From: Planctomycetota bacterium | GTDB lineage: Bacteria > Planctomycetota > MHYJ01 > JACQXL01 > JACQZI01 | Direction: 5' to 3' | Length of the DNA: 64,000 bases | Assembly (NCBI GenBank): GCA_016207825.1 | Contig: JACQZI010000007.1 | Span: 248,001-312,000 of the forward strand | Shown here: positions 1 to 64,000 of the stretch, in pieces | How positions within the stretch are numbered: the first letter of the stretch is position 1 | Layout: every line of letters begins with the position of its first letter | Program-made: the position numbers and the translations under genes | The notes under the pieces: generated by a model | What the model was told of the DNA's origin: nothing | Seen by the model: the letters and a program-made list of their open reading frames with translations, nothing else | Databases searched by the model: none

Positions 1-2
1 CT

Positions 3-311
3 TTTAGAGAAGCGTATAAAACTTTAGGATATGAACGGTGTTATGATGCTAATTTAGAAGAAAGATTCCAAAAAATAGCAATCTATATAAAAAATAAAAG
101 ACCAACTCATGCCGCAAGACAATTAAACAATGGGAATTGGACAAGCAAACTTGGACCATCTTTTGATATTGAACATGAATTTATTAAAAACTGGTCTGGT
201 GTAATATATTGGCTTGATGGCGAACCACATGATTTATCCGGTTATGGAAAGTTAGGGTGTATTTTAAAAAGACCGGTTTCTTTGAATTCCGGTAATGCCA
301 TAGTGAATTAG
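3..311 (+). CDS. C-terminal part of a DUF7689-like protein (partial at window edge)
   Basis: Open from the window edge to TAG at 309-311, giving 102 residues without a start, so the 5' end lies outside. Visible motifs are a GYERC segment near the beginning, then KIAIY, PTHAARQL, NGNWTSKLG and DIEHE, and a short YGKLG..LKRP tail. This order matches the family I know as DUF7689, whose function is unknown. The gene is clearly more AT-rich than the osmotic-stress genes that follow, which suggests an acquired accessory gene. It is followed by about 300 bp of C-rich non-coding DNA and the 22-bp array at 607-826. The family name is from memory and not checked by search. Confidence 0.6.
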   Translation, partial: FREAYKTLGYERCYDANLEERFQKIAIYIKNKRPTHAARQLNNGNWTSKLGPSFDIEHEFIKNWSGVIYWLDGEPHDLSGYGKLGCILKRPVSLNSGNAIVN

Positions 312-606
312 CCTCCCTTTAGGGATTTACTTCATAAACCATCCTTTCCCTTTTTCCGTGTAATCTGCGGAGCGAAGCGAACGTTCCAACTAATTGTTTG
401 GGTGGCAAAAACACCCAAAACCTGGCTTCAGATTTTCTAACCCACTATTTTATAACACCTTGGATAAAGATGGGGGGCTATAGTCCCCCGAAGCGCAGCG
501 TAGGGGGGTAGATACCCTATCCCCCCTCCCCCTGACCCTGATATCCTGCCCATCCTGATTTATATCTCCCCCCATTTTAATTGAAATCTCCCCTCCCCTT
601 GGCCAC
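312..606. other. C-rich non-coding spacer with hairpins
   Basis: No credible gene. A perfect 8-bp stem with a 7-base loop lies at 397-419 (TTTGGGTG/CACCCAAA), about 85 bp after the DUF7689-like stop; it has no T-tract, so a terminator role is unsure. A second G/C hairpin (GGGGG/CCCCC) lies at about 474-489. From about 519 the top strand becomes C-rich (CCCCCCTCCCCCTGA), and this leads into the 22-bp array. A similar C-rich leader stands before the second array at 44486. Confidence 0.55.
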
Positions 607-826
607 TAATAGGAGCCCTATGGTGAAGTAATAGGAATCCTATGGTGTGATAATAGGAACCCTATAGCGAAGTAATAGGAATCCTAATGTGTGGTAATAG
701 GAGCCCTAAGGTGAAGCAATAGGAATCCTAAAGAGTGATAATAGGAACCCTATAGAAAGCTAATAGGAATCCTATGGTGTAGTAATAGGAGCCCTATGGT
801 GAAGTAATAGGAATCCTAGAAGAAAA
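607..826. repeat. Tandem array of ten 22-bp units, each with an internal imperfect palindrome
   Basis: Ten consecutive units start at 607, 629, 651, 673, 695, 717, 739, 761, 783 and 805, all exactly 22 bp long with no indels. Each begins (T/C)AATAGGA, then NN, then CCTA, then a variable 8-base tail; the core TAGGAATCCTA is a near-perfect palindrome. The two variable core bases follow a fixed order GC-AT-AC-AT-GC-AT-AC-AT-GC-AT, so the array also has an 88-bp (four-unit) superperiod. 22 is not a multiple of 3, no ORF uses it, and there are no unique spacers, so it is neither coding nor CRISPR. Function unknown. Confidence 0.93.
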
Positions 827-981
827 TAATCTCCCTACCCCCAGAAATTCATCCACCCCTTGCGGGAAAAATAGTAAATTTTATATGGGCTATAATCCGG
901 AATCGGGATGATTCATCTTTGTCGGCTACTAAATAGAGGGTTACGAAAGGCGGCAATCACCGGAGTGAGCGTTATCTGGAA

Positions 982-2220
982 TCACGTAACGCTGTTGCCG
1001 TTACCGTTGCCATTATTTTTCAATGCCCGGCGCTCCACGGTGAAAACCCCCAGCACCATAAAGATATTGGAAAGCAATATCACCAGAATCGTATATGTGA
1101 CGAAGTTTTCCGTGCCGGGTATTTTAAACGCGGCCGGCAATGAAGCCACTACCGCGGATGCCAACCCGCGCGGCAACATGGTAAAAAATGTAAATCTCTC
1201 GGCACGCATCGGCTTATATACGGCGCATAATATCCAGACAAACAGATACCTTACTATAATGAGGCTTCCCGAGATAAGCAGGGCATCCCGCAGGATTTCC
1301 GTATGCCGGAACAAATCCCGGGAAATAAGCAATCCCATATAGACAAAGAAATACGTCCGGACAAAAAATGTGAATTCACCGTGGAACTCCTCTATCTTGC
1401 CGTTAAGGGTGAAGGTTTTGGAAGTGTCAAAGACCCTTAAGAACCTGGTGCCATTGCGCAAGACCAGCCCGAAAGTAAAGGCCGCTACGGCGCCGCTACC
1501 CTTACTCATTTCCACCAGCCCAAACAAGACCAAAACCGCCGCCATGGTAGTCATATAGGAAAGGGCGGATATTTTGACGCTTTCCAGCGCCTTCATCCAG
1601 ACCAGCCCGAAAAGCACGCCAGCGACTATGGCAATGGAAAAAGAGCCGACCAGCGAATTAAGGATTTTTGATGCCTGAATTTGCCCCATCAGGCTGATAT
1701 CTATCAATACCAAAACCCCGATGAGCGCGAAGATTTCCGTTAAAACTGATTCTATGCTGATAATGGAGCGGGTTTCCTCCCGCGAATTCATCTTGGTAAT
1801 AAGCGGAAGGATTATCGCCGGGCTGGTGCACCCAACGATACAGCCCAATATCAGGCTGTTTAAAACAGAAATACCGATGACCTGTGTGCCAATCAAATAA
1901 AGCGCGAAAACGGAAAAAGCAAACGTCCCGATGCTCAATCCAATGCCGCCGATAAAATATTTTATGATAGAATCGAAGGAAAGATGCATCCCGCCTTCAA
2001 AGAGTATGATAATCAGCGCCAGGCGGCCGAAGTAAGGCGTGATTTTCTCCAATTGGGACGCCTCTATCCATCCGGCAACCGGCCCGATAAGCGCCCCGAT
2101 GGCGATGAGGAACAGGACATCCGGAATGCGGGTTTTTTGGAAGAAAAGCGTTCCGAGAAACCCGATAAAGATAATCAGCCCGGCAATCAGGAACGGCAGG
2201 TTTAAGGCGATTTCATCCAT
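982..2220 (-). CDS. Cation:proton antiporter (CPA superfamily, NhaP/Kef-like)
   Basis: A 412-residue integral membrane protein with about 12 hydrophobic segments and no soluble C-terminal NAD-binding domain. The FEGG segment (74-77), CTSPAIILPL (131-140) and ESVLTE (157-162) fall where CPA antiporters have their discontinuous helix and ion-binding helix. In typical NhaP proteins the ion-binding helix carries Asn-Asp; here the aligned pair appears to be Thr161-Glu162, which may change ion choice. It is the last gene of the minus-strand osmotic block, 73 bp after ClC, and should exchange Na+ or K+ for protons at the inner membrane. ATG start at 2220. The exact ion is not predictable. Confidence 0.85.
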   Translation of the reverse strand: MDEIALNLPFLIAGLIIFIGFLGTLFFQKTRIPDVLFLIAIGALIGPVAGWIEASQLEKITPYFGRLALIIILFEGGMHLSFDSIIKYFIGGIGLSIGTFAFSVFALYLIGTQVIGISVLNSLILGCIVGCTSPAIILPLITKMNSREETRSIISIESVLTEIFALIGVLVLIDISLMGQIQASKILNSLVGSFSIAIVAGVLFGLVWMKALESVKISALSYMTTMAAVLVLFGLVEMSKGSGAVAAFTFGLVLRNGTRFLRVFDTSKTFTLNGKIEEFHGEFTFFVRTYFFVYMGLLISRDLFRHTEILRDALLISGSLIIVRYLFVWILCAVYKPMRAERFTFFTMLPRGLASAVVASLPAAFKIPGTENFVTYTILVILLSNIFMVLGVFTVERRALKNNGNGNGNSVT

Positions 2221-2293
2221 CTCTTAAGTTTATATTTTAGCGCGCCGCAAAGTCAAGGATATTCCTATAGCATAATCTGGCTTTTTGGCGCAG

Positions 2294-3634
2294 TTATTTT
2301 TTATCGGTTTTCCGGAAAAGCCCGTAAAGCCTGTGGATGATGCCCCTTTTCCTTTCGTGGAATTTGGGTTTTATCCCTTCCATTTCTTTACCGATTTCGA
2401 TTTCAAACGATTCTGATTTCTTAATTGAGAGAATCTGGGAAGGATAAACGCTGCGATGGCCGGTCATCAGGAAGCTGATGACGCAGGCCAGAGCGGCATA
2501 AGGCGCTATTTTAGGGCCGAACATTTCTATCGCCATAATGCTTGCCGCAATCGGGGTGTTGGCGGCGCCGGCTAAAAGCGCCACCATGCCGATAGACGAA
2601 AAGGTCGCTATATCCATCCCGAAAACATCCCCCAAAAACGCTCCGGCAGTGGCTCCGATAAAAAATATCGGCGTGACGATACCGCCGCTTCCGCCGAAAT
2701 TAAGGGTAATGCTGGTGAAAACAGCCTTGAGGATAAAGGCATACCAAATGGCTTTCGCGCCCCCGAGAGAAGATTGGATGGTATCCAGCCCGAGTCCGAG
2801 ATATTGCCCGGAGAAAACCATGGCAAGCAATATCAAAGCCGCTCCGCCGATAACTCCTTTTAGCGGCGCCCAAAACTTCAGCTTACCGGATACAAATTTG
2901 CCCGCTTTGAGCAATTCTATCAGCAGGACCGAGCATATCCCGAAAAAAACACCTGCTAAGATTACTTTGATAAAGAAAGACCGGCTGAAAACCGGCACGA
3001 CGTTAATGGCATGATGGAAATAAGCAATCCCGAGTGACGATGAAACCTGGTAGCTGATAATGCCGGCGATGAACGAGGGCAGGAGCACTTCATAAAGGAC
3101 ACTGCCCACGAAGAGTACCTCGATGCCGAACATCGCGCCGGCAATCGGCGTGCCGAAGACGGATGCGAAACCGGCGCTGATGCCGCAGATGACCAGCTTC
3201 TTGCGGTCGGTATTGCCGAATTTAAAGATATCAACGAACTTGGAGGCCAACCCGGCGCCAATCTGGGCGCAGGGACCTTCCTTACCGGCCGAGCCGCCCG
3301 TCGCGATGGTTAAAACAGTCGCGATCAGTTTTACCGGCACGACCAGGACTTTTATTTTGCCCGAGCGCTTATGGATTGCCTCGATGACTTTTTCCGTGCC
3401 GTGCCCTTCCGCGTCCGGCGCCAGGTATTTGATGATGATAACCGTCAGGAAAAAAGCCGCCGGCAGGAGTAGAAAAAAATAAGAATACCGTCCGGTAAAG
3501 GCAATGCTCCAATTAAGCGATTCTAAAAATATCGTGGTAGAAATGCCGACGATAATTCCGATTAAGGATGCCAAGAGCACCCATTTCAGGACGCTGATGA
3601 ATAAAACCGTTTCTTCGGCTAATCTTCTGCGCAT
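2294..3634 (-). CDS. ClC-family chloride channel/transporter
   Basis: 446 residues, many membrane helices, no CBS domains. GKEGP (117-121) contains the gating glutamate Glu119. GSGGIVTP in the second half is the conserved anion-pathway segment. GHGTE (77-81) stands where E. coli ClC has GSGIP, so the serine ligand seems replaced by His78. GAMFGIEVL aligns with E. coli GILFIIEEM: the second Glu (proton glutamate) is Val163, as in ClC channels rather than H+/Cl- exchangers. It lies between MscS and the cation antiporter in a block for solute and ion balance, so a role in chloride release or charge balance during osmotic change is likely (inference). Confidence 0.92.
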   Translation of the reverse strand: MRRRLAEETVLFISVLKWVLLASLIGIIVGISTTIFLESLNWSIAFTGRYSYFFLLLPAAFFLTVIIIKYLAPDAEGHGTEKVIEAIHKRSGKIKVLVVPVKLIATVLTIATGGSAGKEGPCAQIGAGLASKFVDIFKFGNTDRKKLVICGISAGFASVFGTPIAGAMFGIEVLFVGSVLYEVLLPSFIAGIISYQVSSSLGIAYFHHAINVVPVFSRSFFIKVILAGVFFGICSVLLIELLKAGKFVSGKLKFWAPLKGVIGGAALILLAMVFSGQYLGLGLDTIQSSLGGAKAIWYAFILKAVFTSITLNFGGSGGIVTPIFFIGATAGAFLGDVFGMDIATFSSIGMVALLAGAANTPIAASIMAIEMFGPKIAPYAALACVISFLMTGHRSVYPSQILSIKKSESFEIEIGKEMEGIKPKFHERKRGIIHRLYGLFRKTDKK

Positions 3635-3690
3635 AAACTATTACGGGTTAATCACGCGGGCAAACAGGTGTCGCCGTAACATGGGCAATT

Positions 3691-4779
3691 TTAAGCCTTA
3701 ATGCCGGAGCCTGATATATCCACCTTTTCCTGCTCCAGATTTATCGCCCGGATAGGATAAGGGATTATAATGCCTTCTTTCTTATAGCGTTCATGCAGGC
3801 GCTTGATAAATTCGTGTTTCATCAAATAATTGGCGACGAATTCCCCAGCCCGCATAATCACGCTGAAATTTATGCTCGAATCGCCGAAGGTATGGTAACG
3901 GATAAAAGGCTCGAATGTTTTGACCGCGCCCGGAACGGTTTGCTGGATTTCCTTGGCCACCTCTCCGGTAACCTTTTCGACAAACTCCAGATTGCTGTTA
4001 TAATGCACCCCGACCTGGACCAATACGGCCACTTCTTTTTCAGGCAAGTAATAATTAGTCACGACCGACTGGGAAAGCTTGCTATTGGGGATAAGCACGA
4101 TATTATTCGCCAGAAGCCTTACCTTAGTCACCCGCCAGCTGATATCCACGACATAGCCTTCTTCCCCGGATTCCAATTTGATAAAATCGCCGGGCCTGAT
4201 ATTCCTGGCAACGGTGATATAGAAACCGGAAAAGACGTTGGAAAGGGTATCCTGCAAGGCCAGCGCCACGGCCAATCCGCCGATTCCCATCGCGGTCAAA
4301 AGCGGCGTAATGGAAATCCCCAGGGCGTTCAGTACCATCAATACGCCGAGGATGATAATGACAATCCTGACCAGGTTTTGGGTCAGGCTGGTCAGCGGCA
4401 TCGCCTGGTGAATCTTTTCCCCGTAAATTCCGATGAGTGCGGTGGCGATATTGGCAATGGTGATTATGGCGCTTAACCCGAAGATAGTAATCAGAGTTTT
4501 ATCCGCAAAGAGGCTGGTATTTTCAGGAATAGAAGCCTTCCATATTTCCTTGGCAAAATACAGCCCTAAAAGGACGCACCAGAGGATAATTGCCTTGCGC
4601 AAATGGCGGATTACCGGGTCATCCCATTTCCACGAGGTCTTTGCCGCCAGCCGGGAAATATAACCGGCGACAATTATCTTGATAAAGAGCCCCGCCAAAA
4701 CGGCAACGCACAAAATAGCGCCGGAAAGAATTATATCAAACCAGGGCTGGCCGATTAGCGTCCTAGTAGATTCCATCAT
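3691..4779 (-). CDS. Small-conductance mechanosensitive channel (MscS family)
   Basis: 362 residues. Four to five N-terminal membrane segments lead into the pore helix GIGGLAVALALQD (165-177), then the beta domain with RPGDFIKL (195-202), EGYVVDISWR (207-216) and IPNS (230-233), and a mixed C-terminal cytoplasmic domain. These are hallmark MscS features. The channel would release solutes on hypo-osmotic shock. It overlaps the trehalose-phosphatase gene by 17 bp, so it is translated from the same transcript as the trehalose genes, which fits a system that both accumulates and vents compatible solute. Two ATGs are adjacent at the start (4779, 4776). Confidence 0.95.
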   Translation of the reverse strand: MMESTRTLIGQPWFDIILSGAILCVAVLAGLFIKIIVAGYISRLAAKTSWKWDDPVIRHLRKAIILWCVLLGLYFAKEIWKASIPENTSLFADKTLITIFGLSAIITIANIATALIGIYGEKIHQAMPLTSLTQNLVRIVIIILGVLMVLNALGISITPLLTAMGIGGLAVALALQDTLSNVFSGFYITVARNIRPGDFIKLESGEEGYVVDISWRVTKVRLLANNIVLIPNSKLSQSVVTNYYLPEKEVAVLVQVGVHYNSNLEFVEKVTGEVAKEIQQTVPGAVKTFEPFIRYHTFGDSSINFSVIMRAGEFVANYLMKHEFIKRLHERYKKEGIIIPYPIRAINLEQEKVDISGSGIKA

Positions 4780-5569
4780 TTTTCGTTTCCTCCATTATTC
4801 TTTTGAGAAACCTCTTAACGTCCGATACGTCGCGCAAATAGAATCCGGCACAAGATTCATTCGTCTGTCTGCCGACATAAATACTTATGCCCTTTTTGCG
4901 CAACACACTAAAAGCGTCTTCGTCAGTTATATCATCTCCGATAAAGACAGGCAAAACATTTTGTCCGGATGCTTTCCGCATGATAAATTTGAGCGCGTTA
5001 CCCTTGTTTATATCCTTAAAAGGCGGTTTGATTTCAACCACTTTTTTACCGTAACTCGAATGCCATTCCGGCGCGACAAGGCGTTTGGCATGATGGACTG
5101 CTCTTTGGACGGCGGGAACGGCGCTGCGGTGCGCATTGCGATAATGGACGGAAAGAGTGATGCCTTTATTTTCTATGAGCAACCCTTTGATATGGCCAAG
5201 TGTTTCCGCCAAATAGCGATTGATTTTTCCCGCCTGCCTCCGAACGGCGGGACTGTATTGCCGCAATATACCACGGCCCGGCTGATAGATTTCCAATCCG
5301 TGATTGCCGGCGTAATATATATTCCTAAGCCCGACTAACCTGCGGATGTCATTTATCGCCCGGCCTGAGATAACGGATACGGTAAATTTATGATTGCGGC
5401 TTAGAGTTTTTATCAAATCACGAGTGTCTTCAGCCAGGCGCGCTAATTCCGGCCTTTTGGCAATAGGGGTGAGTGTCCCGTCGTAATCCAAACCAAGAAC
5501 GATATGAGAGGCTTTTTTCAGGGACGTAAAAAGCATTTCCGACGACAAGGCATACGCACGTTTCGGCAT
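4763..5569 (-). CDS. otsB: Trehalose-6-phosphate phosphatase
   Basis: 268 residues of HAD fold. DYDGT (28-32) is motif I with the nucleophile and acid/base aspartates, VISGR (66-70) motif II, NHGLE (89-93) a family signature, Lys in KPPFKDINKG (181-190) and GDDITDED (211-218) motif IV. It removes phosphate from trehalose-6-phosphate made by OtsA (7473-8936). One base separates it from treT upstream and it overlaps MscS downstream, so it is in the middle of the operon. ATG start at 5569. Confidence 0.95.
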   Translation of the reverse strand: MPKRAYALSSEMLFTSLKKASHIVLGLDYDGTLTPIAKRPELARLAEDTRDLIKTLSRNHKFTVSVISGRAINDIRRLVGLRNIYYAGNHGLEIYQPGRGILRQYSPAVRRQAGKINRYLAETLGHIKGLLIENKGITLSVHYRNAHRSAVPAVQRAVHHAKRLVAPEWHSSYGKKVVEIKPPFKDINKGNALKFIMRKASGQNVLPVFIGDDITDEDAFSVLRKKGISIYVGRQTNESCAGFYLRDVSDVKRFLKRIMEETKNDGIY

Positions 5570-5570
5570 A

Positions 5571-6794
5571 TTATAACTGGATTAGCTCCTCGTTAAGATG
5601 TTTCAAGAACACAAAAGCCAGCAGGTAATCACGCAGATGCCTGGTAATCAGGAAGTTTTGCTTGACATGCTCCTTGCCGTTCCGGGCGAGTTTTTGGGCA
5701 TATTCCGGCGTGTGTAAAAGCTGCCTGATATAATAAGCCGTGCCTTCTATGGTATTGGAAAGCAGTCCGCTGTATTTATGGGTAATCTGCAGGGGAATTC
5801 CGCCGACCGATGAGGCAACCACGGGTTTTTCCTTCCAGAGCGCCTCGGCTACGGTTAAGCCAAAGCCTTCACGCAATGATTTCTGGACTATTACCGTGGA
5901 AATCCGCTGGAGGGCGTTTATCTCTATATCGCTGGTCGGTGGCAAAAGCAAGATATGGATATCCGGGTCGTTGCCGGCTTTTTCCCGTGTTTCGGCAAGG
6001 ACAGCCTCGCTTTCCGGGTCATCCGTTGCCGAACCTCCGGCCAAAACCAACTGGCAATCCGTGTGTTTTTTGACTATTTTATACGCTTCGATTACGCCAA
6101 CAGGGTCTTTCAGGCGGTCGAAACGGGAAACCTGCGTAATAACGGGGCGGCCTAAATCGAGATTAAAGTTTTTGACAATTTGCAGAATCTCTGATTCGGA
6201 TAAATCCTTATTCTTATTGCTTAAGGGGTCTATCGAAGGGGCAATGAGCAATTGCTTTATCTTAATCGGCTGGGCATAAGCCGGCGCGGAGAATACCGCC
6301 GCGTCATACTGTTCTATATAAGGCAATAAAAACTGCCAGACCGCCGGTAACGGGGCGGAAGAATCAATATGGCAGCGCCAGAGCCAGTTCCGGCCGATTT
6401 CTTTCCGTTTCTCTATAAGCGCGATAGGCTGGGGGTCATGTATAAAAATAATATCGCCCGCAAAATCCATTTCCCGCAAATTGGCATTGTTTACCTCCCT
6501 GAATAAATCGAATTCATCGTCCGTAAAGCTCTCTTTTTGGCCGTGCATCGCGTTGTGCATCTTCTTGGTCATAGAGAAAAACTGCTCGCCCCCTTTGATG
6601 ACATCCCAGCGGGCATTGATGCCCACTTCTTTGAGGAGCGGAATCATCCGGTTGAGAATTTCCGCCACGCCGCCGCCGACCGCGGTGGAATTGATATTCT
6701 GCACGGTAAGACCCTCCAGTTTATTTCCCAAGAGGAATAATTCATCCAGGACTTCCTGCCCGATAATCCGGTTATAATCTTGCAGCTTAGACAT
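5571..6794 (-). CDS. treT: Trehalose synthase of the glycosyltransferring type (TreT-like, GT4)
   Basis: 407 residues from the ATG at 6794; an in-frame start at 6839 would overlap the upstream gene by 41 bp and has a non-conserved leader, so the later ATG (MSKLQDY) is preferred, with AGGA upstream. Two Rossmann-like halves are visible: STAVGGGVAEIL near the N-terminus, SRFDRLKDP opening the second half, and EGFGLTVAEALW as the retaining GT4 E-x7-E motif. TreT joins NDP-glucose and glucose directly to trehalose, a second route beside OtsA/OtsB. Having both routes in one operon is notable. A trehalose phosphorylase-like reaction cannot be excluded. Confidence 0.85.
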   Translation of the reverse strand: MSKLQDYNRIIGQEVLDELFLLGNKLEGLTVQNINSTAVGGGVAEILNRMIPLLKEVGINARWDVIKGGEQFFSMTKKMHNAMHGQKESFTDDEFDLFREVNNANLREMDFAGDIIFIHDPQPIALIEKRKEIGRNWLWRCHIDSSAPLPAVWQFLLPYIEQYDAAVFSAPAYAQPIKIKQLLIAPSIDPLSNKNKDLSESEILQIVKNFNLDLGRPVITQVSRFDRLKDPVGVIEAYKIVKKHTDCQLVLAGGSATDDPESEAVLAETREKAGNDPDIHILLLPPTSDIEINALQRISTVIVQKSLREGFGLTVAEALWKEKPVVASSVGGIPLQITHKYSGLLSNTIEGTAYYIRQLLHTPEYAQKLARNGKEHVKQNFLITRHLRDYLLAFVFLKHLNEELIQL

Positions 6795-6798
6795 ATTT

Positions 6799-7476
6799 TT
6801 AATCCGTCCTGCCGGGTTCCCGGCGAAGATGTTTATCAATCAGTTTAATTATATTAGCCCGGAGGCTTTCCATCGTGTGGGTATAAGGGTCTAAACGTTC
6901 TATCTCTTTTGCCAGGGCGTGGTTCCCCAAAGAACCGGATAGCCAATTGGAAAAATCGTTGGTCGGCCGTTTCAGCCTTAAGCGTGCTTCAAAAATATGG
7001 TAATAGAGGGAATGAATGGTGACTTTCCCGATTGCCCCCCGGAATTCATGCAGGTTAGAAACTTGGTACGAAGTAGGCGTAACGAAGGTAATTGCCTTGA
7101 TAAAATGGAATTCCTGCCCGGTTATGACGTCACGCAGGCAGCGGCTGTTAGCGGCGATGTAGTTTTCTATCGTAGTGATGATTTTAACGCGCAACTGGTT
7201 AAGTTCGTTGAAATCGCCTATTTCAATACTGGATAATTGTTCCGCCAAGAGGGATTCGCCCAGGATTTCCTGCACCCAGTAAGCAAAGTCGTTGGGCGGC
7301 TCCGGAGAAAGGTAAATATGCTGTTGCAAGAAATGATGGGTATGGTAATAGATAACCGCGTCAGGAGCTGATTTGAGATATTCCACCATTTCTCTGAGAT
7401 TACGCGCCTTAGAGCCGGTGAGTTCCAGCAGGTTTAGCCGGGTGTAGAATACAAATGGGTTTTGGGCTTCTTTCAT
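6799..7476 (-). CDS. DUF5752-family protein with two internal repeats
   Basis: 225 soluble residues, placed in the family I know as DUF5752. It is made of two similar halves, about 4-108 and 122-217: NLREM/NLHEF, then YYH, PPNDFAYW/PTNDFSNW, GESLLAEQL/GNHALAKEI and a final helix ENYI/DKHL line up in the same order. No catalytic motif is recognisable. It overlaps otsA by 4 bp (ATGA) and ends 4 bp before treT, so it is translationally linked to the trehalose enzymes; a scaffold, regulator or allosteric partner role is possible but unproven. Confidence 0.8.
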   Translation of the reverse strand: MKEAQNPFVFYTRLNLLELTGSKARNLREMVEYLKSAPDAVIYYHTHHFLQQHIYLSPEPPNDFAYWVQEILGESLLAEQLSSIEIGDFNELNQLRVKIITTIENYIAANSRCLRDVITGQEFHFIKAITFVTPTSYQVSNLHEFRGAIGKVTIHSLYYHIFEARLRLKRPTNDFSNWLSGSLGNHALAKEIERLDPYTHTMESLRANIIKLIDKHLRREPGRTD

Positions 7477-8936
7477 AATTTCACCAGTTTCTCAATAAAG
7501 TTGCCGGCCCAGAAGTAGATATTATTTTCGCGGATAGTTTCTTTCATCTTATTCAGGCGTTCGGTCTTTTCCACAGGATTCATTTCTATAGCCTGCTTGA
7601 TGGCGTCGGCAACGCCGTCCGGGTCATAGGGGTTGACCAGGATGGCTTCTTTTAGTTCCCTTGCCGCGCCTGCAAAACGGCTCAAAATCAATATGCCTTT
7701 GTTATCCGCATCCGCCATCAAATATTCCTTCGCAACCAGATTCATACCGTCGTGCAGTGAACCGACTATGCAGATATCGGCTGTGCGGTAATAGGCTAAG
7801 TGTGTAGTATAATCCAACTTTTTATTCGTAATTACGATGGGATACCAGGCACCGCTCTGGTGTTTCCAGTTAACTTCCTCCGCTAATGCCTGGACGTCAT
7901 CTATCAATTGTTTATATGCTTTAATATGCATTCGGGAAAGGGCGCCAATCTGGATGAATACAAATTTCTCCTTGTATTGCGGGTGTTTATCTAAAAACCT
8001 GTCCACCGCCTGTATTTTCTGCAAGATGCCTTTGGTATAATCAACCCGGTCAATACTTACCGCTAAGATTTCATAAGGCGGGTCTATTTCGTGGGCGATA
8101 AGTGGAGTTCGTTTCGTTACCTCATCTCCTCCCGCCATATTAGCGATTCCATCCGCATCAATACTGATGGGAAACGACTGGATAATAGTTTTGTGGTCCT
8201 TATAAGTAATCGCCGATTCTTCCCAATCAACCTTCGACTCCAATTCTATCTCAGCCGCGGAAAGGAAATTGTGGCAGTGGTACGGAATGTGGAAACCGAG
8301 CAAATCATTGGAAAGCAACCCTTCCATAATCTCCTTTTTCTGCGGGCAGATGCGAAATGCCTCCGGGTTAGGCCAGGGAATATGCCAGAATAAAGCCACA
8401 ATTACATCAGGTCTTTTTTCCTTAATATATTTGGCGCAGAGTGTCAGATGGTAATCCTGCAACCAGACAAACGCCTTTTCATCCCCGATTTCCTCCAGAA
8501 TCGCCTGGGCGAATTTCTGGTTGACTTTCTTGTAGTATTCCCAGTGGTCAGGCAAAAACACCGGCATATGGTAAACAATATGGGACATCGGCCAGAGGGC
8601 CTGGTTGGCATAGCCGTAATAATAACCGTTTTCTTCCTGTTTGGTTAACCAAACTCTTTTAAGGGTGTAGGCGGGATTTTCAGGCGGAACCCTTATCTTG
8701 TTCTGCTTATCCACCACCGTTTTGTCGGCATCACCGCTGCCGTGTGCTACCCAGGTTCCATCGCATGCCTGCATCACCGGGTTGAGCGCAATAGTTAACC
8801 CGCTGACAGAAGGGACACAGGATATTTTTTTACCGGAATATTCATGGCTGTAAGGTTCGCGGTTGGATACGACGATAAACTTGTAACCGCCAAGTTTTTG
8901 CTGAATGATTTCTTTCAATGTTTCTTTAGTCCACAT
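7473..8936 (-). CDS. otsA: Trehalose-6-phosphate synthase (GT20)
   Basis: 487 residues, usual length for OtsA. SNREP (24-28), SVSGLTIAL (43-51), WLQDYHL (158-164), HIPWP (185-189), DRVDYTKG (296-303) and HDGMNLVAKEY (395-405) are the donor- and acceptor-binding signatures of GT20. It transfers glucose from a nucleotide sugar to glucose-6-phosphate. A strong GGAGGG ribosome site precedes the ATG at 8936; the ABC ATPase gene ends 19 bp upstream. Donor choice (UDP, ADP or GDP) cannot be read from sequence. Confidence 0.95.
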   Translation of the reverse strand: MWTKETLKEIIQQKLGGYKFIVVSNREPYSHEYSGKKISCVPSVSGLTIALNPVMQACDGTWVAHGSGDADKTVVDKQNKIRVPPENPAYTLKRVWLTKQEENGYYYGYANQALWPMSHIVYHMPVFLPDHWEYYKKVNQKFAQAILEEIGDEKAFVWLQDYHLTLCAKYIKEKRPDVIVALFWHIPWPNPEAFRICPQKKEIMEGLLSNDLLGFHIPYHCHNFLSAAEIELESKVDWEESAITYKDHKTIIQSFPISIDADGIANMAGGDEVTKRTPLIAHEIDPPYEILAVSIDRVDYTKGILQKIQAVDRFLDKHPQYKEKFVFIQIGALSRMHIKAYKQLIDDVQALAEEVNWKHQSGAWYPIVITNKKLDYTTHLAYYRTADICIVGSLHDGMNLVAKEYLMADADNKGILILSRFAGAARELKEAILVNPYDPDGVADAIKQAIEMNPVEKTERLNKMKETIRENNIYFWAGNFIEKLVKL

Positions 8937-8955
8937 TATATTTCCCCCCTCCCTC

Positions 8956-10029
8956 CTATGAATTGATTAACAATTCTGATTCCGGGTCAAAAAGATATAA
9001 TCGGTTTAGATTAAATTCTACGCCAACTTTGCCGGAATAAGATGCGTCAATTGAAATCAGCGATTTAATATTTTCTCCATTATCTAATTTTAGCATAACA
9101 GATATTTGCGCGCCCTGCGGTTCTCTGACAACTATTTCTGCCGGTATTAAACCCTCTTTGGAGCCAGCCGGATACAGTTTTACATCTTCCGGTCGTATTC
9201 CAATGATTAAGTCCGATATTTTTATCTTCCCGATTAATTTATCCGGTAATCCAATCGTGCCGCTATTTACCAGCAATTTATTTCCTTCCGCCTGCCCTTT
9301 GATGAAGTTCATCCGCGGGCTTCCGACAAAACCCGCCACAAACATATTTGCCGGCTTATTATAAATCTCTTCGGGGGCGCCAATCTGCTGGAGCACCCCC
9401 TGATTAAATACGGCAATGCGGTCGGACAGACTCATCGCTTCGCTCTGGTCGTGTGTTACATATATAGCAGTAGTTTTAAGATTAGTAAAGAGAATTTTTA
9501 GTTCACTGCGGGTTTTTTCCCGCAACGTCGCATCTAGATTGCTAAGTGGCTCATCAAGCAGGAAAGCCTGGGGTTTACGAACGATTGCCCGTGCTAAAGC
9601 CACCCGTTGCCTCTGCCCGCCGCTTAAAGCACGGGGTTTGCGTAACAAGAAGGTTTCCAACCCTAATAAAGAAGCGGTTTCTTTAACCCGTTTGTCTATC
9701 TCTGAACGAGGTGTTTTTCTTAGCCTTAATCCCACGGCAATATTTTCATAAACGGTCATATGGGGATAAAGTGCGTAACTCTGGAAGACCATTGCCAGGT
9801 CTCGTTTCGCCGGCAGGATATCATTTGATTTTATTCCATTAATAATAATCTCGCCTTTATCAGGTATCTCCAAACCGGCAATAATCCGCAAGAACGTGGT
9901 CTTACCACAGCCCGAAGGCCCCAATAGCGTCATAAATTCGCCGTCGGCTATGGAGAGACTAATATCTTTAACGGCCGGATGTTTGCCGTCATAAATCTTT
10001 GTAATGTTCTTTAGTTCTATTGTTGCCAT
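8956..10029 (-). CDS. Sugar ABC transporter ATP-binding protein (MalK/UgpC type)
   Basis: 357 residues from ATG 10029 (MATIELKN); the longer frame to 10161 runs into the permease gene and is not conserved. Walker A GPSGCGKTT (37-45), signature LSGGQRQR (135-142), Walker B AFLLDEP (155-161), switch THD (about 192-194) and a C-terminal TOBE-like regulatory half are present. It powers the two permeases immediately upstream. MalK-type ATPases often serve more than one importer. Part of the trehalose block. Confidence 0.93.
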   Translation of the reverse strand: MATIELKNITKIYDGKHPAVKDISLSIADGEFMTLLGPSGCGKTTFLRIIAGLEIPDKGEIIINGIKSNDILPAKRDLAMVFQSYALYPHMTVYENIAVGLRLRKTPRSEIDKRVKETASLLGLETFLLRKPRALSGGQRQRVALARAIVRKPQAFLLDEPLSNLDATLREKTRSELKILFTNLKTTAIYVTHDQSEAMSLSDRIAVFNQGVLQQIGAPEEIYNKPANMFVAGFVGSPRMNFIKGQAEGNKLLVNSGTIGLPDKLIGKIKISDLIIGIRPEDVKLYPAGSKEGLIPAEIVVREPQGAQISVMLKLDNGENIKSLISIDASYSGKVGVEFNLNRLYLFDPESELLINS

Positions 10030-10046
10030 AATAATATAATTACTAA

Positions 10047-10868
10047 TTATCCCTTCACCGCACCGGCCGTCAGCCCTTCGATAATCTTCCGCTGGAGGAA
10101 TAATACTACCAGAACCAGGGGCAAGGTTGTCGCCACCACCGCCGCGGCAATCTGTCCCCATGGGATTTCATAAGGACTTACACCGGTTAACATTGCGATG
10201 CCGACCGGAATCGTCCGGGCGGACGCCTCACTCATAAAGGTCAACGCCAGAATAAACTCATTCCAGGAGAAGATAAATACCAGGATAGCCGTGGTCGCCA
10301 GTGCAGGCGCTGAAATCGGCAGGATTATCTTTGCCAGCAGGCCTATTCTTGAAAAACCGTCCACCAATGCCGCATCTTCAATATCACGCGGAACCTGCCG
10401 AAAAAAACCGGTTAATACCCAGATAACAAAAGGCAGATTTAATGCCGTATAAGGCAGTATCAGGGCCAAATAATTATTCGCCAGCCCCGCGGCCATAACC
10501 ATCTCATAAAGAGGCACCACCAGGATAACCGGCGGGAAGAGTGCGACCAGGAGAACCGCTTTCTGTAAAAATCCTTTCCCTTTTAACGGCAAACGTGCCA
10601 GGGCATAAGACGCCGGCGTCCCCACTACTAATGCCAGAAAGGTCGTCCCGCACGCGACAATAAAACTATTCAGAATATACCGGGCAAACGGCTGGCGGGT
10701 GAAAATAGTTATATAATTACTTAATGTTATCTGGTTTGGAAGATAACTGATAGGTGATGATAATATTTCAGCGGTCGGTTTCAGCGAGGTCAAACATTCC
10801 CATAAAAATGGGCCAAGACTAAAACCCACCGCCAACAAAACCGAAAAATACAGCAACAGTTTCTTCAT
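10047..10868 (-). CDS. Sugar ABC transporter permease (MalG type)
   Basis: 273 residues with six membrane helices and the cytoplasmic EAA-like loop DAALVDGFSRIGLLAKIILP at about 162-181 that docks on the ATPase. MalG-type proteins pair with a MalF-type partner; here that is the gene directly upstream, with a one-base overlap. Substrate is likely trehalose, maltose or a related glucoside given the neighbours (inference). Confidence 0.93.
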   Translation of the reverse strand: MKKLLLYFSVLLAVGFSLGPFLWECLTSLKPTAEILSSPISYLPNQITLSNYITIFTRQPFARYILNSFIVACGTTFLALVVGTPASYALARLPLKGKGFLQKAVLLVALFPPVILVVPLYEMVMAAGLANNYLALILPYTALNLPFVIWVLTGFFRQVPRDIEDAALVDGFSRIGLLAKIILPISAPALATTAILVFIFSWNEFILALTFMSEASARTIPVGIAMLTGVSPYEIPWGQIAAAVVATTLPLVLVVLFLQRKIIEGLTAGAVKG

Positions 10869-11737
10869 TAGTATTCAACCTGTGTTCTGTGCAATAACGA
10901 GATTATCCCGGCAATTGCCAGTAATATCAAGACCGTAACGATGGTTAAACTCGCCGCATAACCAATATTGAGATACCGGTATATATTATTGTAGAGATAG
11001 AGTGAGATGGTTTGGGTGCTGCCGCCCGGTCCGCCTCCGGTTAAGACCCAAACAAGGTCAAATACACCAAAGGCATGAATCGTCCGGAAAAGTAATGCCA
11101 TGACAATATATGGTTTAAGTAACGGCAGAGTAACCCGTCGGAATTGACCCCACCAGCCGGCGCCATCTATCTTAATTGCTTCATAGAGGTCGCGCGGGAT
11201 AGATTGTAATCCGGCTAATAAGATAATCATAATGAAGGGCGTTGTCTTCCAGATATCCGCAAAGATAAGGGCGCCCATTGCCAAAGCCGGTTTACCCAGC
11301 CAGGCAACCGGTGAACTGATAATTCCTAATTTCATCAGGATATCGTTAAAAACCCCGTAGGTGCCGTCATACATCCAGCCCCAAGCCATCGCCATCACCG
11401 CGGGCGGTAATGCCCAAGGGACTAAGGCACAGGCGCGGGCTAATCCCCGTCCCTTAAACGAGGCATTCAAAAGCAACGCAAACCCTAACCCGATAATAAA
11501 TTCCAGGCTTACCGAAATAACCGTAAAAACAATTGTATTATAAAGACTGGAGTAAAACCACTTATCCGCAAGGAGTGTAGCATAATTGCTCAACCCGACA
11601 AAATGAACCGGCTCGGCAGAAGTCTTGACATTATGGAAAAAACTCAGGTAAAAGCATCTTAAGACAGGGAAAAACACTACGATAAAAAGCAAGATTGCCG
11701 CCGGTAAGATAAAAAGATAATTCTGATATCGTTTCAT
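10868..11737 (-). CDS. Sugar ABC transporter permease (MalF type)
   Basis: 289 residues, six membrane helices, with the EAA-like loop YEAIKIDGAGWWGQFRRVTL near residue 197 and the family segment ALPPAVMAMAWGWMYDGTYG earlier. It forms the translocation pore with the MalG-type permease. It follows the binding-protein gene by 64 bp in the same direction. Confidence 0.93.
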   Translation of the reverse strand: MKRYQNYLFILPAAILLFIVVFFPVLRCFYLSFFHNVKTSAEPVHFVGLSNYATLLADKWFYSSLYNTIVFTVISVSLEFIIGLGFALLLNASFKGRGLARACALVPWALPPAVMAMAWGWMYDGTYGVFNDILMKLGIISSPVAWLGKPALAMGALIFADIWKTTPFIMIILLAGLQSIPRDLYEAIKIDGAGWWGQFRRVTLPLLKPYIVMALLFRTIHAFGVFDLVWVLTGGGPGGSTQTISLYLYNNIYRYLNIGYAASLTIVTVLILLAIAGIISLLHRTQVEY

Positions 11738-11801
11738 AGCCCTAATATAAAAAAATTAGCCAAGCCAGTCAAGAAGATTTTCGTGACACCAATAAAAACT
11801 T

Positions 11802-13052
11802 TTACTTAAGCAACTGCCTTATTTCCTGGGCGGCTTTTTTAAGAGCGGATTCGGGCGTTTCTTTACCAACCAAGGCACTGCTAACATATAGTTGCAGGAT
11901 ATCCGAAATATGTGCATAGGATGGATGTCCTGGTCTGGGACGGGCGGTTAAAAGCACTTTATATAAGTCCGAATAATGCGGGCTTTCGGAAATAATTTCG
12001 GCATCTTTAAACAAACCATGCAGGGTAGGTATAGCTCCGTTTTTGAAGTGCATTATTTTCTGTCCTTTTTCTCCGGAGACAAATTGTATAAATTTCCATG
12101 CCGCCTGTTTATTCGGCGATGATTGTGCAATAGCAAATCCCCAGCCGCCTAAAGTTGCCGCACTTCTTTGTCCTTCCTTATGAACCATAGGAATAATGCC
12201 GATTTTATCTTTTATCGGCGATTCTATCCCTTGGGCCAATGTCCAGGCATAAGGCCAGTTACGCATAAAGATTGCGTGGCCTTCCTGGAAAAGCCGGCGA
12301 GCATCTTCTTCCTGATACTTGGTAATATCCGGAGGAACAATTTTGTATCGGTTTACCAGATCGCATAACCAAGTGAGCGATTCAATGGCTTGAGGGCTGT
12401 CAATGACGATTTGATTGCTTTCATCCATTAAATCAGTGCCTCCGCCCCAGAGAATTTCAAGAAAACAGCATATAAGGCCTTCGTATTGCATTCCCTGGAA
12501 AGTAAAACCATAGAGTTCCGGCGGTTTCTGCAATTCGATAGCGATACGGTTAAGTTCATCCCATGTTTGAGGCGGCTTGAGATTATGTGCTTCAAGGATA
12601 TCCTTGCGATAATATAGCATTCCGGCATCCGTACGCACAGGGACGCGATAAATTTTCTGCTGGTATTTTGAACCGGCGATATCTCCGGGAAGAAACTTTG
12701 CCTGTTCTTCCGGAGTAAAAAACTCATCCAGAGGGCTAATCCAACCGGCAGAAGCGAATTTAGGTACCCATATAATATCCATATAAACCATATCATAAAC
12801 AGATTCGCCTGCCATAAAAGAACGGGCATACATATCTTCGCGGCTATTGGTGGCCGCCGGTCCCTCGACTAATTCTACTTTTATATTAGGATAAGATTGT
12901 TCGAATTCTGTTATCAGCGATTTCCATGCTCCGCCTGTGTCAGCCGCATCAAGGAATCTTAAAGTAATATTACCCTGTTCTGCTTTACCGCAAGCAGTCA
13001 GGTTTAATATTACAGCTAAAACAATCCCTGTAATCAAAAAATGTTTTAACAT
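11802..13052 (-). CDS. Sugar ABC transporter substrate-binding lipoprotein
   Basis: 416 residues. The N-terminus is a signal peptide ending in the lipobox LTAC (about 18-21), so the mature protein is lipid-anchored on the periplasmic side. The rest has the type I solute-binding fold of the MalE/TMBP group, with segments such as FEQSYPNIKVELVEGP, LDEFFTPEEQAKF and GGWGFAIAQSSPNKQAAWKF. A good AAAGGAG site precedes the ATG at 13052. Placed with otsA, otsB and treT, it probably binds trehalose or a related disaccharide, perhaps to recover leaked solute; glucosylglycerate is another option. Confidence 0.92.
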   Translation of the reverse strand: MLKHFLITGIVLAVILNLTACGKAEQGNITLRFLDAADTGGAWKSLITEFEQSYPNIKVELVEGPAATNSREDMYARSFMAGESVYDMVYMDIIWVPKFASAGWISPLDEFFTPEEQAKFLPGDIAGSKYQQKIYRVPVRTDAGMLYYRKDILEAHNLKPPQTWDELNRIAIELQKPPELYGFTFQGMQYEGLICCFLEILWGGGTDLMDESNQIVIDSPQAIESLTWLCDLVNRYKIVPPDITKYQEEDARRLFQEGHAIFMRNWPYAWTLAQGIESPIKDKIGIIPMVHKEGQRSAATLGGWGFAIAQSSPNKQAAWKFIQFVSGEKGQKIMHFKNGAIPTLHGLFKDAEIISESPHYSDLYKVLLTARPRPGHPSYAHISDILQLYVSSALVGKETPESALKKAAQEIRQLLK

Positions 13053-13070
13053 TAGCTAATGCTCCTTTCT

Positions 13071-14444
13071 TTATAATGCGAAATTAAGAAGCTCGTTAAA
13101 ACTTTTAGCCTCTATCCGGTAATCCGCGACGCTATTCAGGATGTGGTTGCTGGAGCAGAAGGCAATGCCGATGCCGGCGAACCTGACCATGCAGATATCG
13201 TATTCGCTGTCCCCGACCGCGATAATATTGCCCAGCGGCATATCGTATTTTTGGGCAAGCTTGAGCATGACGTTGCTCTTGCAGAAATTATGGTTGCATT
13301 TGCTTTCTTCCGTGCGCATGAAATAGGAGGGGACTTTGACTTCTCCGGTCGCGATAGAGTTAGAAAATTCCAGTTCGTTGGCAATGGCGAAATCCGCCCC
13401 GATTTTCATCTTGATATGGTTGGCAACCGCGTCATAGCTGTCGCTGATAATCCCGACGATATAACCCCGTTTCTTTAGCTCCTGTATGGTTTCGATTGCG
13501 TCGGAAACGAGCGGAATCTTCTCCGCCGCCGCGAGCATCTGCGCGATGTTCAGCCCTTTCAGATGCTGGGCAATCAGCTTGGTCAAAAGATAGGATTCCG
13601 AATTGGTCGCCAGAATCTTAATCAGCTCTTTCTCAAAGTTAAACTCTTTTGCCGCCGTGAAAATGAACCTTCCTTCCAGCAGGGTATTGTCCATATCGAA
13701 GATAATCATCTTCTTTAAGGGCAAGAGCGTTTCTTTGATAGCCAGTTCCATCTGGTCGCGGATGATATTGATGGTTTCCAAAGAATCGAGGGAGAAATCC
13801 GGGCGGGTTCGGGAGCGCTTGAGGATAGCGCGTGAAACCTCGCGGGACATTTTCCCCAGTTCGCGCCACTGTTTCATCTTGTGCGAAACGTTGCCGATGT
13901 TGACTTCGCGTATCCGGACGCCTAAATTGAGCATATCAAGAAGTATCCCGATATCCACCCCGTAATCATTCTCGAACGTTATCTTTTGGAGGAACACTTT
14001 TTTGCCCGCGATAATCCCGCTCAACGGCTGGGAGAATTTGAGGGCTTCCGGCATCAATAGAGAAAGGAGCGGCTTGGCAACCAGTTCGGTCACCCGGCCG
14101 GCTTCGCGGCCGAAAGTGGATTTAACGAAATCCGCTTCATCCTTAAGGATGGGTTCAGCCAGGCGGTCAATCACATCCGGGGCGTAATTATCTATATCGC
14201 CGTCCAGGTAAACGACGATATTATTCTTCGCGACAAGCAATCCATCCATCATGGACGCGCCTTTGCCGATTTTGGGGGATGTGATTACGCTCGTGCCGGA
14301 TTCCTTGGCAATCTCCACGGTCCGGTCGACGGACTTATCGTCCACGACGATTACTTCATCAACCCCTTTGGATTGGCGGGCAAGCGTTATCACCCGGCCG
14401 ATAGTCTTTTCTTCGTTAAGGGTTGGAATAATTACTGATATCAT
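13071..14444 (-). CDS. Fused glycosyltransferase (GpgS/MpgS-like) and HAD phosphatase
   Basis: 457 residues with two domains. Residues 1 to about 215 are a GT-A glycosyltransferase: VIIPTLNEEKTIG at the start, VIVVDDKSVD (31-40), metal-binding DGDID (81-85), PLSGIIAGKKVF and a late NVSHKMKQW segment, as in glucosyl- or mannosyl-3-phosphoglycerate synthases. Residues about 245-457 are a HAD-IB phosphatase of SerB/GpgP type: FDMDNTLL (249-256), SDSYD (334-338), GDSEYD (411-416). Together they could make a sugar phosphoglycerate and dephosphorylate it to glucosyl- or mannosylglycerate, a compatible solute. The enzyme reaction is inferred; the fusion is seen directly. Confidence 0.85.
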   Translation of the reverse strand: MISVIIPTLNEEKTIGRVITLARQSKGVDEVIVVDDKSVDRTVEIAKESGTSVITSPKIGKGASMMDGLLVAKNNIVVYLDGDIDNYAPDVIDRLAEPILKDEADFVKSTFGREAGRVTELVAKPLLSLLMPEALKFSQPLSGIIAGKKVFLQKITFENDYGVDIGILLDMLNLGVRIREVNIGNVSHKMKQWRELGKMSREVSRAILKRSRTRPDFSLDSLETINIIRDQMELAIKETLLPLKKMIIFDMDNTLLEGRFIFTAAKEFNFEKELIKILATNSESYLLTKLIAQHLKGLNIAQMLAAAEKIPLVSDAIETIQELKKRGYIVGIISDSYDAVANHIKMKIGADFAIANELEFSNSIATGEVKVPSYFMRTEESKCNHNFCKSNVMLKLAQKYDMPLGNIIAVGDSEYDICMVRFAGIGIAFCSSNHILNSVADYRIEAKSFNELLNFAL

Positions 14445-14457
14445 ATATAATCAGAAG

Positions 14458-14772
14458 CTATATTAAAACAACCTTTTTAAGACCAAAATGCGCAATCAGC
14501 CAAAGCGCAATCGCCGCGATGGGGAGGACCGTTACATATAATTTAACCGCGCGCCGTTCAGGTTCAGGGGCGTCCGGTTGCGGCTTATCAGCAATCCGCG
14601 CCGCAACGGTAAGCATCAAAACCACCCCGTAGAAAATATCGAACGGGCCGGGGAAGGCTGCCTGGTAAATGCCGATGAAGATAGCGCTGATAAACAAGGC
14701 AGCCGGCCCGACTAAAATCCAAAAGACTCTTAATAAACATCCGCCCAATGGGGTCTCTTTTTCATTATCCAT
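14458..14772 (-). CDS. Small membrane protein, unknown
   Basis: 104 residues. Three hydrophobic segments at about 13-33, 40-57 and 77-96, separated by a charged Pro-rich loop (ADKPQPDAPEPERRAV). No family recognised. AAAGGAGG precedes the ATG at 14772. It is the first gene after the promoter at 14955-14983 and ends 13 bp before the glycosyltransferase-phosphatase fusion, so it opens the osmotic-adaptation block. Confidence 0.75.
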   Translation of the reverse strand: MDNEKETPLGGCLLRVFWILVGPAALFISAIFIGIYQAAFPGPFDIFYGVVLMLTVAARIADKPQPDAPEPERRAVKLYVTVLPIAAIALWLIAHFGLKKVVLI

Positions 14773-14923
14773 AATAGGCCTCCTTTAATAGCGCAGAAAA
14801 TCAGTCAATCAATGTGAACAAACGATAAGAAAACGCGTATCAATGAAGCTAAACCAAGGTGGCTACTTAAAAAGGAGGGTCGCGGGGAATGGGTGGAAAA
14901 CTCAATATATAAATCTTATTGCC

Positions 14924-14983
14924 GGATAATAGTATTTTATTGTCCATGAACACTATTCTATTATTATCCCAAGCGCCTGTCAA
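14924..14983 (-). promoter_or_regulatory. Sigma70-type promoter with overlapping dyad for the osmotic block
   Basis: Reading on the minus strand: TTGACA (14978-14983), 17-bp spacer, TAGAAT (14955-14960). An inverted repeat with arms GGATAATA (minus strand about 14962-14969) and TATTATCC (about 14924-14931) covers the -10 region and transcription start. This could be an operator. About 150 bp of leader separates it from the ATG at 14772. It begins just past the stop of the NhaD gene. Predicted from sequence only. Confidence 0.55.
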
Positions 14984-14989
14984 GAAAAC

Positions 14990-16435
14990 TTACCTGAAGA
15001 ACACAAAAGTGGTCAGGATAAATATCGGGATTAATATCAGGACCGAATAAGCCATATAGCCGAAGAACGAGGGCATTTTAATATGCGATTCCTCGGCGAT
15101 TGCCTTGACCATAAAATTCGGGCCGTTTCCGATATAGGTGTTCGCGCCCATAAAGACCGCCCCGCAGGAAATCGCGGTAAGCAATACTATACTGCTTTGC
15201 CCTGCTTTAAGGAATTCCGCCAGGTAAGAGCCTTCCAGCGGGACGTTCATTATCCCGCTTGCCGTCGCGGCCATGGTCAGGTAGGTCGGCGCGTTATCCA
15301 GGAAGCTGGAAAGCGAACCGGTCGCCCAGAAGAAATGCCACGGCTCGGTTAATCCCAAAGACTTGCCGTTTGCGTTCAGCAATATCAAGGCCGGCACCAT
15401 GGTGGCGAATATGCCGATGAATAAGACCGCCACCTCGATTATCGGGGCAAAGGTAAACCCGTTTTCCTTGCGGGTGTGCTTTTTGGTCATGACCATGGAA
15501 AGTATCGCCAGGAAAACCATAAAGCCCTCTTTAACGCCGAATTCCCAGGGATGCTTTTCCTCTCCGCCTAACGGGTCTCCGGAAAGGAATATTGTCGCGA
15601 CGATTCCCAAGAGTAACAGGAAATTAATTCCGCCTTCGATTGCCAAAGGCTTTTTAGGCTCGACCTGCTTATCCAAATCGCCCGGAGTGGCGATATCTTC
15701 ACGCCTGAATTTCCACTGGTCGATAAAGTTAAAGACGATTAAGAGTATCCCGTTGACAAAAAGCCATTCCATCCAGAGCCTGAATGTCCAAAGGAACGGG
15801 ACGCCTTTAAGGAATCCCAGGAAGAGCGGCGGATCGCCCAGCGGGGTCAATAACCCACCGCAGTTTGCCACGATAAAGATGAAGAAAATAATGACGTGCG
15901 CCTTATCCTTGCGCGCCTTATTGGCCCGGATGAGGGGACGGATTAAAAGCATTGCCGCACCGGTCGTCCCGATAAAACTGGCCAGGACCGCGCCTATCGC
16001 CAAAACTACGGTATTTGTTAGCGGGGAACCAGCCAGCGACCCCTTGATGTAAATACCACCGGCAATGATAAAAAGAGAGCCTAAAAGAATAATAAACGAA
16101 ATATAATCCTGAAGCACGACCAATAATTCCGGCGGATAGACGTTTAGGACATAAATAACCGCCGGAAGGCCTAAGACAAACGAGATGATTCCTTTATTTA
16201 GGTTGCTTTCCCACCAGTGATGGAACATTAAAGGCAATATTGCGATACAGAGGAGCATCAGGACAAACGGCGTAATCCACCATATGTTAATATCCGGGGC
16301 GTGGTGTCCGCCGCTTTCCGGATGCGCTTCCGCGCTTGCCGCATGCGGCGCGGGTTCGACGGTCTGAGCAAAGGCTCCGCTTATCAAAAGTACTACCATG
16401 GCTAATGATATAACCAGGCCTATTTTCTTAATCAT
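14990..16435 (-). CDS. Na+/H+ antiporter, NhaD/citrate-transporter superfamily
   Basis: 481 residues. A hydrophobic signal-like N-terminus ending in SGAFAQ, then a His-rich periplasmic stretch (about 25-48: HAASAEAH, GGHHAP), then about 12 membrane segments. FIGTTGAAMLLIRPLIRAN, NCGGLLTPLGDPPLFLGF and SSFLDNAPTYL are typical of NhaD-like ion transporters. It would expel sodium at the inner membrane. It is directly upstream of the osmotic block but separated from it by its own stop and the promoter at 14955-14983. Citrate or another organic anion as substrate cannot be excluded. Confidence 0.85.
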   Translation of the reverse strand: MIKKIGLVISLAMVVLLISGAFAQTVEPAPHAASAEAHPESGGHHAPDINIWWITPFVLMLLCIAILPLMFHHWWESNLNKGIISFVLGLPAVIYVLNVYPPELLVVLQDYISFIILLGSLFIIAGGIYIKGSLAGSPLTNTVVLAIGAVLASFIGTTGAAMLLIRPLIRANKARKDKAHVIIFFIFIVANCGGLLTPLGDPPLFLGFLKGVPFLWTFRLWMEWLFVNGILLIVFNFIDQWKFRREDIATPGDLDKQVEPKKPLAIEGGINFLLLLGIVATIFLSGDPLGGEEKHPWEFGVKEGFMVFLAILSMVMTKKHTRKENGFTFAPIIEVAVLFIGIFATMVPALILLNANGKSLGLTEPWHFFWATGSLSSFLDNAPTYLTMAATASGIMNVPLEGSYLAEFLKAGQSSIVLLTAISCGAVFMGANTYIGNGPNFMVKAIAEESHIKMPSFFGYMAYSVLILIPIFILTTFVFFR

Positions 16436-16472
16436 AGCTTTCTTTCCTTTTCAATCAATCTCAAATATTAAG

Positions 16473-16544
16473 CTACCCGGCTTGGACTCGAACCAAGACT
16501 AAGAGAACCAAAATCTCTTGTGCTACCAATTACACCACCGGGTA
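16473..16544 (-). tRNA. tRNA-Gln (UUG)
   Basis: 72 nt cloverleaf on the minus strand. Acceptor stem TACCCGG pairs with CCGGGTA, discriminator G, no encoded CCA. Anticodon stem AGAGA/TCTCT closes the loop TTTTGGT, giving anticodon TTG (Gln). T-arm CTTGG-TTCGAGT-CCAAG is regular. Confidence 0.93.
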
Positions 16545-16599
16545 TTATCCGAAACTTATGGTTAGATGTTACAAGTTGCCTGATAAAATGTCAAAAGTT

Positions 16600-17280
16600 T
16601 TAGGATGATACTTTGTTGATAAGCGATGCGAAATAGCCGGCGCCGAATCCGTTATCAATATTTACGACCGAAACCCCTGCCGCGCAGGAATTAAGCATGG
16701 TCAAAAGCGGTGCGATGCCCCCGAAATGCGAGCCGTATCCCACGCTGGTTGGGACAGCAACAACCGGCTTTGAAACGAGTCCCCCGACGACGCTTGGCAA
16801 CGCCCCTTCCATCCCAGCCACCACGATAATTACCTTTGCCTCGTCCAAGAGTTTGCTATGGGCTAATAACCGGTGCACGCCGGCAACACCGACATCATAA
16901 AGGGTTTTAACCTGATTCCCCATGATTTCGGCGGTAATCCTCGCTTCCTCGGCCACCGGTATATCCGAAGTCCCGGCGCAGGCTACTAAAATAAACCCTT
17001 TTCCTCTTTCATCTTTCATCTTTTCTCTTTTAGTTACCGTTACGCAACGCGCCTCTCTATGATAAACCGCGTTTCGCGCGATGGATTTAATCGCCTTATA
17101 CGCCTTTTCGTCCGCACGCGTGGCCAAAAGCACTTTGCTGTGCTTGAGAATCTCTCCGGCAATATGTTTAATTTGTTGGGGAGTTTTACCCTGGCAGAAA
17201 ATCACCTCCGGAAAGCCACACCGCTGGTGGCGGCCTGTATCCACCATCGCGCAATCTAATTTACTGTAGGTTTTTCTCAT
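16600..17280 (-). CDS. larB: LarB, pyridinium-3,5-biscarboxylic acid mononucleotide synthase-like
   Basis: 226 residues. GFPEVIFCQGKT (22-33) is the LarB/PurE-like start motif, followed by a C-terminal PurE-like domain with CAGTSDIPVAEEA, GVAGVHRLL, GMEGALPSVVGGL and VPTSVGYG. LarB carboxylates and hydrolyses nicotinic acid adenine dinucleotide in making the nickel-pincer cofactor of lactate racemase and relatives. The N-terminus is shorter than usual by perhaps 20-30 residues: a TAG (phosphate permease stop) lies one codon before the ATG, so no earlier start exists. No larC, larE or larA is in this window. Confidence 0.9.
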   Translation of the reverse strand: MRKTYSKLDCAMVDTGRHQRCGFPEVIFCQGKTPQQIKHIAGEILKHSKVLLATRADEKAYKAIKSIARNAVYHREARCVTVTKREKMKDERGKGFILVACAGTSDIPVAEEARITAEIMGNQVKTLYDVGVAGVHRLLAHSKLLDEAKVIIVVAGMEGALPSVVGGLVSKPVVAVPTSVGYGSHFGGIAPLLTMLNSCAAGVSVVNIDNGFGAGYFASLINKVSS

Positions 17281-17283
17281 TGC

Positions 17284-18270
17284 CTAAATCCAGTGTTTAA
17301 GGATAAGATAGCTGATTGCCGAAACAACCGCTGCGGCCGGGATGGTCAGAATCCACGCCCAGACGACCCTTCCGGCTAAACCCCACTTGACCGCGGTCAG
17401 TCTTCTAGTCGCGCCGACCCCGATAATCGAGCCGGTTATCGTATGCGTCGTGCTTACCGGAACTCCCATAAATGTGGAGACAAAAAGCATTGCCGCGCCG
17501 GCGGTCTCCGCGCAGAACCCTCCGACCGGCCGCAGTTTTGTTATCTTTTGCCCCATTGTCTTTACTATCCGCCACCCGCCCATCAAGGTTCCCAATCCCA
17601 TTGCCGCGTGGCAGGCAAGCACTACCCACAAAGGCACGTAGAATTCAGTTCCTAAATAACCGGAAGTAAACAATAGAATTGCGATAATACCCATGGTCTT
17701 TTGGGCGTCGTTGCCGCCGTGCCCCAAACTATAGGAGGCGGCCGACAGGAGCTGGAGCTTGCGGAAATAACCATCTACCTTCACGGGCGTGGCATTACGG
17801 AACAGCCAATTTGTTATATTCATAAAAATAAAACCAAGTATCAGTCCAGACACCGGAGACAATACGATAAAAACGCATATCATCAAAACGCCTTTGGCAA
17901 TTACCACTCCGAACCCGTTATGGGTAATGGCCGCGCCAAGCAAACCGCCGACTAGGGCATGGGATGAACTGACCGGCAATCCGAGATACCAGGTAAGGAT
18001 ATCCCAAACAATCGCGCCCAAGAGTCCGGCTGCAATCACCGCCGTGGTGATGGCGCTGGATTCCACTACGCCTTTGCCGATGGTGGTCGCCACATGCGTC
18101 TCGAAAATAAGAAAGGCGATAAAATTGAAGAATGCCGCCCAGATAACCGCCTGCTTGGGGGAAAGGACGCGGGTGGATACGACCGTGGCGATGGAATTGG
18201 CCGCGTCATGAAGCCCGTTTACGAAATCAAAGATAAGGGCGATAGCGATTATTATGATGACTATGGTCAA
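17284..18270 (-). CDS. Inorganic phosphate transporter, PiT family
   Basis: 328 residues, about ten membrane segments. NGLHDAANSIATVVSTRV (about 18-35) and GHGGNDAQKTMGI (about 198-210) are the duplicated PiT signatures. Start is TTG at 18270 (MTIVIIII): no early ATG exists, and a strong GGGGGAGGAA site sits 7 bp upstream. Low-affinity phosphate/cation symport at the inner membrane. The DUF47 gene precedes it by 18 bp, a common pairing. Confidence 0.95.
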   Translation of the reverse strand: MTIVIIIIAIALIFDFVNGLHDAANSIATVVSTRVLSPKQAVIWAAFFNFIAFLIFETHVATTIGKGVVESSAITTAVIAAGLLGAIVWDILTWYLGLPVSSSHALVGGLLGAAITHNGFGVVIAKGVLMICVFIVLSPVSGLILGFIFMNITNWLFRNATPVKVDGYFRKLQLLSAASYSLGHGGNDAQKTMGIIAILLFTSGYLGTEFYVPLWVVLACHAAMGLGTLMGGWRIVKTMGQKITKLRPVGGFCAETAGAAMLFVSTFMGVPVSTTHTITGSIIGVGATRRLTAVKWGLAGRVVWAWILTIPAAAVVSAISYLILKHWI

Positions 18271-18288
18271 TCGAAATTCCTCCCCCCG

Positions 18289-18915
18289 CTACGCGTTCTT
18301 GAGGACGATTCCCTCAACGATATTGGCGACATCCTCGCATCGGTCGGTCGCCCGTTCCAAATCCTCGTAAATCTCTTTCCATTTTATCACGTAAATCGGG
18401 TCGTCCTTTTTGCCTTCGAACAGTTCCACCATAGACTTGCGCAAAAGCACATCGCCTTCGTTTTCTATGGTATTAACGGCAATACAGCAATCGAAAATGC
18501 ATTTCTGGTCTTTTATTTTGCGCAAACTGGAAATCCCCGTTGAAAGAACTTCGGTGGCTTTAACCAGGATTTTACCGAACGATTTGGCGTGTTCCGTGAC
18601 ATAAGGGATTTTGTATAGCGATAACCGGCTGGCCGCGGCATCCATAAAATCTAAAACGTCATCTAGTTTGGTTATCAGCGCGTAAATATCCTCCCGTTCA
18701 AGCGGCGTCACGAAGGTTTTATTGACCATTTCCACGGTCTGGTGCGTAAGCTGATCACCCTGGTGTTCGATATCTTTCATCCTCTTGATTTTCTGCTCGA
18801 CATCTTTGGGATAATTCTGCAGTAAGTCATCCAACGCTTTGGCGCCCTGGCAGGTGTTGTTTGCCGCCTTCTCGAATAATTCGTAGAATTCCTTGTCCTT
18901 GCTTAATCCAAACAT
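18289..18915 (-). CDS. DUF47 (PhoU-like) phosphate transport regulator
   Basis: 208 residues, all helical, with PhoU-like motifs: KDIEHQGDQLTHQTVEMVNKT-type acidic helices, FVTPLEREDIYALITKLDDVLDF and a second half with ENEGDVLLRKSMVELFE. DUF47 proteins accompany PiT transporters and probably modulate them. AAGGAG site before the ATG at 18915. First gene of a two-gene phosphate operon with the PiT permease. Confidence 0.93.
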   Translation of the reverse strand: MFGLSKDKEFYELFEKAANNTCQGAKALDDLLQNYPKDVEQKIKRMKDIEHQGDQLTHQTVEMVNKTFVTPLEREDIYALITKLDDVLDFMDAAASRLSLYKIPYVTEHAKSFGKILVKATEVLSTGISSLRKIKDQKCIFDCCIAVNTIENEGDVLLRKSMVELFEGKKDDPIYVIKWKEIYEDLERATDRCEDVANIVEGIVLKNA

Positions 18916-19030
18916 AATCCTCTCCTTATTTGCATTTTAAAGAGTAAAACAAAATCAGGTGATTAAACCACGTAATATAAAATTTGTCAAAGGTTTTTAC
19001 TATGGATAGTTTTCATATCCGCGGGCCGGA

Positions 19031-19300
19031 TTAATTTGATTTATACAAACGGTTGTAATGCTCCTCATAAACGTTACGGGGCACCATTTTATACGCCAGA
19101 AACAGCAATAAGGGAACGATGATAATATCATCCAATTGCACCAGCACCGGTATGAAATCCGGTATCAGGTCGAAAGGCAGCATAAAATAACCGGCCGCCA
19201 GCGCGATCAGCCAGCGCGCCAGGCGCGGAGTGCGCTTGTCGCAGTAAATCGCCCGGTAAAGCTCCATCCGCTGTTTCAGGCTTGTTAATATTTTTCTCAT
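19031..19300 (-). CDS. DUF1232 (YkvA-type) small membrane protein
   Basis: 89 residues. The core ARWLIALAAGYFMLPFDLIPDF (28-49) with PFDLIPDFIP is the DUF1232/YkvA signature: a hydrophobic hairpin with conserved Asp and Pro. Function unknown. Its ATG overlaps the TGA of tsaD by one base (TGATG), so it is translationally coupled to tsaD. Confidence 0.88.
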   Translation of the reverse strand: MRKILTSLKQRMELYRAIYCDKRTPRLARWLIALAAGYFMLPFDLIPDFIPVLVQLDDIIIVPLLLFLAYKMVPRNVYEEHYNRLYKSN

Positions 19301-20319
19301 CAGGTCGGCACCGCGTCAAGGTAAAGATTATTTGCTTTGATATCTTTCTTTTTATGGTAAGCCACTCCGGCAATCATCGCGGCGTTATCCGTGCAGAGCC
19401 AAATAGGCGGGATGACCAGCCGGATATTTCCCCTTTCAGCCTCTGACTGCATCTTATCGCGCAGGCGACTGTTGGCAACGACTCCTCCGCCGACGATTAT
19501 TGTCTTTGCCTTGAATTTATCTGCGGCGCTAAAAACCCTTTCCGTAATCGTCTCCACCACCGCCTCCTGGAAACTTGCCGCCACGTCCGGAACCTTTATC
19601 CCGCGCTTTAATGGGCTGCTCTTTGTGGCGTTCTGGCCCTTGGCGTAATATAAGACGGCGGTCTTAAGCCCGCTGAAACTGAAGTTGAATGATTTCCGGT
19701 CGGGCACGCCTAAAGGAAATCTTATCGCCTTCGGGTTTCCTTTCATCGCGGCCTTCTGTATGCTCGGACCGCCCGGATAGCCCAATCCGAGAATCGCCGC
19801 CACCTTGTCAAACGCCTCGCCTGCCGCGTCGTCAACCGTAGAGCCTATACGCCGGTATTTGTTTATACTGGACATTAAATAGAGCGAGGTATGTCCACCT
19901 GACGCGACTAAACCTATCGCCGGATAATTAATATTAGAATTTGTCGCCAGGTATCCCGCATAGAGATGCGCTTCCGAATGGTTTATCCCGATAAGCGGCT
20001 TATTAAGGATAAGGCTTAGAGATTTAGCCGCCGAGACCCCGACCAAGAGCGCCCCGACCAACCCCGGCGTATTGGCAACGGCAATTGCGTCTATATCTTT
20101 TAGCTTCAGCCTCGCCTTAGTTATCGCACGGTCGATAACCGGAAGGATTGATTCAATATGTGCCCGGCAAGCGATTTCCGGCACCACGCCCCCGTATAAC
20201 TTGTGCAAATCTTCCTGCGATACGACCACATTGGATAAAATCCTATAGCCATCAACAACCACGCTTGCCGCGGTTTCGTCGCAGGAGCTTTCGATACCCA
20301 GGCAAATAAAACGCTTCAT
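19300..20319 (-). CDS. tsaD: tRNA N6-adenosine threonylcarbamoyltransferase
   Basis: 339 residues. GIESSCDETAASVV (8-21) is the ATPase start motif, HSEAH (114-118) provides the two metal-binding histidines (the usual Gly is Ala here), and GLVASGGHTSLYL, VDDAAGEAFDKV and IVGGGVVANSRLRD follow in the expected order. It transfers the threonylcarbamoyl group to A37 of ANN-decoding tRNAs. It overlaps purN by 4 bp upstream and the DUF1232 gene by 1 bp downstream. Confidence 0.97.
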   Translation of the reverse strand: MKRFICLGIESSCDETAASVVVDGYRILSNVVVSQEDLHKLYGGVVPEIACRAHIESILPVIDRAITKARLKLKDIDAIAVANTPGLVGALLVGVSAAKSLSLILNKPLIGINHSEAHLYAGYLATNSNINYPAIGLVASGGHTSLYLMSSINKYRRIGSTVDDAAGEAFDKVAAILGLGYPGGPSIQKAAMKGNPKAIRFPLGVPDRKSFNFSFSGLKTAVLYYAKGQNATKSSPLKRGIKVPDVAASFQEAVVETITERVFSAADKFKAKTIIVGGGVVANSRLRDKMQSEAERGNIRLVIPPIWLCTDNAAMIAGVAYHKKKDIKANNLYLDAVPT

Positions 20320-20939
20320 TTCAGTATTATAACCTTATCATTTTCTATCTTGATTCTTCTCTCGGCAAATAATCTGATGGCTTCCGGATAAGCGATGAGT
20401 TCCTCCGCAAAGACACGGTCAGCCAGCGAATGCGGGGTATCGCTTGCCAATACCGGAATCTTCCTCTGCAGGATTATCGGTCCCTTGTCATAAACATTAT
20501 CCGCGAAGTGGACCGTGCATCCGGTAAACTTGGCGCCGGCCGCTATCACCGCCTCGTGGACTTTATCCGTATAAAAACCCTTCCCTCCGAATGCCGGCAG
20601 AAGCGCCGGATGGATATTCATCACCTTACGCTCGTATTCGGGCGGAATTTTATAAAGGTTAAGGAACCCAGCCATGGTAATCAAATCTATCGGATAATTC
20701 TTAAGGACCTTATTTATCGCGTCGCTGAATTCTTCCGAGCTCTTGAACTCCTTGCGGTTGACCGTAAAGGCGGGGATATTATGCTTCCTGGCTCTGTCCA
20801 AGCCGACAACGTTGGGCTTGCTGGAAATGACCATCTGAATCTTGGCTGGAAGTTCTCCCTTGGCAATCAGGTCGATAAAATTCTGCAACGTCCTCCCCGA
20901 ACCCGATATCAAAACCGCTAGGTTAATAATATTCCTCAT
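20316..20939 (-). CDS. purN: Phosphoribosylglycinamide formyltransferase
   Basis: 207 residues. Phosphate loop LISGSGRTLQN (10-20), catalytic Asn108 and His110 in MNIHPALLPAFGG, and Asp151 in YDKGPIILQRK match PurN. It formylates GAR with 10-formyl-tetrahydrofolate in purine synthesis. Four-base ATGA overlap with tsaD. The spacer before it, 20944-20971, is a 7-bp phased repeat that begins at the stop codon of the preceding peptidase gene. Confidence 0.96.
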   Translation of the reverse strand: MRNIINLAVLISGSGRTLQNFIDLIAKGELPAKIQMVISSKPNVVGLDRARKHNIPAFTVNRKEFKSSEEFSDAINKVLKNYPIDLITMAGFLNLYKIPPEYERKVMNIHPALLPAFGGKGFYTDKVHEAVIAAGAKFTGCTVHFADNVYDKGPIILQRKIPVLASDTPHSLADRVFAEELIAYPEAIRLFAERRIKIENDKVIILK

Positions 20940-20943
20940 CTTA

Positions 20944-20971
20944 TCCTCACTCCTCGCTACTCGCTACTCAC
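20944..20971. repeat. 7-bp phased repeat between peptidase and purN
   Basis: Four units of 7 bp on the plus strand (TCCTCAC, TCCTCGC, TACTCGC, TACTCAC). It overlaps the TGA of the upstream gene and nearly fills the 28-bp spacer to purN. One arm only. One of several phased elements in this window. Confidence 0.75.
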
Positions 20972-21879
20972 TTCACAATGGCGGTTGCCGCCATCTGCTG
21001 ATTCGACGCAATCCCATACCCGTCGAGCGAAACCGCGATAACGCCGATGGGCATCTCCTTCGGATACAGCTTCACTCCCCATTCACAGGCATGCTGGGCG
21101 GAGAACCTTTCCGCCATCTTTTGGTATATCTCGCGGGCGAGCATCTTCTTGGTGATTTCCTCCCCGATTCCGGTCGATGCCACCGCGCCGAACGGCCCGG
21201 CATAGAATCCGCATCCGACCAGCGGCGTATCCCCGATTCTTCCAGACAGCATGAAAGAGGTCCCTCCGGTCGAGTCTGCCACCGCGAAGTTATTCTTCCC
21301 GTCCCGCGCCACCACGCCGACGGTGTCATGCACGCCTTTTAGGTATGCCTTAAGGAACCGCAGGTTCTTTTTCTCCTCCCATTTCTGGGTAATCCATTGG
21401 GGAAGCTTGTTCGTCTTCATCTGGCGCATGCGCTTGGCATAAAGCTTTATCGCCTTTTGGGTTGAAGGGTCGTAATCCGGGAAACCTTTCAGTCGGGCGA
21501 AATCCGTCGCGCCCTTGCCGGATAAGAATGTATGGGGAGAGCCGACCAGCGCATAAGCTACCTTAACCGGGTTCTTGACGCGCTGGATAACCGCCACCGC
21601 GCCGAGCGCGCCATTGGAATCCATTACCGCGGCATCCATCTCTATGCTCTTGCCATCCAAGCGCAGATACGAACCCGTCCCGGCATTGAAGCGCGGGTCA
21701 TCTTCCATGGACATCACGCCGGCAACTGCCGCCTCCAGGACCGAACCGGTCTTTTTAAAGGCTTTCAGCGCCTCTCTGGCGGCCTTGTCCGTGCCGTCTT
21801 TTAAAGTAAGCGGACTGCCCGTCCCGCCGTGCGCGACGATGATTACTTTAGTCCTGCGCGAAGTCGAAGGGTTCTTCAT
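20968..21879 (-). CDS. Isoaspartyl peptidase/L-asparaginase (Ntn hydrolase)
   Basis: 303 residues. HGGTGS near the start, DPRFNAGTGSYL (61-72), then the autocleavage site GVHDTVG with catalytic Thr186, GGTSFMLSGRIGDTPLVG and GFYAGPFGAVASTGIGE. The protein should cleave itself before Thr186 into alpha and beta chains, and hydrolyse isoaspartyl dipeptides or asparagine. No signal peptide, so cytoplasmic. Possibly first gene of peptidase-purN-tsaD-DUF1232. Confidence 0.92.
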   Translation of the reverse strand: MKNPSTSRRTKVIIVAHGGTGSPLTLKDGTDKAAREALKAFKKTGSVLEAAVAGVMSMEDDPRFNAGTGSYLRLDGKSIEMDAAVMDSNGALGAVAVIQRVKNPVKVAYALVGSPHTFLSGKGATDFARLKGFPDYDPSTQKAIKLYAKRMRQMKTNKLPQWITQKWEEKKNLRFLKAYLKGVHDTVGVVARDGKNNFAVADSTGGTSFMLSGRIGDTPLVGCGFYAGPFGAVASTGIGEEITKKMLAREIYQKMAERFSAQHACEWGVKLYPKEMPIGVIAVSLDGYGIASNQQMAATAIVK

Positions 21880-21942
21880 ATATTATTATATCTTTCCTAA
21901 TTATTTCCCCTCCATTTACGGGAGGGGGCCGGGGGAGGGCGA

Positions 21943-22602
21943 TTATTTTCGCTCCCTCTTTCGCTCTGTGCTTCCAACGCCCAGCATTCTCAAAATAATA
22001 GATACAAATAACCCAAAGGCAAAGCCGCCGGCATGCGCCCAGTAAGCCATGCCAGACGGCATATTATAACTTATTTCCGCGTAGGAAAGCAATAATTGTT
22101 GGACAAACCAAAAGCCCAGGAACACGATTGCCGGCATATAAAAGGAGAAGGGGAAGATAAGGAAGATTGCCCAGAACTTGATTCGGCTGAAGGGGAAAAA
22201 GGCCAGGTAACTGCCGAGTATTCCGGCAACCGCTCCGGAAGCGCCGATGGTCGGTATATCGGAGGCGTAATGCGTCACCACGTGCGCCCCGCTGGCGATA
22301 AGCCCGCTCACCAGATACAAAACCAGGTAGCCGAAATGTCCGACTTTATCTTCCACGTTATCCCCGCAGATTAAAAGGAAGAGCATATTGCCGATAAGGT
22401 GCGCCAGGCTCCCGTGGAGGAACATAGATGTAAGGAAGGTAAGCGGCTCCAATCTCTCCGGGATAAGGGCGTATTGGTAGATGAAATCCTCGTCCAGCCC
22501 ATATGCGAAAAAGACGTAGCAGTTGACGGCGGCCAGAAGGTAGTTAACGAATGGGAAAGTCCTTCTCGAATTGACATCGCCGACGGGCAGCACGATAAAC
22601 AT
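21943..22602 (-). CDS. Rhomboid-family intramembrane serine protease
   Basis: 219 residues, six membrane helices. Catalytic Ser122 in GASGA and His190 in WAHAGGFAFG form the dyad; HGSLAHLIGNMLFL (63-76) is the conserved loop-helix 2 segment. The C-terminus is a short charged tail. A candidate -10 (TATAGA, 22611-22616) ends exactly 8 bp before the ATG, so the mRNA may be leaderless. Substrates unknown. Confidence 0.93.
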   Translation of the reverse strand: MFIVLPVGDVNSRRTFPFVNYLLAAVNCYVFFAYGLDEDFIYQYALIPERLEPLTFLTSMFLHGSLAHLIGNMLFLLICGDNVEDKVGHFGYLVLYLVSGLIASGAHVVTHYASDIPTIGASGAVAGILGSYLAFFPFSRIKFWAIFLIFPFSFYMPAIVFLGFWFVQQLLLSYAEISYNMPSGMAYWAHAGGFAFGLFVSIILRMLGVGSTERKRERK

Positions 22603-22620
22603 AAATAATTTCTATAGTGC

Positions 22621-22681
22621 ACCGATTGAACTGATTTCTCTGATAAACAAAACCATCGGCTTAATTCGCTTAATCTGTGTA
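22621..22681. repeat. Inverted 9-bp phased element
   Basis: Left arm of three 9-bp units (ACCGATTGA, ACTGATTTC, TCTGATAAA) and right arm whose reverse complement is TACACAGAT, TAAGCGAAT, TAAGCCGAT, with a short spacer. Same unit type (nCnGATTnn) as the element at 36603. It sits just upstream of the rhomboid gene. The rest of 22682-22903 holds no gene I can support. Confidence 0.75.
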
Positions 22682-22903
22682 CAAGCAACCTATATTATAA
22701 AAGTAGTTTACAAAATGTAAACATAAACCAGATCATTCACCGCCAATCCGTAGAGATCATGGAGAAATAATTTATAAGGGAAACAAAGGGGAAGGAAAAT
22801 AAATCCTGATCTCTTTATGAAAAGGACTTGACAAGAGCAGTGTTGTGCTGATAAGAAGCATCAACCTTCCGGCAATGATATACAAAACCATCTTCATACA
22901 GTT

Positions 22904-23710
22904 TTATTTAATTGCTCTTTTCTCAAACACGGCAACTACCGGGAAATGGTCAGAGCCGCCGCCATGAATTACCATTGCGTTAAGGCAGTATAATTTCTTG
23001 GAATACAGGATATGATCGAATCTTTTCTTTAGTGTAATATAACTCGTCTGCCATTCCCAGGTTTTGCTTTTGTAATCAAATTCTGCCAGTGCATCGGTAT
23101 ATCCCTGCTTGACCGCCCATTCAATCGCATCACTTGAATCGCTCTCGTTAAAATCACCCAGGACAATCGTGGCGGTTTCTTTTTTAAGGTGCGAGAAGAG
23201 CGTTTGTATCTCGCCCAGGCGTATTTCAGGTGTTGATAAATAAGCGCCGATGCTGAAACTGCCTTTGTTATTAAGCGTTGGGTGGAGATGGACACTCAGG
23301 ATTTGTATGGACCCGATATCGGTTTCGAATTCGTTGACCCAGCCTGGAAACCAGCCTTTAGCCGGCAGGATATATTTAAGTTCTTTAAAGGGTTTCTTTG
23401 AAAATAACGCCTGCCCTCCGGCGCCGCCTTCATGGCGGAAATCAATAAATGGATAAATGCCTTCTAGTCCGACAGATAAGAACCTTTCCCAGTCCGGAGT
23501 GGTTTCTTGAAGGCAGATGATATCCGCGTTTATGTCGCGCAATATCCGGAGCGTTTCATTAGACTGGGGCATGCCCCAATTAACATTCCATGTCACGATT
23601 TTGAAGTGCGGCCCGGTCGGCTCCTCCGGTTTTCTTAACACCCTATGAACGCAGGATAAAGACAGGGTGAGAATTAGCGTGATTAATATGCAACGAAAGC
23701 CCTTACCCAT
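22904..23710 (-). CDS. Endonuclease/exonuclease/phosphatase-family lipoprotein
   Basis: 268 residues. Signal peptide with lipobox LSLSC (about 16-20), so the enzyme should be lipid-anchored outside the inner membrane. EEP-fold motifs in order: TWNVNW, ICLQET, SVHLHPTL, LGDFNESDSSDAI and a final SDHFPVV. The Mg-dependent phosphodiesterase core is complete. Substrate could be nucleic acid or a phospholipid headgroup; the location argues against DNA repair. A TATAAT (23719-23724) lies exactly 8 bp before the ATG, partly inside the end of glyS, so it may be transcribed on its own. Confidence 0.88.
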   Translation of the reverse strand: MGKGFRCILITLILTLSLSCVHRVLRKPEEPTGPHFKIVTWNVNWGMPQSNETLRILRDINADIICLQETTPDWERFLSVGLEGIYPFIDFRHEGGAGGQALFSKKPFKELKYILPAKGWFPGWVNEFETDIGSIQILSVHLHPTLNNKGSFSIGAYLSTPEIRLGEIQTLFSHLKKETATIVLGDFNESDSSDAIEWAVKQGYTDALAEFDYKSKTWEWQTSYITLKKRFDHILYSKKLYCLNAMVIHGGGSDHFPVVAVFEKRAIK

Positions 23711-23724
23711 AAAAATAGATTATA

Positions 23725-25854
23725 TTACTTAACGGTGGCCTTGCCACTAACCACCTGTGACAAATCGGCGATGTGCTCGGAATACAACTTGTTTATATGC
23801 CTCATCATCAATATCCGGTTGTTCTTCAGCATCTGGTCCGGCACATTCACAAACACCTTATCAAAAAACGTGTGCACCGGCTCGGCAAATACCTTGGCAT
23901 ATAAAATCGAGGCGTCATAATATTTCTGCTGGCTGATGAGCGACTGAATCTGGTCCTTGTTATTCCGGTATGCCTCCCACAGGATATGCTCTTCCTTTTC
24001 CCTCAAAAGCTCGTCACGGACCGCGCCCGAGGCCTGCGATGCTTTCTGGATATTATAAGTCCGTTCCACCACCTCAACCAGCTTGGGCCAGGAGGCGTGC
24101 GTATGCAGTTTCACCAAATCCTTCAGGCGCGTCTTGAATAAGGACATATTGTCAAACCCGCTATTCAACACCGCCTGCACCAAATCGTGCGGATGCTGTT
24201 CATCCACGTGGCGGTTAATCAGCCGTTCCTGGAAAAACGCCATTATCTTATCCGCGTATTCCCGCGATTGCCCGAACTGAATCCGGTTTTTATCCGCCAA
24301 TGTTTGTATCGTCCTTTGTATCTGCTCAAGTGCAAAGAGCATCAGTTTCCGGATAGAGGGCAGTGGAAGCCCGTTTTCCTCGATTATCCTGATAACGCCC
24401 AGCACCTGACGGCGCACCGCGTAAGGGTCCTGCGAACCGGTCGGCTCGAATCCGGCGACAAAGCAGGCCGTGATATTATCAAACTTCTCGGCAAGCGAAA
24501 GTACTATCCCGGAGGTTGATTTCGGGATGGCGTCATCCGCGGTCCGCGGTAAATAATGTTCTTTGATGGCGATGGCAACCTCTTCCGCGGCGCCCTGGAT
24601 GCGCGAGTATTCATAGCCCATGATGCCCTGCAAATCCGGGAACTCGCCGACCATCTCGGTCAGTAAATCGGTCTTGCAGAGTTCCGCCGCGCGGGAGACG
24701 GTCAAGGTGATATCCGAACCGTAATTAAGCTCGGAGCAGATGAAAAGTCCGATTTGCTTAATCCTTTGGGATTTATCGTAGAAAGAGCCGAGCCTGCCCA
24801 GGAACGCCATCTGCTTAAGGTTTTCCGTTTTGGAGGCAAGCGGTATCTTTTTATCCTTTTCCCAGAAGAAGCGGGCATCGGTCAGGCGCGCCCTTAAGAC
24901 CCTTTCGTTGCCTTCACGCACGAGTTTCCGGTCTTTGCCTCCGTTGGTGATGACGATGAATTTGGAAAGCAATTTATTGTGGACATCGCGCACCGGGAAA
25001 TAGCGCTGGTGGCTTTTCATGGCGGATTCCAAAACCGCCGCGGGCAGTGCCAGGAATTCATGCTCGAATTCGCATTCCAATACCTCCGGATATTCGACGA
25101 GGTTGGTGACCTCATCAAGCAATTCCGTTTCCGTGAATTTGGAGCCGTGCTTTTTCAGGGCGTGGAGTAGCAATTGATGTATTTCCTCGCGCCGCTCGTC
25201 GTGGTCAACCATGACCGAGGCGCGTAATAAGGCTTTTTTATACTGGCTATAATCAGCCGAGCTTATCGTAATCGGCTTGTTATTTAATATATGATGCCCG
25301 CGGGTTTTATTGGATGACGCGATATCTGATAGTGATATCTTTATGACTTTCCTGCCCAGCAATACTACCAGGGAGCGGATAGGGCGGGCAAAGGAGAATG
25401 CCTTATCCTGCCACCACATTGATTTGGGGAAGGAGAGCTTGTTTATAAGAGCGGGGATGATGCGCGCGAGAACCGCCTCTATCTTTTCGCCGCGGACGGT
25501 CTGGAGAATATAACAGACTTTTCCCTTGTCCGAATCCTTGACCTTGACATCTTCGGGCTTGGTCTGGTAACGGCGGGCGAATCCGATTAATGCCTCGGTC
25601 GGCTTGCCGTCTTCTTTAAAGGCGATGGCGATCTTGGGACCTAAGATTTCCTTGCTGAAAGAAGTCTGTGAGAGAGGCAGCCCGGCGGCAAAGAGGACCA
25701 TGCGGCGCGGGGTGCCGGTTGTATAGATTTTGCCGCAGGCCAGGCGCGATTCCTCCAGGAGCGCCTTAAAAGACTGCTCCATCTGGGCTAAAGCCGGGGT
25801 AAGATAACCGGCCGGAATCTCTTCTGTCCCTATTTCAAGCAGTAAGTTTGGCAT
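23725..25854 (-). CDS. glyS: Glycyl-tRNA synthetase beta subunit
   Basis: 709 residues, normal for GlyS. N-terminus LLLEIGTEEIPAGYL (4-18) and RGHHILNNKPI, LLDEVTNLVEYPEVL, MKSHQRYFPV, EFPDLQGIMGYEYSR and VRRQVLGVIRI are typical. The C-terminal HD/anticodon-binding part is complete. It acts with GlyQ (alpha), which is not in this window, so the two subunit genes are apart. An inverted CACAGAG element lies just upstream of the start. Confidence 0.97.
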   Translation of the reverse strand: MPNLLLEIGTEEIPAGYLTPALAQMEQSFKALLEESRLACGKIYTTGTPRRMVLFAAGLPLSQTSFSKEILGPKIAIAFKEDGKPTEALIGFARRYQTKPEDVKVKDSDKGKVCYILQTVRGEKIEAVLARIIPALINKLSFPKSMWWQDKAFSFARPIRSLVVLLGRKVIKISLSDIASSNKTRGHHILNNKPITISSADYSQYKKALLRASVMVDHDERREEIHQLLLHALKKHGSKFTETELLDEVTNLVEYPEVLECEFEHEFLALPAAVLESAMKSHQRYFPVRDVHNKLLSKFIVITNGGKDRKLVREGNERVLRARLTDARFFWEKDKKIPLASKTENLKQMAFLGRLGSFYDKSQRIKQIGLFICSELNYGSDITLTVSRAAELCKTDLLTEMVGEFPDLQGIMGYEYSRIQGAAEEVAIAIKEHYLPRTADDAIPKSTSGIVLSLAEKFDNITACFVAGFEPTGSQDPYAVRRQVLGVIRIIEENGLPLPSIRKLMLFALEQIQRTIQTLADKNRIQFGQSREYADKIMAFFQERLINRHVDEQHPHDLVQAVLNSGFDNMSLFKTRLKDLVKLHTHASWPKLVEVVERTYNIQKASQASGAVRDELLREKEEHILWEAYRNNKDQIQSLISQQKYYDASILYAKVFAEPVHTFFDKVFVNVPDQMLKNNRILMMRHINKLYSEHIADLSQVVSGKATVK

Positions 25855-25865
25855 AATTAATTAGT

Positions 25866-25924
25866 CACAGAGAGCACAGAGCCAGAATATTAATTTTTTC
25901 TCTGCGTACTCTGAGTCTCCGTGG
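25866..25924. repeat. Inverted 9-bp phased CACAGAG element
   Basis: Left arm CACAGAGAG, CACAGAGCC (25866-25883); right arm (reverse complement of 25897-25923) CACGGAGAC, TCAGAGTAC, GCAGAGAAA. Units are 9 bp. It lies between glyS (minus) and the DUF3568 gene (plus). The same unit type appears at 29882 and 31573. Confidence 0.75.
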
Positions 25925-26049
25925 CAAAACTTTAATTATATCTTATCACCATGGTCTCTAACGGGGCAAGATAAAAAGATAAACTTTTGGGGTCAGAATG
26001 ACGATTTAATATAAACAGTATCATTAAGCAACTTATTAAAGGAATTACA

Positions 26050-26451
26050 ATGAAAAATATTATTTTCTGCTTATTGCTGGGAGTTTTGGTTTTATCATCC
26101 GGCTGTCTGGCAGCCTTTGTGGGATTAGGGGCGGTGGGGGTATATTCATACAGCCAGGGGGAATTGGAAAGGACATATCCGGCGGATTTTCCAAAGACCT
26201 GGGAAGCGACCATGACGACATTGGAACAGCTGGAATTCGAAATCGGCAACCGCCAGAAGGATAATATTAACGGGCATCTGACCGCGAAAATGGCGGATGG
26301 CACGCCGATATACGCCAAGGTCAAGATGGTTTCAAGCGACGCAACCTCGGTGGGCATTCGGGTAGGGACTTTCGGAGACAGGGCGATTTCCGAGCATATC
26401 CACGATAAGATAAGAGACAAATTGAGGATTCCGGAGGGGGAGAGTAAGTAG
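26050..26451 (+). CDS. DUF3568-like lipoprotein
   Basis: 133 residues. Signal peptide and lipobox LSSGC (about 15-19), a Gly/Ala-rich hydrophobic linker (LAAFVGLGAVGVYSY), then a small alpha/beta domain with PADFPKTWEATMTTLEQL and ending in RDKLRIPEG. This arrangement is the DUF3568 family, function unknown. AAAGGAAT site 6 bp before the ATG. Confidence 0.82.
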   Translation: MKNIIFCLLLGVLVLSSGCLAAFVGLGAVGVYSYSQGELERTYPADFPKTWEATMTTLEQLEFEIGNRQKDNINGHLTAKMADGTPIYAKVKMVSSDATSVGIRVGTFGDRAISEHIHDKIRDKLRIPEGESK

Positions 26452-26493
26452 AGAATATTCCGATGCCTTCGGTCGGGACTCCGCTTCGCTACG

Positions 26494-26525
26494 CAGACTG
26501 CCAGAGAATCAGAGTATCAGACTAT
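26494..26525. repeat. 8-bp phased repeat
   Basis: Four consecutive 8-bp units: CAGACTGC, CAGAGAAT, CAGAGTAT, CAGACTAT. Directly followed by a 7-bp-stem hairpin TCCCGAC-gttc-GTCGGGA (26525-26542). It lies in the spacer between the DUF3568 gene and the HEAT gene. Confidence 0.7.
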
Positions 26526-26613
26526 CCCGACGTTCGTCGGGAGGCTTCGCACTCAGATTAGCGCATTCTTTGTCTTAAGCAACTTATCCAGCTTTTCATG
26601 ATTTTTACACAAA

Positions 26614-26641
26614 TTGGTTGCTGAAACGAGTCTAATATTAT
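26614..26641 (+). promoter_or_regulatory. Predicted promoter of the HEAT/radical SAM pair
   Basis: TTGGTT (26614-26619), 16-bp spacer, TATTAT (26636-26641). A start near 26649 would give a leader of about 37 nt containing the strong AGAAGGAGG ribosome site before the ATG at 26686. The 16-bp spacer matches most other promoters in this window. Confidence 0.5.
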
Positions 26642-26685
26642 ATAAAGAAGCTAACTATTATTGAATTTAAAGAAGGAGGAAACAC

Positions 26686-28026
26686 ATGGAAAAAGCGTTG
26701 AATATTGCCCTGTTTTTAATGGCTTGCGTTGCCGGGACATTCCTGTTTGTATTCGGCATACATCAGATTAAGCAAAAAGCCCATTCCAGATACGCCACAA
26801 AGTTTTTGCTTTACCTGAGCATTGTTCTTTTGGGGCTGGGCGCGATTGTCGGGGTAAGCAAACTGGGGAGGGCTCCGGTTTACGCCCAGGATAAGGAAAC
26901 GGAAAACCCGCTGCTTAAACATGCAGACTGGATATTTATCCAGTCGACTTACAACCGAATAAAAACCGCCGGCACAGAAACAATCAAAGAACTGGAGAAG
27001 AACGTGATTGAGGCGCAGAAGAAAGCGGATGAACTGCATGCCAAAACGCTGATTTCGCGGGAACTGAGCGATTATTTAAAGACCCTGTTAAGCGAGAAAC
27101 TAGAAATAACGAAACAGCGGCTTCAAGATAAAAAACCGGATATGAAAAAGATGCTGCCTTCAACCGTTAAGAATCTCCAGTTCCAGGGCAAGATTCTGAA
27201 AGAATTTGCCCGCGATATCTCCCGGAACGACTCATGGCTGGCACAGATGATGAAAGACGCGGTTAAAGAAAACTTCCTGCAGATGAAAGGGATGTCTTTT
27301 GACGAACGGATAAAGGCGGGAAACCTTAAACGCGTGGAATATAAAGAAACCGTAACCGCGCTTATGGATAATTTGTTTGTATATTACCGCCGTTCGATTC
27401 CCGGTTCTATTTTGAATAAACCAACGGAAGACGAGCCGGAATTCACCACTAAATACGGAGTGATTCCTTTTGACGATGAAGAGATCGCTCCCGCTCCAAA
27501 ACAGTCAGCAATAAAAAACATCAAGGGCTCGTTGTTGTTTAAAGATGCCGGTAAGGATTGGGATAAAGCCAGAGAAAATATCGGCCTGTTTACCACAACC
27601 GTTTTGGAAAACCAAACGAATGAAACAGTAGAAATTATTTTTACCAACGGCATGACCGCTGAAATCAGCAAGCAGGAAATTTTGGTCGGCTGGGAATTGG
27701 ATGTCGGGTTTAAAGCCACTCCGGAATTGAAAGATAAGATAACCGGCTTAATCAAGCAATTGGGCGATGATAATTGGGATGTCAGAGATAAAGCAACGGA
27801 AAAACTGAAGAAAATAGGCCCGGTTGCCAAGGAGCTTTTAGAGGAAGCCTTGAAAACAGCCACTGAACCGGAGGTCAAGATGAGGATAAATGCTCTTTTG
27901 AAAGATATTGCGGAGAAGCTCAAATCCATAGGAACAGAGCCTATTCAGGATAATCTGGCAACCAAAGTCCCCCAATTTGAACCTTTACTGCCGCCGCCAC
28001 CGGTTTACGGGTCAAGGCCGAAATAA
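26686..28026 (+). CDS. Membrane-anchored HEAT-repeat protein with Pro4-Val-Tyr-Gly tail
   Basis: 446 residues, no whole-length family recognised. Two membrane segments (about 5-24 and 41-60), then a Lys/Glu-rich helical region (about 75-240, coiled-coil-like), a linker of unknown fold (250-345) and a HEAT-like repeat (356-408: IKQLGDDNWDVRDKATEKL then EPEVKMRINALL). The repeat style is one I associate with planctomycete proteins. The tail is LLPPPPVYGSRPK (434-446). Two bases separate its stop from the radical SAM gene, so the two are almost certainly one unit; the tail might be a modification site (speculative). Confidence 0.8.
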   Translation: MEKALNIALFLMACVAGTFLFVFGIHQIKQKAHSRYATKFLLYLSIVLLGLGAIVGVSKLGRAPVYAQDKETENPLLKHADWIFIQSTYNRIKTAGTETIKELEKNVIEAQKKADELHAKTLISRELSDYLKTLLSEKLEITKQRLQDKKPDMKKMLPSTVKNLQFQGKILKEFARDISRNDSWLAQMMKDAVKENFLQMKGMSFDERIKAGNLKRVEYKETVTALMDNLFVYYRRSIPGSILNKPTEDEPEFTTKYGVIPFDDEEIAPAPKQSAIKNIKGSLLFKDAGKDWDKARENIGLFTTTVLENQTNETVEIIFTNGMTAEISKQEILVGWELDVGFKATPELKDKITGLIKQLGDDNWDVRDKATEKLKKIGPVAKELLEEALKTATEPEVKMRINALLKDIAEKLKSIGTEPIQDNLATKVPQFEPLLPPPPVYGSRPK

Positions 28027-28028
28027 TT

Positions 28029-29093
28029 ATGATAAAGCAGGCTTTTAACCGTTTTCTGGACTATAACTGGGCGAATATCTGGAATACCATTTACCGGATA
28101 AAAGGGAAAGCAGGGCTGCTGCCCCAGCCGGAAGAGGTCCAATGGCTGACAACCGGCCGGTGCAACCTTTCCTGCGCCCATTGCGGAACGAATGCCGGGC
28201 ATAAAAGCGAGGATGAACTGACCACTCGGGAAATCAAGCAGGCAATCGACGAACTGGCTTTGATGGGCACGAAGCTTTTGGAGCTTACCGGGGGCGAGCC
28301 TTTGCTAAGAGAAGATTTGTGGGAAGTGCTCCATTACGCCAAAGAGCAGGGCATTAAATATTCGTTGGTAACCAACGGCGCTTATGTCCCGCGATACGAG
28401 AAAGAGTTGAAGGCGTTGCCGCCGGCGGCGGTTAAGGTCAGCGTGGACGGCATTCCGAAAACACACAACGGATTGCGCGGGGCGGATAATTTTGATGCCT
28501 GTATGCAGGCATTAAAGTTTTTTGAAGGATTAAATATCGGCACGCGGGTTTTATGCACTACGCTTAACCAAAGGAATTTTCAGGAGTTAGAGGAGCTTTT
28601 CCTGCATGTGCGCGCTTCAAGCGCCAATTACTGGGAATTTCATTTATGCGTGCGCGAAGGACGGGCGAAAACGAACCAGGATTGGATGTATCTGGATAAA
28701 AACCAGATTAAGCAGCTTTTCCGCTTTATACTGGCGAATAAGAACGTCTTCAATATTTTTATGGGTGAAAGCTGCGGTTATATCGGTTCCTATACCAGGC
28801 GCCTTTATGACCATAGATTTTTCTGCGGCTGCGGCTGGAGGACATTTACCATTATGCCGAACGGCAACATCGCCGGCTGCCCGGCGTTTGAAACGCAATG
28901 GACAGAAGGGAACCTGCGGCAGAAGTCTTTGCGCTGGCTCTGGCAAAACCGGTTTGAGCGGTTTCGCCAGCAAACCGATTTGACGGATGACTGCCGTAAA
29001 TGCGATTATCTGCCGGCCTGCGGCGGCGGATGCTGGATGATGCGGCGGACCGGCGACCATTGTTATAAGGAAATCTGGGAAAACGGCCTCTAA
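28029..29093 (+). CDS. Radical SAM/SPASM-domain protein
   Basis: 354 residues. CNLSCAHC (45-52) holds the three cysteines for the SAM [4Fe-4S] cluster; GGEP (88-91) is the SAM-binding motif. The C-terminus is a SPASM-type region: CGCGWRTFTIMPNGNIAGC, then Cys322, Cys325, Cys331, Cys335 and Cys345 (CRKCDYLPACGGGCW) for auxiliary clusters. SPASM enzymes mostly modify peptides or proteins, or activate partner enzymes. The close upstream partner is the HEAT protein at 26686. No short RiPP precursor is evident next to it. The target is therefore unknown. Confidence 0.92.
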   Translation: MIKQAFNRFLDYNWANIWNTIYRIKGKAGLLPQPEEVQWLTTGRCNLSCAHCGTNAGHKSEDELTTREIKQAIDELALMGTKLLELTGGEPLLREDLWEVLHYAKEQGIKYSLVTNGAYVPRYEKELKALPPAAVKVSVDGIPKTHNGLRGADNFDACMQALKFFEGLNIGTRVLCTTLNQRNFQELEELFLHVRASSANYWEFHLCVREGRAKTNQDWMYLDKNQIKQLFRFILANKNVFNIFMGESCGYIGSYTRRLYDHRFFCGCGWRTFTIMPNGNIAGCPAFETQWTEGNLRQKSLRWLWQNRFERFRQQTDLTDDCRKCDYLPACGGGCWMMRRTGDHCYKEIWENGL

Positions 29094-29103
29094 TCGGCTA
29101 AAC

Positions 29104-29868
29104 TTAATTCAATCCGCCTCTTATCTTTTTTAACTCTGAAATAAGCCGGGGATCTTTCATCTGGATGCCGTTTGAAGCGTGTGATTGGTCGGCAGAAAGG
29201 ATATCCAGGCTGAAAGGCAGAAACCCGATAATTTTTATCCCTTCTAGATCCTTACGGACCAATTCCTTGTCCGAATCATTCCTGATTTTATTCCCGACCG
29301 CCCTGATATTTTTAATGCCTATCTGCTTGGCCAGTTGTTTTATTTTGAGAGCGGCCTGGATGCTTTTGATGCTCGGCTCGACAACCGCAACCATGACATT
29401 GACTGAATCCGCGGTGCTCCTGCCCAAGTGTTCGATACCGGCCTCCATATCCATAATCACGACCTCATCACGGTCCAGTATAATATGCCGGACGAGCGCC
29501 TTGATAAGCGCGCTTTCCGGGCAGACGCAGCCCGAGCCGCCGGCCTTGATCCCGCCCATGACAACGAGTTTTATACCGTTATATTCATGCGCAATCTTTT
29601 CCGGCAGGTCTTCCACCGTGGGATTAAGCTTGAACATCTGGCCGAGCGTGCCGGGCTTGGCGCCGGTGCGCTCTTCTATCAAGGATGACATCTCGCTTAG
29701 CGGCTTGATTTTATCCGGATTGGGGAAGCCCATTGCAAAGGCGAGGCTCGAAACAGGGTCGGCGTCTATCGCTAAGACCTTTTTCCCATCATCCGCGAAC
29801 GAGCGGGCGAGCAATGCGGCCAGGGTTGTCTTGCCTACTCCGCCTTTACCGGTAATTGCAATCCTCAT
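29104..29868 (-). CDS. cooC: CooC-type nickel-insertion ATPase (CODH maturation)
   Basis: 254 residues from ATG 29868 (MRIAITGKGG); the longer frame adds a Cys-rich leader unlike the family. Deviant Walker A GKGGVGKT (7-14), AIDADP (33-38), and the CxC motif GSGCVCPE (Cys114, Cys116) that binds metal at the CooC dimer interface. CooC helps insert nickel into CO dehydrogenase. No CODH/acetyl-CoA synthase gene is in this window. The start region is preceded by the phased element at 29882. Confidence 0.88.
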   Translation of the reverse strand: MRIAITGKGGVGKTTLAALLARSFADDGKKVLAIDADPVSSLAFAMGFPNPDKIKPLSEMSSLIEERTGAKPGTLGQMFKLNPTVEDLPEKIAHEYNGIKLVVMGGIKAGGSGCVCPESALIKALVRHIILDRDEVVIMDMEAGIEHLGRSTADSVNVMVAVVEPSIKSIQAALKIKQLAKQIGIKNIRAVGNKIRNDSDKELVRKDLEGIKIIGFLPFSLDILSADQSHASNGIQMKDPRLISELKKIRGGLN

Positions 29869-29881
29869 AAGATAAATCCTA

Positions 29882-29908
29882 CCGCAGAGACATAGAGAGC
29901 ACAAAGAT
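29882..29908. repeat. Single-arm 9-bp phased CACAGAG-type element
   Basis: Three 9-bp units CCGCAGAGA, CATAGAGAG, CACAAAGAT. It begins at the TAA of the ABC-2 permease gene and fills the spacer to cooC. Same unit type as at 25866 and 31573, but without an inverted partner. Confidence 0.65.
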
Positions 29909-30759
29909 TAAGTTATGATTCTTCGATATAATTTCCCGGCGATAAAGACAACGAAAATAGTTACTAAAGATAATACCCCGATATCCTGCCCGATTCCGTA
30001 TATGCTTGCCCCGTTATCGAGCATCAACGCCCTTAAGGCATCGACCTGATAGGTCAGGGGGTTGAAGCTCGAAACCACTTGGAGCCACGAGGGCATTATC
30101 GATATCGGGTAAATGGCGTTACTGGCAAAGAAGAGCGGCATAGTCATCAATTGCCCGATGCCCATAAAACGCTCGCGCGTCTTGACCAGGCAGGCAATGA
30201 TAAGCGAGAAGGTGGAAAATATGACCGCCCCGAAAAGCACGACTAGAAGCACCCCGGCTATTTTCAAGGGATGGAAATCCAGCGACACGCCGGCGATTAA
30301 CGCGACGATATAAATAATCACTGTCTGGCACAAGCCGCGCACCCCGGCTGATAACGCCTTGCCTAGGACCAAAGCGGTTCTGGGGGTGGGCGAGACCATG
30401 AATTTATGGATGACGCCCAAATCGCGGTCGAGGATGATGGAAATTCCGTAAAAGATTGCCACAAATAAGACGCTCTGGGCGAGTATGCCGGGCGCGAGGA
30501 AATCGAGGTATTTCAGGTCGCCGGTCGGGATGGCACGCACCTTGGTAAAGACGCTCCCGAAGATGACGAGCCAGAGTATCGGCTGGACCGCGCGCATCAG
30601 GAGCTCGCTCGGGTCGCGGCGCAGCTTGTGAATCTCGATATTGACAATAACGAGCGTCTTGGTGACGAACTCGGAGACTCCGGCGATAAACCCTCTCTTT
30701 TGGAAAGCCAGCGGTTTATCCGAGCCTTTTTGCGGTGCGTCTGGTCCTTGAGATTTCAC
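29908..30759 (-). CDS. ABC-2 type exporter permease
   Basis: 283 residues: a soluble N-terminal stretch of about 50, then six membrane segments. GSVFTKVRAIPTGDLKYLDFLAPG and the later FNPLTYQVDALR near the last helices are typical of DrrB/NodJ-like ABC-2 permeases. Works with the ATPase gene just upstream; the two overlap by 44 bp. Substrate (drug, lipid or polysaccharide) unknown. Confidence 0.92.
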   Translation of the reverse strand: MKSQGPDAPQKGSDKPLAFQKRGFIAGVSEFVTKTLVIVNIEIHKLRRDPSELLMRAVQPILWLVIFGSVFTKVRAIPTGDLKYLDFLAPGILAQSVLFVAIFYGISIILDRDLGVIHKFMVSPTPRTALVLGKALSAGVRGLCQTVIIYIVALIAGVSLDFHPLKIAGVLLVVLFGAVIFSTFSLIIACLVKTRERFMGIGQLMTMPLFFASNAIYPISIMPSWLQVVSSFNPLTYQVDALRALMLDNGASIYGIGQDIGVLSLVTIFVVFIAGKLYRRIIT

Positions 30760-31513
30760 GGTAATTCCCTTCTGAAGTCAATTCGCTTTTGGCGTAATGG
30801 ATAAAGACGTCGTTCAAGGTGGCGTCAGGTTTTTCTATGGATTTCTTAAGCTCTTTCGGCGTGCCCAAGGCGACCATTTTGCCCAGGTGCATAATCGCCA
30901 CGCGGTCGCATAATTCATCGGCCTCTTCCATGTGGTGCGTGGTCAGGAATATGGTTGTGCCGAATTCAGACTGGAGATTCCGGATATGTTTCCAGACCGC
31001 CTCGCGCGCTATCGGGTCGAGGCCAACCGTTGGCTCATCCAGGAACATAATGAGAGGTCTGTGCACCATGGACTGGGCGATTTCCAGGCGGCGAATCATC
31101 CCGCCGGAATACTTGCGCACGAGCTTATCGGAGACATCGCTTAAGCCCATAAAAGCCAAGGCGTCATTCACCCGAAGCTTGGATTCCTTGCGAGTGATAT
31201 CGTAAAGCCGGGCGAAGAAATAAAGGTTTTCGTATCCGGTCAAAGAGCCGTCCGCGGAAATCATCTGGGGAACATAGCCGATAATCCTGCGGACAGAAGA
31301 ATCCTGCTTGATTATATCGAAACCTCCGACCGTTGCCGAGCCGGAAGAAGGAGGTAATAAGGTGATGAGCATCTTGATAAGGGTGGTCTTGCCGGCTCCG
31401 TTCGGGCCCAAGAGGCCGAAACACTCTCCCTTTTTGACGGCGAGCGAAAAATTATCCACGGCGGTTAAATCGCCGAAACGGCGGGTGATAGATTGCGTTT
31501 CCAATATCGTCAT
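30716..31513 (-). CDS. ABC exporter ATP-binding protein (DrrA type)
   Basis: 265 residues. Walker A GPNGAGKTT (about 35-43), signature YSGGMIRRLEIA, Walker B LIMFLDEPTVGLD and THHMEEAD. The sequence matches the DrrA/NodI group that partners ABC-2 permeases. The next gene (permease) overlaps its end. Start at ATG 31513, with a phased inverted element in the divergent spacer upstream. Confidence 0.94.
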   Translation of the reverse strand: MTILETQSITRRFGDLTAVDNFSLAVKKGECFGLLGPNGAGKTTLIKMLITLLPPSSGSATVGGFDIIKQDSSVRRIIGYVPQMISADGSLTGYENLYFFARLYDITRKESKLRVNDALAFMGLSDVSDKLVRKYSGGMIRRLEIAQSMVHRPLIMFLDEPTVGLDPIAREAVWKHIRNLQSEFGTTIFLTTHHMEEADELCDRVAIMHLGKMVALGTPKELKKSIEKPDATLNDVFIHYAKSELTSEGNYREISRTRRTAKRLG

Positions 31514-31572
31514 TGAATAAAAATATACACCAATTAAAGGGGCGCTTCAAGAAAAAGAAAGGGCATATTAAC

Positions 31573-31677
31573 CACAGAGTTCACAGAGAAAAGATATTTG
31601 CTGAGGAGAATAATTTGTTTGCCCCATTGAAAGGAAGTTGATATAGTTAAGGAATAATTTTCTCAGTGCTCTCTGTC
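31573..31677. repeat. Inverted 9-bp phased CACAGAG element
   Basis: Left arm CACAGAGTT, CACAGAGAA (31573-31590); right arm (reverse complement of 31660-31677) GACAGAGAG, CACTGAGAA. About 70 bp lie between the arms. It sits in the divergent spacer between the ABC ATPase and the cupin gene. Confidence 0.72.
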
Positions 31678-31729
31678 CCCTTACGGGGAGGCTAACGCAC
31701 CGGCTAAGTATTAAATAAGGAGTGATAAT

Positions 31730-32062
31730 ATGGGGTTTTTCAGGGAAGCTGAATTGAATAAGCGCGAGATTATCAAGGGAGTTAATCTAAGAGTTGCCTC
31801 ATGTGAAAAGACCATGATAACGCTCTTCGACTTCGAGCCGAATGCCACAATGCCCCCACACCGCCATCCGCACGAGCAGATAACCTACATCATCAAAGGC
31901 GAGCTCGAATTCACCCTTGAAGGCAAAACCAAGGTGCTTAAGGAAGGCGACGGGGTGGTAATACTCGCGAATCAGGAACACGGCGCCAAGGTGTTAGGCA
32001 AACCCGCTAAAGTGATTGATGCCTGGTATCCGCAGAGGGAAGATTACAAAACGGTTAAATAG
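31730..32062 (+). CDS. Small cupin-domain protein
   Basis: 110 residues, one cupin barrel. Motif 1 PPHRHPHEQITYIIKGELEF with His44, His46 and Glu49 or Gln50, and motif 2 with His84 (NQEHGAKV) give the usual metal site. AAGGAG site before the ATG. Function could be metal-dependent sensing or a small-molecule reaction. Its last 8 bp overlap the end of the convergent fumarase gene. Confidence 0.88.
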   Translation: MGFFREAELNKREIIKGVNLRVASCEKTMITLFDFEPNATMPPHRHPHEQITYIIKGELEFTLEGKTKVLKEGDGVVILANQEHGAKVLGKPAKVIDAWYPQREDYKTVK

Positions 32063-32897
32063 TGATTGTTTTATAGCGTGCGGCGTGGCAATTCAAATTG
32101 ACCGCCACCGGCAGTGCAGTGATATGGCAGGAAGCTCTTTCGATATGAACCGCCAAGGCTGTGATTCTTCCGCCCAGTCCCGAAGGCCCGATTCCGGTAT
32201 TATTTATATCCGTCAATAATTCCTGCTCCAGTTTCGCGTAATACGGGTCGGGATTAGCTGTTCCCAAAGGCCTCAGGAGCGCCCGCTTTGCCAGGACCGC
32301 CACTCCGTCAAAGGTGCTGCCGATTCCGATTCCGACCACTATCGGTGGGCAGGGATTGGAGCCGGCGGTTTTAATCGTCTCTACGACAAACTTCTTTACG
32401 CCCGCGATTCCGGCAGAAGGGGGGAGCATAATCAGTTTTCCCATATTCTCGCTGCCGCCGCCTTTGGCGATAAAGGTGATTTTGAGCTTTTCTCCCGGGA
32501 CGAGTTCCGTATGGATAACCGCCGGGGTGTTGTCTCCGGTGTTCTTTCTGTTCAAGGGGTCGATGGTGATGGATTTCCTCAAGTAGCCTTCGGTATAGCC
32601 CTGGCGGACGCCCTCGTTAATCGCGTCATAAAGATAGCCGCCCTTAAGGCAGACATCCTGTCCGAGCTCGATAAAGATGACCGCGGTGCCGGTATCCTGG
32701 CAGATTGGCATCTGCTTATTGCGCGCCAGTTCATTATTCTTAACCAGCTGCGCCAGCACTTCCTTCCCGACCGTGGATTCTTCCTTTTTTATCGAATCTT
32801 TCAATGCCTGCTGGACCTCCTCTGGAATAAAATAGGCGGCGTCCATGCAGATTTTCTTGATGGTGGAAGTGATGATATCGGTTTTAATTTCCCGCAT
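32055..32897 (-). CDS. Fumarate hydratase class I, alpha subunit (TtdA/FumA N-terminal type)
   Basis: 280 residues. Cys66 (ICQDTG), Cys183 (NPCPPIVVGIG) and Cys270 (NCHAAR) are the three [4Fe-4S] ligands. SGLGGRITALAVHIE is also conserved. Hydrates fumarate to malate, or dehydrates tartrate. In split enzymes a beta subunit usually follows; the cupin gene on the other strand follows here instead, so beta is elsewhere. The gene overlaps korC by 14 bp, tying it to 2-oxoglutarate/TCA-type metabolism. Confidence 0.92.
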   Translation of the reverse strand: MREIKTDIITSTIKKICMDAAYFIPEEVQQALKDSIKKEESTVGKEVLAQLVKNNELARNKQMPICQDTGTAVIFIELGQDVCLKGGYLYDAINEGVRQGYTEGYLRKSITIDPLNRKNTGDNTPAVIHTELVPGEKLKITFIAKGGGSENMGKLIMLPPSAGIAGVKKFVVETIKTAGSNPCPPIVVGIGIGSTFDGVAVLAKRALLRPLGTANPDPYYAKLEQELLTDINNTGIGPSGLGGRITALAVHIERASCHITALPVAVNLNCHAARYKTITI

Positions 32898-33417
32898 AAT
32901 TAAATCCTTTCAGAAAAGCCTTGATATTAAGCTCCTCTGTTCCGGGGGGAACGGAGGATTTAATGGCTTCCTGCATGGCCTTTTCCGAGACCACTTTTGC
33001 CTTGGCGGCGAAGAAGCCGAGCATGACGATATTGGCAACCATGCGCTTGCCGACTTCTTCGGCCAGCTTGCTTGCCGGTATCTTGAATATCTTGACGTCT
33101 TTACGGGGCGCGTCCATTTTAACCATATCCTGTTCGACGAGCATGATTCCGCCCGGCTTAAGGTCGGCGGCGTATTTATTATAAGCGCCCTGGGACATGA
33201 CTATCAGGACGTCCGGATGGGTGACGATCGGGTAGGTGACGTCTTTATCGGAAACGATTACCTGCGTGCTGCAGGAGCCGCCGCGCGATTCCGGCCCGTA
33301 GCTCTGGACCATGGTCGCGAAGAGGTCGTCGTAAATGCTGGCGGCCTTGCCGGCGATATACCCGGTGAGTATTATCCCCTGCCCGCCAAGCCCGCTGAAT
33401 ATAATTTCCTTATTCAT
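32884..33417 (-). CDS. korC: 2-oxoacid:ferredoxin oxidoreductase gamma subunit
   Basis: 177 residues. GLGGQGIILTGYIAGKAASI (10-29) and QSYGPESRGGSCSTQVIVSD are the signature of the gamma subunit. It is third of the catalytic subunits in korDABC. Spacing of 6 bp to korB. 2-oxoglutarate is the probable substrate, judged by the D-A-B-C order and the linked fumarase, but other 2-oxoacids are possible. Confidence 0.92.
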   Translation of the reverse strand: MNKEIIFSGLGGQGIILTGYIAGKAASIYDDLFATMVQSYGPESRGGSCSTQVIVSDKDVTYPIVTHPDVLIVMSQGAYNKYAADLKPGGIMLVEQDMVKMDAPRKDVKIFKIPASKLAEEVGKRMVANIVMLGFFAAKAKVVSEKAMQEAIKSSVPPGTEELNIKAFLKGFNYAGN

Positions 33418-33423
33418 TCTATT

Positions 33424-34317
33424 CTAATGCCTGTCTCTTTCTTCTTCGGCCATTTTAAATACCTTGCCTTTTTGCATGGTGTTGCTCCGGCGCTCGGTGG
33501 TCAAGCCCAGGTAGCTGGAGCGTTTGATATCGACAAAGTTGCCGACCACGATTTTCTCCTTGCGGACGATATTTATATCCTTAAGCTGGGCTTTATGGTC
33601 TGTCAAGGTGTTTTTCTGGTAGAATTTCATCATGTCAAGTCCGCTTCCGATTTTATTATTGCGCGCGTAAAGGGTCGGGCAGGGCGAGATTATTTCCAGG
33701 AAGCTGAATCCCTGTTTTAAGATGGCTTTGCGCATGGATAATTCCAGCTGCCGCGCGTGGTAAACGGTCCAGCGGGAAACATAAACCGCGCCCGAAGCCG
33801 CCGCGAGATACGGAAGGCTCATCGGAAACGCGAAATTGCCGTATGGAGTGCTCGAGGTTATCGCGTTAAGCGGGGTGGTCGGGCTTGCCTGCCCGCCGGT
33901 CATCCCGTAATTGGAATTATTGACGCAGATGACGGTGATATCGACGTTGCGGCGCGCCGCGTGGATGAAATGGTTGCCGCCGATGGCAATCAAGTCGCCT
34001 TCCCCGGAAAATACAATAACCGTCAAATCCGGCCGTGCTAGTTTTAATCCGGTCGCGAACGGAATCGCCCGCCCGTGCGTGGTATGGAAAGAATCTACAT
34101 TTATATATCCGGCGATGCGCCCGGAGCAGCCGATGCCGGAAACTACGGCAATCTTGTTCTTTGGGGTTCCGGTATTGACCAGCGTATTCAAAAAGACATT
34201 CAGGGCAACGCCCAGCCCGCATCCGGAACACCAGATGTGGGGCATGCGCTCTTCCCTGACGTATTCGTCAAGAGGATGGAGCATATCGGGCTTTTCTAAC
34301 ATTAGTTCTTCTTTCAT
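33424..34317 (-). CDS. korB: 2-oxoacid:ferredoxin oxidoreductase beta subunit (thiamine-binding)
   Basis: 297 residues. CSGCGLGVALN (about 30-40), GIGCSGRIAGY and GEGDLIAIGGNHFIHAARRN form the TPP/Mg site, followed by NNSNYGMTGGQ. Overlaps korA by 4 bp. It decarboxylates the 2-oxoacid and passes electrons to its cluster. Confidence 0.94.
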   Translation of the reverse strand: MKEELMLEKPDMLHPLDEYVREERMPHIWCSGCGLGVALNVFLNTLVNTGTPKNKIAVVSGIGCSGRIAGYINVDSFHTTHGRAIPFATGLKLARPDLTVIVFSGEGDLIAIGGNHFIHAARRNVDITVICVNNSNYGMTGGQASPTTPLNAITSSTPYGNFAFPMSLPYLAAASGAVYVSRWTVYHARQLELSMRKAILKQGFSFLEIISPCPTLYARNNKIGSGLDMMKFYQKNTLTDHKAQLKDINIVRKEKIVVGNFVDIKRSSYLGLTTERRSNTMQKGKVFKMAEEERDRH

Positions 34318-35468
34318 TTCACCGCTTTCTTTATAGCTTCAAGTATCGTATCAGGATTATGCGGTTCGCCGCCCATATGGGGTAGTAAAGTCACCTTGGC
34401 TTTTCCGGCAACCGCCCGCTCCACTTCGCGGACCATCTGCCCGGCGTTAAGTTCCGGGACGATAAACGCCTTTACCCGGCCGGCGATTTCCCTGATTTCT
34501 TCCTCAGGGAACGGCCAAGCGGTAATCAGGCGGAACATCCCGACTTTGATGCCTTCTTTGCGCGCCTGTTCAATCGGGCGCATGGCGATTCTGGATGTTA
34601 TCCCGTAAGCGCAGACAACAATCTCCGCGTCTTCCAGGTATTTTTCCTCATACATGAGGATATCTTTTCTATTAACCACAATTTTATCAACCAGCCGCTG
34701 GACGGATTTCTGCTGGGTTGCCGCGTCTATCTTGGGATAGCCGTTTTCCTCGTGCGTCAGTCCAGTAATATGTATGTAATAACCTTCGCCGGCATTGACC
34801 ATATCCGGAACGAGGTCTTTTTCCGGTTTATAAGGTATATATTCACCCGGAGGCAGTTTCGTATGCCTGCGGGGATAGAGCTTTATCTGGGAAGCCGGCG
34901 GGATGACAACCTTGCCGGTCATATGGGCAATCACTTCATCAGCCATGACCAAGACGGGCAGTCTGTATTTTTCCGCGAAGTTAAATGCCTGGATGGTCAG
35001 GTCGAACATCTCCTGGGGAGAATTGGGGCACAGGGCTATGATTTCATAAGTCCCGTGGGAGCCCCAGCGCGCCTGCATCATATCCGCCTGTGCGACCAGA
35101 GTGGGCAGTCCCGTAGAAGGTCCGCCGCGCTGGACATCCACCACCACGCAGGGAGTTTCGGTCATGATTCCAAGCCCGATATTTTCCATCATCAGGCTGA
35201 AGCCTGGGCCGGAGGTTGAGGTCATGGATTTCTTGCCGCCCCAGGAAGCGCCCAGAATCGCCGCCATTGAAGCGATTTCATCCTCCATCTGGATAAAGAC
35301 GCCGCCTATCAGCGGGAGCCTTTCGGACATCCGCTCGGCTATTTCGGTCGCCGGGGTGATGGGGTATCCGCCGAAGAAAGTGCATCCGGCGGCCAAGGCG
35401 CCCTCGGCGCAGGCGATATCGCCGTTGATGAAGTGGGTGCCCGTTAAAACCGGTTCGTTTTCAGACAT
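34314..35468 (-). CDS. korA: 2-oxoacid:ferredoxin oxidoreductase alpha subunit
   Basis: 384 residues from ATG 35468 (MSENEPVLTG), 8 bp after korD; a longer frame to 35567 lies inside korD and is unlikely. GGYPITPATEIAE, STSGPGFSLMMENIG, VDVQRGGPSTGLPT and RWGSHGTYEII are family landmarks, with a transketolase C-terminal domain containing PELNAGQM. Confidence 0.95.
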   Translation of the reverse strand: MSENEPVLTGTHFINGDIACAEGALAAGCTFFGGYPITPATEIAERMSERLPLIGGVFIQMEDEIASMAAILGASWGGKKSMTSTSGPGFSLMMENIGLGIMTETPCVVVDVQRGGPSTGLPTLVAQADMMQARWGSHGTYEIIALCPNSPQEMFDLTIQAFNFAEKYRLPVLVMADEVIAHMTGKVVIPPASQIKLYPRRHTKLPPGEYIPYKPEKDLVPDMVNAGEGYYIHITGLTHEENGYPKIDAATQQKSVQRLVDKIVVNRKDILMYEEKYLEDAEIVVCAYGITSRIAMRPIEQARKEGIKVGMFRLITAWPFPEEEIREIAGRVKAFIVPELNAGQMVREVERAVAGKAKVTLLPHMGGEPHNPDTILEAIKKAVK

Positions 35469-35476
35469 ATATTTCC

Positions 35477-35785
35477 TTAGGAAGCCGACCCGTCGCCGGG
35501 GTCTTCCGTTTTCGCTCCCTTTGATTTCTTGATATAGATGGCGAAATCCGGGCATAAAAGCCCGCAATTATTGCACCCGCTGCATAGTTCCGGTGATTTT
35601 ACCAGAGGGTAGTGGTAGCCTTTGCTGTTATATTCGGGGGACATTGCTAGGACGGCTTTGGGACAGAAACTGATGCAATATTCGCATCCTTTGCAGCGTT
35701 CGGATATGGTAACAAGCTCTCCCTTGGGTACTTTGGTGACCTTTATCTTGAGTTTATCTTTCAGTAAGTCACTAGTCGATTTCAT
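35477..35785 (-). CDS. korD: 2-oxoacid:ferredoxin oxidoreductase ferredoxin-type delta subunit
   Basis: 102 residues with two [4Fe-4S] motifs: Cys31, 34, 37, 41 and Cys68, 71, 74, 78. First gene of the operon korD-korA-korB-korC-fumarase alpha. It moves electrons from the catalytic subunits to soluble ferredoxin. A strong promoter lies just upstream. Confidence 0.94.
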   Translation of the reverse strand: MKSTSDLLKDKLKIKVTKVPKGELVTISERCKGCEYCISFCPKAVLAMSPEYNSKGYHYPLVKSPELCSGCNNCGLLCPDFAIYIKKSKGAKTEDPGDGSAS

Positions 35786-35807
35786 AGCATTTAAACCATC
35801 TGGTTAC

Positions 35808-35834
35808 TTTATAACAAGCTGGCAGTTATGTCAA
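35808..35834 (-). promoter_or_regulatory. Promoter of the korDABC-fumarase operon
   Basis: Minus strand: perfect TTGACA (35829-35834), 15-bp spacer, TATAAA (35808-35813). The -10 ends 22 bp before the korD ATG, giving a short leader of about 15 nt. Confidence 0.65.
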
Positions 35835-35872
35835 ATAAAACCCGTTTTGTTGAATAAGTCGGCAGGGATAAG

Positions 35873-36580
35873 CTAAAATAAAAAGCGCGGAATGCTGATA
35901 TCGGAAACAATAAGTTTTCCCAGGTATTTTTTGGCTAACTTGTTCTTGAATCCCGTTTTAGGCGCGCCGAAGGTGATGGTTTTGTCCGCTTTGATAGCTA
36001 TACCCAACGGGATACCTTTGTCGCAATCGAGACCTGAAGGGACGTCCACCGCAATAACCGGTATTTTAGAGCGGTTGATAGATTCAACCAGTTCTTTTAT
36101 AGGGCCGTTTATCGGACGTGTTAAGCCAATGCCGAAGATAGCGTCTATGATAAGTGATGGGTTTAGACCGTTTAACGGTTTAACCGTTGATTCCATTACG
36201 GGGAGGCGCATCTTCAGGGCGATTTTCAAGTTGGTAGCCGCGTCGCCGGTTTTGGCCAGGGCTTCTTTAAGATTGCCCAGATAGAATACTTTGACCTTTA
36301 CGCCGGAATTAAAGAGGTGACGCGCGGCAACAAATCCGTCGCCTCCGTTATTCCCTGAGCCGCAGATAATATGAACTATCCCGCTCCGCTTCGCTTCGAG
36401 AACGCGACGAATATTTTTGTGGTGGGTCAGCGCACTTCCTTTCTTGGATTTTAGCATCTTGAGAGCTTCCAATGCGACAGCTCTGCCGGCATTTTCCATG
36501 AGGACCATTCCCGAAATGCCGTATTCCTCGATAGTCCGGCGGTCGAGTTCCTGCATCTCTTTCCTGGAAAGATATTTCAT
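35873..36580 (-). CDS. nnrE: NAD(P)H-hydrate epimerase (YjeF N-terminal domain)
   Basis: 235 residues. MQELDRRTIEEYGISGMVLMENA-type start, GSGNNGGDGF (74-83) substrate loop, then IIDAIFGIGLTRPI and VDVPSGLDCD. It epimerises damaged NAD(P)HX. The C-terminal dehydratase domain (NnrD), often fused, is absent, so this is the single-domain form. Confidence 0.92.
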   Translation of the reverse strand: MKYLSRKEMQELDRRTIEEYGISGMVLMENAGRAVALEALKMLKSKKGSALTHHKNIRRVLEAKRSGIVHIICGSGNNGGDGFVAARHLFNSGVKVKVFYLGNLKEALAKTGDAATNLKIALKMRLPVMESTVKPLNGLNPSLIIDAIFGIGLTRPINGPIKELVESINRSKIPVIAVDVPSGLDCDKGIPLGIAIKADKTITFGAPKTGFKNKLAKKYLGKLIVSDISIPRFLF

Positions 36581-36602
36581 AATAAATTACATTCAGTATG
36601 GT

Positions 36603-36661
36603 AAACGGATTTAGCTGATTTATCTGATGGGATAAATATCAGTTTAATCCGTTTAATCAGA
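36603..36661. repeat. Inverted 9-bp phased GATT element
   Basis: Left arm AAACGGATT, TAGCTGATT, TATCTGATG (36603-36629); right arm, as reverse complement of 36634-36660, CTGATTAAA, CGGATTAAA, CTGATATTT. The right arm begins exactly at the TAA of the metallo-hydrolase gene (36662-36664). Same unit type as 22621. Confidence 0.78.
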
Positions 36662-37303
36662 TTACAAAAAAGGATTACCGTGCTTTTCCGCGCCGACGGT
36701 CGTTGCCGGTCCGTGGCCAGGATAAACCACCGTATCATCCGGCAGTGATAATATCTTTTCCTTAATGTTCCGTATTAATTCCTGCATCGAGCCGCCGGGG
36801 AAATCCGTCCTCCCCACTCCCATCTGGAAAAGGGTGTCGCCGGTAAATATAGTCGGAACGGCTTTAATCCCGGACGGTTGATGCAACAGGGAAATGCCGC
36901 CCAGGGTGTGTCCCGGCGTATGGAGAATTTTAAACTCGTGTTTCCCTATCTTTAGGGAATCGTTTCCTTCAAGAAGTTTATCGGGTTCAGGCGAGGTATA
37001 GGAAAAGCCGAGTTCCGTGGAGAGATTTTTATGCGAGGCGCCCAGCATTGCTGAATCAGAAGGATGGATGCAGAGCAGGGCATCCGGGAATGCCTTCTTC
37101 AATTCCGCGTTCGCCCCGATATGGTCGATATGCCCGTGGGTATTGACGAGATAAACCGGTTTCAGCTTTTTCTTCTTAAGATAGTTGACGATTTCTTCCC
37201 CATCACCGCCCGGGTCGATGACAAGGGCTTCGGAATCCGGCGGAAAATTTACCACATAACAACACGCCTGGATGGGACCGACAATCAAAGTTGCTACATT
37301 CAT
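36662..37303 (-). CDS. Metallo-beta-lactamase-fold hydrolase (glyoxalase II-like)
   Basis: 213 residues. THGHIDHIG contains His56, His58, Asp60 and His61 of the dinuclear metal site; HTPGHTLGG and a late PGHGP complete it. The short length without the glyoxalase II C-terminal helix domain fits the general hydroxyacylglutathione hydrolase-like group. It follows dnaE by 22 bp in the same direction. Confidence 0.92.
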   Translation of the reverse strand: MNVATLIVGPIQACCYVVNFPPDSEALVIDPGGDGEEIVNYLKKKKLKPVYLVNTHGHIDHIGANAELKKAFPDALLCIHPSDSAMLGASHKNLSTELGFSYTSPEPDKLLEGNDSLKIGKHEFKILHTPGHTLGGISLLHQPSGIKAVPTIFTGDTLFQMGVGRTDFPGGSMQELIRNIKEKILSLPDDTVVYPGHGPATTVGAEKHGNPFL

Positions 37304-37325
37304 AGTTCTTTTTCCTATATATTTA

Positions 37326-40300
37326 CTAATGATTAAACGTTAAATGCCCGGCGCCGATAATTTCCTCGATATCCTGTATGAATCTTTCAGAGGGGGAAAC
37401 GATGAAATCCGTGCCTGTTTTAAGGAGAATTTTCTGGTTTTCCGGAGTGGTGATATAAATAAAAACTGGGCAATTACCGGGATGCGCCTGAAGGACATCT
37501 TTCACGCCCTGGATGATGCGTTCTTCCAGGCCGGTAACTGAAAGGTTGATAGTGACGCTTCGGGCAAGTTCTTCATAAGCGTGCGCCAGGGGTGCGACTT
37601 CCCTTACCTTTATAGCCGTGATGCCCTGGCGGATGCTTAATTTCCCTTTGATAAATATAATTCTATCTTCCCGGATGAGGTCTTTATGCCTTTTCAGTTC
37701 ATCCAGATAAACAATCGCATCAATCATGCCGGTTAAATCCCTTAGTTTAAAGATGAGCCGTTTCTCGCTTTTCCCGTTTCCGCCCCGCCGGAGGCTCGAT
37801 TGAACGCCTGAAACAATGCCGCCTATTTTAACATCAACCTCTTCGTTTAAAGAGTTAAGGGTTTCCGTATTATGGGAAGAGAGTTCTTTGATGATTTTTT
37901 CATACTTGACTAGGGGATGGCCGGTGATATAAAGCCCGGTTGCCTCTTTTTCCATCTTAAGCAATTCTTCCTGGCTCCACGGGTTAATTCTGTTAATATC
38001 AAAATACGCGGAATAATTGGTTTCGCTATCCGAGCCGGTTTTTGTGGAAAGGAGATTAAGCTGCCCAGATTTCCGGTCCGATTGTTTCTGGGCGGCAATC
38101 TTGATGGTTTTATCGGCGATTGCCATCAGTTGTGCCCGGTGATGACCGAGGGAGTCGAAAGCGCCGCATTTAATAAAGCTTTCCATGACCTGTTTGTCTA
38201 CGATAGACAAATCAACTCTTTCGCAGAAATTGAAGAAAGAGCGGAATTTGCCGTCTTTCTCGCGGGCGGTGATTATTGTTTTCACGCCTGCCTCGCCGAC
38301 GTTTTTTACGGCCGAGAGGCCGAAGCGGATTTTCTTTCCTTCAACGGTAAAAGTGGATTCGCTTTCATTAACATCTGGCGGTGCGATTTCAATTTCCATG
38401 CGCTTGCATTCCTCGATGTATTCCACGATTTTATCGGTTGTATGGCGGTGGGTGGTGAGAAGCGCGGCCATATATTCAACCGGATAATGCGCTTTAAGGT
38501 AAGCGGTCCGGTATGAAGTCATCGCATAAGCGGCCGAGTGCGATTTGTTAAAACCGTATCCGGCAAAGAATTCCAGCAGGTCATAAATACCATTGGCGAT
38601 ATCGGATTTAATCCCGTTTTTGACCGAGCCGTTGACGAATTGTTCGCGGTAATGGCTGGCTAATTCCACTATTTTTTTGCCCATGGCTTTGCGGAGCGCA
38701 TCGGCTTCTGCCAGACTCAAGCCCCCCAGCCGGTTAGCGATGCGCATAACTTGCTCTTGGTAGAGAACAACGCCGTTTGTTTCTTTCAAGATTGGTTCGA
38801 GTGTCGGGTGTAAATAGGTGGTTTTTTCCTCCCCGTGCTTGCGCAGGATGTAGTCATCCACCATGCGGCTTTTCAAGGGGCCCGGGCGGTATAAAGCAAT
38901 CAAGGCGATGATATCTTCGAAAATATCGGGTTTTAATTTCTGTTCCAGGTCACGCATGCCGGCGGATTCCAGCTGAAAGACGCCTTTGGTATCGCCGCTG
39001 CTCAATAAGCGGTAGGTATCCTTGTCATTCAAGGGGATTTTTTGGATATCTATTTTGATATTACGGTTCTTTTCCACTATTTTAACGCAATTATCTATGA
39101 CCGGCAAAGTCGCCAAGGCGAGCATATCAACTTTCAAGAGACCTATTTTCTGCAACTGGTCCATATCGTACTGGGTGGTAATGACGCCGGAATTATTATA
39201 AAGAGGGGTATATTCAGTAAGGACTTTATCGGCAATGACGACTCCGGCCGCATGTGTTGAGGCGTGGCGGCAAAGCCCTTCCAGTTTCATTGAAATATCG
39301 AATAATTCTTTTGTTTCTTTCTTGTTTTGGTATAAGCTTTTCAATTCCTTATCTGAATCCAGCGCTTCCCTTAAGGTTATCCCTAGCGTATCCGGTATGC
39401 GTTTTGCCAGCCGGTCCACTTCGAACAAAGGCATGCCCAAAACGCGACCGACGTCGCGCACCGCGGCACGCGCCTTCATGGTTCCGAAGGTAATGATTTG
39501 CGCGACACTATCATTCCCGTATTTTTGCCGGACATAATTTATCACCTGTTCGCGGCCTTCCTGGTTGAAATCAACATCGATATCCGGCAGTTCGCGCCGC
39601 CCGGGATTCATAAAACGCTCAAAGAGCAAATCGTATTTTAAAGGGTCAATATCCGTGATTTCAAGCGTATATGCCAGCAAAGACCCGGCGCTGGAGCCGC
39701 GGCCGGGACCGACGGAAATATTATTCTGCCGCGCGTAACGGATAAAATCCCAGACGATAAGGAAGTAATCCGCGAAGCCCATTTTTTCAATCACGCCCAG
39801 CTCGTATTCCAGGCGCTTCCTGGCTACGTCCGTTGGTGTTCCATAACGCATATTCAATCCTGTTTCGCACAGCGCACGCAGGTATGCCGCCGAGCTTTTC
39901 CCTTCAGGAGGCTTGAATTTAGGCAGGTGGTAATCCCCAAAGCGCATTTCCAGGTTGCAGGCATCCGATATCCGGACGGTGTTTTTTATCGCGTCAGGTA
40001 TTTCGGAAAAAATGGCTTTCATTTCATCGGGTGTTTTATAATAGAATTCATCCGTCGACATCTTGAGACGGTTGGAATCGGTGACGAGCTTGTTCGTGGC
40101 AATGCACAGGAGCACATCATGGACCTTGGAATCATCCCTGGCTAGGTAATGGACATCATTGGTGGCGGCAACCGGGATATTGAGTTCTTTGGATATTTTT
40201 ACCTGCCCCTTGATGATTTCTTCCTGCTCTTTTATGCCGTGGTTTTGCAGTTCGATGTAAAAATCCTCTCCCAATAAATCCTTGTAAAAGGAGGCGACCT

Positions 40301-40778
40301 CGAATGCTTTTTCCGGCTTGCGGTGGTTAAGGTGATAAGAAATTTCCGAACTCATGCAGCCGCTTAAGACAATAAGCCCGGAACAATGGTTAGCCAGGAC
40401 TTCTTTGTCAATCCTGGGCTTGTAATAAAAGCCCTGCTGGTACGCGATTGAAGAAAGCTTAAGCAGGTTCTTGTAGCCGGTCTCGTCCTTCACAAGCAAG
40501 GTGAGGTGGTAATAAAGCTCCTCGTTATTGGAATGCGTTTTCTCCGTCATCTTGCCCGGTGCTACGTACATTTCACACCCGACAATCGGTTTTATGCCGT
40601 TTTTTAGGGCGTTTTGGTAAAACTCAACCGCCCCGAAAAGGTTGCCGTGGTCCGTCAGCGCGACGGCGTTCATCTGCAATCTTTTTGTTATCTGGAAAAT
40701 ATTCTCGAATGTGGCAAATCCGTCCAGCAAACTATACTGGCTGTGGAGATGCAGGTGGACGAAATCGCTTTTTTTCAT
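37326..40778 (-). CDS. dnaE: DNA polymerase III alpha subunit
   Basis: 1150 residues, typical DnaE length. PHP domain at the N-terminus (HLHLHSQYSLLDG, ALTDHGNLFG), catalytic palm with PDIDVDF at about 400 and a following GTMKARAAVRDVGR, helix-hairpin region, and a C-terminal OB-fold part (KIGGIVSGV...). Replicative polymerase. Promoter at 40790-40817, with a very short predicted leader. Confidence 0.98.
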   Translation of the reverse strand: MKKSDFVHLHLHSQYSLLDGFATFENIFQITKRLQMNAVALTDHGNLFGAVEFYQNALKNGIKPIVGCEMYVAPGKMTEKTHSNNEELYYHLTLLVKDETGYKNLLKLSSIAYQQGFYYKPRIDKEVLANHCSGLIVLSGCMSSEISYHLNHRKPEKAFEVASFYKDLLGEDFYIELQNHGIKEQEEIIKGQVKISKELNIPVAATNDVHYLARDDSKVHDVLLCIATNKLVTDSNRLKMSTDEFYYKTPDEMKAIFSEIPDAIKNTVRISDACNLEMRFGDYHLPKFKPPEGKSSAAYLRALCETGLNMRYGTPTDVARKRLEYELGVIEKMGFADYFLIVWDFIRYARQNNISVGPGRGSSAGSLLAYTLEITDIDPLKYDLLFERFMNPGRRELPDIDVDFNQEGREQVINYVRQKYGNDSVAQIITFGTMKARAAVRDVGRVLGMPLFEVDRLAKRIPDTLGITLREALDSDKELKSLYQNKKETKELFDISMKLEGLCRHASTHAAGVVIADKVLTEYTPLYNNSGVITTQYDMDQLQKIGLLKVDMLALATLPVIDNCVKIVEKNRNIKIDIQKIPLNDKDTYRLLSSGDTKGVFQLESAGMRDLEQKLKPDIFEDIIALIALYRPGPLKSRMVDDYILRKHGEEKTTYLHPTLEPILKETNGVVLYQEQVMRIANRLGGLSLAEADALRKAMGKKIVELASHYREQFVNGSVKNGIKSDIANGIYDLLEFFAGYGFNKSHSAAYAMTSYRTAYLKAHYPVEYMAALLTTHRHTTDKIVEYIEECKRMEIEIAPPDVNESESTFTVEGKKIRFGLSAVKNVGEAGVKTIITAREKDGKFRSFFNFCERVDLSIVDKQVMESFIKCGAFDSLGHHRAQLMAIADKTIKIAAQKQSDRKSGQLNLLSTKTGSDSETNYSAYFDINRINPWSQEELLKMEKEATGLYITGHPLVKYEKIIKELSSHNTETLNSLNEEVDVKIGGIVSGVQSSLRRGGNGKSEKRLIFKLRDLTGMIDAIVYLDELKRHKDLIREDRIIFIKGKLSIRQGITAIKVREVAPLAHAYEELARSVTINLSVTGLEERIIQGVKDVLQAHPGNCPVFIYITTPENQKILLKTGTDFIVSPSERFIQDIEEIIGAGHLTFNH

Positions 40779-40789
40779 CAGTGGGATAC

Positions 40790-40817
40790 ATTATAATGAT
40801 TTTATATTTATTAGCAA
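40790..40817 (-). promoter_or_regulatory. dnaE promoter
   Basis: Minus strand: TTGCTA (40812-40817), 16-bp spacer, TATAAT (40790-40795), then 11 bp to the ATG. The predicted 5' leader is only about 4 nt, too short for a ribosome site. Confidence 0.6.
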
Positions 40818-40920
40818 CAATTTTCCGATGAGCCGTCCGGGTTGGTTTGATGGATTCTTTAAGTCCCCTCTAAAAAGAGGGGGTGCCAAAGGCAGGGGTG
40901 TGTTAATAGCCGCGGAACCT

Positions 40921-41664
40921 TTAACCCATGCTCTTCAGGGTGGCCACCGCTTTTTTATGGTTGGGCGAGGAAAAAAAGTAGCTGGCCGTCACTAAAATAT
41001 TTGCCCCGGCCTTTACCACCAGCGGCGCGGTTTTATCGTTTATCCCGCCATCCACCGCGATATCCCCTTTGTAAATCGCGTGAAGCTGCCTTATCTTCGG
41101 GACGACCGCTTCCATGAACTTCTGCCCCGAAAATCCCGGATTGACGGACATAATCAGCACCATATCCATCTCCGCCAAAAGCTGGGCGTCAAAACACAAA
41201 GGCGTGCCGGGGTTCAGGGAAACCGCCGCTTTGACATCCGCACCTTTGATGATTCCCAAATCCCTTTTAAGTTTTGCCAAATCCACCCGCTGGACGTATT
41301 TGATGACGGATGTCCGTTCGAGGTTCGCCAGGAGCTCCTTTTCCTCGCCGGAGAGTTTCTCGTTGGCGCTTCCGGCCCAGGGATAGCATTCCGCGTGGAC
41401 GGTGATGATATCAACACCCGCCCTCAGGAATTCCGGTATGTAACGCGAGGGGTTGCGAATCATGAGGTGCGCGTCCAAAGGAAGCCTGGTGTGTTTGCGG
41501 ACAGCTTCCACCACCACCGGACCGAAGGTAAGGTTCGGCACAAAATGCCCGTCCATTATGTCGAGGTGTATGATATCGACTCCGGCGTCTTCGCATTTCT
41601 TAAGCTCGCCCTTAAGGTTGGAAAAATCCGCGGAAAGGATGCTTGCCCCGACTTTTATATCCAT
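40921..41664 (-). CDS. rpe: Ribulose-phosphate 3-epimerase
   Basis: 247 residues, TIM barrel. GASILSADFSNLKGEL (7-22), HLDIMDGHFVPNLTFGP (36-52), HLMIRNPSRY, MSVNPGFSGQKF and VDGGIN are the Rpe signatures with metal-binding His/Asp. It lies 18 bp after pyrG and is probably cotranscribed with it. An insertion of about 25 residues relative to typical Rpe lies in the middle (ECYPWAGSANEKLSGEEKE). Confidence 0.95.
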   Translation of the reverse strand: MDIKVGASILSADFSNLKGELKKCEDAGVDIIHLDIMDGHFVPNLTFGPVVVEAVRKHTRLPLDAHLMIRNPSRYIPEFLRAGVDIITVHAECYPWAGSANEKLSGEEKELLANLERTSVIKYVQRVDLAKLKRDLGIIKGADVKAAVSLNPGTPLCFDAQLLAEMDMVLIMSVNPGFSGQKFMEAVVPKIRQLHAIYKGDIAVDGGINDKTAPLVVKAGANILVTASYFFSSPNHKKAVATLKSMG

Positions 41665-41682
41665 ATTATTCCTTATCCAATA

Positions 41683-43314
<1,632 letters not shown>

Positions 43315-43344
43315 GAAAATCCTACAAGATAACTTTAATATTTT

Positions 43345-43378
43345 CAGTGGTCAGAAAAGCCCCCGCTTTTCTGCACTG
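43345..43378. repeat. Long hairpin in the pyrG upstream spacer
   Basis: CAGTG-gt-CAGAAAAGC-cccc-GCTTTTCTG-CACTG: a perfect 9-bp inner stem plus a 5-bp outer stem with a two-base bulge. No T-tract. It lies beyond the pyrG -35 box, so it is unlikely to be a pyrG attenuator. The spacer 43279-43559 otherwise shows no gene. Confidence 0.65.
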
Positions 43379-43559
43379 CAAGAAAAACCGCCTCTACAAA
43401 CTACAATTAATCAGGCGTCCCGTCCCGCATAGCTGAACGGGACAACTTCATAATATAAAATGATTTTCCCTTATCCTGTTTTACGGGAATAACCTCTAAC
43501 TCACGATTATTTTCTTGTCTCTAAGTAAGGGAAAAGGTGTCCTTTAAAATACAATTGCT

Positions 43560-43588
43560 TTGACAATCTGTCCTCGGAAATCTATACT
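43560..43588 (+). promoter_or_regulatory. Promoter of the small gene at 43596, predicted leaderless
   Basis: TTGACA (43560-43565), 17-bp spacer, TATACT (43583-43588), then 7 bp to the ATG at 43596. No ribosome site is present between -10 and ATG. Confidence 0.6.
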
Positions 43589-43595
43589 TTACCTC

Positions 43596-43790
43596 ATGGC
43601 AATAAACATAAGCCCGTTTTTAGCAAAGCTTATCCTTAAGGTTAATCCGTTCCGCAGGCTTATTGTTGTCTGCAAAGGATACAACGAGGATTACGAAAAC
43701 TTTACCGAGCTTGTCTGGCAAGACGATAAGGATTTAGATTTTTACGATAAAGACACTTACCCCGAATTCCAATTGTGGCTAATCCGGTAA
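43596..43790 (+). CDS. Small hypothetical protein
   Basis: 64 residues from the ATG at 43596. The N-terminal half is hydrophobic/basic (MAINISPFLAKLILKVNPF), the C-terminal half acidic and aromatic (DKDLDFYDKDTYPEF). No family recognised. Support comes from a consensus promoter placed so that transcription would start at the ATG. The gene is AT-rich like its neighbour downstream. Confidence 0.45.
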   Translation: MAINISPFLAKLILKVNPFRRLIVVCKGYNEDYENFTELVWQDDKDLDFYDKDTYPEFQLWLIR

Positions 43791-43855
43791 GTTTAGTTAT
43801 ATTCCGAAAAAGGGCGATGGGCAATACGCCGGGGTGTGTTCCAAGAGGAAATAAA

Positions 43856-44242
43856 ATGGGTAAATTTGGAGAATGTGCAATTAAAGCGGTTGATTTAATA
43901 TTATCTAAAAGTATTAGAAACCCGGAAGAGGCGTGGAAAGTAGCAGCTACTGATATTTTCAAAAATGAAGTTACAACTCAGGATAAAGTTTGTCCAAAAA
44001 ATGCTTTTCTTGGTCTTTGCGAAGAAGGAAAAATTAAAGGCGTTACGTGTGGTAATTATACAGCCTCAGAAAACAATAAATCATATGCAATTAAAGCTGT
44101 ACAACTACTACAACTAGACACTACCCTTTCTCGTAGCCAAAAAGAACTCTGGGCAAGAATTACAAATAATTCTGTTAAGCAGAACCAACAAATGGATGTT
44201 GTGATTGCTTTATGGGACAAAAAGTTAATTGTAATTGAGTAA
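43856..44242 (+). CDS. DUF6979-like protein
   Basis: 128 residues from ATG 43856, which has AGAGGAA 5 bp upstream; the longer frame from 43775 overlaps the previous gene and is not conserved-looking. Motifs: MGKFGECAIKAVDLIL, CPKNAFLGLCEEGKIKGV, then NNKSYAIKAVQLL. The arrangement fits the family I know as DUF6979, function unknown; such proteins occur as lone accessory genes. Low GC relative to pyrG and kdsA suggests transfer. Confidence 0.7.
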   Translation: MGKFGECAIKAVDLILSKSIRNPEEAWKVAATDIFKNEVTTQDKVCPKNAFLGLCEEGKIKGVTCGNYTASENNKSYAIKAVQLLQLDTTLSRSQKELWARITNNSVKQNQQMDVVIALWDKKLIVIE

Positions 44243-44413
44243 GATGTCCCCCGAATTATAAAAGATCAAGGATTAGTGGATGAGCCCATTAAAAGTAAAA
44301 AGGGTTATAGGAGATTTAGATTGACAAATTCTAAACGTATTCAATATGCTTATCAAGGTAATAATAACATTTTATTTACTAAATATGGAAATCACGATGA
44401 GACATTACGTTAG
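44243..44413 (+). pseudogene. Possible remnant of a RelE/ParE-like toxin or similar small protein
   Basis: An open stretch in the same frame as the DUF6979 gene directly after its TAA, encoding DVPRIIKDQGLVDEP, KSKKGYRRFRLTNSKRIQY and a YGNHDETLR end. It has no ATG or ribosome site (only a GTG at 44276). The basic strand-rich pattern ending in GxHD loosely recalls RelE-type toxins, but this is a weak resemblance and no antitoxin is seen. Confidence 0.25.
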
Positions 44414-44485
44414 TTTGAAAATTTTACATATATGATGCAAATGTCCCCTCTCCGCATTCCAAAACCCCCCTCCCCTGATTTTCAA

Positions 44486-44771
44486 GGTGCCGGTTGGGAT
44501 ACTTTTTGGAGCACATCCCCATACCTCTTCGTGCAGTTCTAGATAGATTTAGGTGCAGTTTCCCAGCCCTTTTGGAGCCCGTCCCCAGCCCTTTAGGTGC
44601 CGGTCCATAGGGATTTTGGAGCCGTTCCCCGGGATTCTTGGAGCCGCTTTCCATACCTTTTGGGGCAGTTTCCCGTAACTCTTGGAGCCGTTCGGGGTAG
44701 CTCTTCGAGCCGCTTGGGATAACTTTTGGAGCCGTTTGGGATAGATTTTAAAGCCGCATCCCCACCCTACC
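44486..44771. repeat. Second 22-bp tandem array (13 units)
   Basis: Thirteen units of exactly 22 bp, starting every 22 bp from 44486 to 44750, with no indels. Consensus GG(A/T)GCCGTT then CCCC or GGGA then a variable part ending in CTTTT; the last unit is decayed. Positions 10-13 switch between a C-run and a G-run, so different units could pair with each other. The C-rich leader CCCCCCTCCCCTGA stands at 44465-44478, like that before the array at 607. No protein frame or unique spacers. Confidence 0.9.
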
Positions 44772-44806
44772 CCGTATATAGAGGGGCACCCTAAGACTCA
44801 TTTTAA

Positions 44807-44838
44807 GTTCAAAGGTTCAAGGATTAAAGGGTTAAAGG
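44807..44838. repeat. 8-bp phased repeat before the gene at 44860
   Basis: Four 8-bp units GTTCAAAG, GTTCAAGG, ATTAAAGG, GTTAAAGG, followed by the ribosome-site region of the next gene. Confidence 0.7.
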
Positions 44839-44859
44839 ACAGAAAGGAAGGGTAAAGAT

Positions 44860-45645
44860 ATGGAAAACGATGATGAAAAGGCGATATCAAGGATTAAGGT
44901 GCGGGTATTTATACCGGATGAACCGCCTGCGGAGTATCTGGAGAAATGGAAGCGCTCCATGATAGAAGCCGGCCCCAGGATGGGCAGGAATCTTAAAGCA
45001 TCCATCTCCGGCTTAGGCGATTATGCACAAAAGATGGCTAAGCCTACTATCAAGAACAAGATTGAATTCCTTAACCCCAATTACCGCACCAAACGCGGCA
45101 AGACATTCGAGAATATTATCAACAGCATGATAACCAATATCCCCGAAGCCTACGGCAAATTCAAGGATAATACCGAACGGATATTTGAAACCGTGGACGG
45201 GGAAGCCGCCAAAAGATTCGCAGAAAAGATTGAGCAAGAGGCGTATTGGACGGCGTTAAAAATAAGCCAGACGGCATTGCCCTTTGGCGGTTATAAGAAT
45301 ATCGTGAGGGGCGTAGTGCCCTTTGCCGCCCGTTGGCTGACCGGAGATTTAACGGTCATGGAGTTGCTGACCAAATCGGATATCTATTACGGAAGGCATC
45401 CGGTTTTAATAACACAGCCGGAGCGATCCGGGGAATTCAGGAAAAGGCTGATTAACCGGATTAAAAAAGCCGGGTCGAGGATAGTCCAAACGACCGAGAA
45501 AAACAAGGAACGTGTCATCGCCGAAGAAAACGCCTCGACCAATCAATTAGTTAAAGACTATGCTTTGGAAGAGCTTGACGTGAGCGTGAATTTTGTCCTC
45601 GAAACCACACAGCTATATCTGGATATTCAGGTTAGTCAACTGTAG
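44860..45645 (+). CDS. Hypothetical protein, unknown
   Basis: 261 residues, soluble, no recognised family. An N-terminal Pro/Glu stretch (VFIPDEPPAEYLEKW), a basic middle region (about 40-110) and a Lys/Arg-rich helical C-terminal half with one hydrophobic stretch (about 145-165, TALPFGGYKNIVRGVVPFAARW). AAAGGAAGGG precedes the ATG. It directly follows the second 22-bp array and the 8-bp phased repeat. Codon use is less AT-rich than DUF6979. Confidence 0.65.
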   Translation: MENDDEKAISRIKVRVFIPDEPPAEYLEKWKRSMIEAGPRMGRNLKASISGLGDYAQKMAKPTIKNKIEFLNPNYRTKRGKTFENIINSMITNIPEAYGKFKDNTERIFETVDGEAAKRFAEKIEQEAYWTALKISQTALPFGGYKNIVRGVVPFAARWLTGDLTVMELLTKSDIYYGRHPVLITQPERSGEFRKRLINRIKKAGSRIVQTTEKNKERVIAEENASTNQLVKDYALEELDVSVNFVLETTQLYLDIQVSQL

Positions 45646-45741
45646 TTAATCCCGCTACGCTGCCCCTCACGGGATATCTGATGATTACGCTTCGGGGACG
45701 CCAATCGGGTTAAGATAAAATGTCGTTTTAGAGGAAAACAA

Positions 45742-45999
45742 TTAGGAGTTACCTCGACACTTCGGAAGCAAAGTCAAGCGCTTTTTAGCTTTGTCTTTAT
45801 AGCTTTTCCTGATGGCTAACCCGAATGCCAGGAAACACGCCGCTTCGACTATCAAATATAACCCGAATATAAAAATGCCCATGTCCAGATAAAGTTCGCC
45901 ATTGCAATACACTCTTGCGTTGGTTAAAAAGTAGCCGATGAGCAGCATGAAAACCGAGCTGATTATAAGAAAACAATAGGTTGTTTTAACGCTTTCCAT
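45742..45999 (-). CDS. Small two-helix membrane protein, unknown
   Basis: 85 residues. Membrane segments at about 8-28 and 40-63, then a Lys/Arg-rich cytoplasmic tail (RKSYKDKAKKRL). A TA-dinucleotide run (TATATATATAT) abuts the ATG at 45999, so any ribosome site is missing. No family recognised; may be lineage-specific. Confidence 0.5.
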   Translation of the reverse strand: MESVKTTYCFLIISSVFMLLIGYFLTNARVYCNGELYLDMGIFIFGLYLIVEAACFLAFGLAIRKSYKDKAKKRLTLLPKCRGNS

Positions 46000-46101
46000 A
46001 TATATATATATACGTATAAAAACCTGATTGGTTCAAATAAAATTCCGCTTTCGAGAATATTTGTTGGTAACTCCCTTTTTGCGAAAGGTGCGCTATTTTA
46101 T

Positions 46102-46129
46102 TTGATATTTATCCCAAAACTACTATTAT
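46102..46129 (+). promoter_or_regulatory. kdsA promoter, predicted leaderless
   Basis: TTGATA (46102-46107), 16-bp spacer, TATTAT (46124-46129), then exactly 8 bp to the ATG at 46138. Confidence 0.62.
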
Positions 46130-46137
46130 GTACGGAT

Positions 46138-46953
46138 ATGAAAGCGATAAAGATAGGCAAACAGCTCTTCGGCGGGAAAGGCTCTTTCTTCGTCATCGCC
46201 GGACCCTGCGTCATAGAAGATGAAAAGAGCCTCTTCAGCACCGCCAAACGGCTTAAAGAAATTACCCGTAAGCTCAATCTCCCCTTCATCTTCAAGACAT
46301 CCTACGATAAGGCGAACCGCTCGAGCCTCTCTTCCTACCGCGGGCCCGGATTAAAAAAGGGACTCGATATTCTCGCGCGCCTCAAGAAAGAACTGGGATT
46401 ATTGATATTGTCCGATGTCCATAGTGCCATGGAAATAGGGCCGGCTTCCAAGGTTCTTGATATCATCCAAATACCGGCGTTGCTCTCCCGTCAGACGGAT
46501 TTAATCTCCGCCGCCGCCAAAACCGGTAAGCCGATAAACATAAAAAAGGGGCAATACCTTGCCCCGTGGGATATTGAGAATGTTATTGGGAAAATCACTT
46601 CCGCGGGTAACCGCAATATCATCATTACCGAACGGGGAGTTTCCTTCGGGTATAATAATCTGGTGAGCGACATGCGGGCAATCCCGATAATTAAATCATT
46701 CGGCTATCCGGTTGTTTACGATGCCACTCACAGCGTCCAACTGCCGGGTGGCGCGGGCAGTAAATCAGGCGGAGAGCGGCAGTTTGTCCCGGCGCTGGCG
46801 CGCGCGGCGGTTGCCGCCGGCTGTGACGGCGTATTCCTGGAGGTGCACCATAACCCGGATAAGGCGCTGTGCGACGGCCCGAATATGTTGCCGCTGGAAA
46901 GCCTGCAGGGACTCCTTAAAACTTTAAAACAGATTCATAAAATCGTTTCATAA
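46138..46953 (+). CDS. kdsA: 3-deoxy-8-phosphooctulonate synthase
   Basis: 271 residues from ATG 46138 (MKAIKIGKQLFGG). FVIAGPCVIEDEKSLF, FKTSYDKANRSSLSSYRGPG, DIIQIPALLSRQTDL and DATHSVQLPGG are KdsA signatures. It condenses PEP and arabinose-5-phosphate, showing that the cell makes KDO for lipopolysaccharide. First gene of kdsA, membrane protein, deoC, phosphohexomutase. Confidence 0.96.
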   Translation: MKAIKIGKQLFGGKGSFFVIAGPCVIEDEKSLFSTAKRLKEITRKLNLPFIFKTSYDKANRSSLSSYRGPGLKKGLDILARLKKELGLLILSDVHSAMEIGPASKVLDIIQIPALLSRQTDLISAAAKTGKPINIKKGQYLAPWDIENVIGKITSAGNRNIIITERGVSFGYNNLVSDMRAIPIIKSFGYPVVYDATHSVQLPGGAGSKSGGERQFVPALARAAVAAGCDGVFLEVHHNPDKALCDGPNMLPLESLQGLLKTLKQIHKIVS

Positions 46954-47565
46954 ATGCTATCCAGATTCGCAAGTTATCTGGGATTGATAATCTTATCTTT
47001 GGCGATTCCCTTTATTTTAAGCCGCCGGAAGGAAAACGCCTCTCCCTTTTGGCCGCTTAAGACTGCCGGCATTGCCTTTGGCGATGTGTGCCTGGTTTTA
47101 ATCATCCTGGTCGCTTCTTCAGGCGGAGCGGGTTTTGGCGGAGCATTTAAGCTTGCAGCGTTTCTGCTTTCTTACTGCGTTCTACTTACCGGATTATATT
47201 TCCTGTTGTGCGCCTTGGGCGCGCCCGGAGTTGCCGCGCAGGCAATGGTGACGCTGACAGCTTTTTTGATGATGGGAACCTTGTTTTACGCGGATACGCT
47301 TATAGACGCTGTTTCCGCAGAGGCTCGCAAGGCAGTTCTCCAGTGGCTGATTAACCTGAATCCGCTGGTAACAATCGGCTCCCAGGTTTTCGGGGATGAT
47401 TTCCTGCGGTTGCCGGTGGTTTACCGGACAACGACGATACATTATTATCCTTACAGCTATCCTTCGCTGTGGACGGTTATTTTGTGGTATTGGGCCGTGG
47501 GCGGAGTTTCTTTCCTGGCAGGCTGGTTTATAGGCAAGAAAAATGAATTTGGCAAGATTAGTTGA
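46954..47565 (+). CDS. Integral membrane protein, unknown
   Basis: 203 residues with about six hydrophobic segments. ATG follows the kdsA TAA without a gap, and its end overlaps deoC by 23 bp, so it is in the same transcript. A soluble loop carries NPLVTIGSQVFGDDFLRLP, reminiscent of ABC-2 or heme-exporter permeases, where such motifs precede the last helix, but I cannot assign it. Confidence 0.7.
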   Translation: MLSRFASYLGLIILSLAIPFILSRRKENASPFWPLKTAGIAFGDVCLVLIILVASSGGAGFGGAFKLAAFLLSYCVLLTGLYFLLCALGAPGVAAQAMVTLTAFLMMGTLFYADTLIDAVSAEARKAVLQWLINLNPLVTIGSQVFGDDFLRLPVVYRTTTIHYYPYSYPSLWTVILWYWAVGGVSFLAGWFIGKKNEFGKIS

Positions 47566-48187
47566 TTATACTCTCTTAAGGCCGGAGGCGACGGCAAAGG
47601 AGCTCGAGGCGTTTTGCCGGGATGCCCGGAAATACGGCGTCTACGGCGTTTGCGTCAGCCCGGTTTGGGTGAAAGAGAGCGTCCGTTACCTAAAGAAAAG
47701 CAATATCGTCGTCGGGACGGTCATCGGATTCCCTCTGGGCAACCAAACCAAGGCGGCCAAACTGGTAGAGCTAATGCAGGCAATCGAAAACGGGGCGCGC
47801 GAGATAGACGCGGTGATTAATATCGGCTATATAAAATCCGGCTGGTATAATAAGGCATTGGATGAGCTTAAGAAGATAGTCAAATTCGCGCACCGCTTTA
47901 ATGCGGTGGTTAAGATTATCATAGAAACGGCGTATCTCAGCCGCGAAGAGATTATCAAAGCGACGCGGCTGGTGATAAAAAGCAAGGCGGATTTTGTCAA
48001 GACCTCGACCGGATTCGCGCCGACGGGTGCAAGGGCGGAAGATATAAAACTGATTAAGAAGATTGCCGGCGATAAAATCCGGATAAAGGCCGCCGGCGGC
48101 ATCCGCGATAGAAAGCAGGCATTAACTATGGTGCGTGTCGGGGCGGACCGGCTCGGCATCAGCAAGATAGGAGCGATCTTAAAATGA
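47543..48187 (+). CDS. deoC: Deoxyribose-phosphate aldolase
   Basis: 214 residues, TIM barrel. DYTLLRPEATAKE near the start, EIDAVINIGYIKSG, VKIIIETAYL with an active-site Lys, and FVKTSTGFAPTGA with the Schiff-base Lys. Slightly short but complete. ATGA overlap with the phosphohexomutase gene. Confidence 0.94.
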   Translation: MNLARLVDYTLLRPEATAKELEAFCRDARKYGVYGVCVSPVWVKESVRYLKKSNIVVGTVIGFPLGNQTKAAKLVELMQAIENGAREIDAVINIGYIKSGWYNKALDELKKIVKFAHRFNAVVKIIIETAYLSREEIIKATRLVIKSKADFVKTSTGFAPTGARAEDIKLIKKIAGDKIRIKAAGGIRDRKQALTMVRVGADRLGISKIGAILK

Positions 48188-49890
48188 ACCCAAAAGTGCA
48201 TAAGTTGATAATCAGTATCATGATACTTTTCATTTCCTTTGCCATCCTTAACGAGTTCGTGCTGACGGAAGACGAGATAAGATTTGAAAGCTTCGTTAAA
48301 ATAGTGGTGGTGATTGTGGCGGTGCTGATGGTCGGGATGATGTTTTTATCTCCCGGCAAGGCAAGGAAGCCGCTTAATCTGCTGAAAGTATCCAAGGGCG
48401 CGGACCCGTCTTTCCGGGTTATCGGCGCGGGCGACAGCAAAGAGGCGCCGCCGCCGAAGGCCTTTTACCTGCCGGAGAGCTCGAAGAAGACGTCCGCAAA
48501 CGCTACCCCCAAGCTTTTCGGGACGGCCGGCATCCGCGGGCTGACCAACCTGGAAATCACTCCGACGCTGGCTTTAAAGATAAGCCATGTTTACGCGGAT
48601 TGGCTGGGGAATAAAGGGACTGTCGCCATCGGGCACGATACGCGCTACGGGGCGGATATGCTCGCGCGGATTATTTCCGGCGGGCTGCTTTCCGGAGGAA
48701 TAAATATCCTGGATTGCGGGACCATTCCGACCGGCGGCATCGCGCATTATATCGTCAGCAATAAGCTTGCCGGCGGAGTGCTTATCACCGGCTCGCACAT
48801 GCCTTATAATACAATCGGGATTATCGTTATGATGGCTGACGGGGCGTATATTCCGGAAGAGGTGGCGCACAGCCTGGAGGAAAGATTCGCACGGTATGAA
48901 ATCCGCAACGCCAGGATTATGCCCGAGGCAATCGGCGAATATAAACAGGCGGATAATCCGATTGGGAGCTACAAAGAATTCCTCTTGGGATGCGTCGACC
49001 GCGGGCTGATTAAGCAAAAGAAGTATAAAGTCTTGGTCGACCCGGCCAACGGGACGGCTTCGATGATACTGCCGGATTTACTGAGGGAGCTCGGATGCGA
49101 GGTTAAGGCGATTAACGACAATATGCAGCCCGTGCCCGAGCGTTCCGCCGAGCCCAGGGCAATTAACCTAAAAGAGACCGCGGCGAAGGTGACCGAATAT
49201 GGATGTGACATCGGGATTGCCACGGATATCGACGCGGACCGGGTGCTTTTTATCGATGAGGCGGGCACGGTCCTTTCCGAGGATTTGGTCGGTGCTATCT
49301 TTACGCGCTCGGTTTTCGCCGGATGCAATGATGAAAAGCTTTGCGTCACGCCGATTAATTCATCCGGCTTGGCGGAGCATACCTGCGGCGCGGAAGGAGT
49401 AAAGCTGGAATACTGCCCGATAGGACAGCCGGCGACGCTTAAGGTGATAAAGAACCTGAGGGCGTCTTTTTCCTATGAGGAATCCGGAAAATATTACTTC
49501 GCCCGGCAGGCGCTCTGGCCGGACGGGATTTTGGCAAGCCTTAAAATAATAGAAATAATGGCTAAAGCGAATAAAAAGCTTTCTGTTTTAGCGGGAGAAT
49601 TTCCAAGGTTTTATCAGGTGAAACACACGATAAAATGCGATAACCAGAGAAAAGACAAAGTGATGAAGAAAGTCTTTGATATCTGGCAGAGGGAAGGAAT
49701 TGAAAATAAGGTCAAGGATATTACGATTGACGGGTTGAAACGCGTCTACCAAGATAAATCCTGGATGCTTATCCGGGCGTCCGGAACCGAGCCTTTGATT
49801 CGGGTTTACGCTGATGCGATATCCCAAGAACGGGCCGAGGAACTGGTCCGTATCGGAGAGGATATCGTTAAAAAGGCGATGGAGAAGTAG
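48184..49890 (+). CDS. Phosphohexomutase (GlmM/PMM family) with N-terminal membrane anchor
   Basis: 568 residues. About 80 extra N-terminal residues contain two membrane helices (about 9-28 and 39-58), a feature not usual for the family. Then the phosphohexomutase core: FGTAGIRGLTN, ITGSHMP with the phosphoserine in place of TASHNP, DIDADRVLF metal-binding loop (normally DGDADR), EESGKYYFARQALWPDG and RASGTEPLIRVY. All four domains present. The substrate could be glucosamine-, mannose- or glucose-phosphate. Confidence 0.9.
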   Translation: MNPKVHKLIISIMILFISFAILNEFVLTEDEIRFESFVKIVVVIVAVLMVGMMFLSPGKARKPLNLLKVSKGADPSFRVIGAGDSKEAPPPKAFYLPESSKKTSANATPKLFGTAGIRGLTNLEITPTLALKISHVYADWLGNKGTVAIGHDTRYGADMLARIISGGLLSGGINILDCGTIPTGGIAHYIVSNKLAGGVLITGSHMPYNTIGIIVMMADGAYIPEEVAHSLEERFARYEIRNARIMPEAIGEYKQADNPIGSYKEFLLGCVDRGLIKQKKYKVLVDPANGTASMILPDLLRELGCEVKAINDNMQPVPERSAEPRAINLKETAAKVTEYGCDIGIATDIDADRVLFIDEAGTVLSEDLVGAIFTRSVFAGCNDEKLCVTPINSSGLAEHTCGAEGVKLEYCPIGQPATLKVIKNLRASFSYEESGKYYFARQALWPDGILASLKIIEIMAKANKKLSVLAGEFPRFYQVKHTIKCDNQRKDKVMKKVFDIWQREGIENKVKDITIDGLKRVYQDKSWMLIRASGTEPLIRVYADAISQERAEELVRIGEDIVKKAMEK

Positions 49891-49947
49891 GACATGCTGG
49901 GCGGTACCACGGCCAAATCCGGGATGACCGCATATCGATGAGAATAA

Positions 49948-50025
49948 TGGTGGGCGGTAGAGGACTCGAACCTCTGGCCTTCTGCGTGTCGAGCAGACGC
50001 TCTAAACCAACTGAGCTAACCGCCC
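49948..50025 (-). tRNA. tRNA-Val (GAC), with encoded CCA
   Basis: 78 nt including CCA, minus strand. Acceptor GGGCGGT/ACCGCCC, discriminator A, D-arm AGCTCAGTTGGTTTAGAGC, anticodon stem TCTGC/GCAGA with loop TCGACAC, giving anticodon GAC (Val). Position 33 is C where nearly all tRNAs have U. T-arm AGAGG-TTCGAGT-CCTCT is regular. The 5' ten bases overlap the end of the GIY-YIG ORF. Confidence 0.88.
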
Positions 50026-50279
50026 ATTGCTATATTATTTTTATTAATCAGGTATTCTAAAACAACTCTGCTTTTTTTATTCTTTAATTCTCTTTCTCGT
50101 AAAATAGCTGTTCTTTTGTCGTCAAATTGTTCGCTATAAACCAGTTTCCATGGACCCTTATTCCGTGTCCACCTTTGCAATCCGTTATTATGGCTATTTA
50201 ATCTGGTTTCCAAATTATTCGTATACCCGATATAATATTTTTTGCTCGTTACACTTTCCAAAATATAAACATAATACAT
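50016..50279 (-). CDS. Single-domain GIY-YIG nuclease ending inside tRNA-Val
   Basis: 87 residues. YYVYILESVTSKKYYIGYT is the GIY-YIG motif (variant YVY..YIG), followed by LETRLNSHN, GPWKLVYSE, Arg/Glu in RTAILRERELKNKKS. The stop codon TAG and the last residues Met-Gly-Gly are encoded by bases of the tRNA-Val acceptor stem (50016-50025). The ATG is preceded by a tRNA-like segment (GACACGCAG). Such free-standing small GIY-YIG ORFs may be mobile; role unknown. Confidence 0.8.
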   Translation of the reverse strand: MYYVYILESVTSKKYYIGYTNNLETRLNSHNNGLQRWTRNKGPWKLVYSEQFDDKRTAILRERELKNKKSRVVLEYLINKNNIAMGG

Positions 50280-50281
50280 TG

Positions 50282-50337
50282 CTGCGTGTCGTCCCGATAG
50301 CTATCGGGACTAAACCAACTGAGCTAACCGCCCATTG
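50282..50337 (-). repeat. Truncated copy of tRNA-Val 5' half interrupted by a perfect palindrome
   Basis: The minus strand carries GGGCGGTTAGCTCAG and TTGGTTTAG identical to tRNA-Val (50311-50337), then the 20-bp perfect palindrome GTCCCGATAGCTATCGGGAC in the place of the D-stem/anticodon part, then GACACGCAG of the anticodon side. It lies directly upstream of the GIY-YIG start. Confidence 0.75.
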
Positions 50338-50375
50338 AATATCTTTATAATTACTACCCGGGTATTTTTAAACCT

Positions 50376-50421
50376 CCGCCGAAGGCGGATCCGCCTCTGG
50401 CGAAAACTGAGCTAACCGCCC
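50376..50421 (-). repeat. Third tRNA-Val 5' fragment joined to a palindrome
   Basis: GGGCGGTTAGCTCAGT of the tRNA (50406-50421, minus strand) is followed by a palindromic segment with CCGCCgaaGGCGG and GGCGGATCCGCC (50376-50395). A shorter version of the fragment at 50282. The rest of 50422-50503 shows nothing. Confidence 0.65.
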
Positions 50422-50503
50422 TTTGGCTCTCGGGAAAATAAATCTACCAACTTTATTTTATCAAGTCAATATAAATAACTTCCGAGGCTTTAGCCGGTAA
50501 AGA

Positions 50504-52414
50504 CTATTCTTTTGCCGTCTGTTCAGTAGGATAATATTTGTAGGTATGGTAGTAATAATTCGGTGAGATATCTATCTCAGGTGAAATGTAGTTTAAGACA
50601 ACTCCTTTTATCGGGATATTCGCGTTTTTGAGCTGGTCAACCGCCCTGACTAATGCGCTTTTGGCCGTTTTGCCCGCCCGGTATACCATGATGACAAAAT
50701 CCGCCTTGTGCCCTAAAATAAGGACGTCCGTCACCGGTAATATCGGCGCGCAATCCAATATGATATAATCATACTTCATTTTTAACTCTTTTAGCAAAAC
50801 GTCGCTGTCAGAGGTGCTGATTAATTCGGTCGGATGGCTTGCCATTGCTCCGGTTGTCATGATATGCAGGTTATCAATACCGGGGGTATTTGTGATAACA
50901 TCATAAGAAAGCCCGCCGAGTAAAGTATCCGTAATATCGCGGATGACGGCATTAAGGCGTTGTTTGCCCATTAAAACCTCGCTTAATCCGGGCTCCTTAT
51001 TAAGTGAAAATACTTTATGGATTAATCCTTTGCGCATATCAATATCAATCAGGAGGACTTTTTCCCCTTTCTCCGCCATAGTAATTGCCAGGTTAATCGA
51101 AGTTATTGTTTTTCCTTCTTCCGGACCGGTAGAACTTATTATAATAATTTTTCCCTCTTCAGTAGGTTCCCCGTTTTTGATCACATTGGTCCGCAAAATG
51201 CGATAAGCTTCCGTGATAGGCGAGAGGGTGCTGTAGTTTAAAATCATTTGCGACCTGATGCTTTCGCTTCGGGAGGAGTCTTTTTCCGTTTTGCTCCCCA
51301 ACAATCCGGAAAAAGGCGAGGTTTTTTCCTTCTCTTTAGCTAAATAAGGGATTACCCCCAAAACAGGTAATTTAAGAAGTGTTTCTATTTCTTCTATAGT
51401 TCCCAATGAAGTATCCAGTTGTTCCACGATAAAAGCCAGCGCCAACCCCAGAATAATCCCCAAAATTATTCCAATTATTAAATTCAAGTTTTGCCTACTT
51501 CCTAATGGCACGGCTGCGTTCGCTTCGTTAACCACGCTGACATCAGCCGTTTTTTCCGCTTCGATCATCGCGTTGGCCAACCTGGATTTCAAATCGTTGT
51601 AAAGCGTGGTGTATACGGTAACGTCCCTGTTTAACTGGGAAAAAGTAATCTGGTCCTGCGAATATTTGCCTAACTCGCTGACCAGCATCTTAATTTGTTT
51701 ATCGATGTAAATGACATCAGGATGTTTTGTGGTATATTTTTTTAATAATTCATTTCGTTCTTTCTTTAAATCTTCCAGCCTGTTATAAGTGGGCCCGGCG
51801 ATATCGGCTGCTTGGTACTTTTCCCTGAATTTTTGAAGGGACACTTCAGACTCCCTTAATTTCGTTTCGGTTTCCTTAACCTGGTTTTCGATAAAGTTAC
51901 GCACAGTCCGGGCTTCTTTTGTTTTTTCCGCCAGGTTGTATTCGACAAAGGCATGAGCTACTGCATTGGTATAAAGACGCGCATTATCCTGATTAGATGA
52001 AGTAGCATAAATGATTATCTTGTTTGTTCCTTCTACGACCTTAGTGGAAATTGTTGACTGAATGGTAAGGACGGTTTTAATCTCATCAGCAGACATTTTT
52101 TCCTGTTCAATGGTTTCAGGGGGGATAAGGGACAGCTTGACACCGGCGCGTTTCATTACTTCCTGGCTTTTTATCGCTTCAGCGTAACTTTTCATCGGGT
52201 CGCCCGGCGTATAATAAAACCATTCCAGGAGGACATTTCCGCCTGTTTTTCTTTCTGTTATCGCCACTTGCGATTCTGCCTGGTAAACGACGGATTGGAA
52301 TCTCGTGTAAATAAAAGTGGGAACGATAACGGCGATGAAAACAATGAAGATAATATAACGCCTTTTACGGATAACCCGCCAGTAATCTTGCAGACTCAAT
52401 TCGTATTGACGCAT
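50504..52414 (-). CDS. Polysaccharide co-polymerase/BY-kinase (Wzz-CpsD fusion)
   Basis: 636 residues. N-terminal Wzz domain with two membrane helices (about 18-38 and 310-330) and a long coiled-coil periplasmic part (about 170-270). C-terminal ParA-like tyrosine kinase: Walker A STGPEEGKT, Walker A' LLIDIDMRKG, Walker B IILDCAP. The tail is Tyr-rich (NYYYHTYKYYP), the autophosphorylation cluster. It controls chain length of an exported polysaccharide. No other export genes are in this window except lptFG. Confidence 0.94.
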   Translation of the reverse strand: MRQYELSLQDYWRVIRKRRYIIFIVFIAVIVPTFIYTRFQSVVYQAESQVAITERKTGGNVLLEWFYYTPGDPMKSYAEAIKSQEVMKRAGVKLSLIPPETIEQEKMSADEIKTVLTIQSTISTKVVEGTNKIIIYATSSNQDNARLYTNAVAHAFVEYNLAEKTKEARTVRNFIENQVKETETKLRESEVSLQKFREKYQAADIAGPTYNRLEDLKKERNELLKKYTTKHPDVIYIDKQIKMLVSELGKYSQDQITFSQLNRDVTVYTTLYNDLKSRLANAMIEAEKTADVSVVNEANAAVPLGSRQNLNLIIGIILGIILGLALAFIVEQLDTSLGTIEEIETLLKLPVLGVIPYLAKEKEKTSPFSGLLGSKTEKDSSRSESIRSQMILNYSTLSPITEAYRILRTNVIKNGEPTEEGKIIIISSTGPEEGKTITSINLAITMAEKGEKVLLIDIDMRKGLIHKVFSLNKEPGLSEVLMGKQRLNAVIRDITDTLLGGLSYDVITNTPGIDNLHIMTTGAMASHPTELISTSDSDVLLKELKMKYDYIILDCAPILPVTDVLILGHKADFVIMVYRAGKTAKSALVRAVDQLKNANIPIKGVVLNYISPEIDISPNYYYHTYKYYPTEQTAKE

Positions 52415-52541
52415 ATAATACGGACGTTTAATGTTATAACAAATTCAACCTTATAAGGCAATATTCTATTCCTATTATCGGCATTAGCCCGATGCGGAAA
52501 TACCGCTAATGCGTTAGACGGCAAAAATGCAGAATATTATT

Positions 52542-52569
52542 TTGACACACCGGTTAAGGATGTTATAAT
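52542..52569 (+). promoter_or_regulatory. DegT gene promoter, predicted leaderless
   Basis: Perfect TTGACA (52542-52547), 16-bp spacer, perfect TATAAT (52564-52569), then exactly 8 bp to the ATG at 52578. Transcription would start at or next to the A of the ATG, leaving no room for a ribosome site. Confidence 0.75.
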
Positions 52570-52577
52570 TGACGAAT

Positions 52578-53681
52578 ATGAAAGTCCCGTTTGTCGACTT
52601 AACCGCCCAGTATGAATCCATTAAAAGCGAAATCGCCGCCAAAATCACCGATATTATCTCACGGGGCGATTTTATCCTGGGGAAAGACCTCGAGCAATTT
52701 GAGTCCGAATTTGCCGCCTATAGCGGCGTGAAGTACGGCATTGGCGTGGCTTCCGGGACAGATGCTTTATACCTGGCCCTTTTAGCCTGCGATATAGGGA
52801 AAGGAGATGAGGTTATTACTGCGGCTAATACTTTTATTGCTACTGCCATTGCCATTTCCCAAACTGGCGCCAAACCGGTTTTGGCGGATATAGATCGCAA
52901 AACTTATAACCTTGATCCAAAACACCTATTTAAATTAATTACTAAAAACACCAAGGCGATTATTCCGGTGCACCTTTGCGGGCAGCCAGCTCAAGTGGCT
53001 GAAATAAAAGAAATCGCCGCGAAGCATAAATTGCGGGTAATTGAAGACGCCGCCCAGGCGCATGGTGCATATTTTGACGGTAAAAATAAAGTCGGTTCTT
53101 TAAGCGATTTGGCCTGCTTCAGCTTTTATCCGGCCAAGAACCTCGGGGCTTACGGAGATGGCGGAATGATTATTACAAACAGCCCCGAACTTGCCGAAAA
53201 AGCGCGTCTTCTGCGTAATTACGGGCAAAAGATTAAAAACGAACATTCCGTTATGGGATTCAACAGCCGTTTGGATAATCTACATGCGGCAGTGTTGCGG
53301 ATTAAGCTTAAATATCTCGATGAATGGAACGATAAACGCCGCAGGAACGGAAAAATATACTATGAGCTTTTTGGTGCATCATCACCGGTGGTTCTTCCGA
53401 ATCCCGAAAAAGGCGACCATATTTATCACTTGTATGTCGTGCTTGCAGAAAACAGGAATAAACTAGCGGACTTCCTTAAGAAGCGCGAAATCGCCTCAGG
53501 CATGCATTACCCGATTCCGGTTCATCTCCAGCCTTGCTACAAACATTTGGGGTATCACAAGGGAGATTGCCCCAATGCCGAATATTATGCGGAAAACACC
53601 TTGAGCCTGCCTATGTATCCGGAGCTTTCCCTCGAACAGATAAAATGGGTTGTTGACTCGGTCAAGGAGTTTTATGGTTAG
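52578..53681 (+). CDS. DegT/DnrJ/EryC1/StrS aminotransferase
   Basis: 367 residues from ATG 52578; a TTG at 52569 sits in the -10 box and is unlikely. GTDALYLALLA (60-70), EDAAQAHGAYF, and the PLP lysine Lys187 in FYPAKNLGAYGDGG. It makes a keto-sugar into an amino sugar for surface polysaccharide. Divergent from the BY-kinase gene. The stop codon lies inside a 9-bp-stem hairpin (53676-53697). Confidence 0.93.
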   Translation: MKVPFVDLTAQYESIKSEIAAKITDIISRGDFILGKDLEQFESEFAAYSGVKYGIGVASGTDALYLALLACDIGKGDEVITAANTFIATAIAISQTGAKPVLADIDRKTYNLDPKHLFKLITKNTKAIIPVHLCGQPAQVAEIKEIAAKHKLRVIEDAAQAHGAYFDGKNKVGSLSDLACFSFYPAKNLGAYGDGGMIITNSPELAEKARLLRNYGQKIKNEHSVMGFNSRLDNLHAAVLRIKLKYLDEWNDKRRRNGKIYYELFGASSPVVLPNPEKGDHIYHLYVVLAENRNKLADFLKKREIASGMHYPIPVHLQPCYKHLGYHKGDCPNAEYYAENTLSLPMYPELSLEQIKWVVDSVKEFYG

Positions 53682-53697
53682 GACTATGGTCCTAACC
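53676..53697. repeat. Hairpin spanning the DegT stop codon
   Basis: GGTTAGGAC-tatg-GTCCTAACC, perfect 9-bp stem; the TAG stop is inside the left arm. No T-tract follows, so it is not a classical terminator. Its TAGGA/TCCTA bases recall the palindrome of the array at 607. The remainder of 53698-53840 is non-coding. Confidence 0.6.
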
Positions 53698-53840
53698 ACT
53701 ACCCCGCTCCTCCCGCCTTGCGGGATTCGGGGACACCGATAATAGGGAGTCCCTATCCCGCAAAGCGGAGTAGGGAAAAATCACATTGAAGTTTATGTAT
53801 GTAATGATTTCTTGCCGGATTTCTTGATAAAGACCATCGT

Positions 53841-54935
53841 ATGATTCTGCAAAAATATATTGCCAAAGAAGTTGTCAAGGCTTTTTTGCTTATTCTCATC
53901 GTGCTATTCGCTATAATTATTATTACGGGCCCTTTTTTCAAGTTTTACAAACAATATGAAGCGGTCGGCGCGGAGTTTTTAGCAGATATCTTGCCTTATT
54001 TCATCCCGCAGGTTTTAGGATTTATTATTCCACTCGCTATTATGATTGCCAGTGTATTTGTCTTCGGCAGGCTATCCGAAGATAATGAAATAATGGCTAT
54101 CCGCAGTAGCGGGATTTTCCTGGGCAGGATAATCTGGCCCGTGGTTTTCTTTGGCTTGCTTTTAAGCATGTTAATTGTTTGGTTTAATATACATGTCATA
54201 CCCAGCGCATTAAACGGGACTCGTATAGTTACCGTGGATACCATTAAGAATAATATTGTTTCTCCCAGCCTTATCAATCGCAGCCTTAAATTATCCCAGA
54301 AATACCAGATTTATTACAACGATATAAAAGATAATACGCTCTATGACGTTTCCATTGCACAATTGGATAAAAACGGTAATCTTTATGAACATATTAAAGC
54401 TGAAGAGGGGAAACTTGATTTTGACGAGGAAACTTCTCAAATGATACTTTCCCTGAAAAAAGTAACGGAAATAATCTGGGAAGGGGAAAAAGGGAAAAAG
54501 GAACCTCGTGTTTTGCCTAATCTCGGTTCTATGCAGAGTGTGCTTGACCTTTCCAGAAGGCTTTTGCCTAAATCGAAAAACCTCTCCGCGATGAGCCTTA
54601 ATGAATTGGACAAGCTGATAGAGAAAAATCAGACTGAAAGATTCAGGATGAGCGAAATACTCGTGGAAAAACACCGTCGTTTTGCCTTTGGTTTTACTCC
54701 CTTGCTTTTCCTTTTAATCGGCATGCCTGTCGGGATCATTGTCCACAAAGGAAGTAAAGTAGCAGGGCTTGGTATAAGCGCCCTGATTGTTTTTGCGGGT
54801 TATTATCCTTTAACCATCCTTTTTACGCGTTTAGGCGAAAAGAATTTTATTATGCCCCAATTTGCCGTGTGGCTTCCCAATGCCGTGATTCTTGCGGGGG
54901 CCGCTGTTTTAACTTATATTATACTGCGCAAATAA
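53841..54935 (+). CDS. lptF: LPS export permease LptF
   Basis: 364 residues with three N-terminal and three C-terminal membrane segments flanking a periplasmic beta-jellyroll (about 125-265). VFGRLSEDNEIMAIRSSGI (about 72-90) and LLIGMPVGIIVHKG are typical for LptF/G. It transports LPS from the inner membrane with LptB/LptC. ATG start with no clear ribosome site. Followed without a gap by lptG. Confidence 0.9.
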   Translation: MILQKYIAKEVVKAFLLILIVLFAIIIITGPFFKFYKQYEAVGAEFLADILPYFIPQVLGFIIPLAIMIASVFVFGRLSEDNEIMAIRSSGIFLGRIIWPVVFFGLLLSMLIVWFNIHVIPSALNGTRIVTVDTIKNNIVSPSLINRSLKLSQKYQIYYNDIKDNTLYDVSIAQLDKNGNLYEHIKAEEGKLDFDEETSQMILSLKKVTEIIWEGEKGKKEPRVLPNLGSMQSVLDLSRRLLPKSKNLSAMSLNELDKLIEKNQTERFRMSEILVEKHRRFAFGFTPLLFLLIGMPVGIIVHKGSKVAGLGISALIVFAGYYPLTILFTRLGEKNFIMPQFAVWLPNAVILAGAAVLTYIILRK

Positions 54936-56042
54936 ATGATAAAAAAGATTGATGCGTATATTATCAGGTACTTCCTTTTCTCCATGCTGATTATCACCTT
55001 TATTCTCTTGGGGTTATATCTGGTAATCGATTTTTTCACCAAGCTTACCCCGTTCATGGAAACAAACCAGGCTTCGGCTTTGGCGCTTATTTTTAAGTAC
55101 TACATTTATCGCTTTCCCATTTACCTGGTCGACCTTTTGCCGATTATCATCCTAGCGACCGCAATGATTACAGTCAGCCGTTTTATAAAAACGAATGAAT
55201 TTATCCCTATGCTCTTTTCTGGGATAAGCATGCGCCGGATTATTTCGCCCATTCTTACGATTGCATTAATTATGGTTGTGGTAACATTTCTTATAAATGA
55301 AATGATTATTCCCCTTTTAGAGAGTGAAATATCACATACGGATAAGATACTAAGGTTTGAAGGTGCCGAGCGTTATATTCTTACCCAAGATGATTCAAGA
55401 AACAGCTTACTTATTGAACGTTATGACTATACCCATAAGAAGATGACTAATATAAACATGGTGAATTTTAATCAATCAAAGGCGTTTAATTCGACCCTTT
55501 CTGCGGAATACGGCATCTGGTATCCGGAGATAATTCCAAATATGAGTTCGATAAGTGTTACCGGACCGGGATGGGTTGTTTATAACGGGGTGGAATACAC
55601 TTATAACCCGGTAAACGGGGCGCGGCAGATAAAACGTTTTGGGGAAGAAGGCTATTACCTGCAAACAAGCCTTACTCCGACTGACCTGGAACGTTCGGAA
55701 AAATCGCTTTCCTATATGGGCGTTTACGATTTGTCGTCCCGCATCCTGCAATATCCGCATCAGGTGCACTTGAAGATACAGTTATATAATAAATTTGTCA
55801 TTCCGTTTTCTCTTTTTATCCTGGTCTTTGCCGGAATTCCCTTCCTCTTGCTGGGAGAATCACGCAATTTATTTACCGGTATCGGCATATGCTTGGTTGT
55901 CAGCATTGCCTTTTTTGTAACGCAGTTCTTTTTCATTAACTTGGGAAATAAAGGGATACTCCCGGCCCCGTTTGCCGTGACTCTTCCATTGGTTATTTTC
56001 GGGACTATCGGATTGGTTTTTATGAAAAGGGTTCATACATAA
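54936..56042 (+). CDS. lptG: LPS export permease LptG
   Basis: 368 residues, same architecture as LptF: MIKKIDAYIIRYFLFSML start, FIKTNEFIPMLFSGISMRRI and IPFLLLGESRN. It begins one base after the lptF stop codon. Which of the pair is F or G rests on order and similarity. The presence of kdsA nearby agrees with an LPS-bearing outer membrane. Confidence 0.9.
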   Translation: MIKKIDAYIIRYFLFSMLIITFILLGLYLVIDFFTKLTPFMETNQASALALIFKYYIYRFPIYLVDLLPIIILATAMITVSRFIKTNEFIPMLFSGISMRRIISPILTIALIMVVVTFLINEMIIPLLESEISHTDKILRFEGAERYILTQDDSRNSLLIERYDYTHKKMTNINMVNFNQSKAFNSTLSAEYGIWYPEIIPNMSSISVTGPGWVVYNGVEYTYNPVNGARQIKRFGEEGYYLQTSLTPTDLERSEKSLSYMGVYDLSSRILQYPHQVHLKIQLYNKFVIPFSLFILVFAGIPFLLLGESRNLFTGIGICLVVSIAFFVTQFFFINLGNKGILPAPFAVTLPLVIFGTIGLVFMKRVHT

Positions 56043-56126
56043 ATTAGGATCTTTCAGATGGATTAATTTATTGTTTTACTGAAAGCTGTTTTTTAGTCCT
56101 GGGACTGAAATAAATATGGAAAACGC

Positions 56127-57146
56127 ATGATAAAAAGTTATATCTGTCTCGTAATATTTCTTCTTCTGATTATATTCCCGGCACTTTATGCTGAGGATGT
56201 TGATAATAACCAATATCCCTTTTGCTCTGATAATGTCGGTTATGGGCCGCTGAACTTATCCAGCCAATCGCCTTTGCAATTACTTCGCATTCCTATTCGG
56301 CCGGACAGTCCTTCTACTTTATTAAGAGGGCGAAAAGAAATACTTACTACTATAACCTGGTCAAACCTATGGATGATTAAGGAAAACAGATTTATTGTTG
56401 ATGCCGAAATAATCCGTTTGTTGACCGAGTTTAATTATGGTTTAACTGACCGTTGGCAGATAGGCGTAGAAATTCCGGTTACTTGTGTCACCGGGGGAAT
56501 CATGGACGGATTGGCTGAGAATACACATAATATTTTAAATATCGGGCAACACAAACGCACCGATTACCCGCGTAATAGGGTCAAGATTGAATTGCTGAAT
56601 AAAACAGACAATACCTACTTTACCGAAACGAACAAGACATTAACCATTGATGATATAATATGTTGTGCTAAATACAAACTTACCTGCGGCAATATCATGG
56701 CTCCCGCTTGTGCCGTCTCGCTTTCTGTTAAGTTGCCTACCGGGAATACCAGGCTGCCCTTAAGCGGCCACGGGGTTGATGCCGGATTGTCTTTTTCGGT
56801 TTCCAAACAATGGAGTGGATTTAATTTATATGGAGGGCTCGGCTACAGTTATTATGGGGAAGAAACAATGGGAGGGATTGAACTACGCCGCGGGCAGAAT
56901 TCTTTCTGGGTGGCTGGTGAATACCGTATAGCGCGCAAGGCTTCGCTGATAACGCAATATTTAGCCAATACTGGTGGAGCAAAATATTTCTATGACTTTT
57001 CGGATACATCTCACGAAATTACATTCGGCATGAAATATCAGGTTTCGTCCAGGCATCTCTTGGAATTCGGCGTATTGGAAAACCTGATAAACTTTGATAA
57101 CAGCCCGGATATAGGTTTTCATTTCGGGTTGCTTTCCAGGTTTTGA
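56127..57146 (+). CDS. DUF3187-like outer-membrane beta-barrel protein
   Basis: 339 residues. Cleavable signal peptide (about 1-21, ending ALYAE). The rest is alternating strand-like, with a long loop (about 125-185), and a C-terminal aromatic residue (LLSRF), as in outer-membrane barrels. Segments RWQIGVEIPVT, KLPTGNTRLPLSGHGVDAGL and GFHFGLLSRF match what I know as DUF3187. Function unknown. Confidence 0.8.
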   Translation: MIKSYICLVIFLLLIIFPALYAEDVDNNQYPFCSDNVGYGPLNLSSQSPLQLLRIPIRPDSPSTLLRGRKEILTTITWSNLWMIKENRFIVDAEIIRLLTEFNYGLTDRWQIGVEIPVTCVTGGIMDGLAENTHNILNIGQHKRTDYPRNRVKIELLNKTDNTYFTETNKTLTIDDIICCAKYKLTCGNIMAPACAVSLSVKLPTGNTRLPLSGHGVDAGLSFSVSKQWSGFNLYGGLGYSYYGEETMGGIELRRGQNSFWVAGEYRIARKASLITQYLANTGGAKYFYDFSDTSHEITFGMKYQVSSRHLLEFGVLENLINFDNSPDIGFHFGLLSRF

Positions 57147-57153
57147 TTGCCTT

Positions 57154-58407
57154 CTATGGCTTGTATTTGCCCACGACCATCGTAGCGTTGTGCCCGCCGA
57201 AGCCGAAAGTGTTGGAGATGGCGACATTTACCTGCATCGCCCTTGCCTTGTTCGGAACATAATCCAGGTCGCAATTCGGGTCGGGTGTTTCATAGTTGAT
57301 AGTTGGATGGACCTTATTATCGCGTATTGACATTACGCAGGCAATCAGTTCCACCGCTCCGGCTGCGCCCAGCAAATGTCCGGTCATGGATTTGGTTGAG
57401 CTTATGGCAAGCTTCCTGGCGTGTTCGCCGAAAGCTATTTTAATCGCCTTGGTTTCCGTCAAATCATTCAGCTCCGTGGATGTTCCGTGCGCGTTGACGT
57501 AATTGACATCTTCCGGTTTCACCCCCGCGTCTTCCATGGCCAACCGCATTGCCTCGGCCGGCTTGATGCCTGCCGGGTCCGGCGCGGTGATGTGGTTGCC
57601 GTCATCATTCATCCCGAATCCTAAAACCTCCGCGTATATTTTAGCGTTACGCTTTTTAGCGTGTTCGAGTTCTTCAAATATCAAAACACCGCAGCCTTCG
57701 CCCAGGACGAATCCGTTCCGGTCCTTGTCAAACGGGCGGCTGGCTTTTTCCGGTTCGTTGTTGCGGTTGGAAAGGGCTTTAAGCGCGGCAAAACCGGATA
57801 ACCCCATGACCGTCACGGCGGATTCCGTCCCGCCGGTGATGACTAAATCCGCTTCGCCGTGTTGTATCGTCCTTAAGGCGATTCCCATCGCGTGGTTTGC
57901 CGATGCGCAGGCCGAAGAAACCATGAAGTTCGGCCCGTTGAGCTTATAATAAATGGCAATCTGTCCGCAAACGGCGTTTATCATGAGCTTTGGAATAAAG
58001 AAAGGCGATACCCGGGTCGGCCCCTTTTGCAGGAGCTTATTGTGCTGTTCCTCGTATTCGATAAATCCGCCGATACCGGAGCCCATGATTACCCCGCACT
58101 TTTTGGGATCAAGCTTGGTGAAATCTATATTGCCCTCTTTGACTGCCTGGGCGGCTGACGCCATGCCGAATTGGGAAAAACGGTCCATACGGCGGGCTTC
58201 TCGTTCATCCATCCATTGCCCGGGCTGGAAGTTTTTCACCTCCGCGCCGATGGTCACGTCATAGCCGGTTGTGTCAAAGGCGGTAATCCGCGCCGCGCCG
58301 CTTTTGCCGGCAAGCAATGCCTGCCAGTAATCTTCCGGGTTGTGCCCGAGTGGAGTAATCGCTCCCAAGCCGGTGATGACCACGCGTCTTTTGGCTGGAC
58401 AGTTCAT
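57154..58407 (-). CDS. fabF: 3-oxoacyl-ACP synthase II
   Basis: 417 residues. Cys167 (SSACASA), His307 ([11 protein letters not shown]) and His344 ([12 protein letters not shown]) are the catalytic triad. Elongates acyl-ACP in fatty acid synthesis. Its ATG overlaps the acpP stop by 4 bp, a standard arrangement. Confidence 0.97.
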
Positions 58408-58652
58408 TTCTTCAAAGCCTTTTCTATATAAGTGATGGCGTCGTTGACGGTCTGGATTTTCTCGGCGTCTTCATCAGGGATGGAAAGCCCGAACGCGTCT
58501 TCCATTTCCATGACCAGTTCCACCGTATCCAGCGAATCCGCGCCTAAATCGTTGACGAATGATGTCTCCACGGAAACCTTGGCCTTGTCCACGCCAAGCT
58601 GTTTGCAGACTATTTCTATCACCTTATCCTGTATTTCCTGTGTTGTCGGCAT
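58404..58652 (-). CDS. acpP: Acyl carrier protein
   Basis: 82 residues, acidic and helical. The DSL motif [10 protein letters not shown] has Ser40 for phosphopantetheine. GAAGGAGGAG site before the ATG at 58652. Upstream of fabF with a 4-bp overlap. Confidence 0.97.
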
Positions 58653-59032
58653 ATTCTATCTCCTCCTTCAATTTCCCGAATATTATCCCATTCTGCCGAA
58701 GGTCCCGATTATCGGGATCCCGTGGAGCGGGGTCGGGATATATTTTTAAATCCCTGGTTTTATATATTCTAATCTTTCCGGACGATGAATCCGGGAAAGT
58801 TGTTTTACCCATGTTTGGATTGCCCGACCCGCTTCGTTTCCGGGCGTCCGCGTATGGGGGTATTATAAGAATATCGGAATTTAAGGCAAGAAAATACGAA
58901 ATTCTTAAAAATTATTTTAATATTATAAATGAAACTTGATTCCCTTTCGCTGGGTCCGATTTCGGGGAGTCCCCCGTCCCGAAGCATTTCGGGACGGGGT
59001 GCCCCGTAGGAATAGGGAAAAAGGGGGTTGGG
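58653..59032. other. Spacer between acpP and etfA with palindromes
   Basis: No gene supported. A perfect 12-bp stem with a 4-base loop lies at 58972-58999 (CCCCGTCCCGAA/TTCGGGACGGGG), 34 bp beyond the etfA stop and without a T-tract. A shorter palindrome TCCCGATtATCGGGA is at about 58703-58717. These are of the CCCGA..TCGGG kind also seen at 26525 and 50291. Confidence 0.6.
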
Positions 59033-60016
59033 TTACCCCTGGTTTTTCTTCAGCTCATTGGCTAATGCCGGCACCACTTCGAATAAATCCCCCACGATGC
59101 CGTAATTGGCCACCTTGAATATCGGCGCTTCCGGGTCTTTGTTTATCGCCACGATGCACTTGGATGAGGACATTCCCGCCAAATGCTGTATCGCCCCGGA
59201 AATCCCGCAGGCGACATACATCGTCGGGCAGACGGTCTTTCCGGTCTGGCCCACCTGGTCTTCATGAGGACGCCAGCCGGCATCCACCGCCGCGCGCGAG
59301 GCGCCCACCGCCGCTTTCAATATCGCCGCGAGTTCTTCGATTATCTTATAATGCTCCGGCCCTTTCATCCCGCGCCCGCCGGAAACAATGATATCCGCCT
59401 CGGTCAGCTCTATCTTTGCCGTGGCCGCTTTAAGCACTTCCTTCACCTTGACCCGCTGGTCGTTAGCGTCAATCGCCACATCCAGTTTCTCAACTTGTGA
59501 CTGTTTGGATTGGTCGGATTTGGCGGCTGTAAACATCTTTGGCCTTAATGATATTATTGATGGCGCCTTTAACGCTTTTACCGTGATGATTGCCTTGCCG
59601 GCGTAAACCGGACGTCTTGCCGTAAGGGTACCGCCATCCGCGTTTATGGAGATGACATCCTGCAGGGCGCTTGTTCCCAATGCTCCGGCAACGCTTCCGG
59701 CCAGGTCTTTACCGTTCAGGGTGGCCGGGAATAATATCGCGTCAGGTTTCACTTTGTTGAAGGCTGCAACCATTGCCTTAGTGTAAGGCGCGGTCGTGTA
59801 ATGCCCGAAAGCGGCACCTTCCACGGTCAGCACTTTAGTGGCTCCGTAAAAAGCCGGTTCCTTGGCGGCAGAGCCAAGGTTATTTCCGATCACTAACGCG
59901 ACGACCTCGGATTTTAAGGCGTCGGACAGCCTCTTCGCTTCGGATAAGGCTTCTATCGCTCCCTTTTTAAGTGTGCCGTCTTTGTTTTCCACGAATACTA
60001 ATATCGGATTGGGCAT
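59033..60016 (-). CDS. etfA: Electron transfer flavoprotein alpha subunit
   Basis: 327 residues. The C-terminal FAD domain has DAGWRPHEDQVGQTGKTV, YVACGISGAIQHLAGM and INKDPEAPIF. The N-terminal half is the ETF fold. Carries electrons from acyl-CoA or similar dehydrogenases; ETF type (bifurcating or not) cannot be told. GGAGGA site before the ATG. Separated from etfB by the phased element. Confidence 0.95.
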   Translation of the reverse strand: MPNPILVFVENKDGTLKKGAIEALSEAKRLSDALKSEVVALVIGNNLGSAAKEPAFYGATKVLTVEGAAFGHYTTAPYTKAMVAAFNKVKPDAILFPATLNGKDLAGSVAGALGTSALQDVISINADGGTLTARRPVYAGKAIITVKALKAPSIISLRPKMFTAAKSDQSKQSQVEKLDVAIDANDQRVKVKEVLKAATAKIELTEADIIVSGGRGMKGPEHYKIIEELAAILKAAVGASRAAVDAGWRPHEDQVGQTGKTVCPTMYVACGISGAIQHLAGMSSSKCIVAINKDPEAPIFKVANYGIVGDLFEVVPALANELKKNQG

Positions 60017-60033
60017 AATTTATTCCTCCATTT

Positions 60034-60120
60034 AACACGAATAAGACGAATTGTTTCGAATTAAACGAATAAAATCAGTATGTTATTCGTGAACATTCGT
60101 TCTGTTCGTGTAATTCGTGT
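60034..60120. repeat. Inverted 9-bp phased ACGAAT element between etfB and etfA
   Basis: Left arm has CGAAT at 9-10 bp intervals four times (from 60038), and the right arm reverse complement reads CGAATTACA, CGAACAGAA, CGAATGTTCA, CGAATAACA. It starts just after the etfB TAA and ends before the etfA ribosome site. Transcribed within the operon, it would fold into a long hairpin. Confidence 0.78.
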
Positions 60121-60882
60121 TTAGATTATTTTAGCCTCTTCCTTCAATAACTTTACCAGTTCCGGAACCGCCTCAACGCCTTTGCCGACAATCTTTCCGG
60201 GCGGGCGGCTGGGCGGGTATTCCATCTTTAAAACTTCCAGTGTGTTCGCTGTGATATTGGCGGCTTTTTCCTCCATCGGTTTCTTCTTTGCCGCCATGAT
60301 TCCTTTTAGCGAAGGATACCGCGGCTCGTTCAGGCCCTTCTGCGCGCTAAAGACCGCCGGCAGGACCACCTCTAAGACTTCCTTCCCGCCGTCTATCTCG
60401 CGCTGAACCGTCGCGGTTTTACCTGCTAAATCTAACTTTACGATTAATCCGACAAAGGGCAGGTTCAAAAGCTGGGCGGTTATCGTGGGTACCTGGGAGT
60501 TGTCGTCATCCACCGCCTGCTTGCCGAAAAATATGATGTCCGGCGCAAGCTCTTTCAATGCCGCGCTCAAGCCCTGGGCGATTTCATATGGGGCTCTTTG
60601 GTAAAGCTTGTCGTCTTTCAAGAGTATGGCTTTATCCGCGCCCATTGCCAAACACGTCCTTAATGTCGTGGCGGCCTCGGCCGGGCCGACGGTTACGGCA
60701 ATCACCTCGTTGCCTTCCGCCCCGAGTTTTTCCTTGACCCTTAGGCCCTCTTCCAGCGCGATTTCGTCAAAGGGGCTGACGATATATTCCACGCCTGCCG
60801 GGTCAAGTGTCTTGCCGTCCGCGGCAACCTTGACCGTGGTCTCGGTTGACGGAACTCTTCTGATGCATACAGCAATCTTCAT
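60121..60882 (-). CDS. etfB: Electron transfer flavoprotein beta subunit
   Basis: 253 residues. KIAVCIRRVPSTETTVKV start, VSPFDEIALEEGLRVKEK, AVDDDNSQVPTITAQLL and PRYPSLKGIMAAKKKP are ETF beta signatures. First gene of etfB-etfA. GGGGGTG ribosome site. Confidence 0.95.
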   Translation of the reverse strand: MKIAVCIRRVPSTETTVKVAADGKTLDPAGVEYIVSPFDEIALEEGLRVKEKLGAEGNEVIAVTVGPAEAATTLRTCLAMGADKAILLKDDKLYQRAPYEIAQGLSAALKELAPDIIFFGKQAVDDDNSQVPTITAQLLNLPFVGLIVKLDLAGKTATVQREIDGGKEVLEVVLPAVFSAQKGLNEPRYPSLKGIMAAKKKPMEEKAANITANTLEVLKMEYPPSRPPGKIVGKGVEAVPELVKLLKEEAKII

Positions 60883-60903
60883 TTAACACCCCCAATGTAA
60901 GAG

Positions 60904-60951
60904 TAAATATCAAAAATCAAATATCAAAAATAAATAGCAAATATTAAAATT
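60904..60951. repeat. Left 7-bp phased A-rich arm of four-helix cassette
   Basis: Seven-base units TAAATAT, CAAAAAT, CAAATAT, CAAAAAT, AAATAGC, AAATATT. Overlaps the stop codon of the four-helix gene. Inverted partner at 61358-61399. Confidence 0.7.
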
Positions 60952-61321
60952 ACTTTCGTCCCCTCAGCGTTAGAATGCTTGAACCGAATATATTGCTAAT
61001 TTCATGCAGTTCCGCCAAAAACCATTTAACATCTTCAGCCGATGTCCTGTTGATGTCTCTCAGCAAAGCGAACCATAGTTTGCTCTCATTGGCTGATTTA
61101 AGGGCAATGTTAAAGAAATTGGTAAAATCCTTGCGGCTGCTCGCGGATTGCCCTTCGATATAATTGCCGATAACGCTGGTCCCGCTTCTAAGCAACTGGT
61201 CGCCGATTCTCCTGGAAACATTGTCTTTAGGCAGTTTATCGATAAATTCTATCATCTTTAAAGTAAAGCTGTATAATCTCTTTTTAAAATCATCCTTAAA
61301 CCGTGATTTGTTGTCTTCCAT
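60950..61321 (-). CDS. Four-helix-bundle protein (23S rRNA intervening-sequence family)
   Basis: 123 residues, wholly helical. LPKDNVSRRIGDQLLRSGTS, GNYIEGQSASSRKDFTNFF and a final helix are typical of the S23/IVS four-helix-bundle family. These are found in rRNA intervening sequences and as lone chromosomal cassettes; function unclear. Both ends lie in inverted 7-bp phased arms. -10 TACAAT lies 8 bp before the ATG, so it may be leaderless. Confidence 0.88.
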   Translation of the reverse strand: MEDNKSRFKDDFKKRLYSFTLKMIEFIDKLPKDNVSRRIGDQLLRSGTSVIGNYIEGQSASSRKDFTNFFNIALKSANESKLWFALLRDINRTSAEDVKWFLAELHEISNIFGSSILTLRGRK

Positions 61322-61357
61322 CCGGGTTTATTGTATTTACCCTATTTTAAAACTTTA

Positions 61358-61399
61358 ATCTGTATTTTTGATTTTTAATATTTAATATTTTATATTTTA
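61358..61399. repeat. Right 7-bp phased A-rich arm of four-helix cassette
   Basis: As reverse complement: TAAAATA, TAAAATA, TTAAATA, TTAAAAA, TCAAAAA, TACAGAT. It covers the last codons and stop of gcvPB, so the gcvPB C-terminus (Lys-Ile-stop) is supplied by the arm. Partner at 60904. Confidence 0.7.
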
Positions 61400-62841
61400 C
61401 CCTTCCAGCGTAATGTTAAATTACGGGCTGCGGCGACTTCATCCAGCCGTTTCACCGAGCAGAAATGCGGGGCGGATTTCACCGCCTCCGGGTCTTTTTG
61501 GGCTTCCTCATCTATCTTTATCATCACCTCGATAAACCGGTCCAGCGTCTGCTTGGATTCCGTCTCGGTCGGTTCTATCATCAGCGCTTCGTGGACAATC
61601 AGCGGGAAATAGATGGTCGGCGGATGGAACCCGTAATCGAGTAATCGCTTGGCGATATCCAATGTCCGGATGCCGTATTTCTTGTGGTGCTCCTCGCCCG
61701 TCAGGACGCATTCGTGCATGCAGGCGCGCTCGTAGGCAACCGGATAATATTTCTTGAGGTGCGCCATGACGTAATTGGCGTTAAGGACGGCAATCTCGCT
61801 CACCCGCTTTATTCCCTCCGGCCCCAGTATCCTGATATAGACGTATGCCTTGACCAGGACCGCGATATTCCCGTAAAAAGCCCTCACCCGTCCCATGGAT
61901 TTCGGCCGGTCGTAATCGAGAGAGAATACATTTTTATCTTTATTTATTACCGGAATCGGGAGGAAGGGGGCAAGCTTTTCGACGCAGGCAACCGGTCCCG
62001 CGCCCGGTCCGCCGCCGCCGTGCGGAGTGGCGAATGTTTTATGAAGATTTATATGTAAGACGTCCACCCCGGCTTCGGACGGCTTCATGATGCCCATCAG
62101 CGCGTTCAGGTTTGCCCCGTCCATATATAAAAACGAGCCGTTCTTGTGGAGGAGCTCGGCGATTTCCTTTATCTGGTTATCGAATAAGCCCAGCGTATTC
62201 GGGATGGTCAGCATCATTGCCGCGACGTCGGGCGTGAGCTTGGATTTAAGGTCTGCGAGGTCGACATTGCCGTCGCTATTGGATTTTATCTCGATGGGGC
62301 TGTAACCGCAGAAAGCCACGCTGGCCGGATTCGTCCCGTGTGCGGAATCCGGTATCAGGATGTATTTCCGGGGATTGCCCTTATCCTTTAGGTAGGCGCG
62401 GATGAGTTTTATTCCGGTGAATTCACCGTGCGCGCCGGCGGCCGGCTGGAGTGTAATAGAATCCATTCCGGCGATTTCTTTAAGGTATTCGCCCAGTTCA
62501 AACATAAGTTCGAGCATCCCCTGGGAAGCCGCCCCGTCCTGGTAGGGGTGCATCTTGGCGAAGCCGTCCATGGCGGCAATGCTCTCGTTTATCTTGGGAT
62601 TATATTTCATCGTGCAGGAGCCCAGCGGGTAGAAGGAATCATCCACCCCGACATTTCGTTTGGAAAGGTTGGTATAATGGCGGACGATTGTGATTTCATT
62701 CACTTCCGGGAGCGCCGCGTCATGTAGGCGCAGGTATTTGGCAGGGATTAATTTAGCCGTCTCTTTATCGTGGATATCATTGGCGGGAATAATGCAACCA
62801 CAGCTTCCTTTGCGCGATTCTTCAAAGATAAGTTTGGACAT
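61390..62841 (-). CDS. gcvPB: Glycine dehydrogenase (decarboxylating) subunit 2
   Basis: 483 residues from ATG 62841 (MSKLIFEESRKG); the earlier TTG is rejected. PLP lysine in HINLHKTFATPHGGGGPG, with FYPLGSCTMKYNPKIN near the start. It is the beta half of the split P-protein; gcvPA and the rest of the glycine cleavage system are outside the window. A promoter lies at 62865-62890. Confidence 0.96.
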   Translation of the reverse strand: MSKLIFEESRKGSCGCIIPANDIHDKETAKLIPAKYLRLHDAALPEVNEITIVRHYTNLSKRNVGVDDSFYPLGSCTMKYNPKINESIAAMDGFAKMHPYQDGAASQGMLELMFELGEYLKEIAGMDSITLQPAAGAHGEFTGIKLIRAYLKDKGNPRKYILIPDSAHGTNPASVAFCGYSPIEIKSNSDGNVDLADLKSKLTPDVAAMMLTIPNTLGLFDNQIKEIAELLHKNGSFLYMDGANLNALMGIMKPSEAGVDVLHINLHKTFATPHGGGGPGAGPVACVEKLAPFLPIPVINKDKNVFSLDYDRPKSMGRVRAFYGNIAVLVKAYVYIRILGPEGIKRVSEIAVLNANYVMAHLKKYYPVAYERACMHECVLTGEEHHKKYGIRTLDIAKRLLDYGFHPPTIYFPLIVHEALMIEPTETESKQTLDRFIEVMIKIDEEAQKDPEAVKSAPHFCSVKRLDEVAAARNLTLRWKGKI

Positions 62842-62864
62842 AGCAATCAATAGGATTCAGTATT

Positions 62865-62890
62865 ATTATAACTAACAACGAAACGGTCAA
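62865..62890 (-). promoter_or_regulatory. gcvPB promoter
   Basis: Minus strand: TTGACC (62885-62890), 14-bp spacer to TATAAT (62865-62870); a shifted AATAAT gives a 17-bp spacer. The ATG follows 23 bp after TATAAT. Confidence 0.45.
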
Positions 62891-63000
62891 GAAAAAACAA
62901 CAAGCTGATTAAGCTAAACCAAAAAAAAACAAATTAGTTTTAAGAAATAAAATAATCTGTGAAGTAATTTCCGGCCTTAATGATTTTCTGATAAAAACCA

Positions 63001-63838
63001 GAAGCGGTTTCATAAGTTATTATAAGTAATTAAAGCACAAGCAATATGAAAAAACGCCTGATAAATTATAATATTTCTGCCCCATCTAGTAACCAATCTC
63101 CGATAATTTCCCAGTCATGCAATAGACCGTTCTATTTTCCATCTGCGTTTATACCTCCTCAATTTCCTCCCATCTTGGATCTTTTTTCTTCTGTTATTTC
63201 TATGTGGAGCTATCAGCTCTATTCCTTGTTCCTTCCATTCACTACGCAATTTCTTCGAATCATACGCCTTATCACAAACCAAACACTTCGGCTTTTTGCC
63301 CACTTTTTCTATCGTTTTATTGGCCAGTTTTACTTCATGTGGCGAGGCAGAGTGCACGGACACCCCCAAAGGAATACCTTTGCCGTCCGCCACCACCATA
63401 AGGCTTCGAACCCTTGCCACGCTTGGTTTTGCCGATTTCGGCACCCCCCTTTTTTAGCAGGAATAAAACTGCCATCCATAAAGCATTCGCTCCAATCAAT
63501 TTGGGATTTTTTATCCAGCTTATTTTATGAAACTACGCCAGATCTTTAACCAGACACCCTTTCTTCTCATAGTTTTAACCGGCGCCAACAGGTGCTCGGA
63601 CTAGGATATTTATCGGGTAAATCCTTCCACCTGGCCCCGGTTCTTAAAACCCATAATATTCCTTCTAAAACCTCCCTGTTATTTTTACATGGGCGCCCTT
63701 TACTCTTTAATTTAGGTAGTAATGGCTTTGTTGCCACCCATTGTTTATCTGTTAAATATATTGCCCTACTCATAGCTTTCACCTCCTATGAGTAGTTATC
63801 GGTAATCAGTTATGAATATGACTTGTGAAACCGCTTCT
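63001..63838 (-). mobile_element. IS5-family-like insertion sequence, degraded
   Basis: 838 bp bounded by 18-bp inverted repeats: AGAAGCGGTTTCATAAGT at 63001-63018 and the complement of AGAAGCGGTTTCACAAGT at 63821-63838 (one mismatch). Length and transposase type fit IS5-like elements. No target duplication is visible in the flanks. The right end fuses with a truncated gene (63837). Confidence 0.85.
63011..63773 (-). pseudogene. IS5-type transposase, broken in several places
   Basis: Pieces of one DDE transposase in different frames: N-terminus from ATG 63773 (MSRAIYLTDKQWVATKPLLP, GARWKDLPDKY) stops at 63567; DGSFIPAKKGG (first Asp) at about 63444-63476 in the same frame; IGKTKRGKGSK in a second frame; LMVVADGKGIPLGVSVH to RRWKIERSIA in a third; then TGA at 63115 where Trp is expected, followed by GNYRRLVTRW to the end at 63011. 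At least one nonsense codon and two frameshifts. Confidence 0.85.
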
Positions 63839-64000
63839 AATAATTGGCTGGCGGCAGTAGTTTATTAAGTGAACTAAAAATACTTAATCCTATCCACGCC
63901 GCCAGAAACGCCGTGTAAAGCCACATGCATAATATCGGGAACTGGTACCCGTAATCGACGTAAAACGTGACCTTGCTTTCCATAGGGACTTCTCCCCGCA
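63837..64000 (-). CDS. Truncated membrane protein gene, cut by the IS end (partial)
   Basis: Open from the window edge to TAG at 63837-63839. From an internal ATG at 63983 it reads MESKVTFYVDYGYQFPIL and one membrane segment (about 20-38), ending LPPANY. The stop codon is formed by the terminal A and G of the insertion sequence, so the original gene probably went on. No family recognised; the 5' part may lie outside the window. Confidence 0.45.
   Translation of the reverse strand, partial: RGEVPMESKVTFYVDYGYQFPILCMWLYTAFLAAWIGLSIFSSLNKLLPPANY

Follow-up and report, generated by a model that had tools for sequence, protein, structure and literature searches.

The window (the whole 64-kb stretch of DNA analysed here) carries two members of a class of intergenic tandem arrays whose unit sequence differs from array to array and which share their period, 22 bp. 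By this period they constitute a single class, in which both the spacing and the array-specific consensus columns are constrained. These features suggest that the spacing is read by a putative protein, once in every two helical turns. We give about even odds (a probability of roughly 0.5) to the reading that these are helically phased protein-binding arrays, carried on dispersed and possibly mobile noncoding elements that are specific to this lineage.

A class of arrays defined by period

The array at 44486–44771, with a consensus unit of approximately GGAGCCGTTtCCCATAcCTTTT, is tiled by 13 units at exactly 22 bp without an indel, as originally predicted, and the switching between C-runs and G-runs that had been remarked upon is also visible (about eight C-run units and four G-run units). 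When the array is compared with itself in a sliding window of 110 bp, lag 22 gives the best identity, 0.70; across the entire 64 kb the other lags between 15 and 39 reach at most 0.47. A DNA search with this array returned its own copies only. The first array of the window, at 594–835 (core at about 607–826), has an unrelated unit that contains the palindrome TAGGAnnCCTA. A related array lies at L196:12113-12420, with 67.9% identity over 252 bp and 81 substitutions without a gap.

The original prediction also held that two arrays of the same period in one window point to one class of element, and both a period census and the occurrence of such arrays across the order bear this out. The genome-wide autocorrelation search that it called for was run on a sample of 1.196 Mb (41%) of the window's genome (G000; 2.89 Mb in 42 contigs), with periods from 12 to 60 scanned, and was strongly positive: there were 33 arrays at period 22 and 28 at period 44, and no other period had more than six (six each at 21 and 42, and three at 57). 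The other periods that gave arrays are nearly all multiples of three, and 21, 42 and 57 are therefore explained by coding repeats. The 22-bp arrays themselves are not coding tandem repeats, since 22 is not a multiple of three and the arrays lie between ORFs. One weak period-22 call (in L027) was discarded, leaving 32 arrays; as these come from 41% of the genome, we estimate about 80 for the whole of it. The bacterium is probably a planctomycete; a pyrG tree groups it, though without firm support, with planctomycete and verrucomicrobial sequences.

The class is present in four further genomes of the order, belonging to the same genus and to two other families. A member of another family (G003) has ten arrays at period 22 and 12 at period 44 in 380 kb, the congener G001 has six arrays in 351 kb, and G006 and G007 yielded one array each. 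A scan of 315 kb from genomes of the class and phylum, and of 1.38 Mb surrounding pyrG in 80 named bacteria, turned up no arrays. Since two G003 contigs start within a 22-bp array (L041:1-387 and L042:1-385), it seems probable that the arrays break assemblies and are undercounted.

Within an array, unit identity averages 0.66 at a distance of one unit and declines slowly with distance, the mean between units being about 0.6, and the 565 units of 46 arrays show 3262 differences from their consensus sequences. Nevertheless the register is firm, 8 of 292 units scoring better out of phase. A single strong motif common to the arrays was rejected: what they share is an enrichment of a GGTA/TACC core, found in 17 of the 46 (null mean 2.9, null 95% 8), and a weak common 22-bp profile (4.51 bits for the 46 arrays, versus 3.57–3.95 in shuffles). 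Other candidate features were rejected as well. An 11-bp sub-period is absent and the unit consensuses have no excess of dyad symmetry, so that neither is a common feature; most arrays lack the split into constant-half and variable-half columns that a CRISPR-like organization would show; and a complement-flip mutation, suggested by the C/G swaps, does not agree with the ordinary substitution types.

Constraint on spacing and its possible meaning

A helically phased protein-binding array should show constraint on its spacing, and such constraint was found. Six pairs of paralogous arrays differ by 202 substitutions and 3 indels, versus 846 substitutions and 89 indels in alignable noncoding DNA of G000 and G001 under the same BLAST settings, an approximately sevenfold depletion of indels (Fisher p = 1.5e-5) in arrays that were detected by period, a procedure that favours intact ones while arrays with one indel are still detectable in pieces. 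Moreover, the substitutions that separate copies tend to spare a column when the other units conserve it (pooled p = 3e-9), and this avoidance persists within strata of pair, base and CpG (p < 1/2000); for the array at 44486–44771 alone the effect does not reach significance (p = 0.46). That array has a full-length copy, 90% identical, on another contig (C10, L017:13162-13494), and its 13 units are colinear with those of the copy, with 27 substitutions and no indels.

Since 22 bp is about two helical turns, the units would be presented on the same face of the DNA. Rep proteins oligomerise on iterons and ParR does so on partition sites; by analogy, a putative protein may oligomerise along each array with one subunit or dimer per unit. 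Phase-breaking indels would then be removed, while the sequence of the unit could drift between arrays. A precedent for the importance of phase is that Rep no longer binds cooperatively when the distance between two iterons is changed by half a helical turn (PMC4980987). If one sequence-specific protein binds all of the arrays, it would need a very loose specificity, because they have no strong unit motif in common. In its most extended form, which we put forward tentatively and think somewhat less probable than not, the proposal is that same-face protein filaments form on dozens of arrays per genome, that the conserved property is the 22-bp helical period rather than the sequence, and that the filaments act, along with a multicopy protein family specific to the order, in organising DNA, controlling genes or spreading the element.

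The main rival explanation, which we find unlikely, is that the arrays are minisatellites that evolve neutrally: arbitrary sequence would be duplicated by an enzyme or replication intermediate that measures 22 bp, for example through staggered nicks and fill-in or through slippage, and would then decay by point mutation. The lack of relationship between the units of different arrays is what such a process would leave behind, as are the apparent differences in age (the best within-array identity ranges from 0.55 to 0.99), an identity that decreases only a little between more distant units, as it would following a single burst, and the ordinary look of the substitutions. However, the indel depletion and the resistance of conserved columns to change between copies argue against pure neutrality, and it also speaks against a neutral origin that paralogous copies align unit for unit and that unit counts cluster at 9–16. 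Even if the arrays were neutral, a process that duplicates 22 bp and no other length would constitute a new mechanism of mutation; if their spacing is selected, this lineage possesses a DNA-binding system that responds to helical phase and employs a different unit at each site.

Comparison with known repeat systems

Several known repeat systems resemble these arrays in one respect or another. The REP/BIME and MITE-type families are intergenic and dispersed, with palindromic ends and modular copying, all of which is true here also, but those families are defined by a common sequence, whereas our arrays share a period and only a weak profile. Bacterial VNTR minisatellites are likewise head-to-tail intergenic repeats, yet their periods vary within a genome and their copy number changes readily; here only 22 (and 44) is in excess, and copies agree in the number and order of their units. 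The arrays of partition sites, parC for example, have direct repeats with a fixed, helically phased spacing, and are bound by an oligomer, but there is one such site per replicon, accompanied by a par operon, whereas the present arrays occupy dozens of sites, none of which was noticed beside recognised par genes in an unsystematic look.

The plasmid iterons are also tandem direct repeats of the same length (22 bp in R6K and pPS10) and can sit directly 5′ of a gene. An iteron origin has near-identical repeats of 17–22 bp and an adjacent winged-helix rep gene. The length of 22 bp fits, but the identity here is about 0.6, the unit varies, and no recognisable Rep is encoded alongside, the neighbouring P265 family (below) being without an accepted match. 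In addition, there are about 80 chromosomal arrays per genome, each with its own unit and usually 9–16 copies of it, whereas the iteron origins that have been listed contain two to seven iterons (PMC4980987). The tandem repeats of Borgs form pervasive intergenic direct-repeat regions that are lineage-specific and rapidly gained and lost, and in their intergenic abundance, lineage specificity and fast turnover they are comparable; however, Borg units are perfect, vary in length and lie in ORFs in about half of the cases (PMC9879509), whereas the units described here are diverged, fixed at a period of 22 and intergenic.

Because the arrays lack a defining feature of iterons, Borg repeats, VNTRs and REP/MITE families alike, and no description of period-locked, sequence-free arrays was found in the open-licence PMC full-text literature, the class appears to be new, as far as that literature allows this to be judged. 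Repeat families are normally recognised by their sequence; in this class the period is fixed and the sequence is free, and searches based on sequence will therefore miss most of it.

Copying, turnover and neighbouring genes

The arrays are copied as modules that consist of the array and a terminal motif, sometimes with an adjacent gene. The loci L017 and L209 have in common a 317-bp module of array and terminal motif and nothing else; L202 and L210 share array and gene; and in L018 and L206 a near-identical gene and motif are followed by divergent sequence, with a different array in each. The module of the array at 44486–44771 begins with CCTGATTTTCAA at 44474–44485, where the 90% identical copy starts, and at its other end a G/C-run palindrome, CCCCGTATATAGAGGGG, abuts the array at 44770–44786. 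The tail at 44772–44807 is conserved in all three genomic copies: the copy on contig C10 is 90% identical, and the one on contig C6, a stretch of 122 bp that retains the last four or so units and the tail, is 100% identical.

Many arrays abut such G/C-run motifs of the GGGGTA..TACCCC type, another being GGGGGGTAGATACCCTATCCCCCCTCCCCC at 503–535, which flanks the first array of the window. Words of the types GGGGGTA, ACCCCCC and CCCCTCC are enriched approximately 30–80-fold within 120 bp of arrays in G000 and G003. The strict form GGGGTAN{0,10}TACCCC occurs 10 times in G000 (control, 3), 13 times in G003 (2), six times in G007 (2), twice in G006 (0) and once in G001 (0); it is absent from the remaining four genomes of the order and mostly at or under the control level in those of the class and phylum. 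Five of six sampled G000 sites of the strict form are at arrays. Only 5 of the 32 arrays are near such a site, and looser versions bring this to 19 of 32. On the protein-binding reading, the terminal motif would be the probable site of recombination or insertion of the module.

Arrays also come and go rapidly between two congeneric species. In regions of synteny between G000 and G001, where coding DNA is about 80–90% identical, one intergenic region (L193/L255) has an array in both species, with unrelated units, and at three other sites only one of the species has an array. A single intergenic region can also hold two unrelated 22-bp arrays less than 800 bp apart (L017:12700-13485).

This turnover, together with the partial or full copies of several arrays that end at the array or at the terminal motif, raises the possibility that an array supplies the cis-acting sequence of a non-autonomous mobile element, with a recombinase or transposase binding the units, the terminal palindrome or both. 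Orphan HTH ORFs of about 145 aa, resembling the N-terminal part of IS630 proteins, do lie 300–475 bp from three arrays (L196:12751-13191, L201:15255-15692 and L203:13003-13464). Nevertheless, we consider this explanation decidedly unlikely: inspection of the copy ends by eye, where a G/C-run motif is often present at one end, revealed no consistent terminal inverted repeat and no clear target duplication, no autonomous partner was found, and some copies take in neighbouring genes, which segmental duplication would explain as well.

Many arrays have beside them a gene of a family of about 265 aa, P265, that is restricted to the order. In the window its member (261 aa, plus strand, 44860–45645) starts about 90 bp past the last unit of the array. 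There are 34–36 matches in G000, 17–20 in G003, 23–25 in G007, 6–7 in G001, five in G005 and two in G006, and none in G002, G004, G008 or any of the class and phylum genomes tested. The proteins have no accepted match in Pfam, PHROGs, NCBIfam or PDB sequences; a viral origin was considered and rejected, with no PHROG or viral-contig match, and a single-sequence AlphaFold model was unusable (mean pLDDT 39.6).

P265 genes adjoin about one third of the sampled G000 arrays. One could imagine an iteron-like operator, in which the product of a P265 gene binds the neighbouring array as the control or origin site of that gene. The orientation would suit such a role, since among the neighbours in five genomes 17 arrays are 5′ of the gene and two are 3′ of it, as would the nearly coincident, order-restricted distributions of P265 and the terminal motif and the basic character of many of the proteins (pI 8.5–9.9). 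We nonetheless think this improbable, given that P265 is missing beside about two thirds of the G000 arrays, that roughly half of the sampled P265 genes lack an array, that a near-identical gene and motif can carry a different array (L018/L206, above), and that P265 matches no winged-helix or Rep family. Since about half of the sampled genes and most of the arrays are unpaired, the link between array and P265 may be regulatory or only one of shared location.

Some P265 genes have other neighbours. Repeats of 10 aa (ITxxKIADGA-like, of the kind present in fibre proteins, with a nucleotide period of 30) are encoded by a gene that lies closely downstream of P265 genes, most of which have no array, in G003 and other relatives (L261:8637-9596; also L215, L216, L220, L228, L231 and L238). 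At L209:8969-10900 and L018:16272-17955, a trypsin-like protease gene apparently forms a fusion with P265 or immediately precedes it.

Finally, the suggestion that C-run units pair with G-run units as RNA or cruciform DNA, prompted by their alternation in the array at 44486–44771, can be dismissed as very improbable for the class, the folding, covariation and dyad tests all being against it: the array folds no better than its dinucleotide shuffles (z = +1.3 and +0.95), z lies between −1.7 and +2.8 in all but one of 13 other arrays tested, a dyad excess is absent, and the covariation check that had been proposed found two-sided changes in 0 of 57 predicted pairs, in a comparison of three copies with little power. 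A structured noncoding RNA was rejected on the same fold and covariation results and for want of a match in an Rfam search. The exception among the 13 is the array at 594–835, which folds far better than its shuffles (z −5.8 and −7.5) because its unit contains the palindrome TAGGAnnCCTA. Close to this array, at about 470–490, lies a second dispersed palindrome, GGGGGCTATAGYCCCC, which recurs at about 13025–13045 of L017, so that its two occurrences are near two unrelated arrays.
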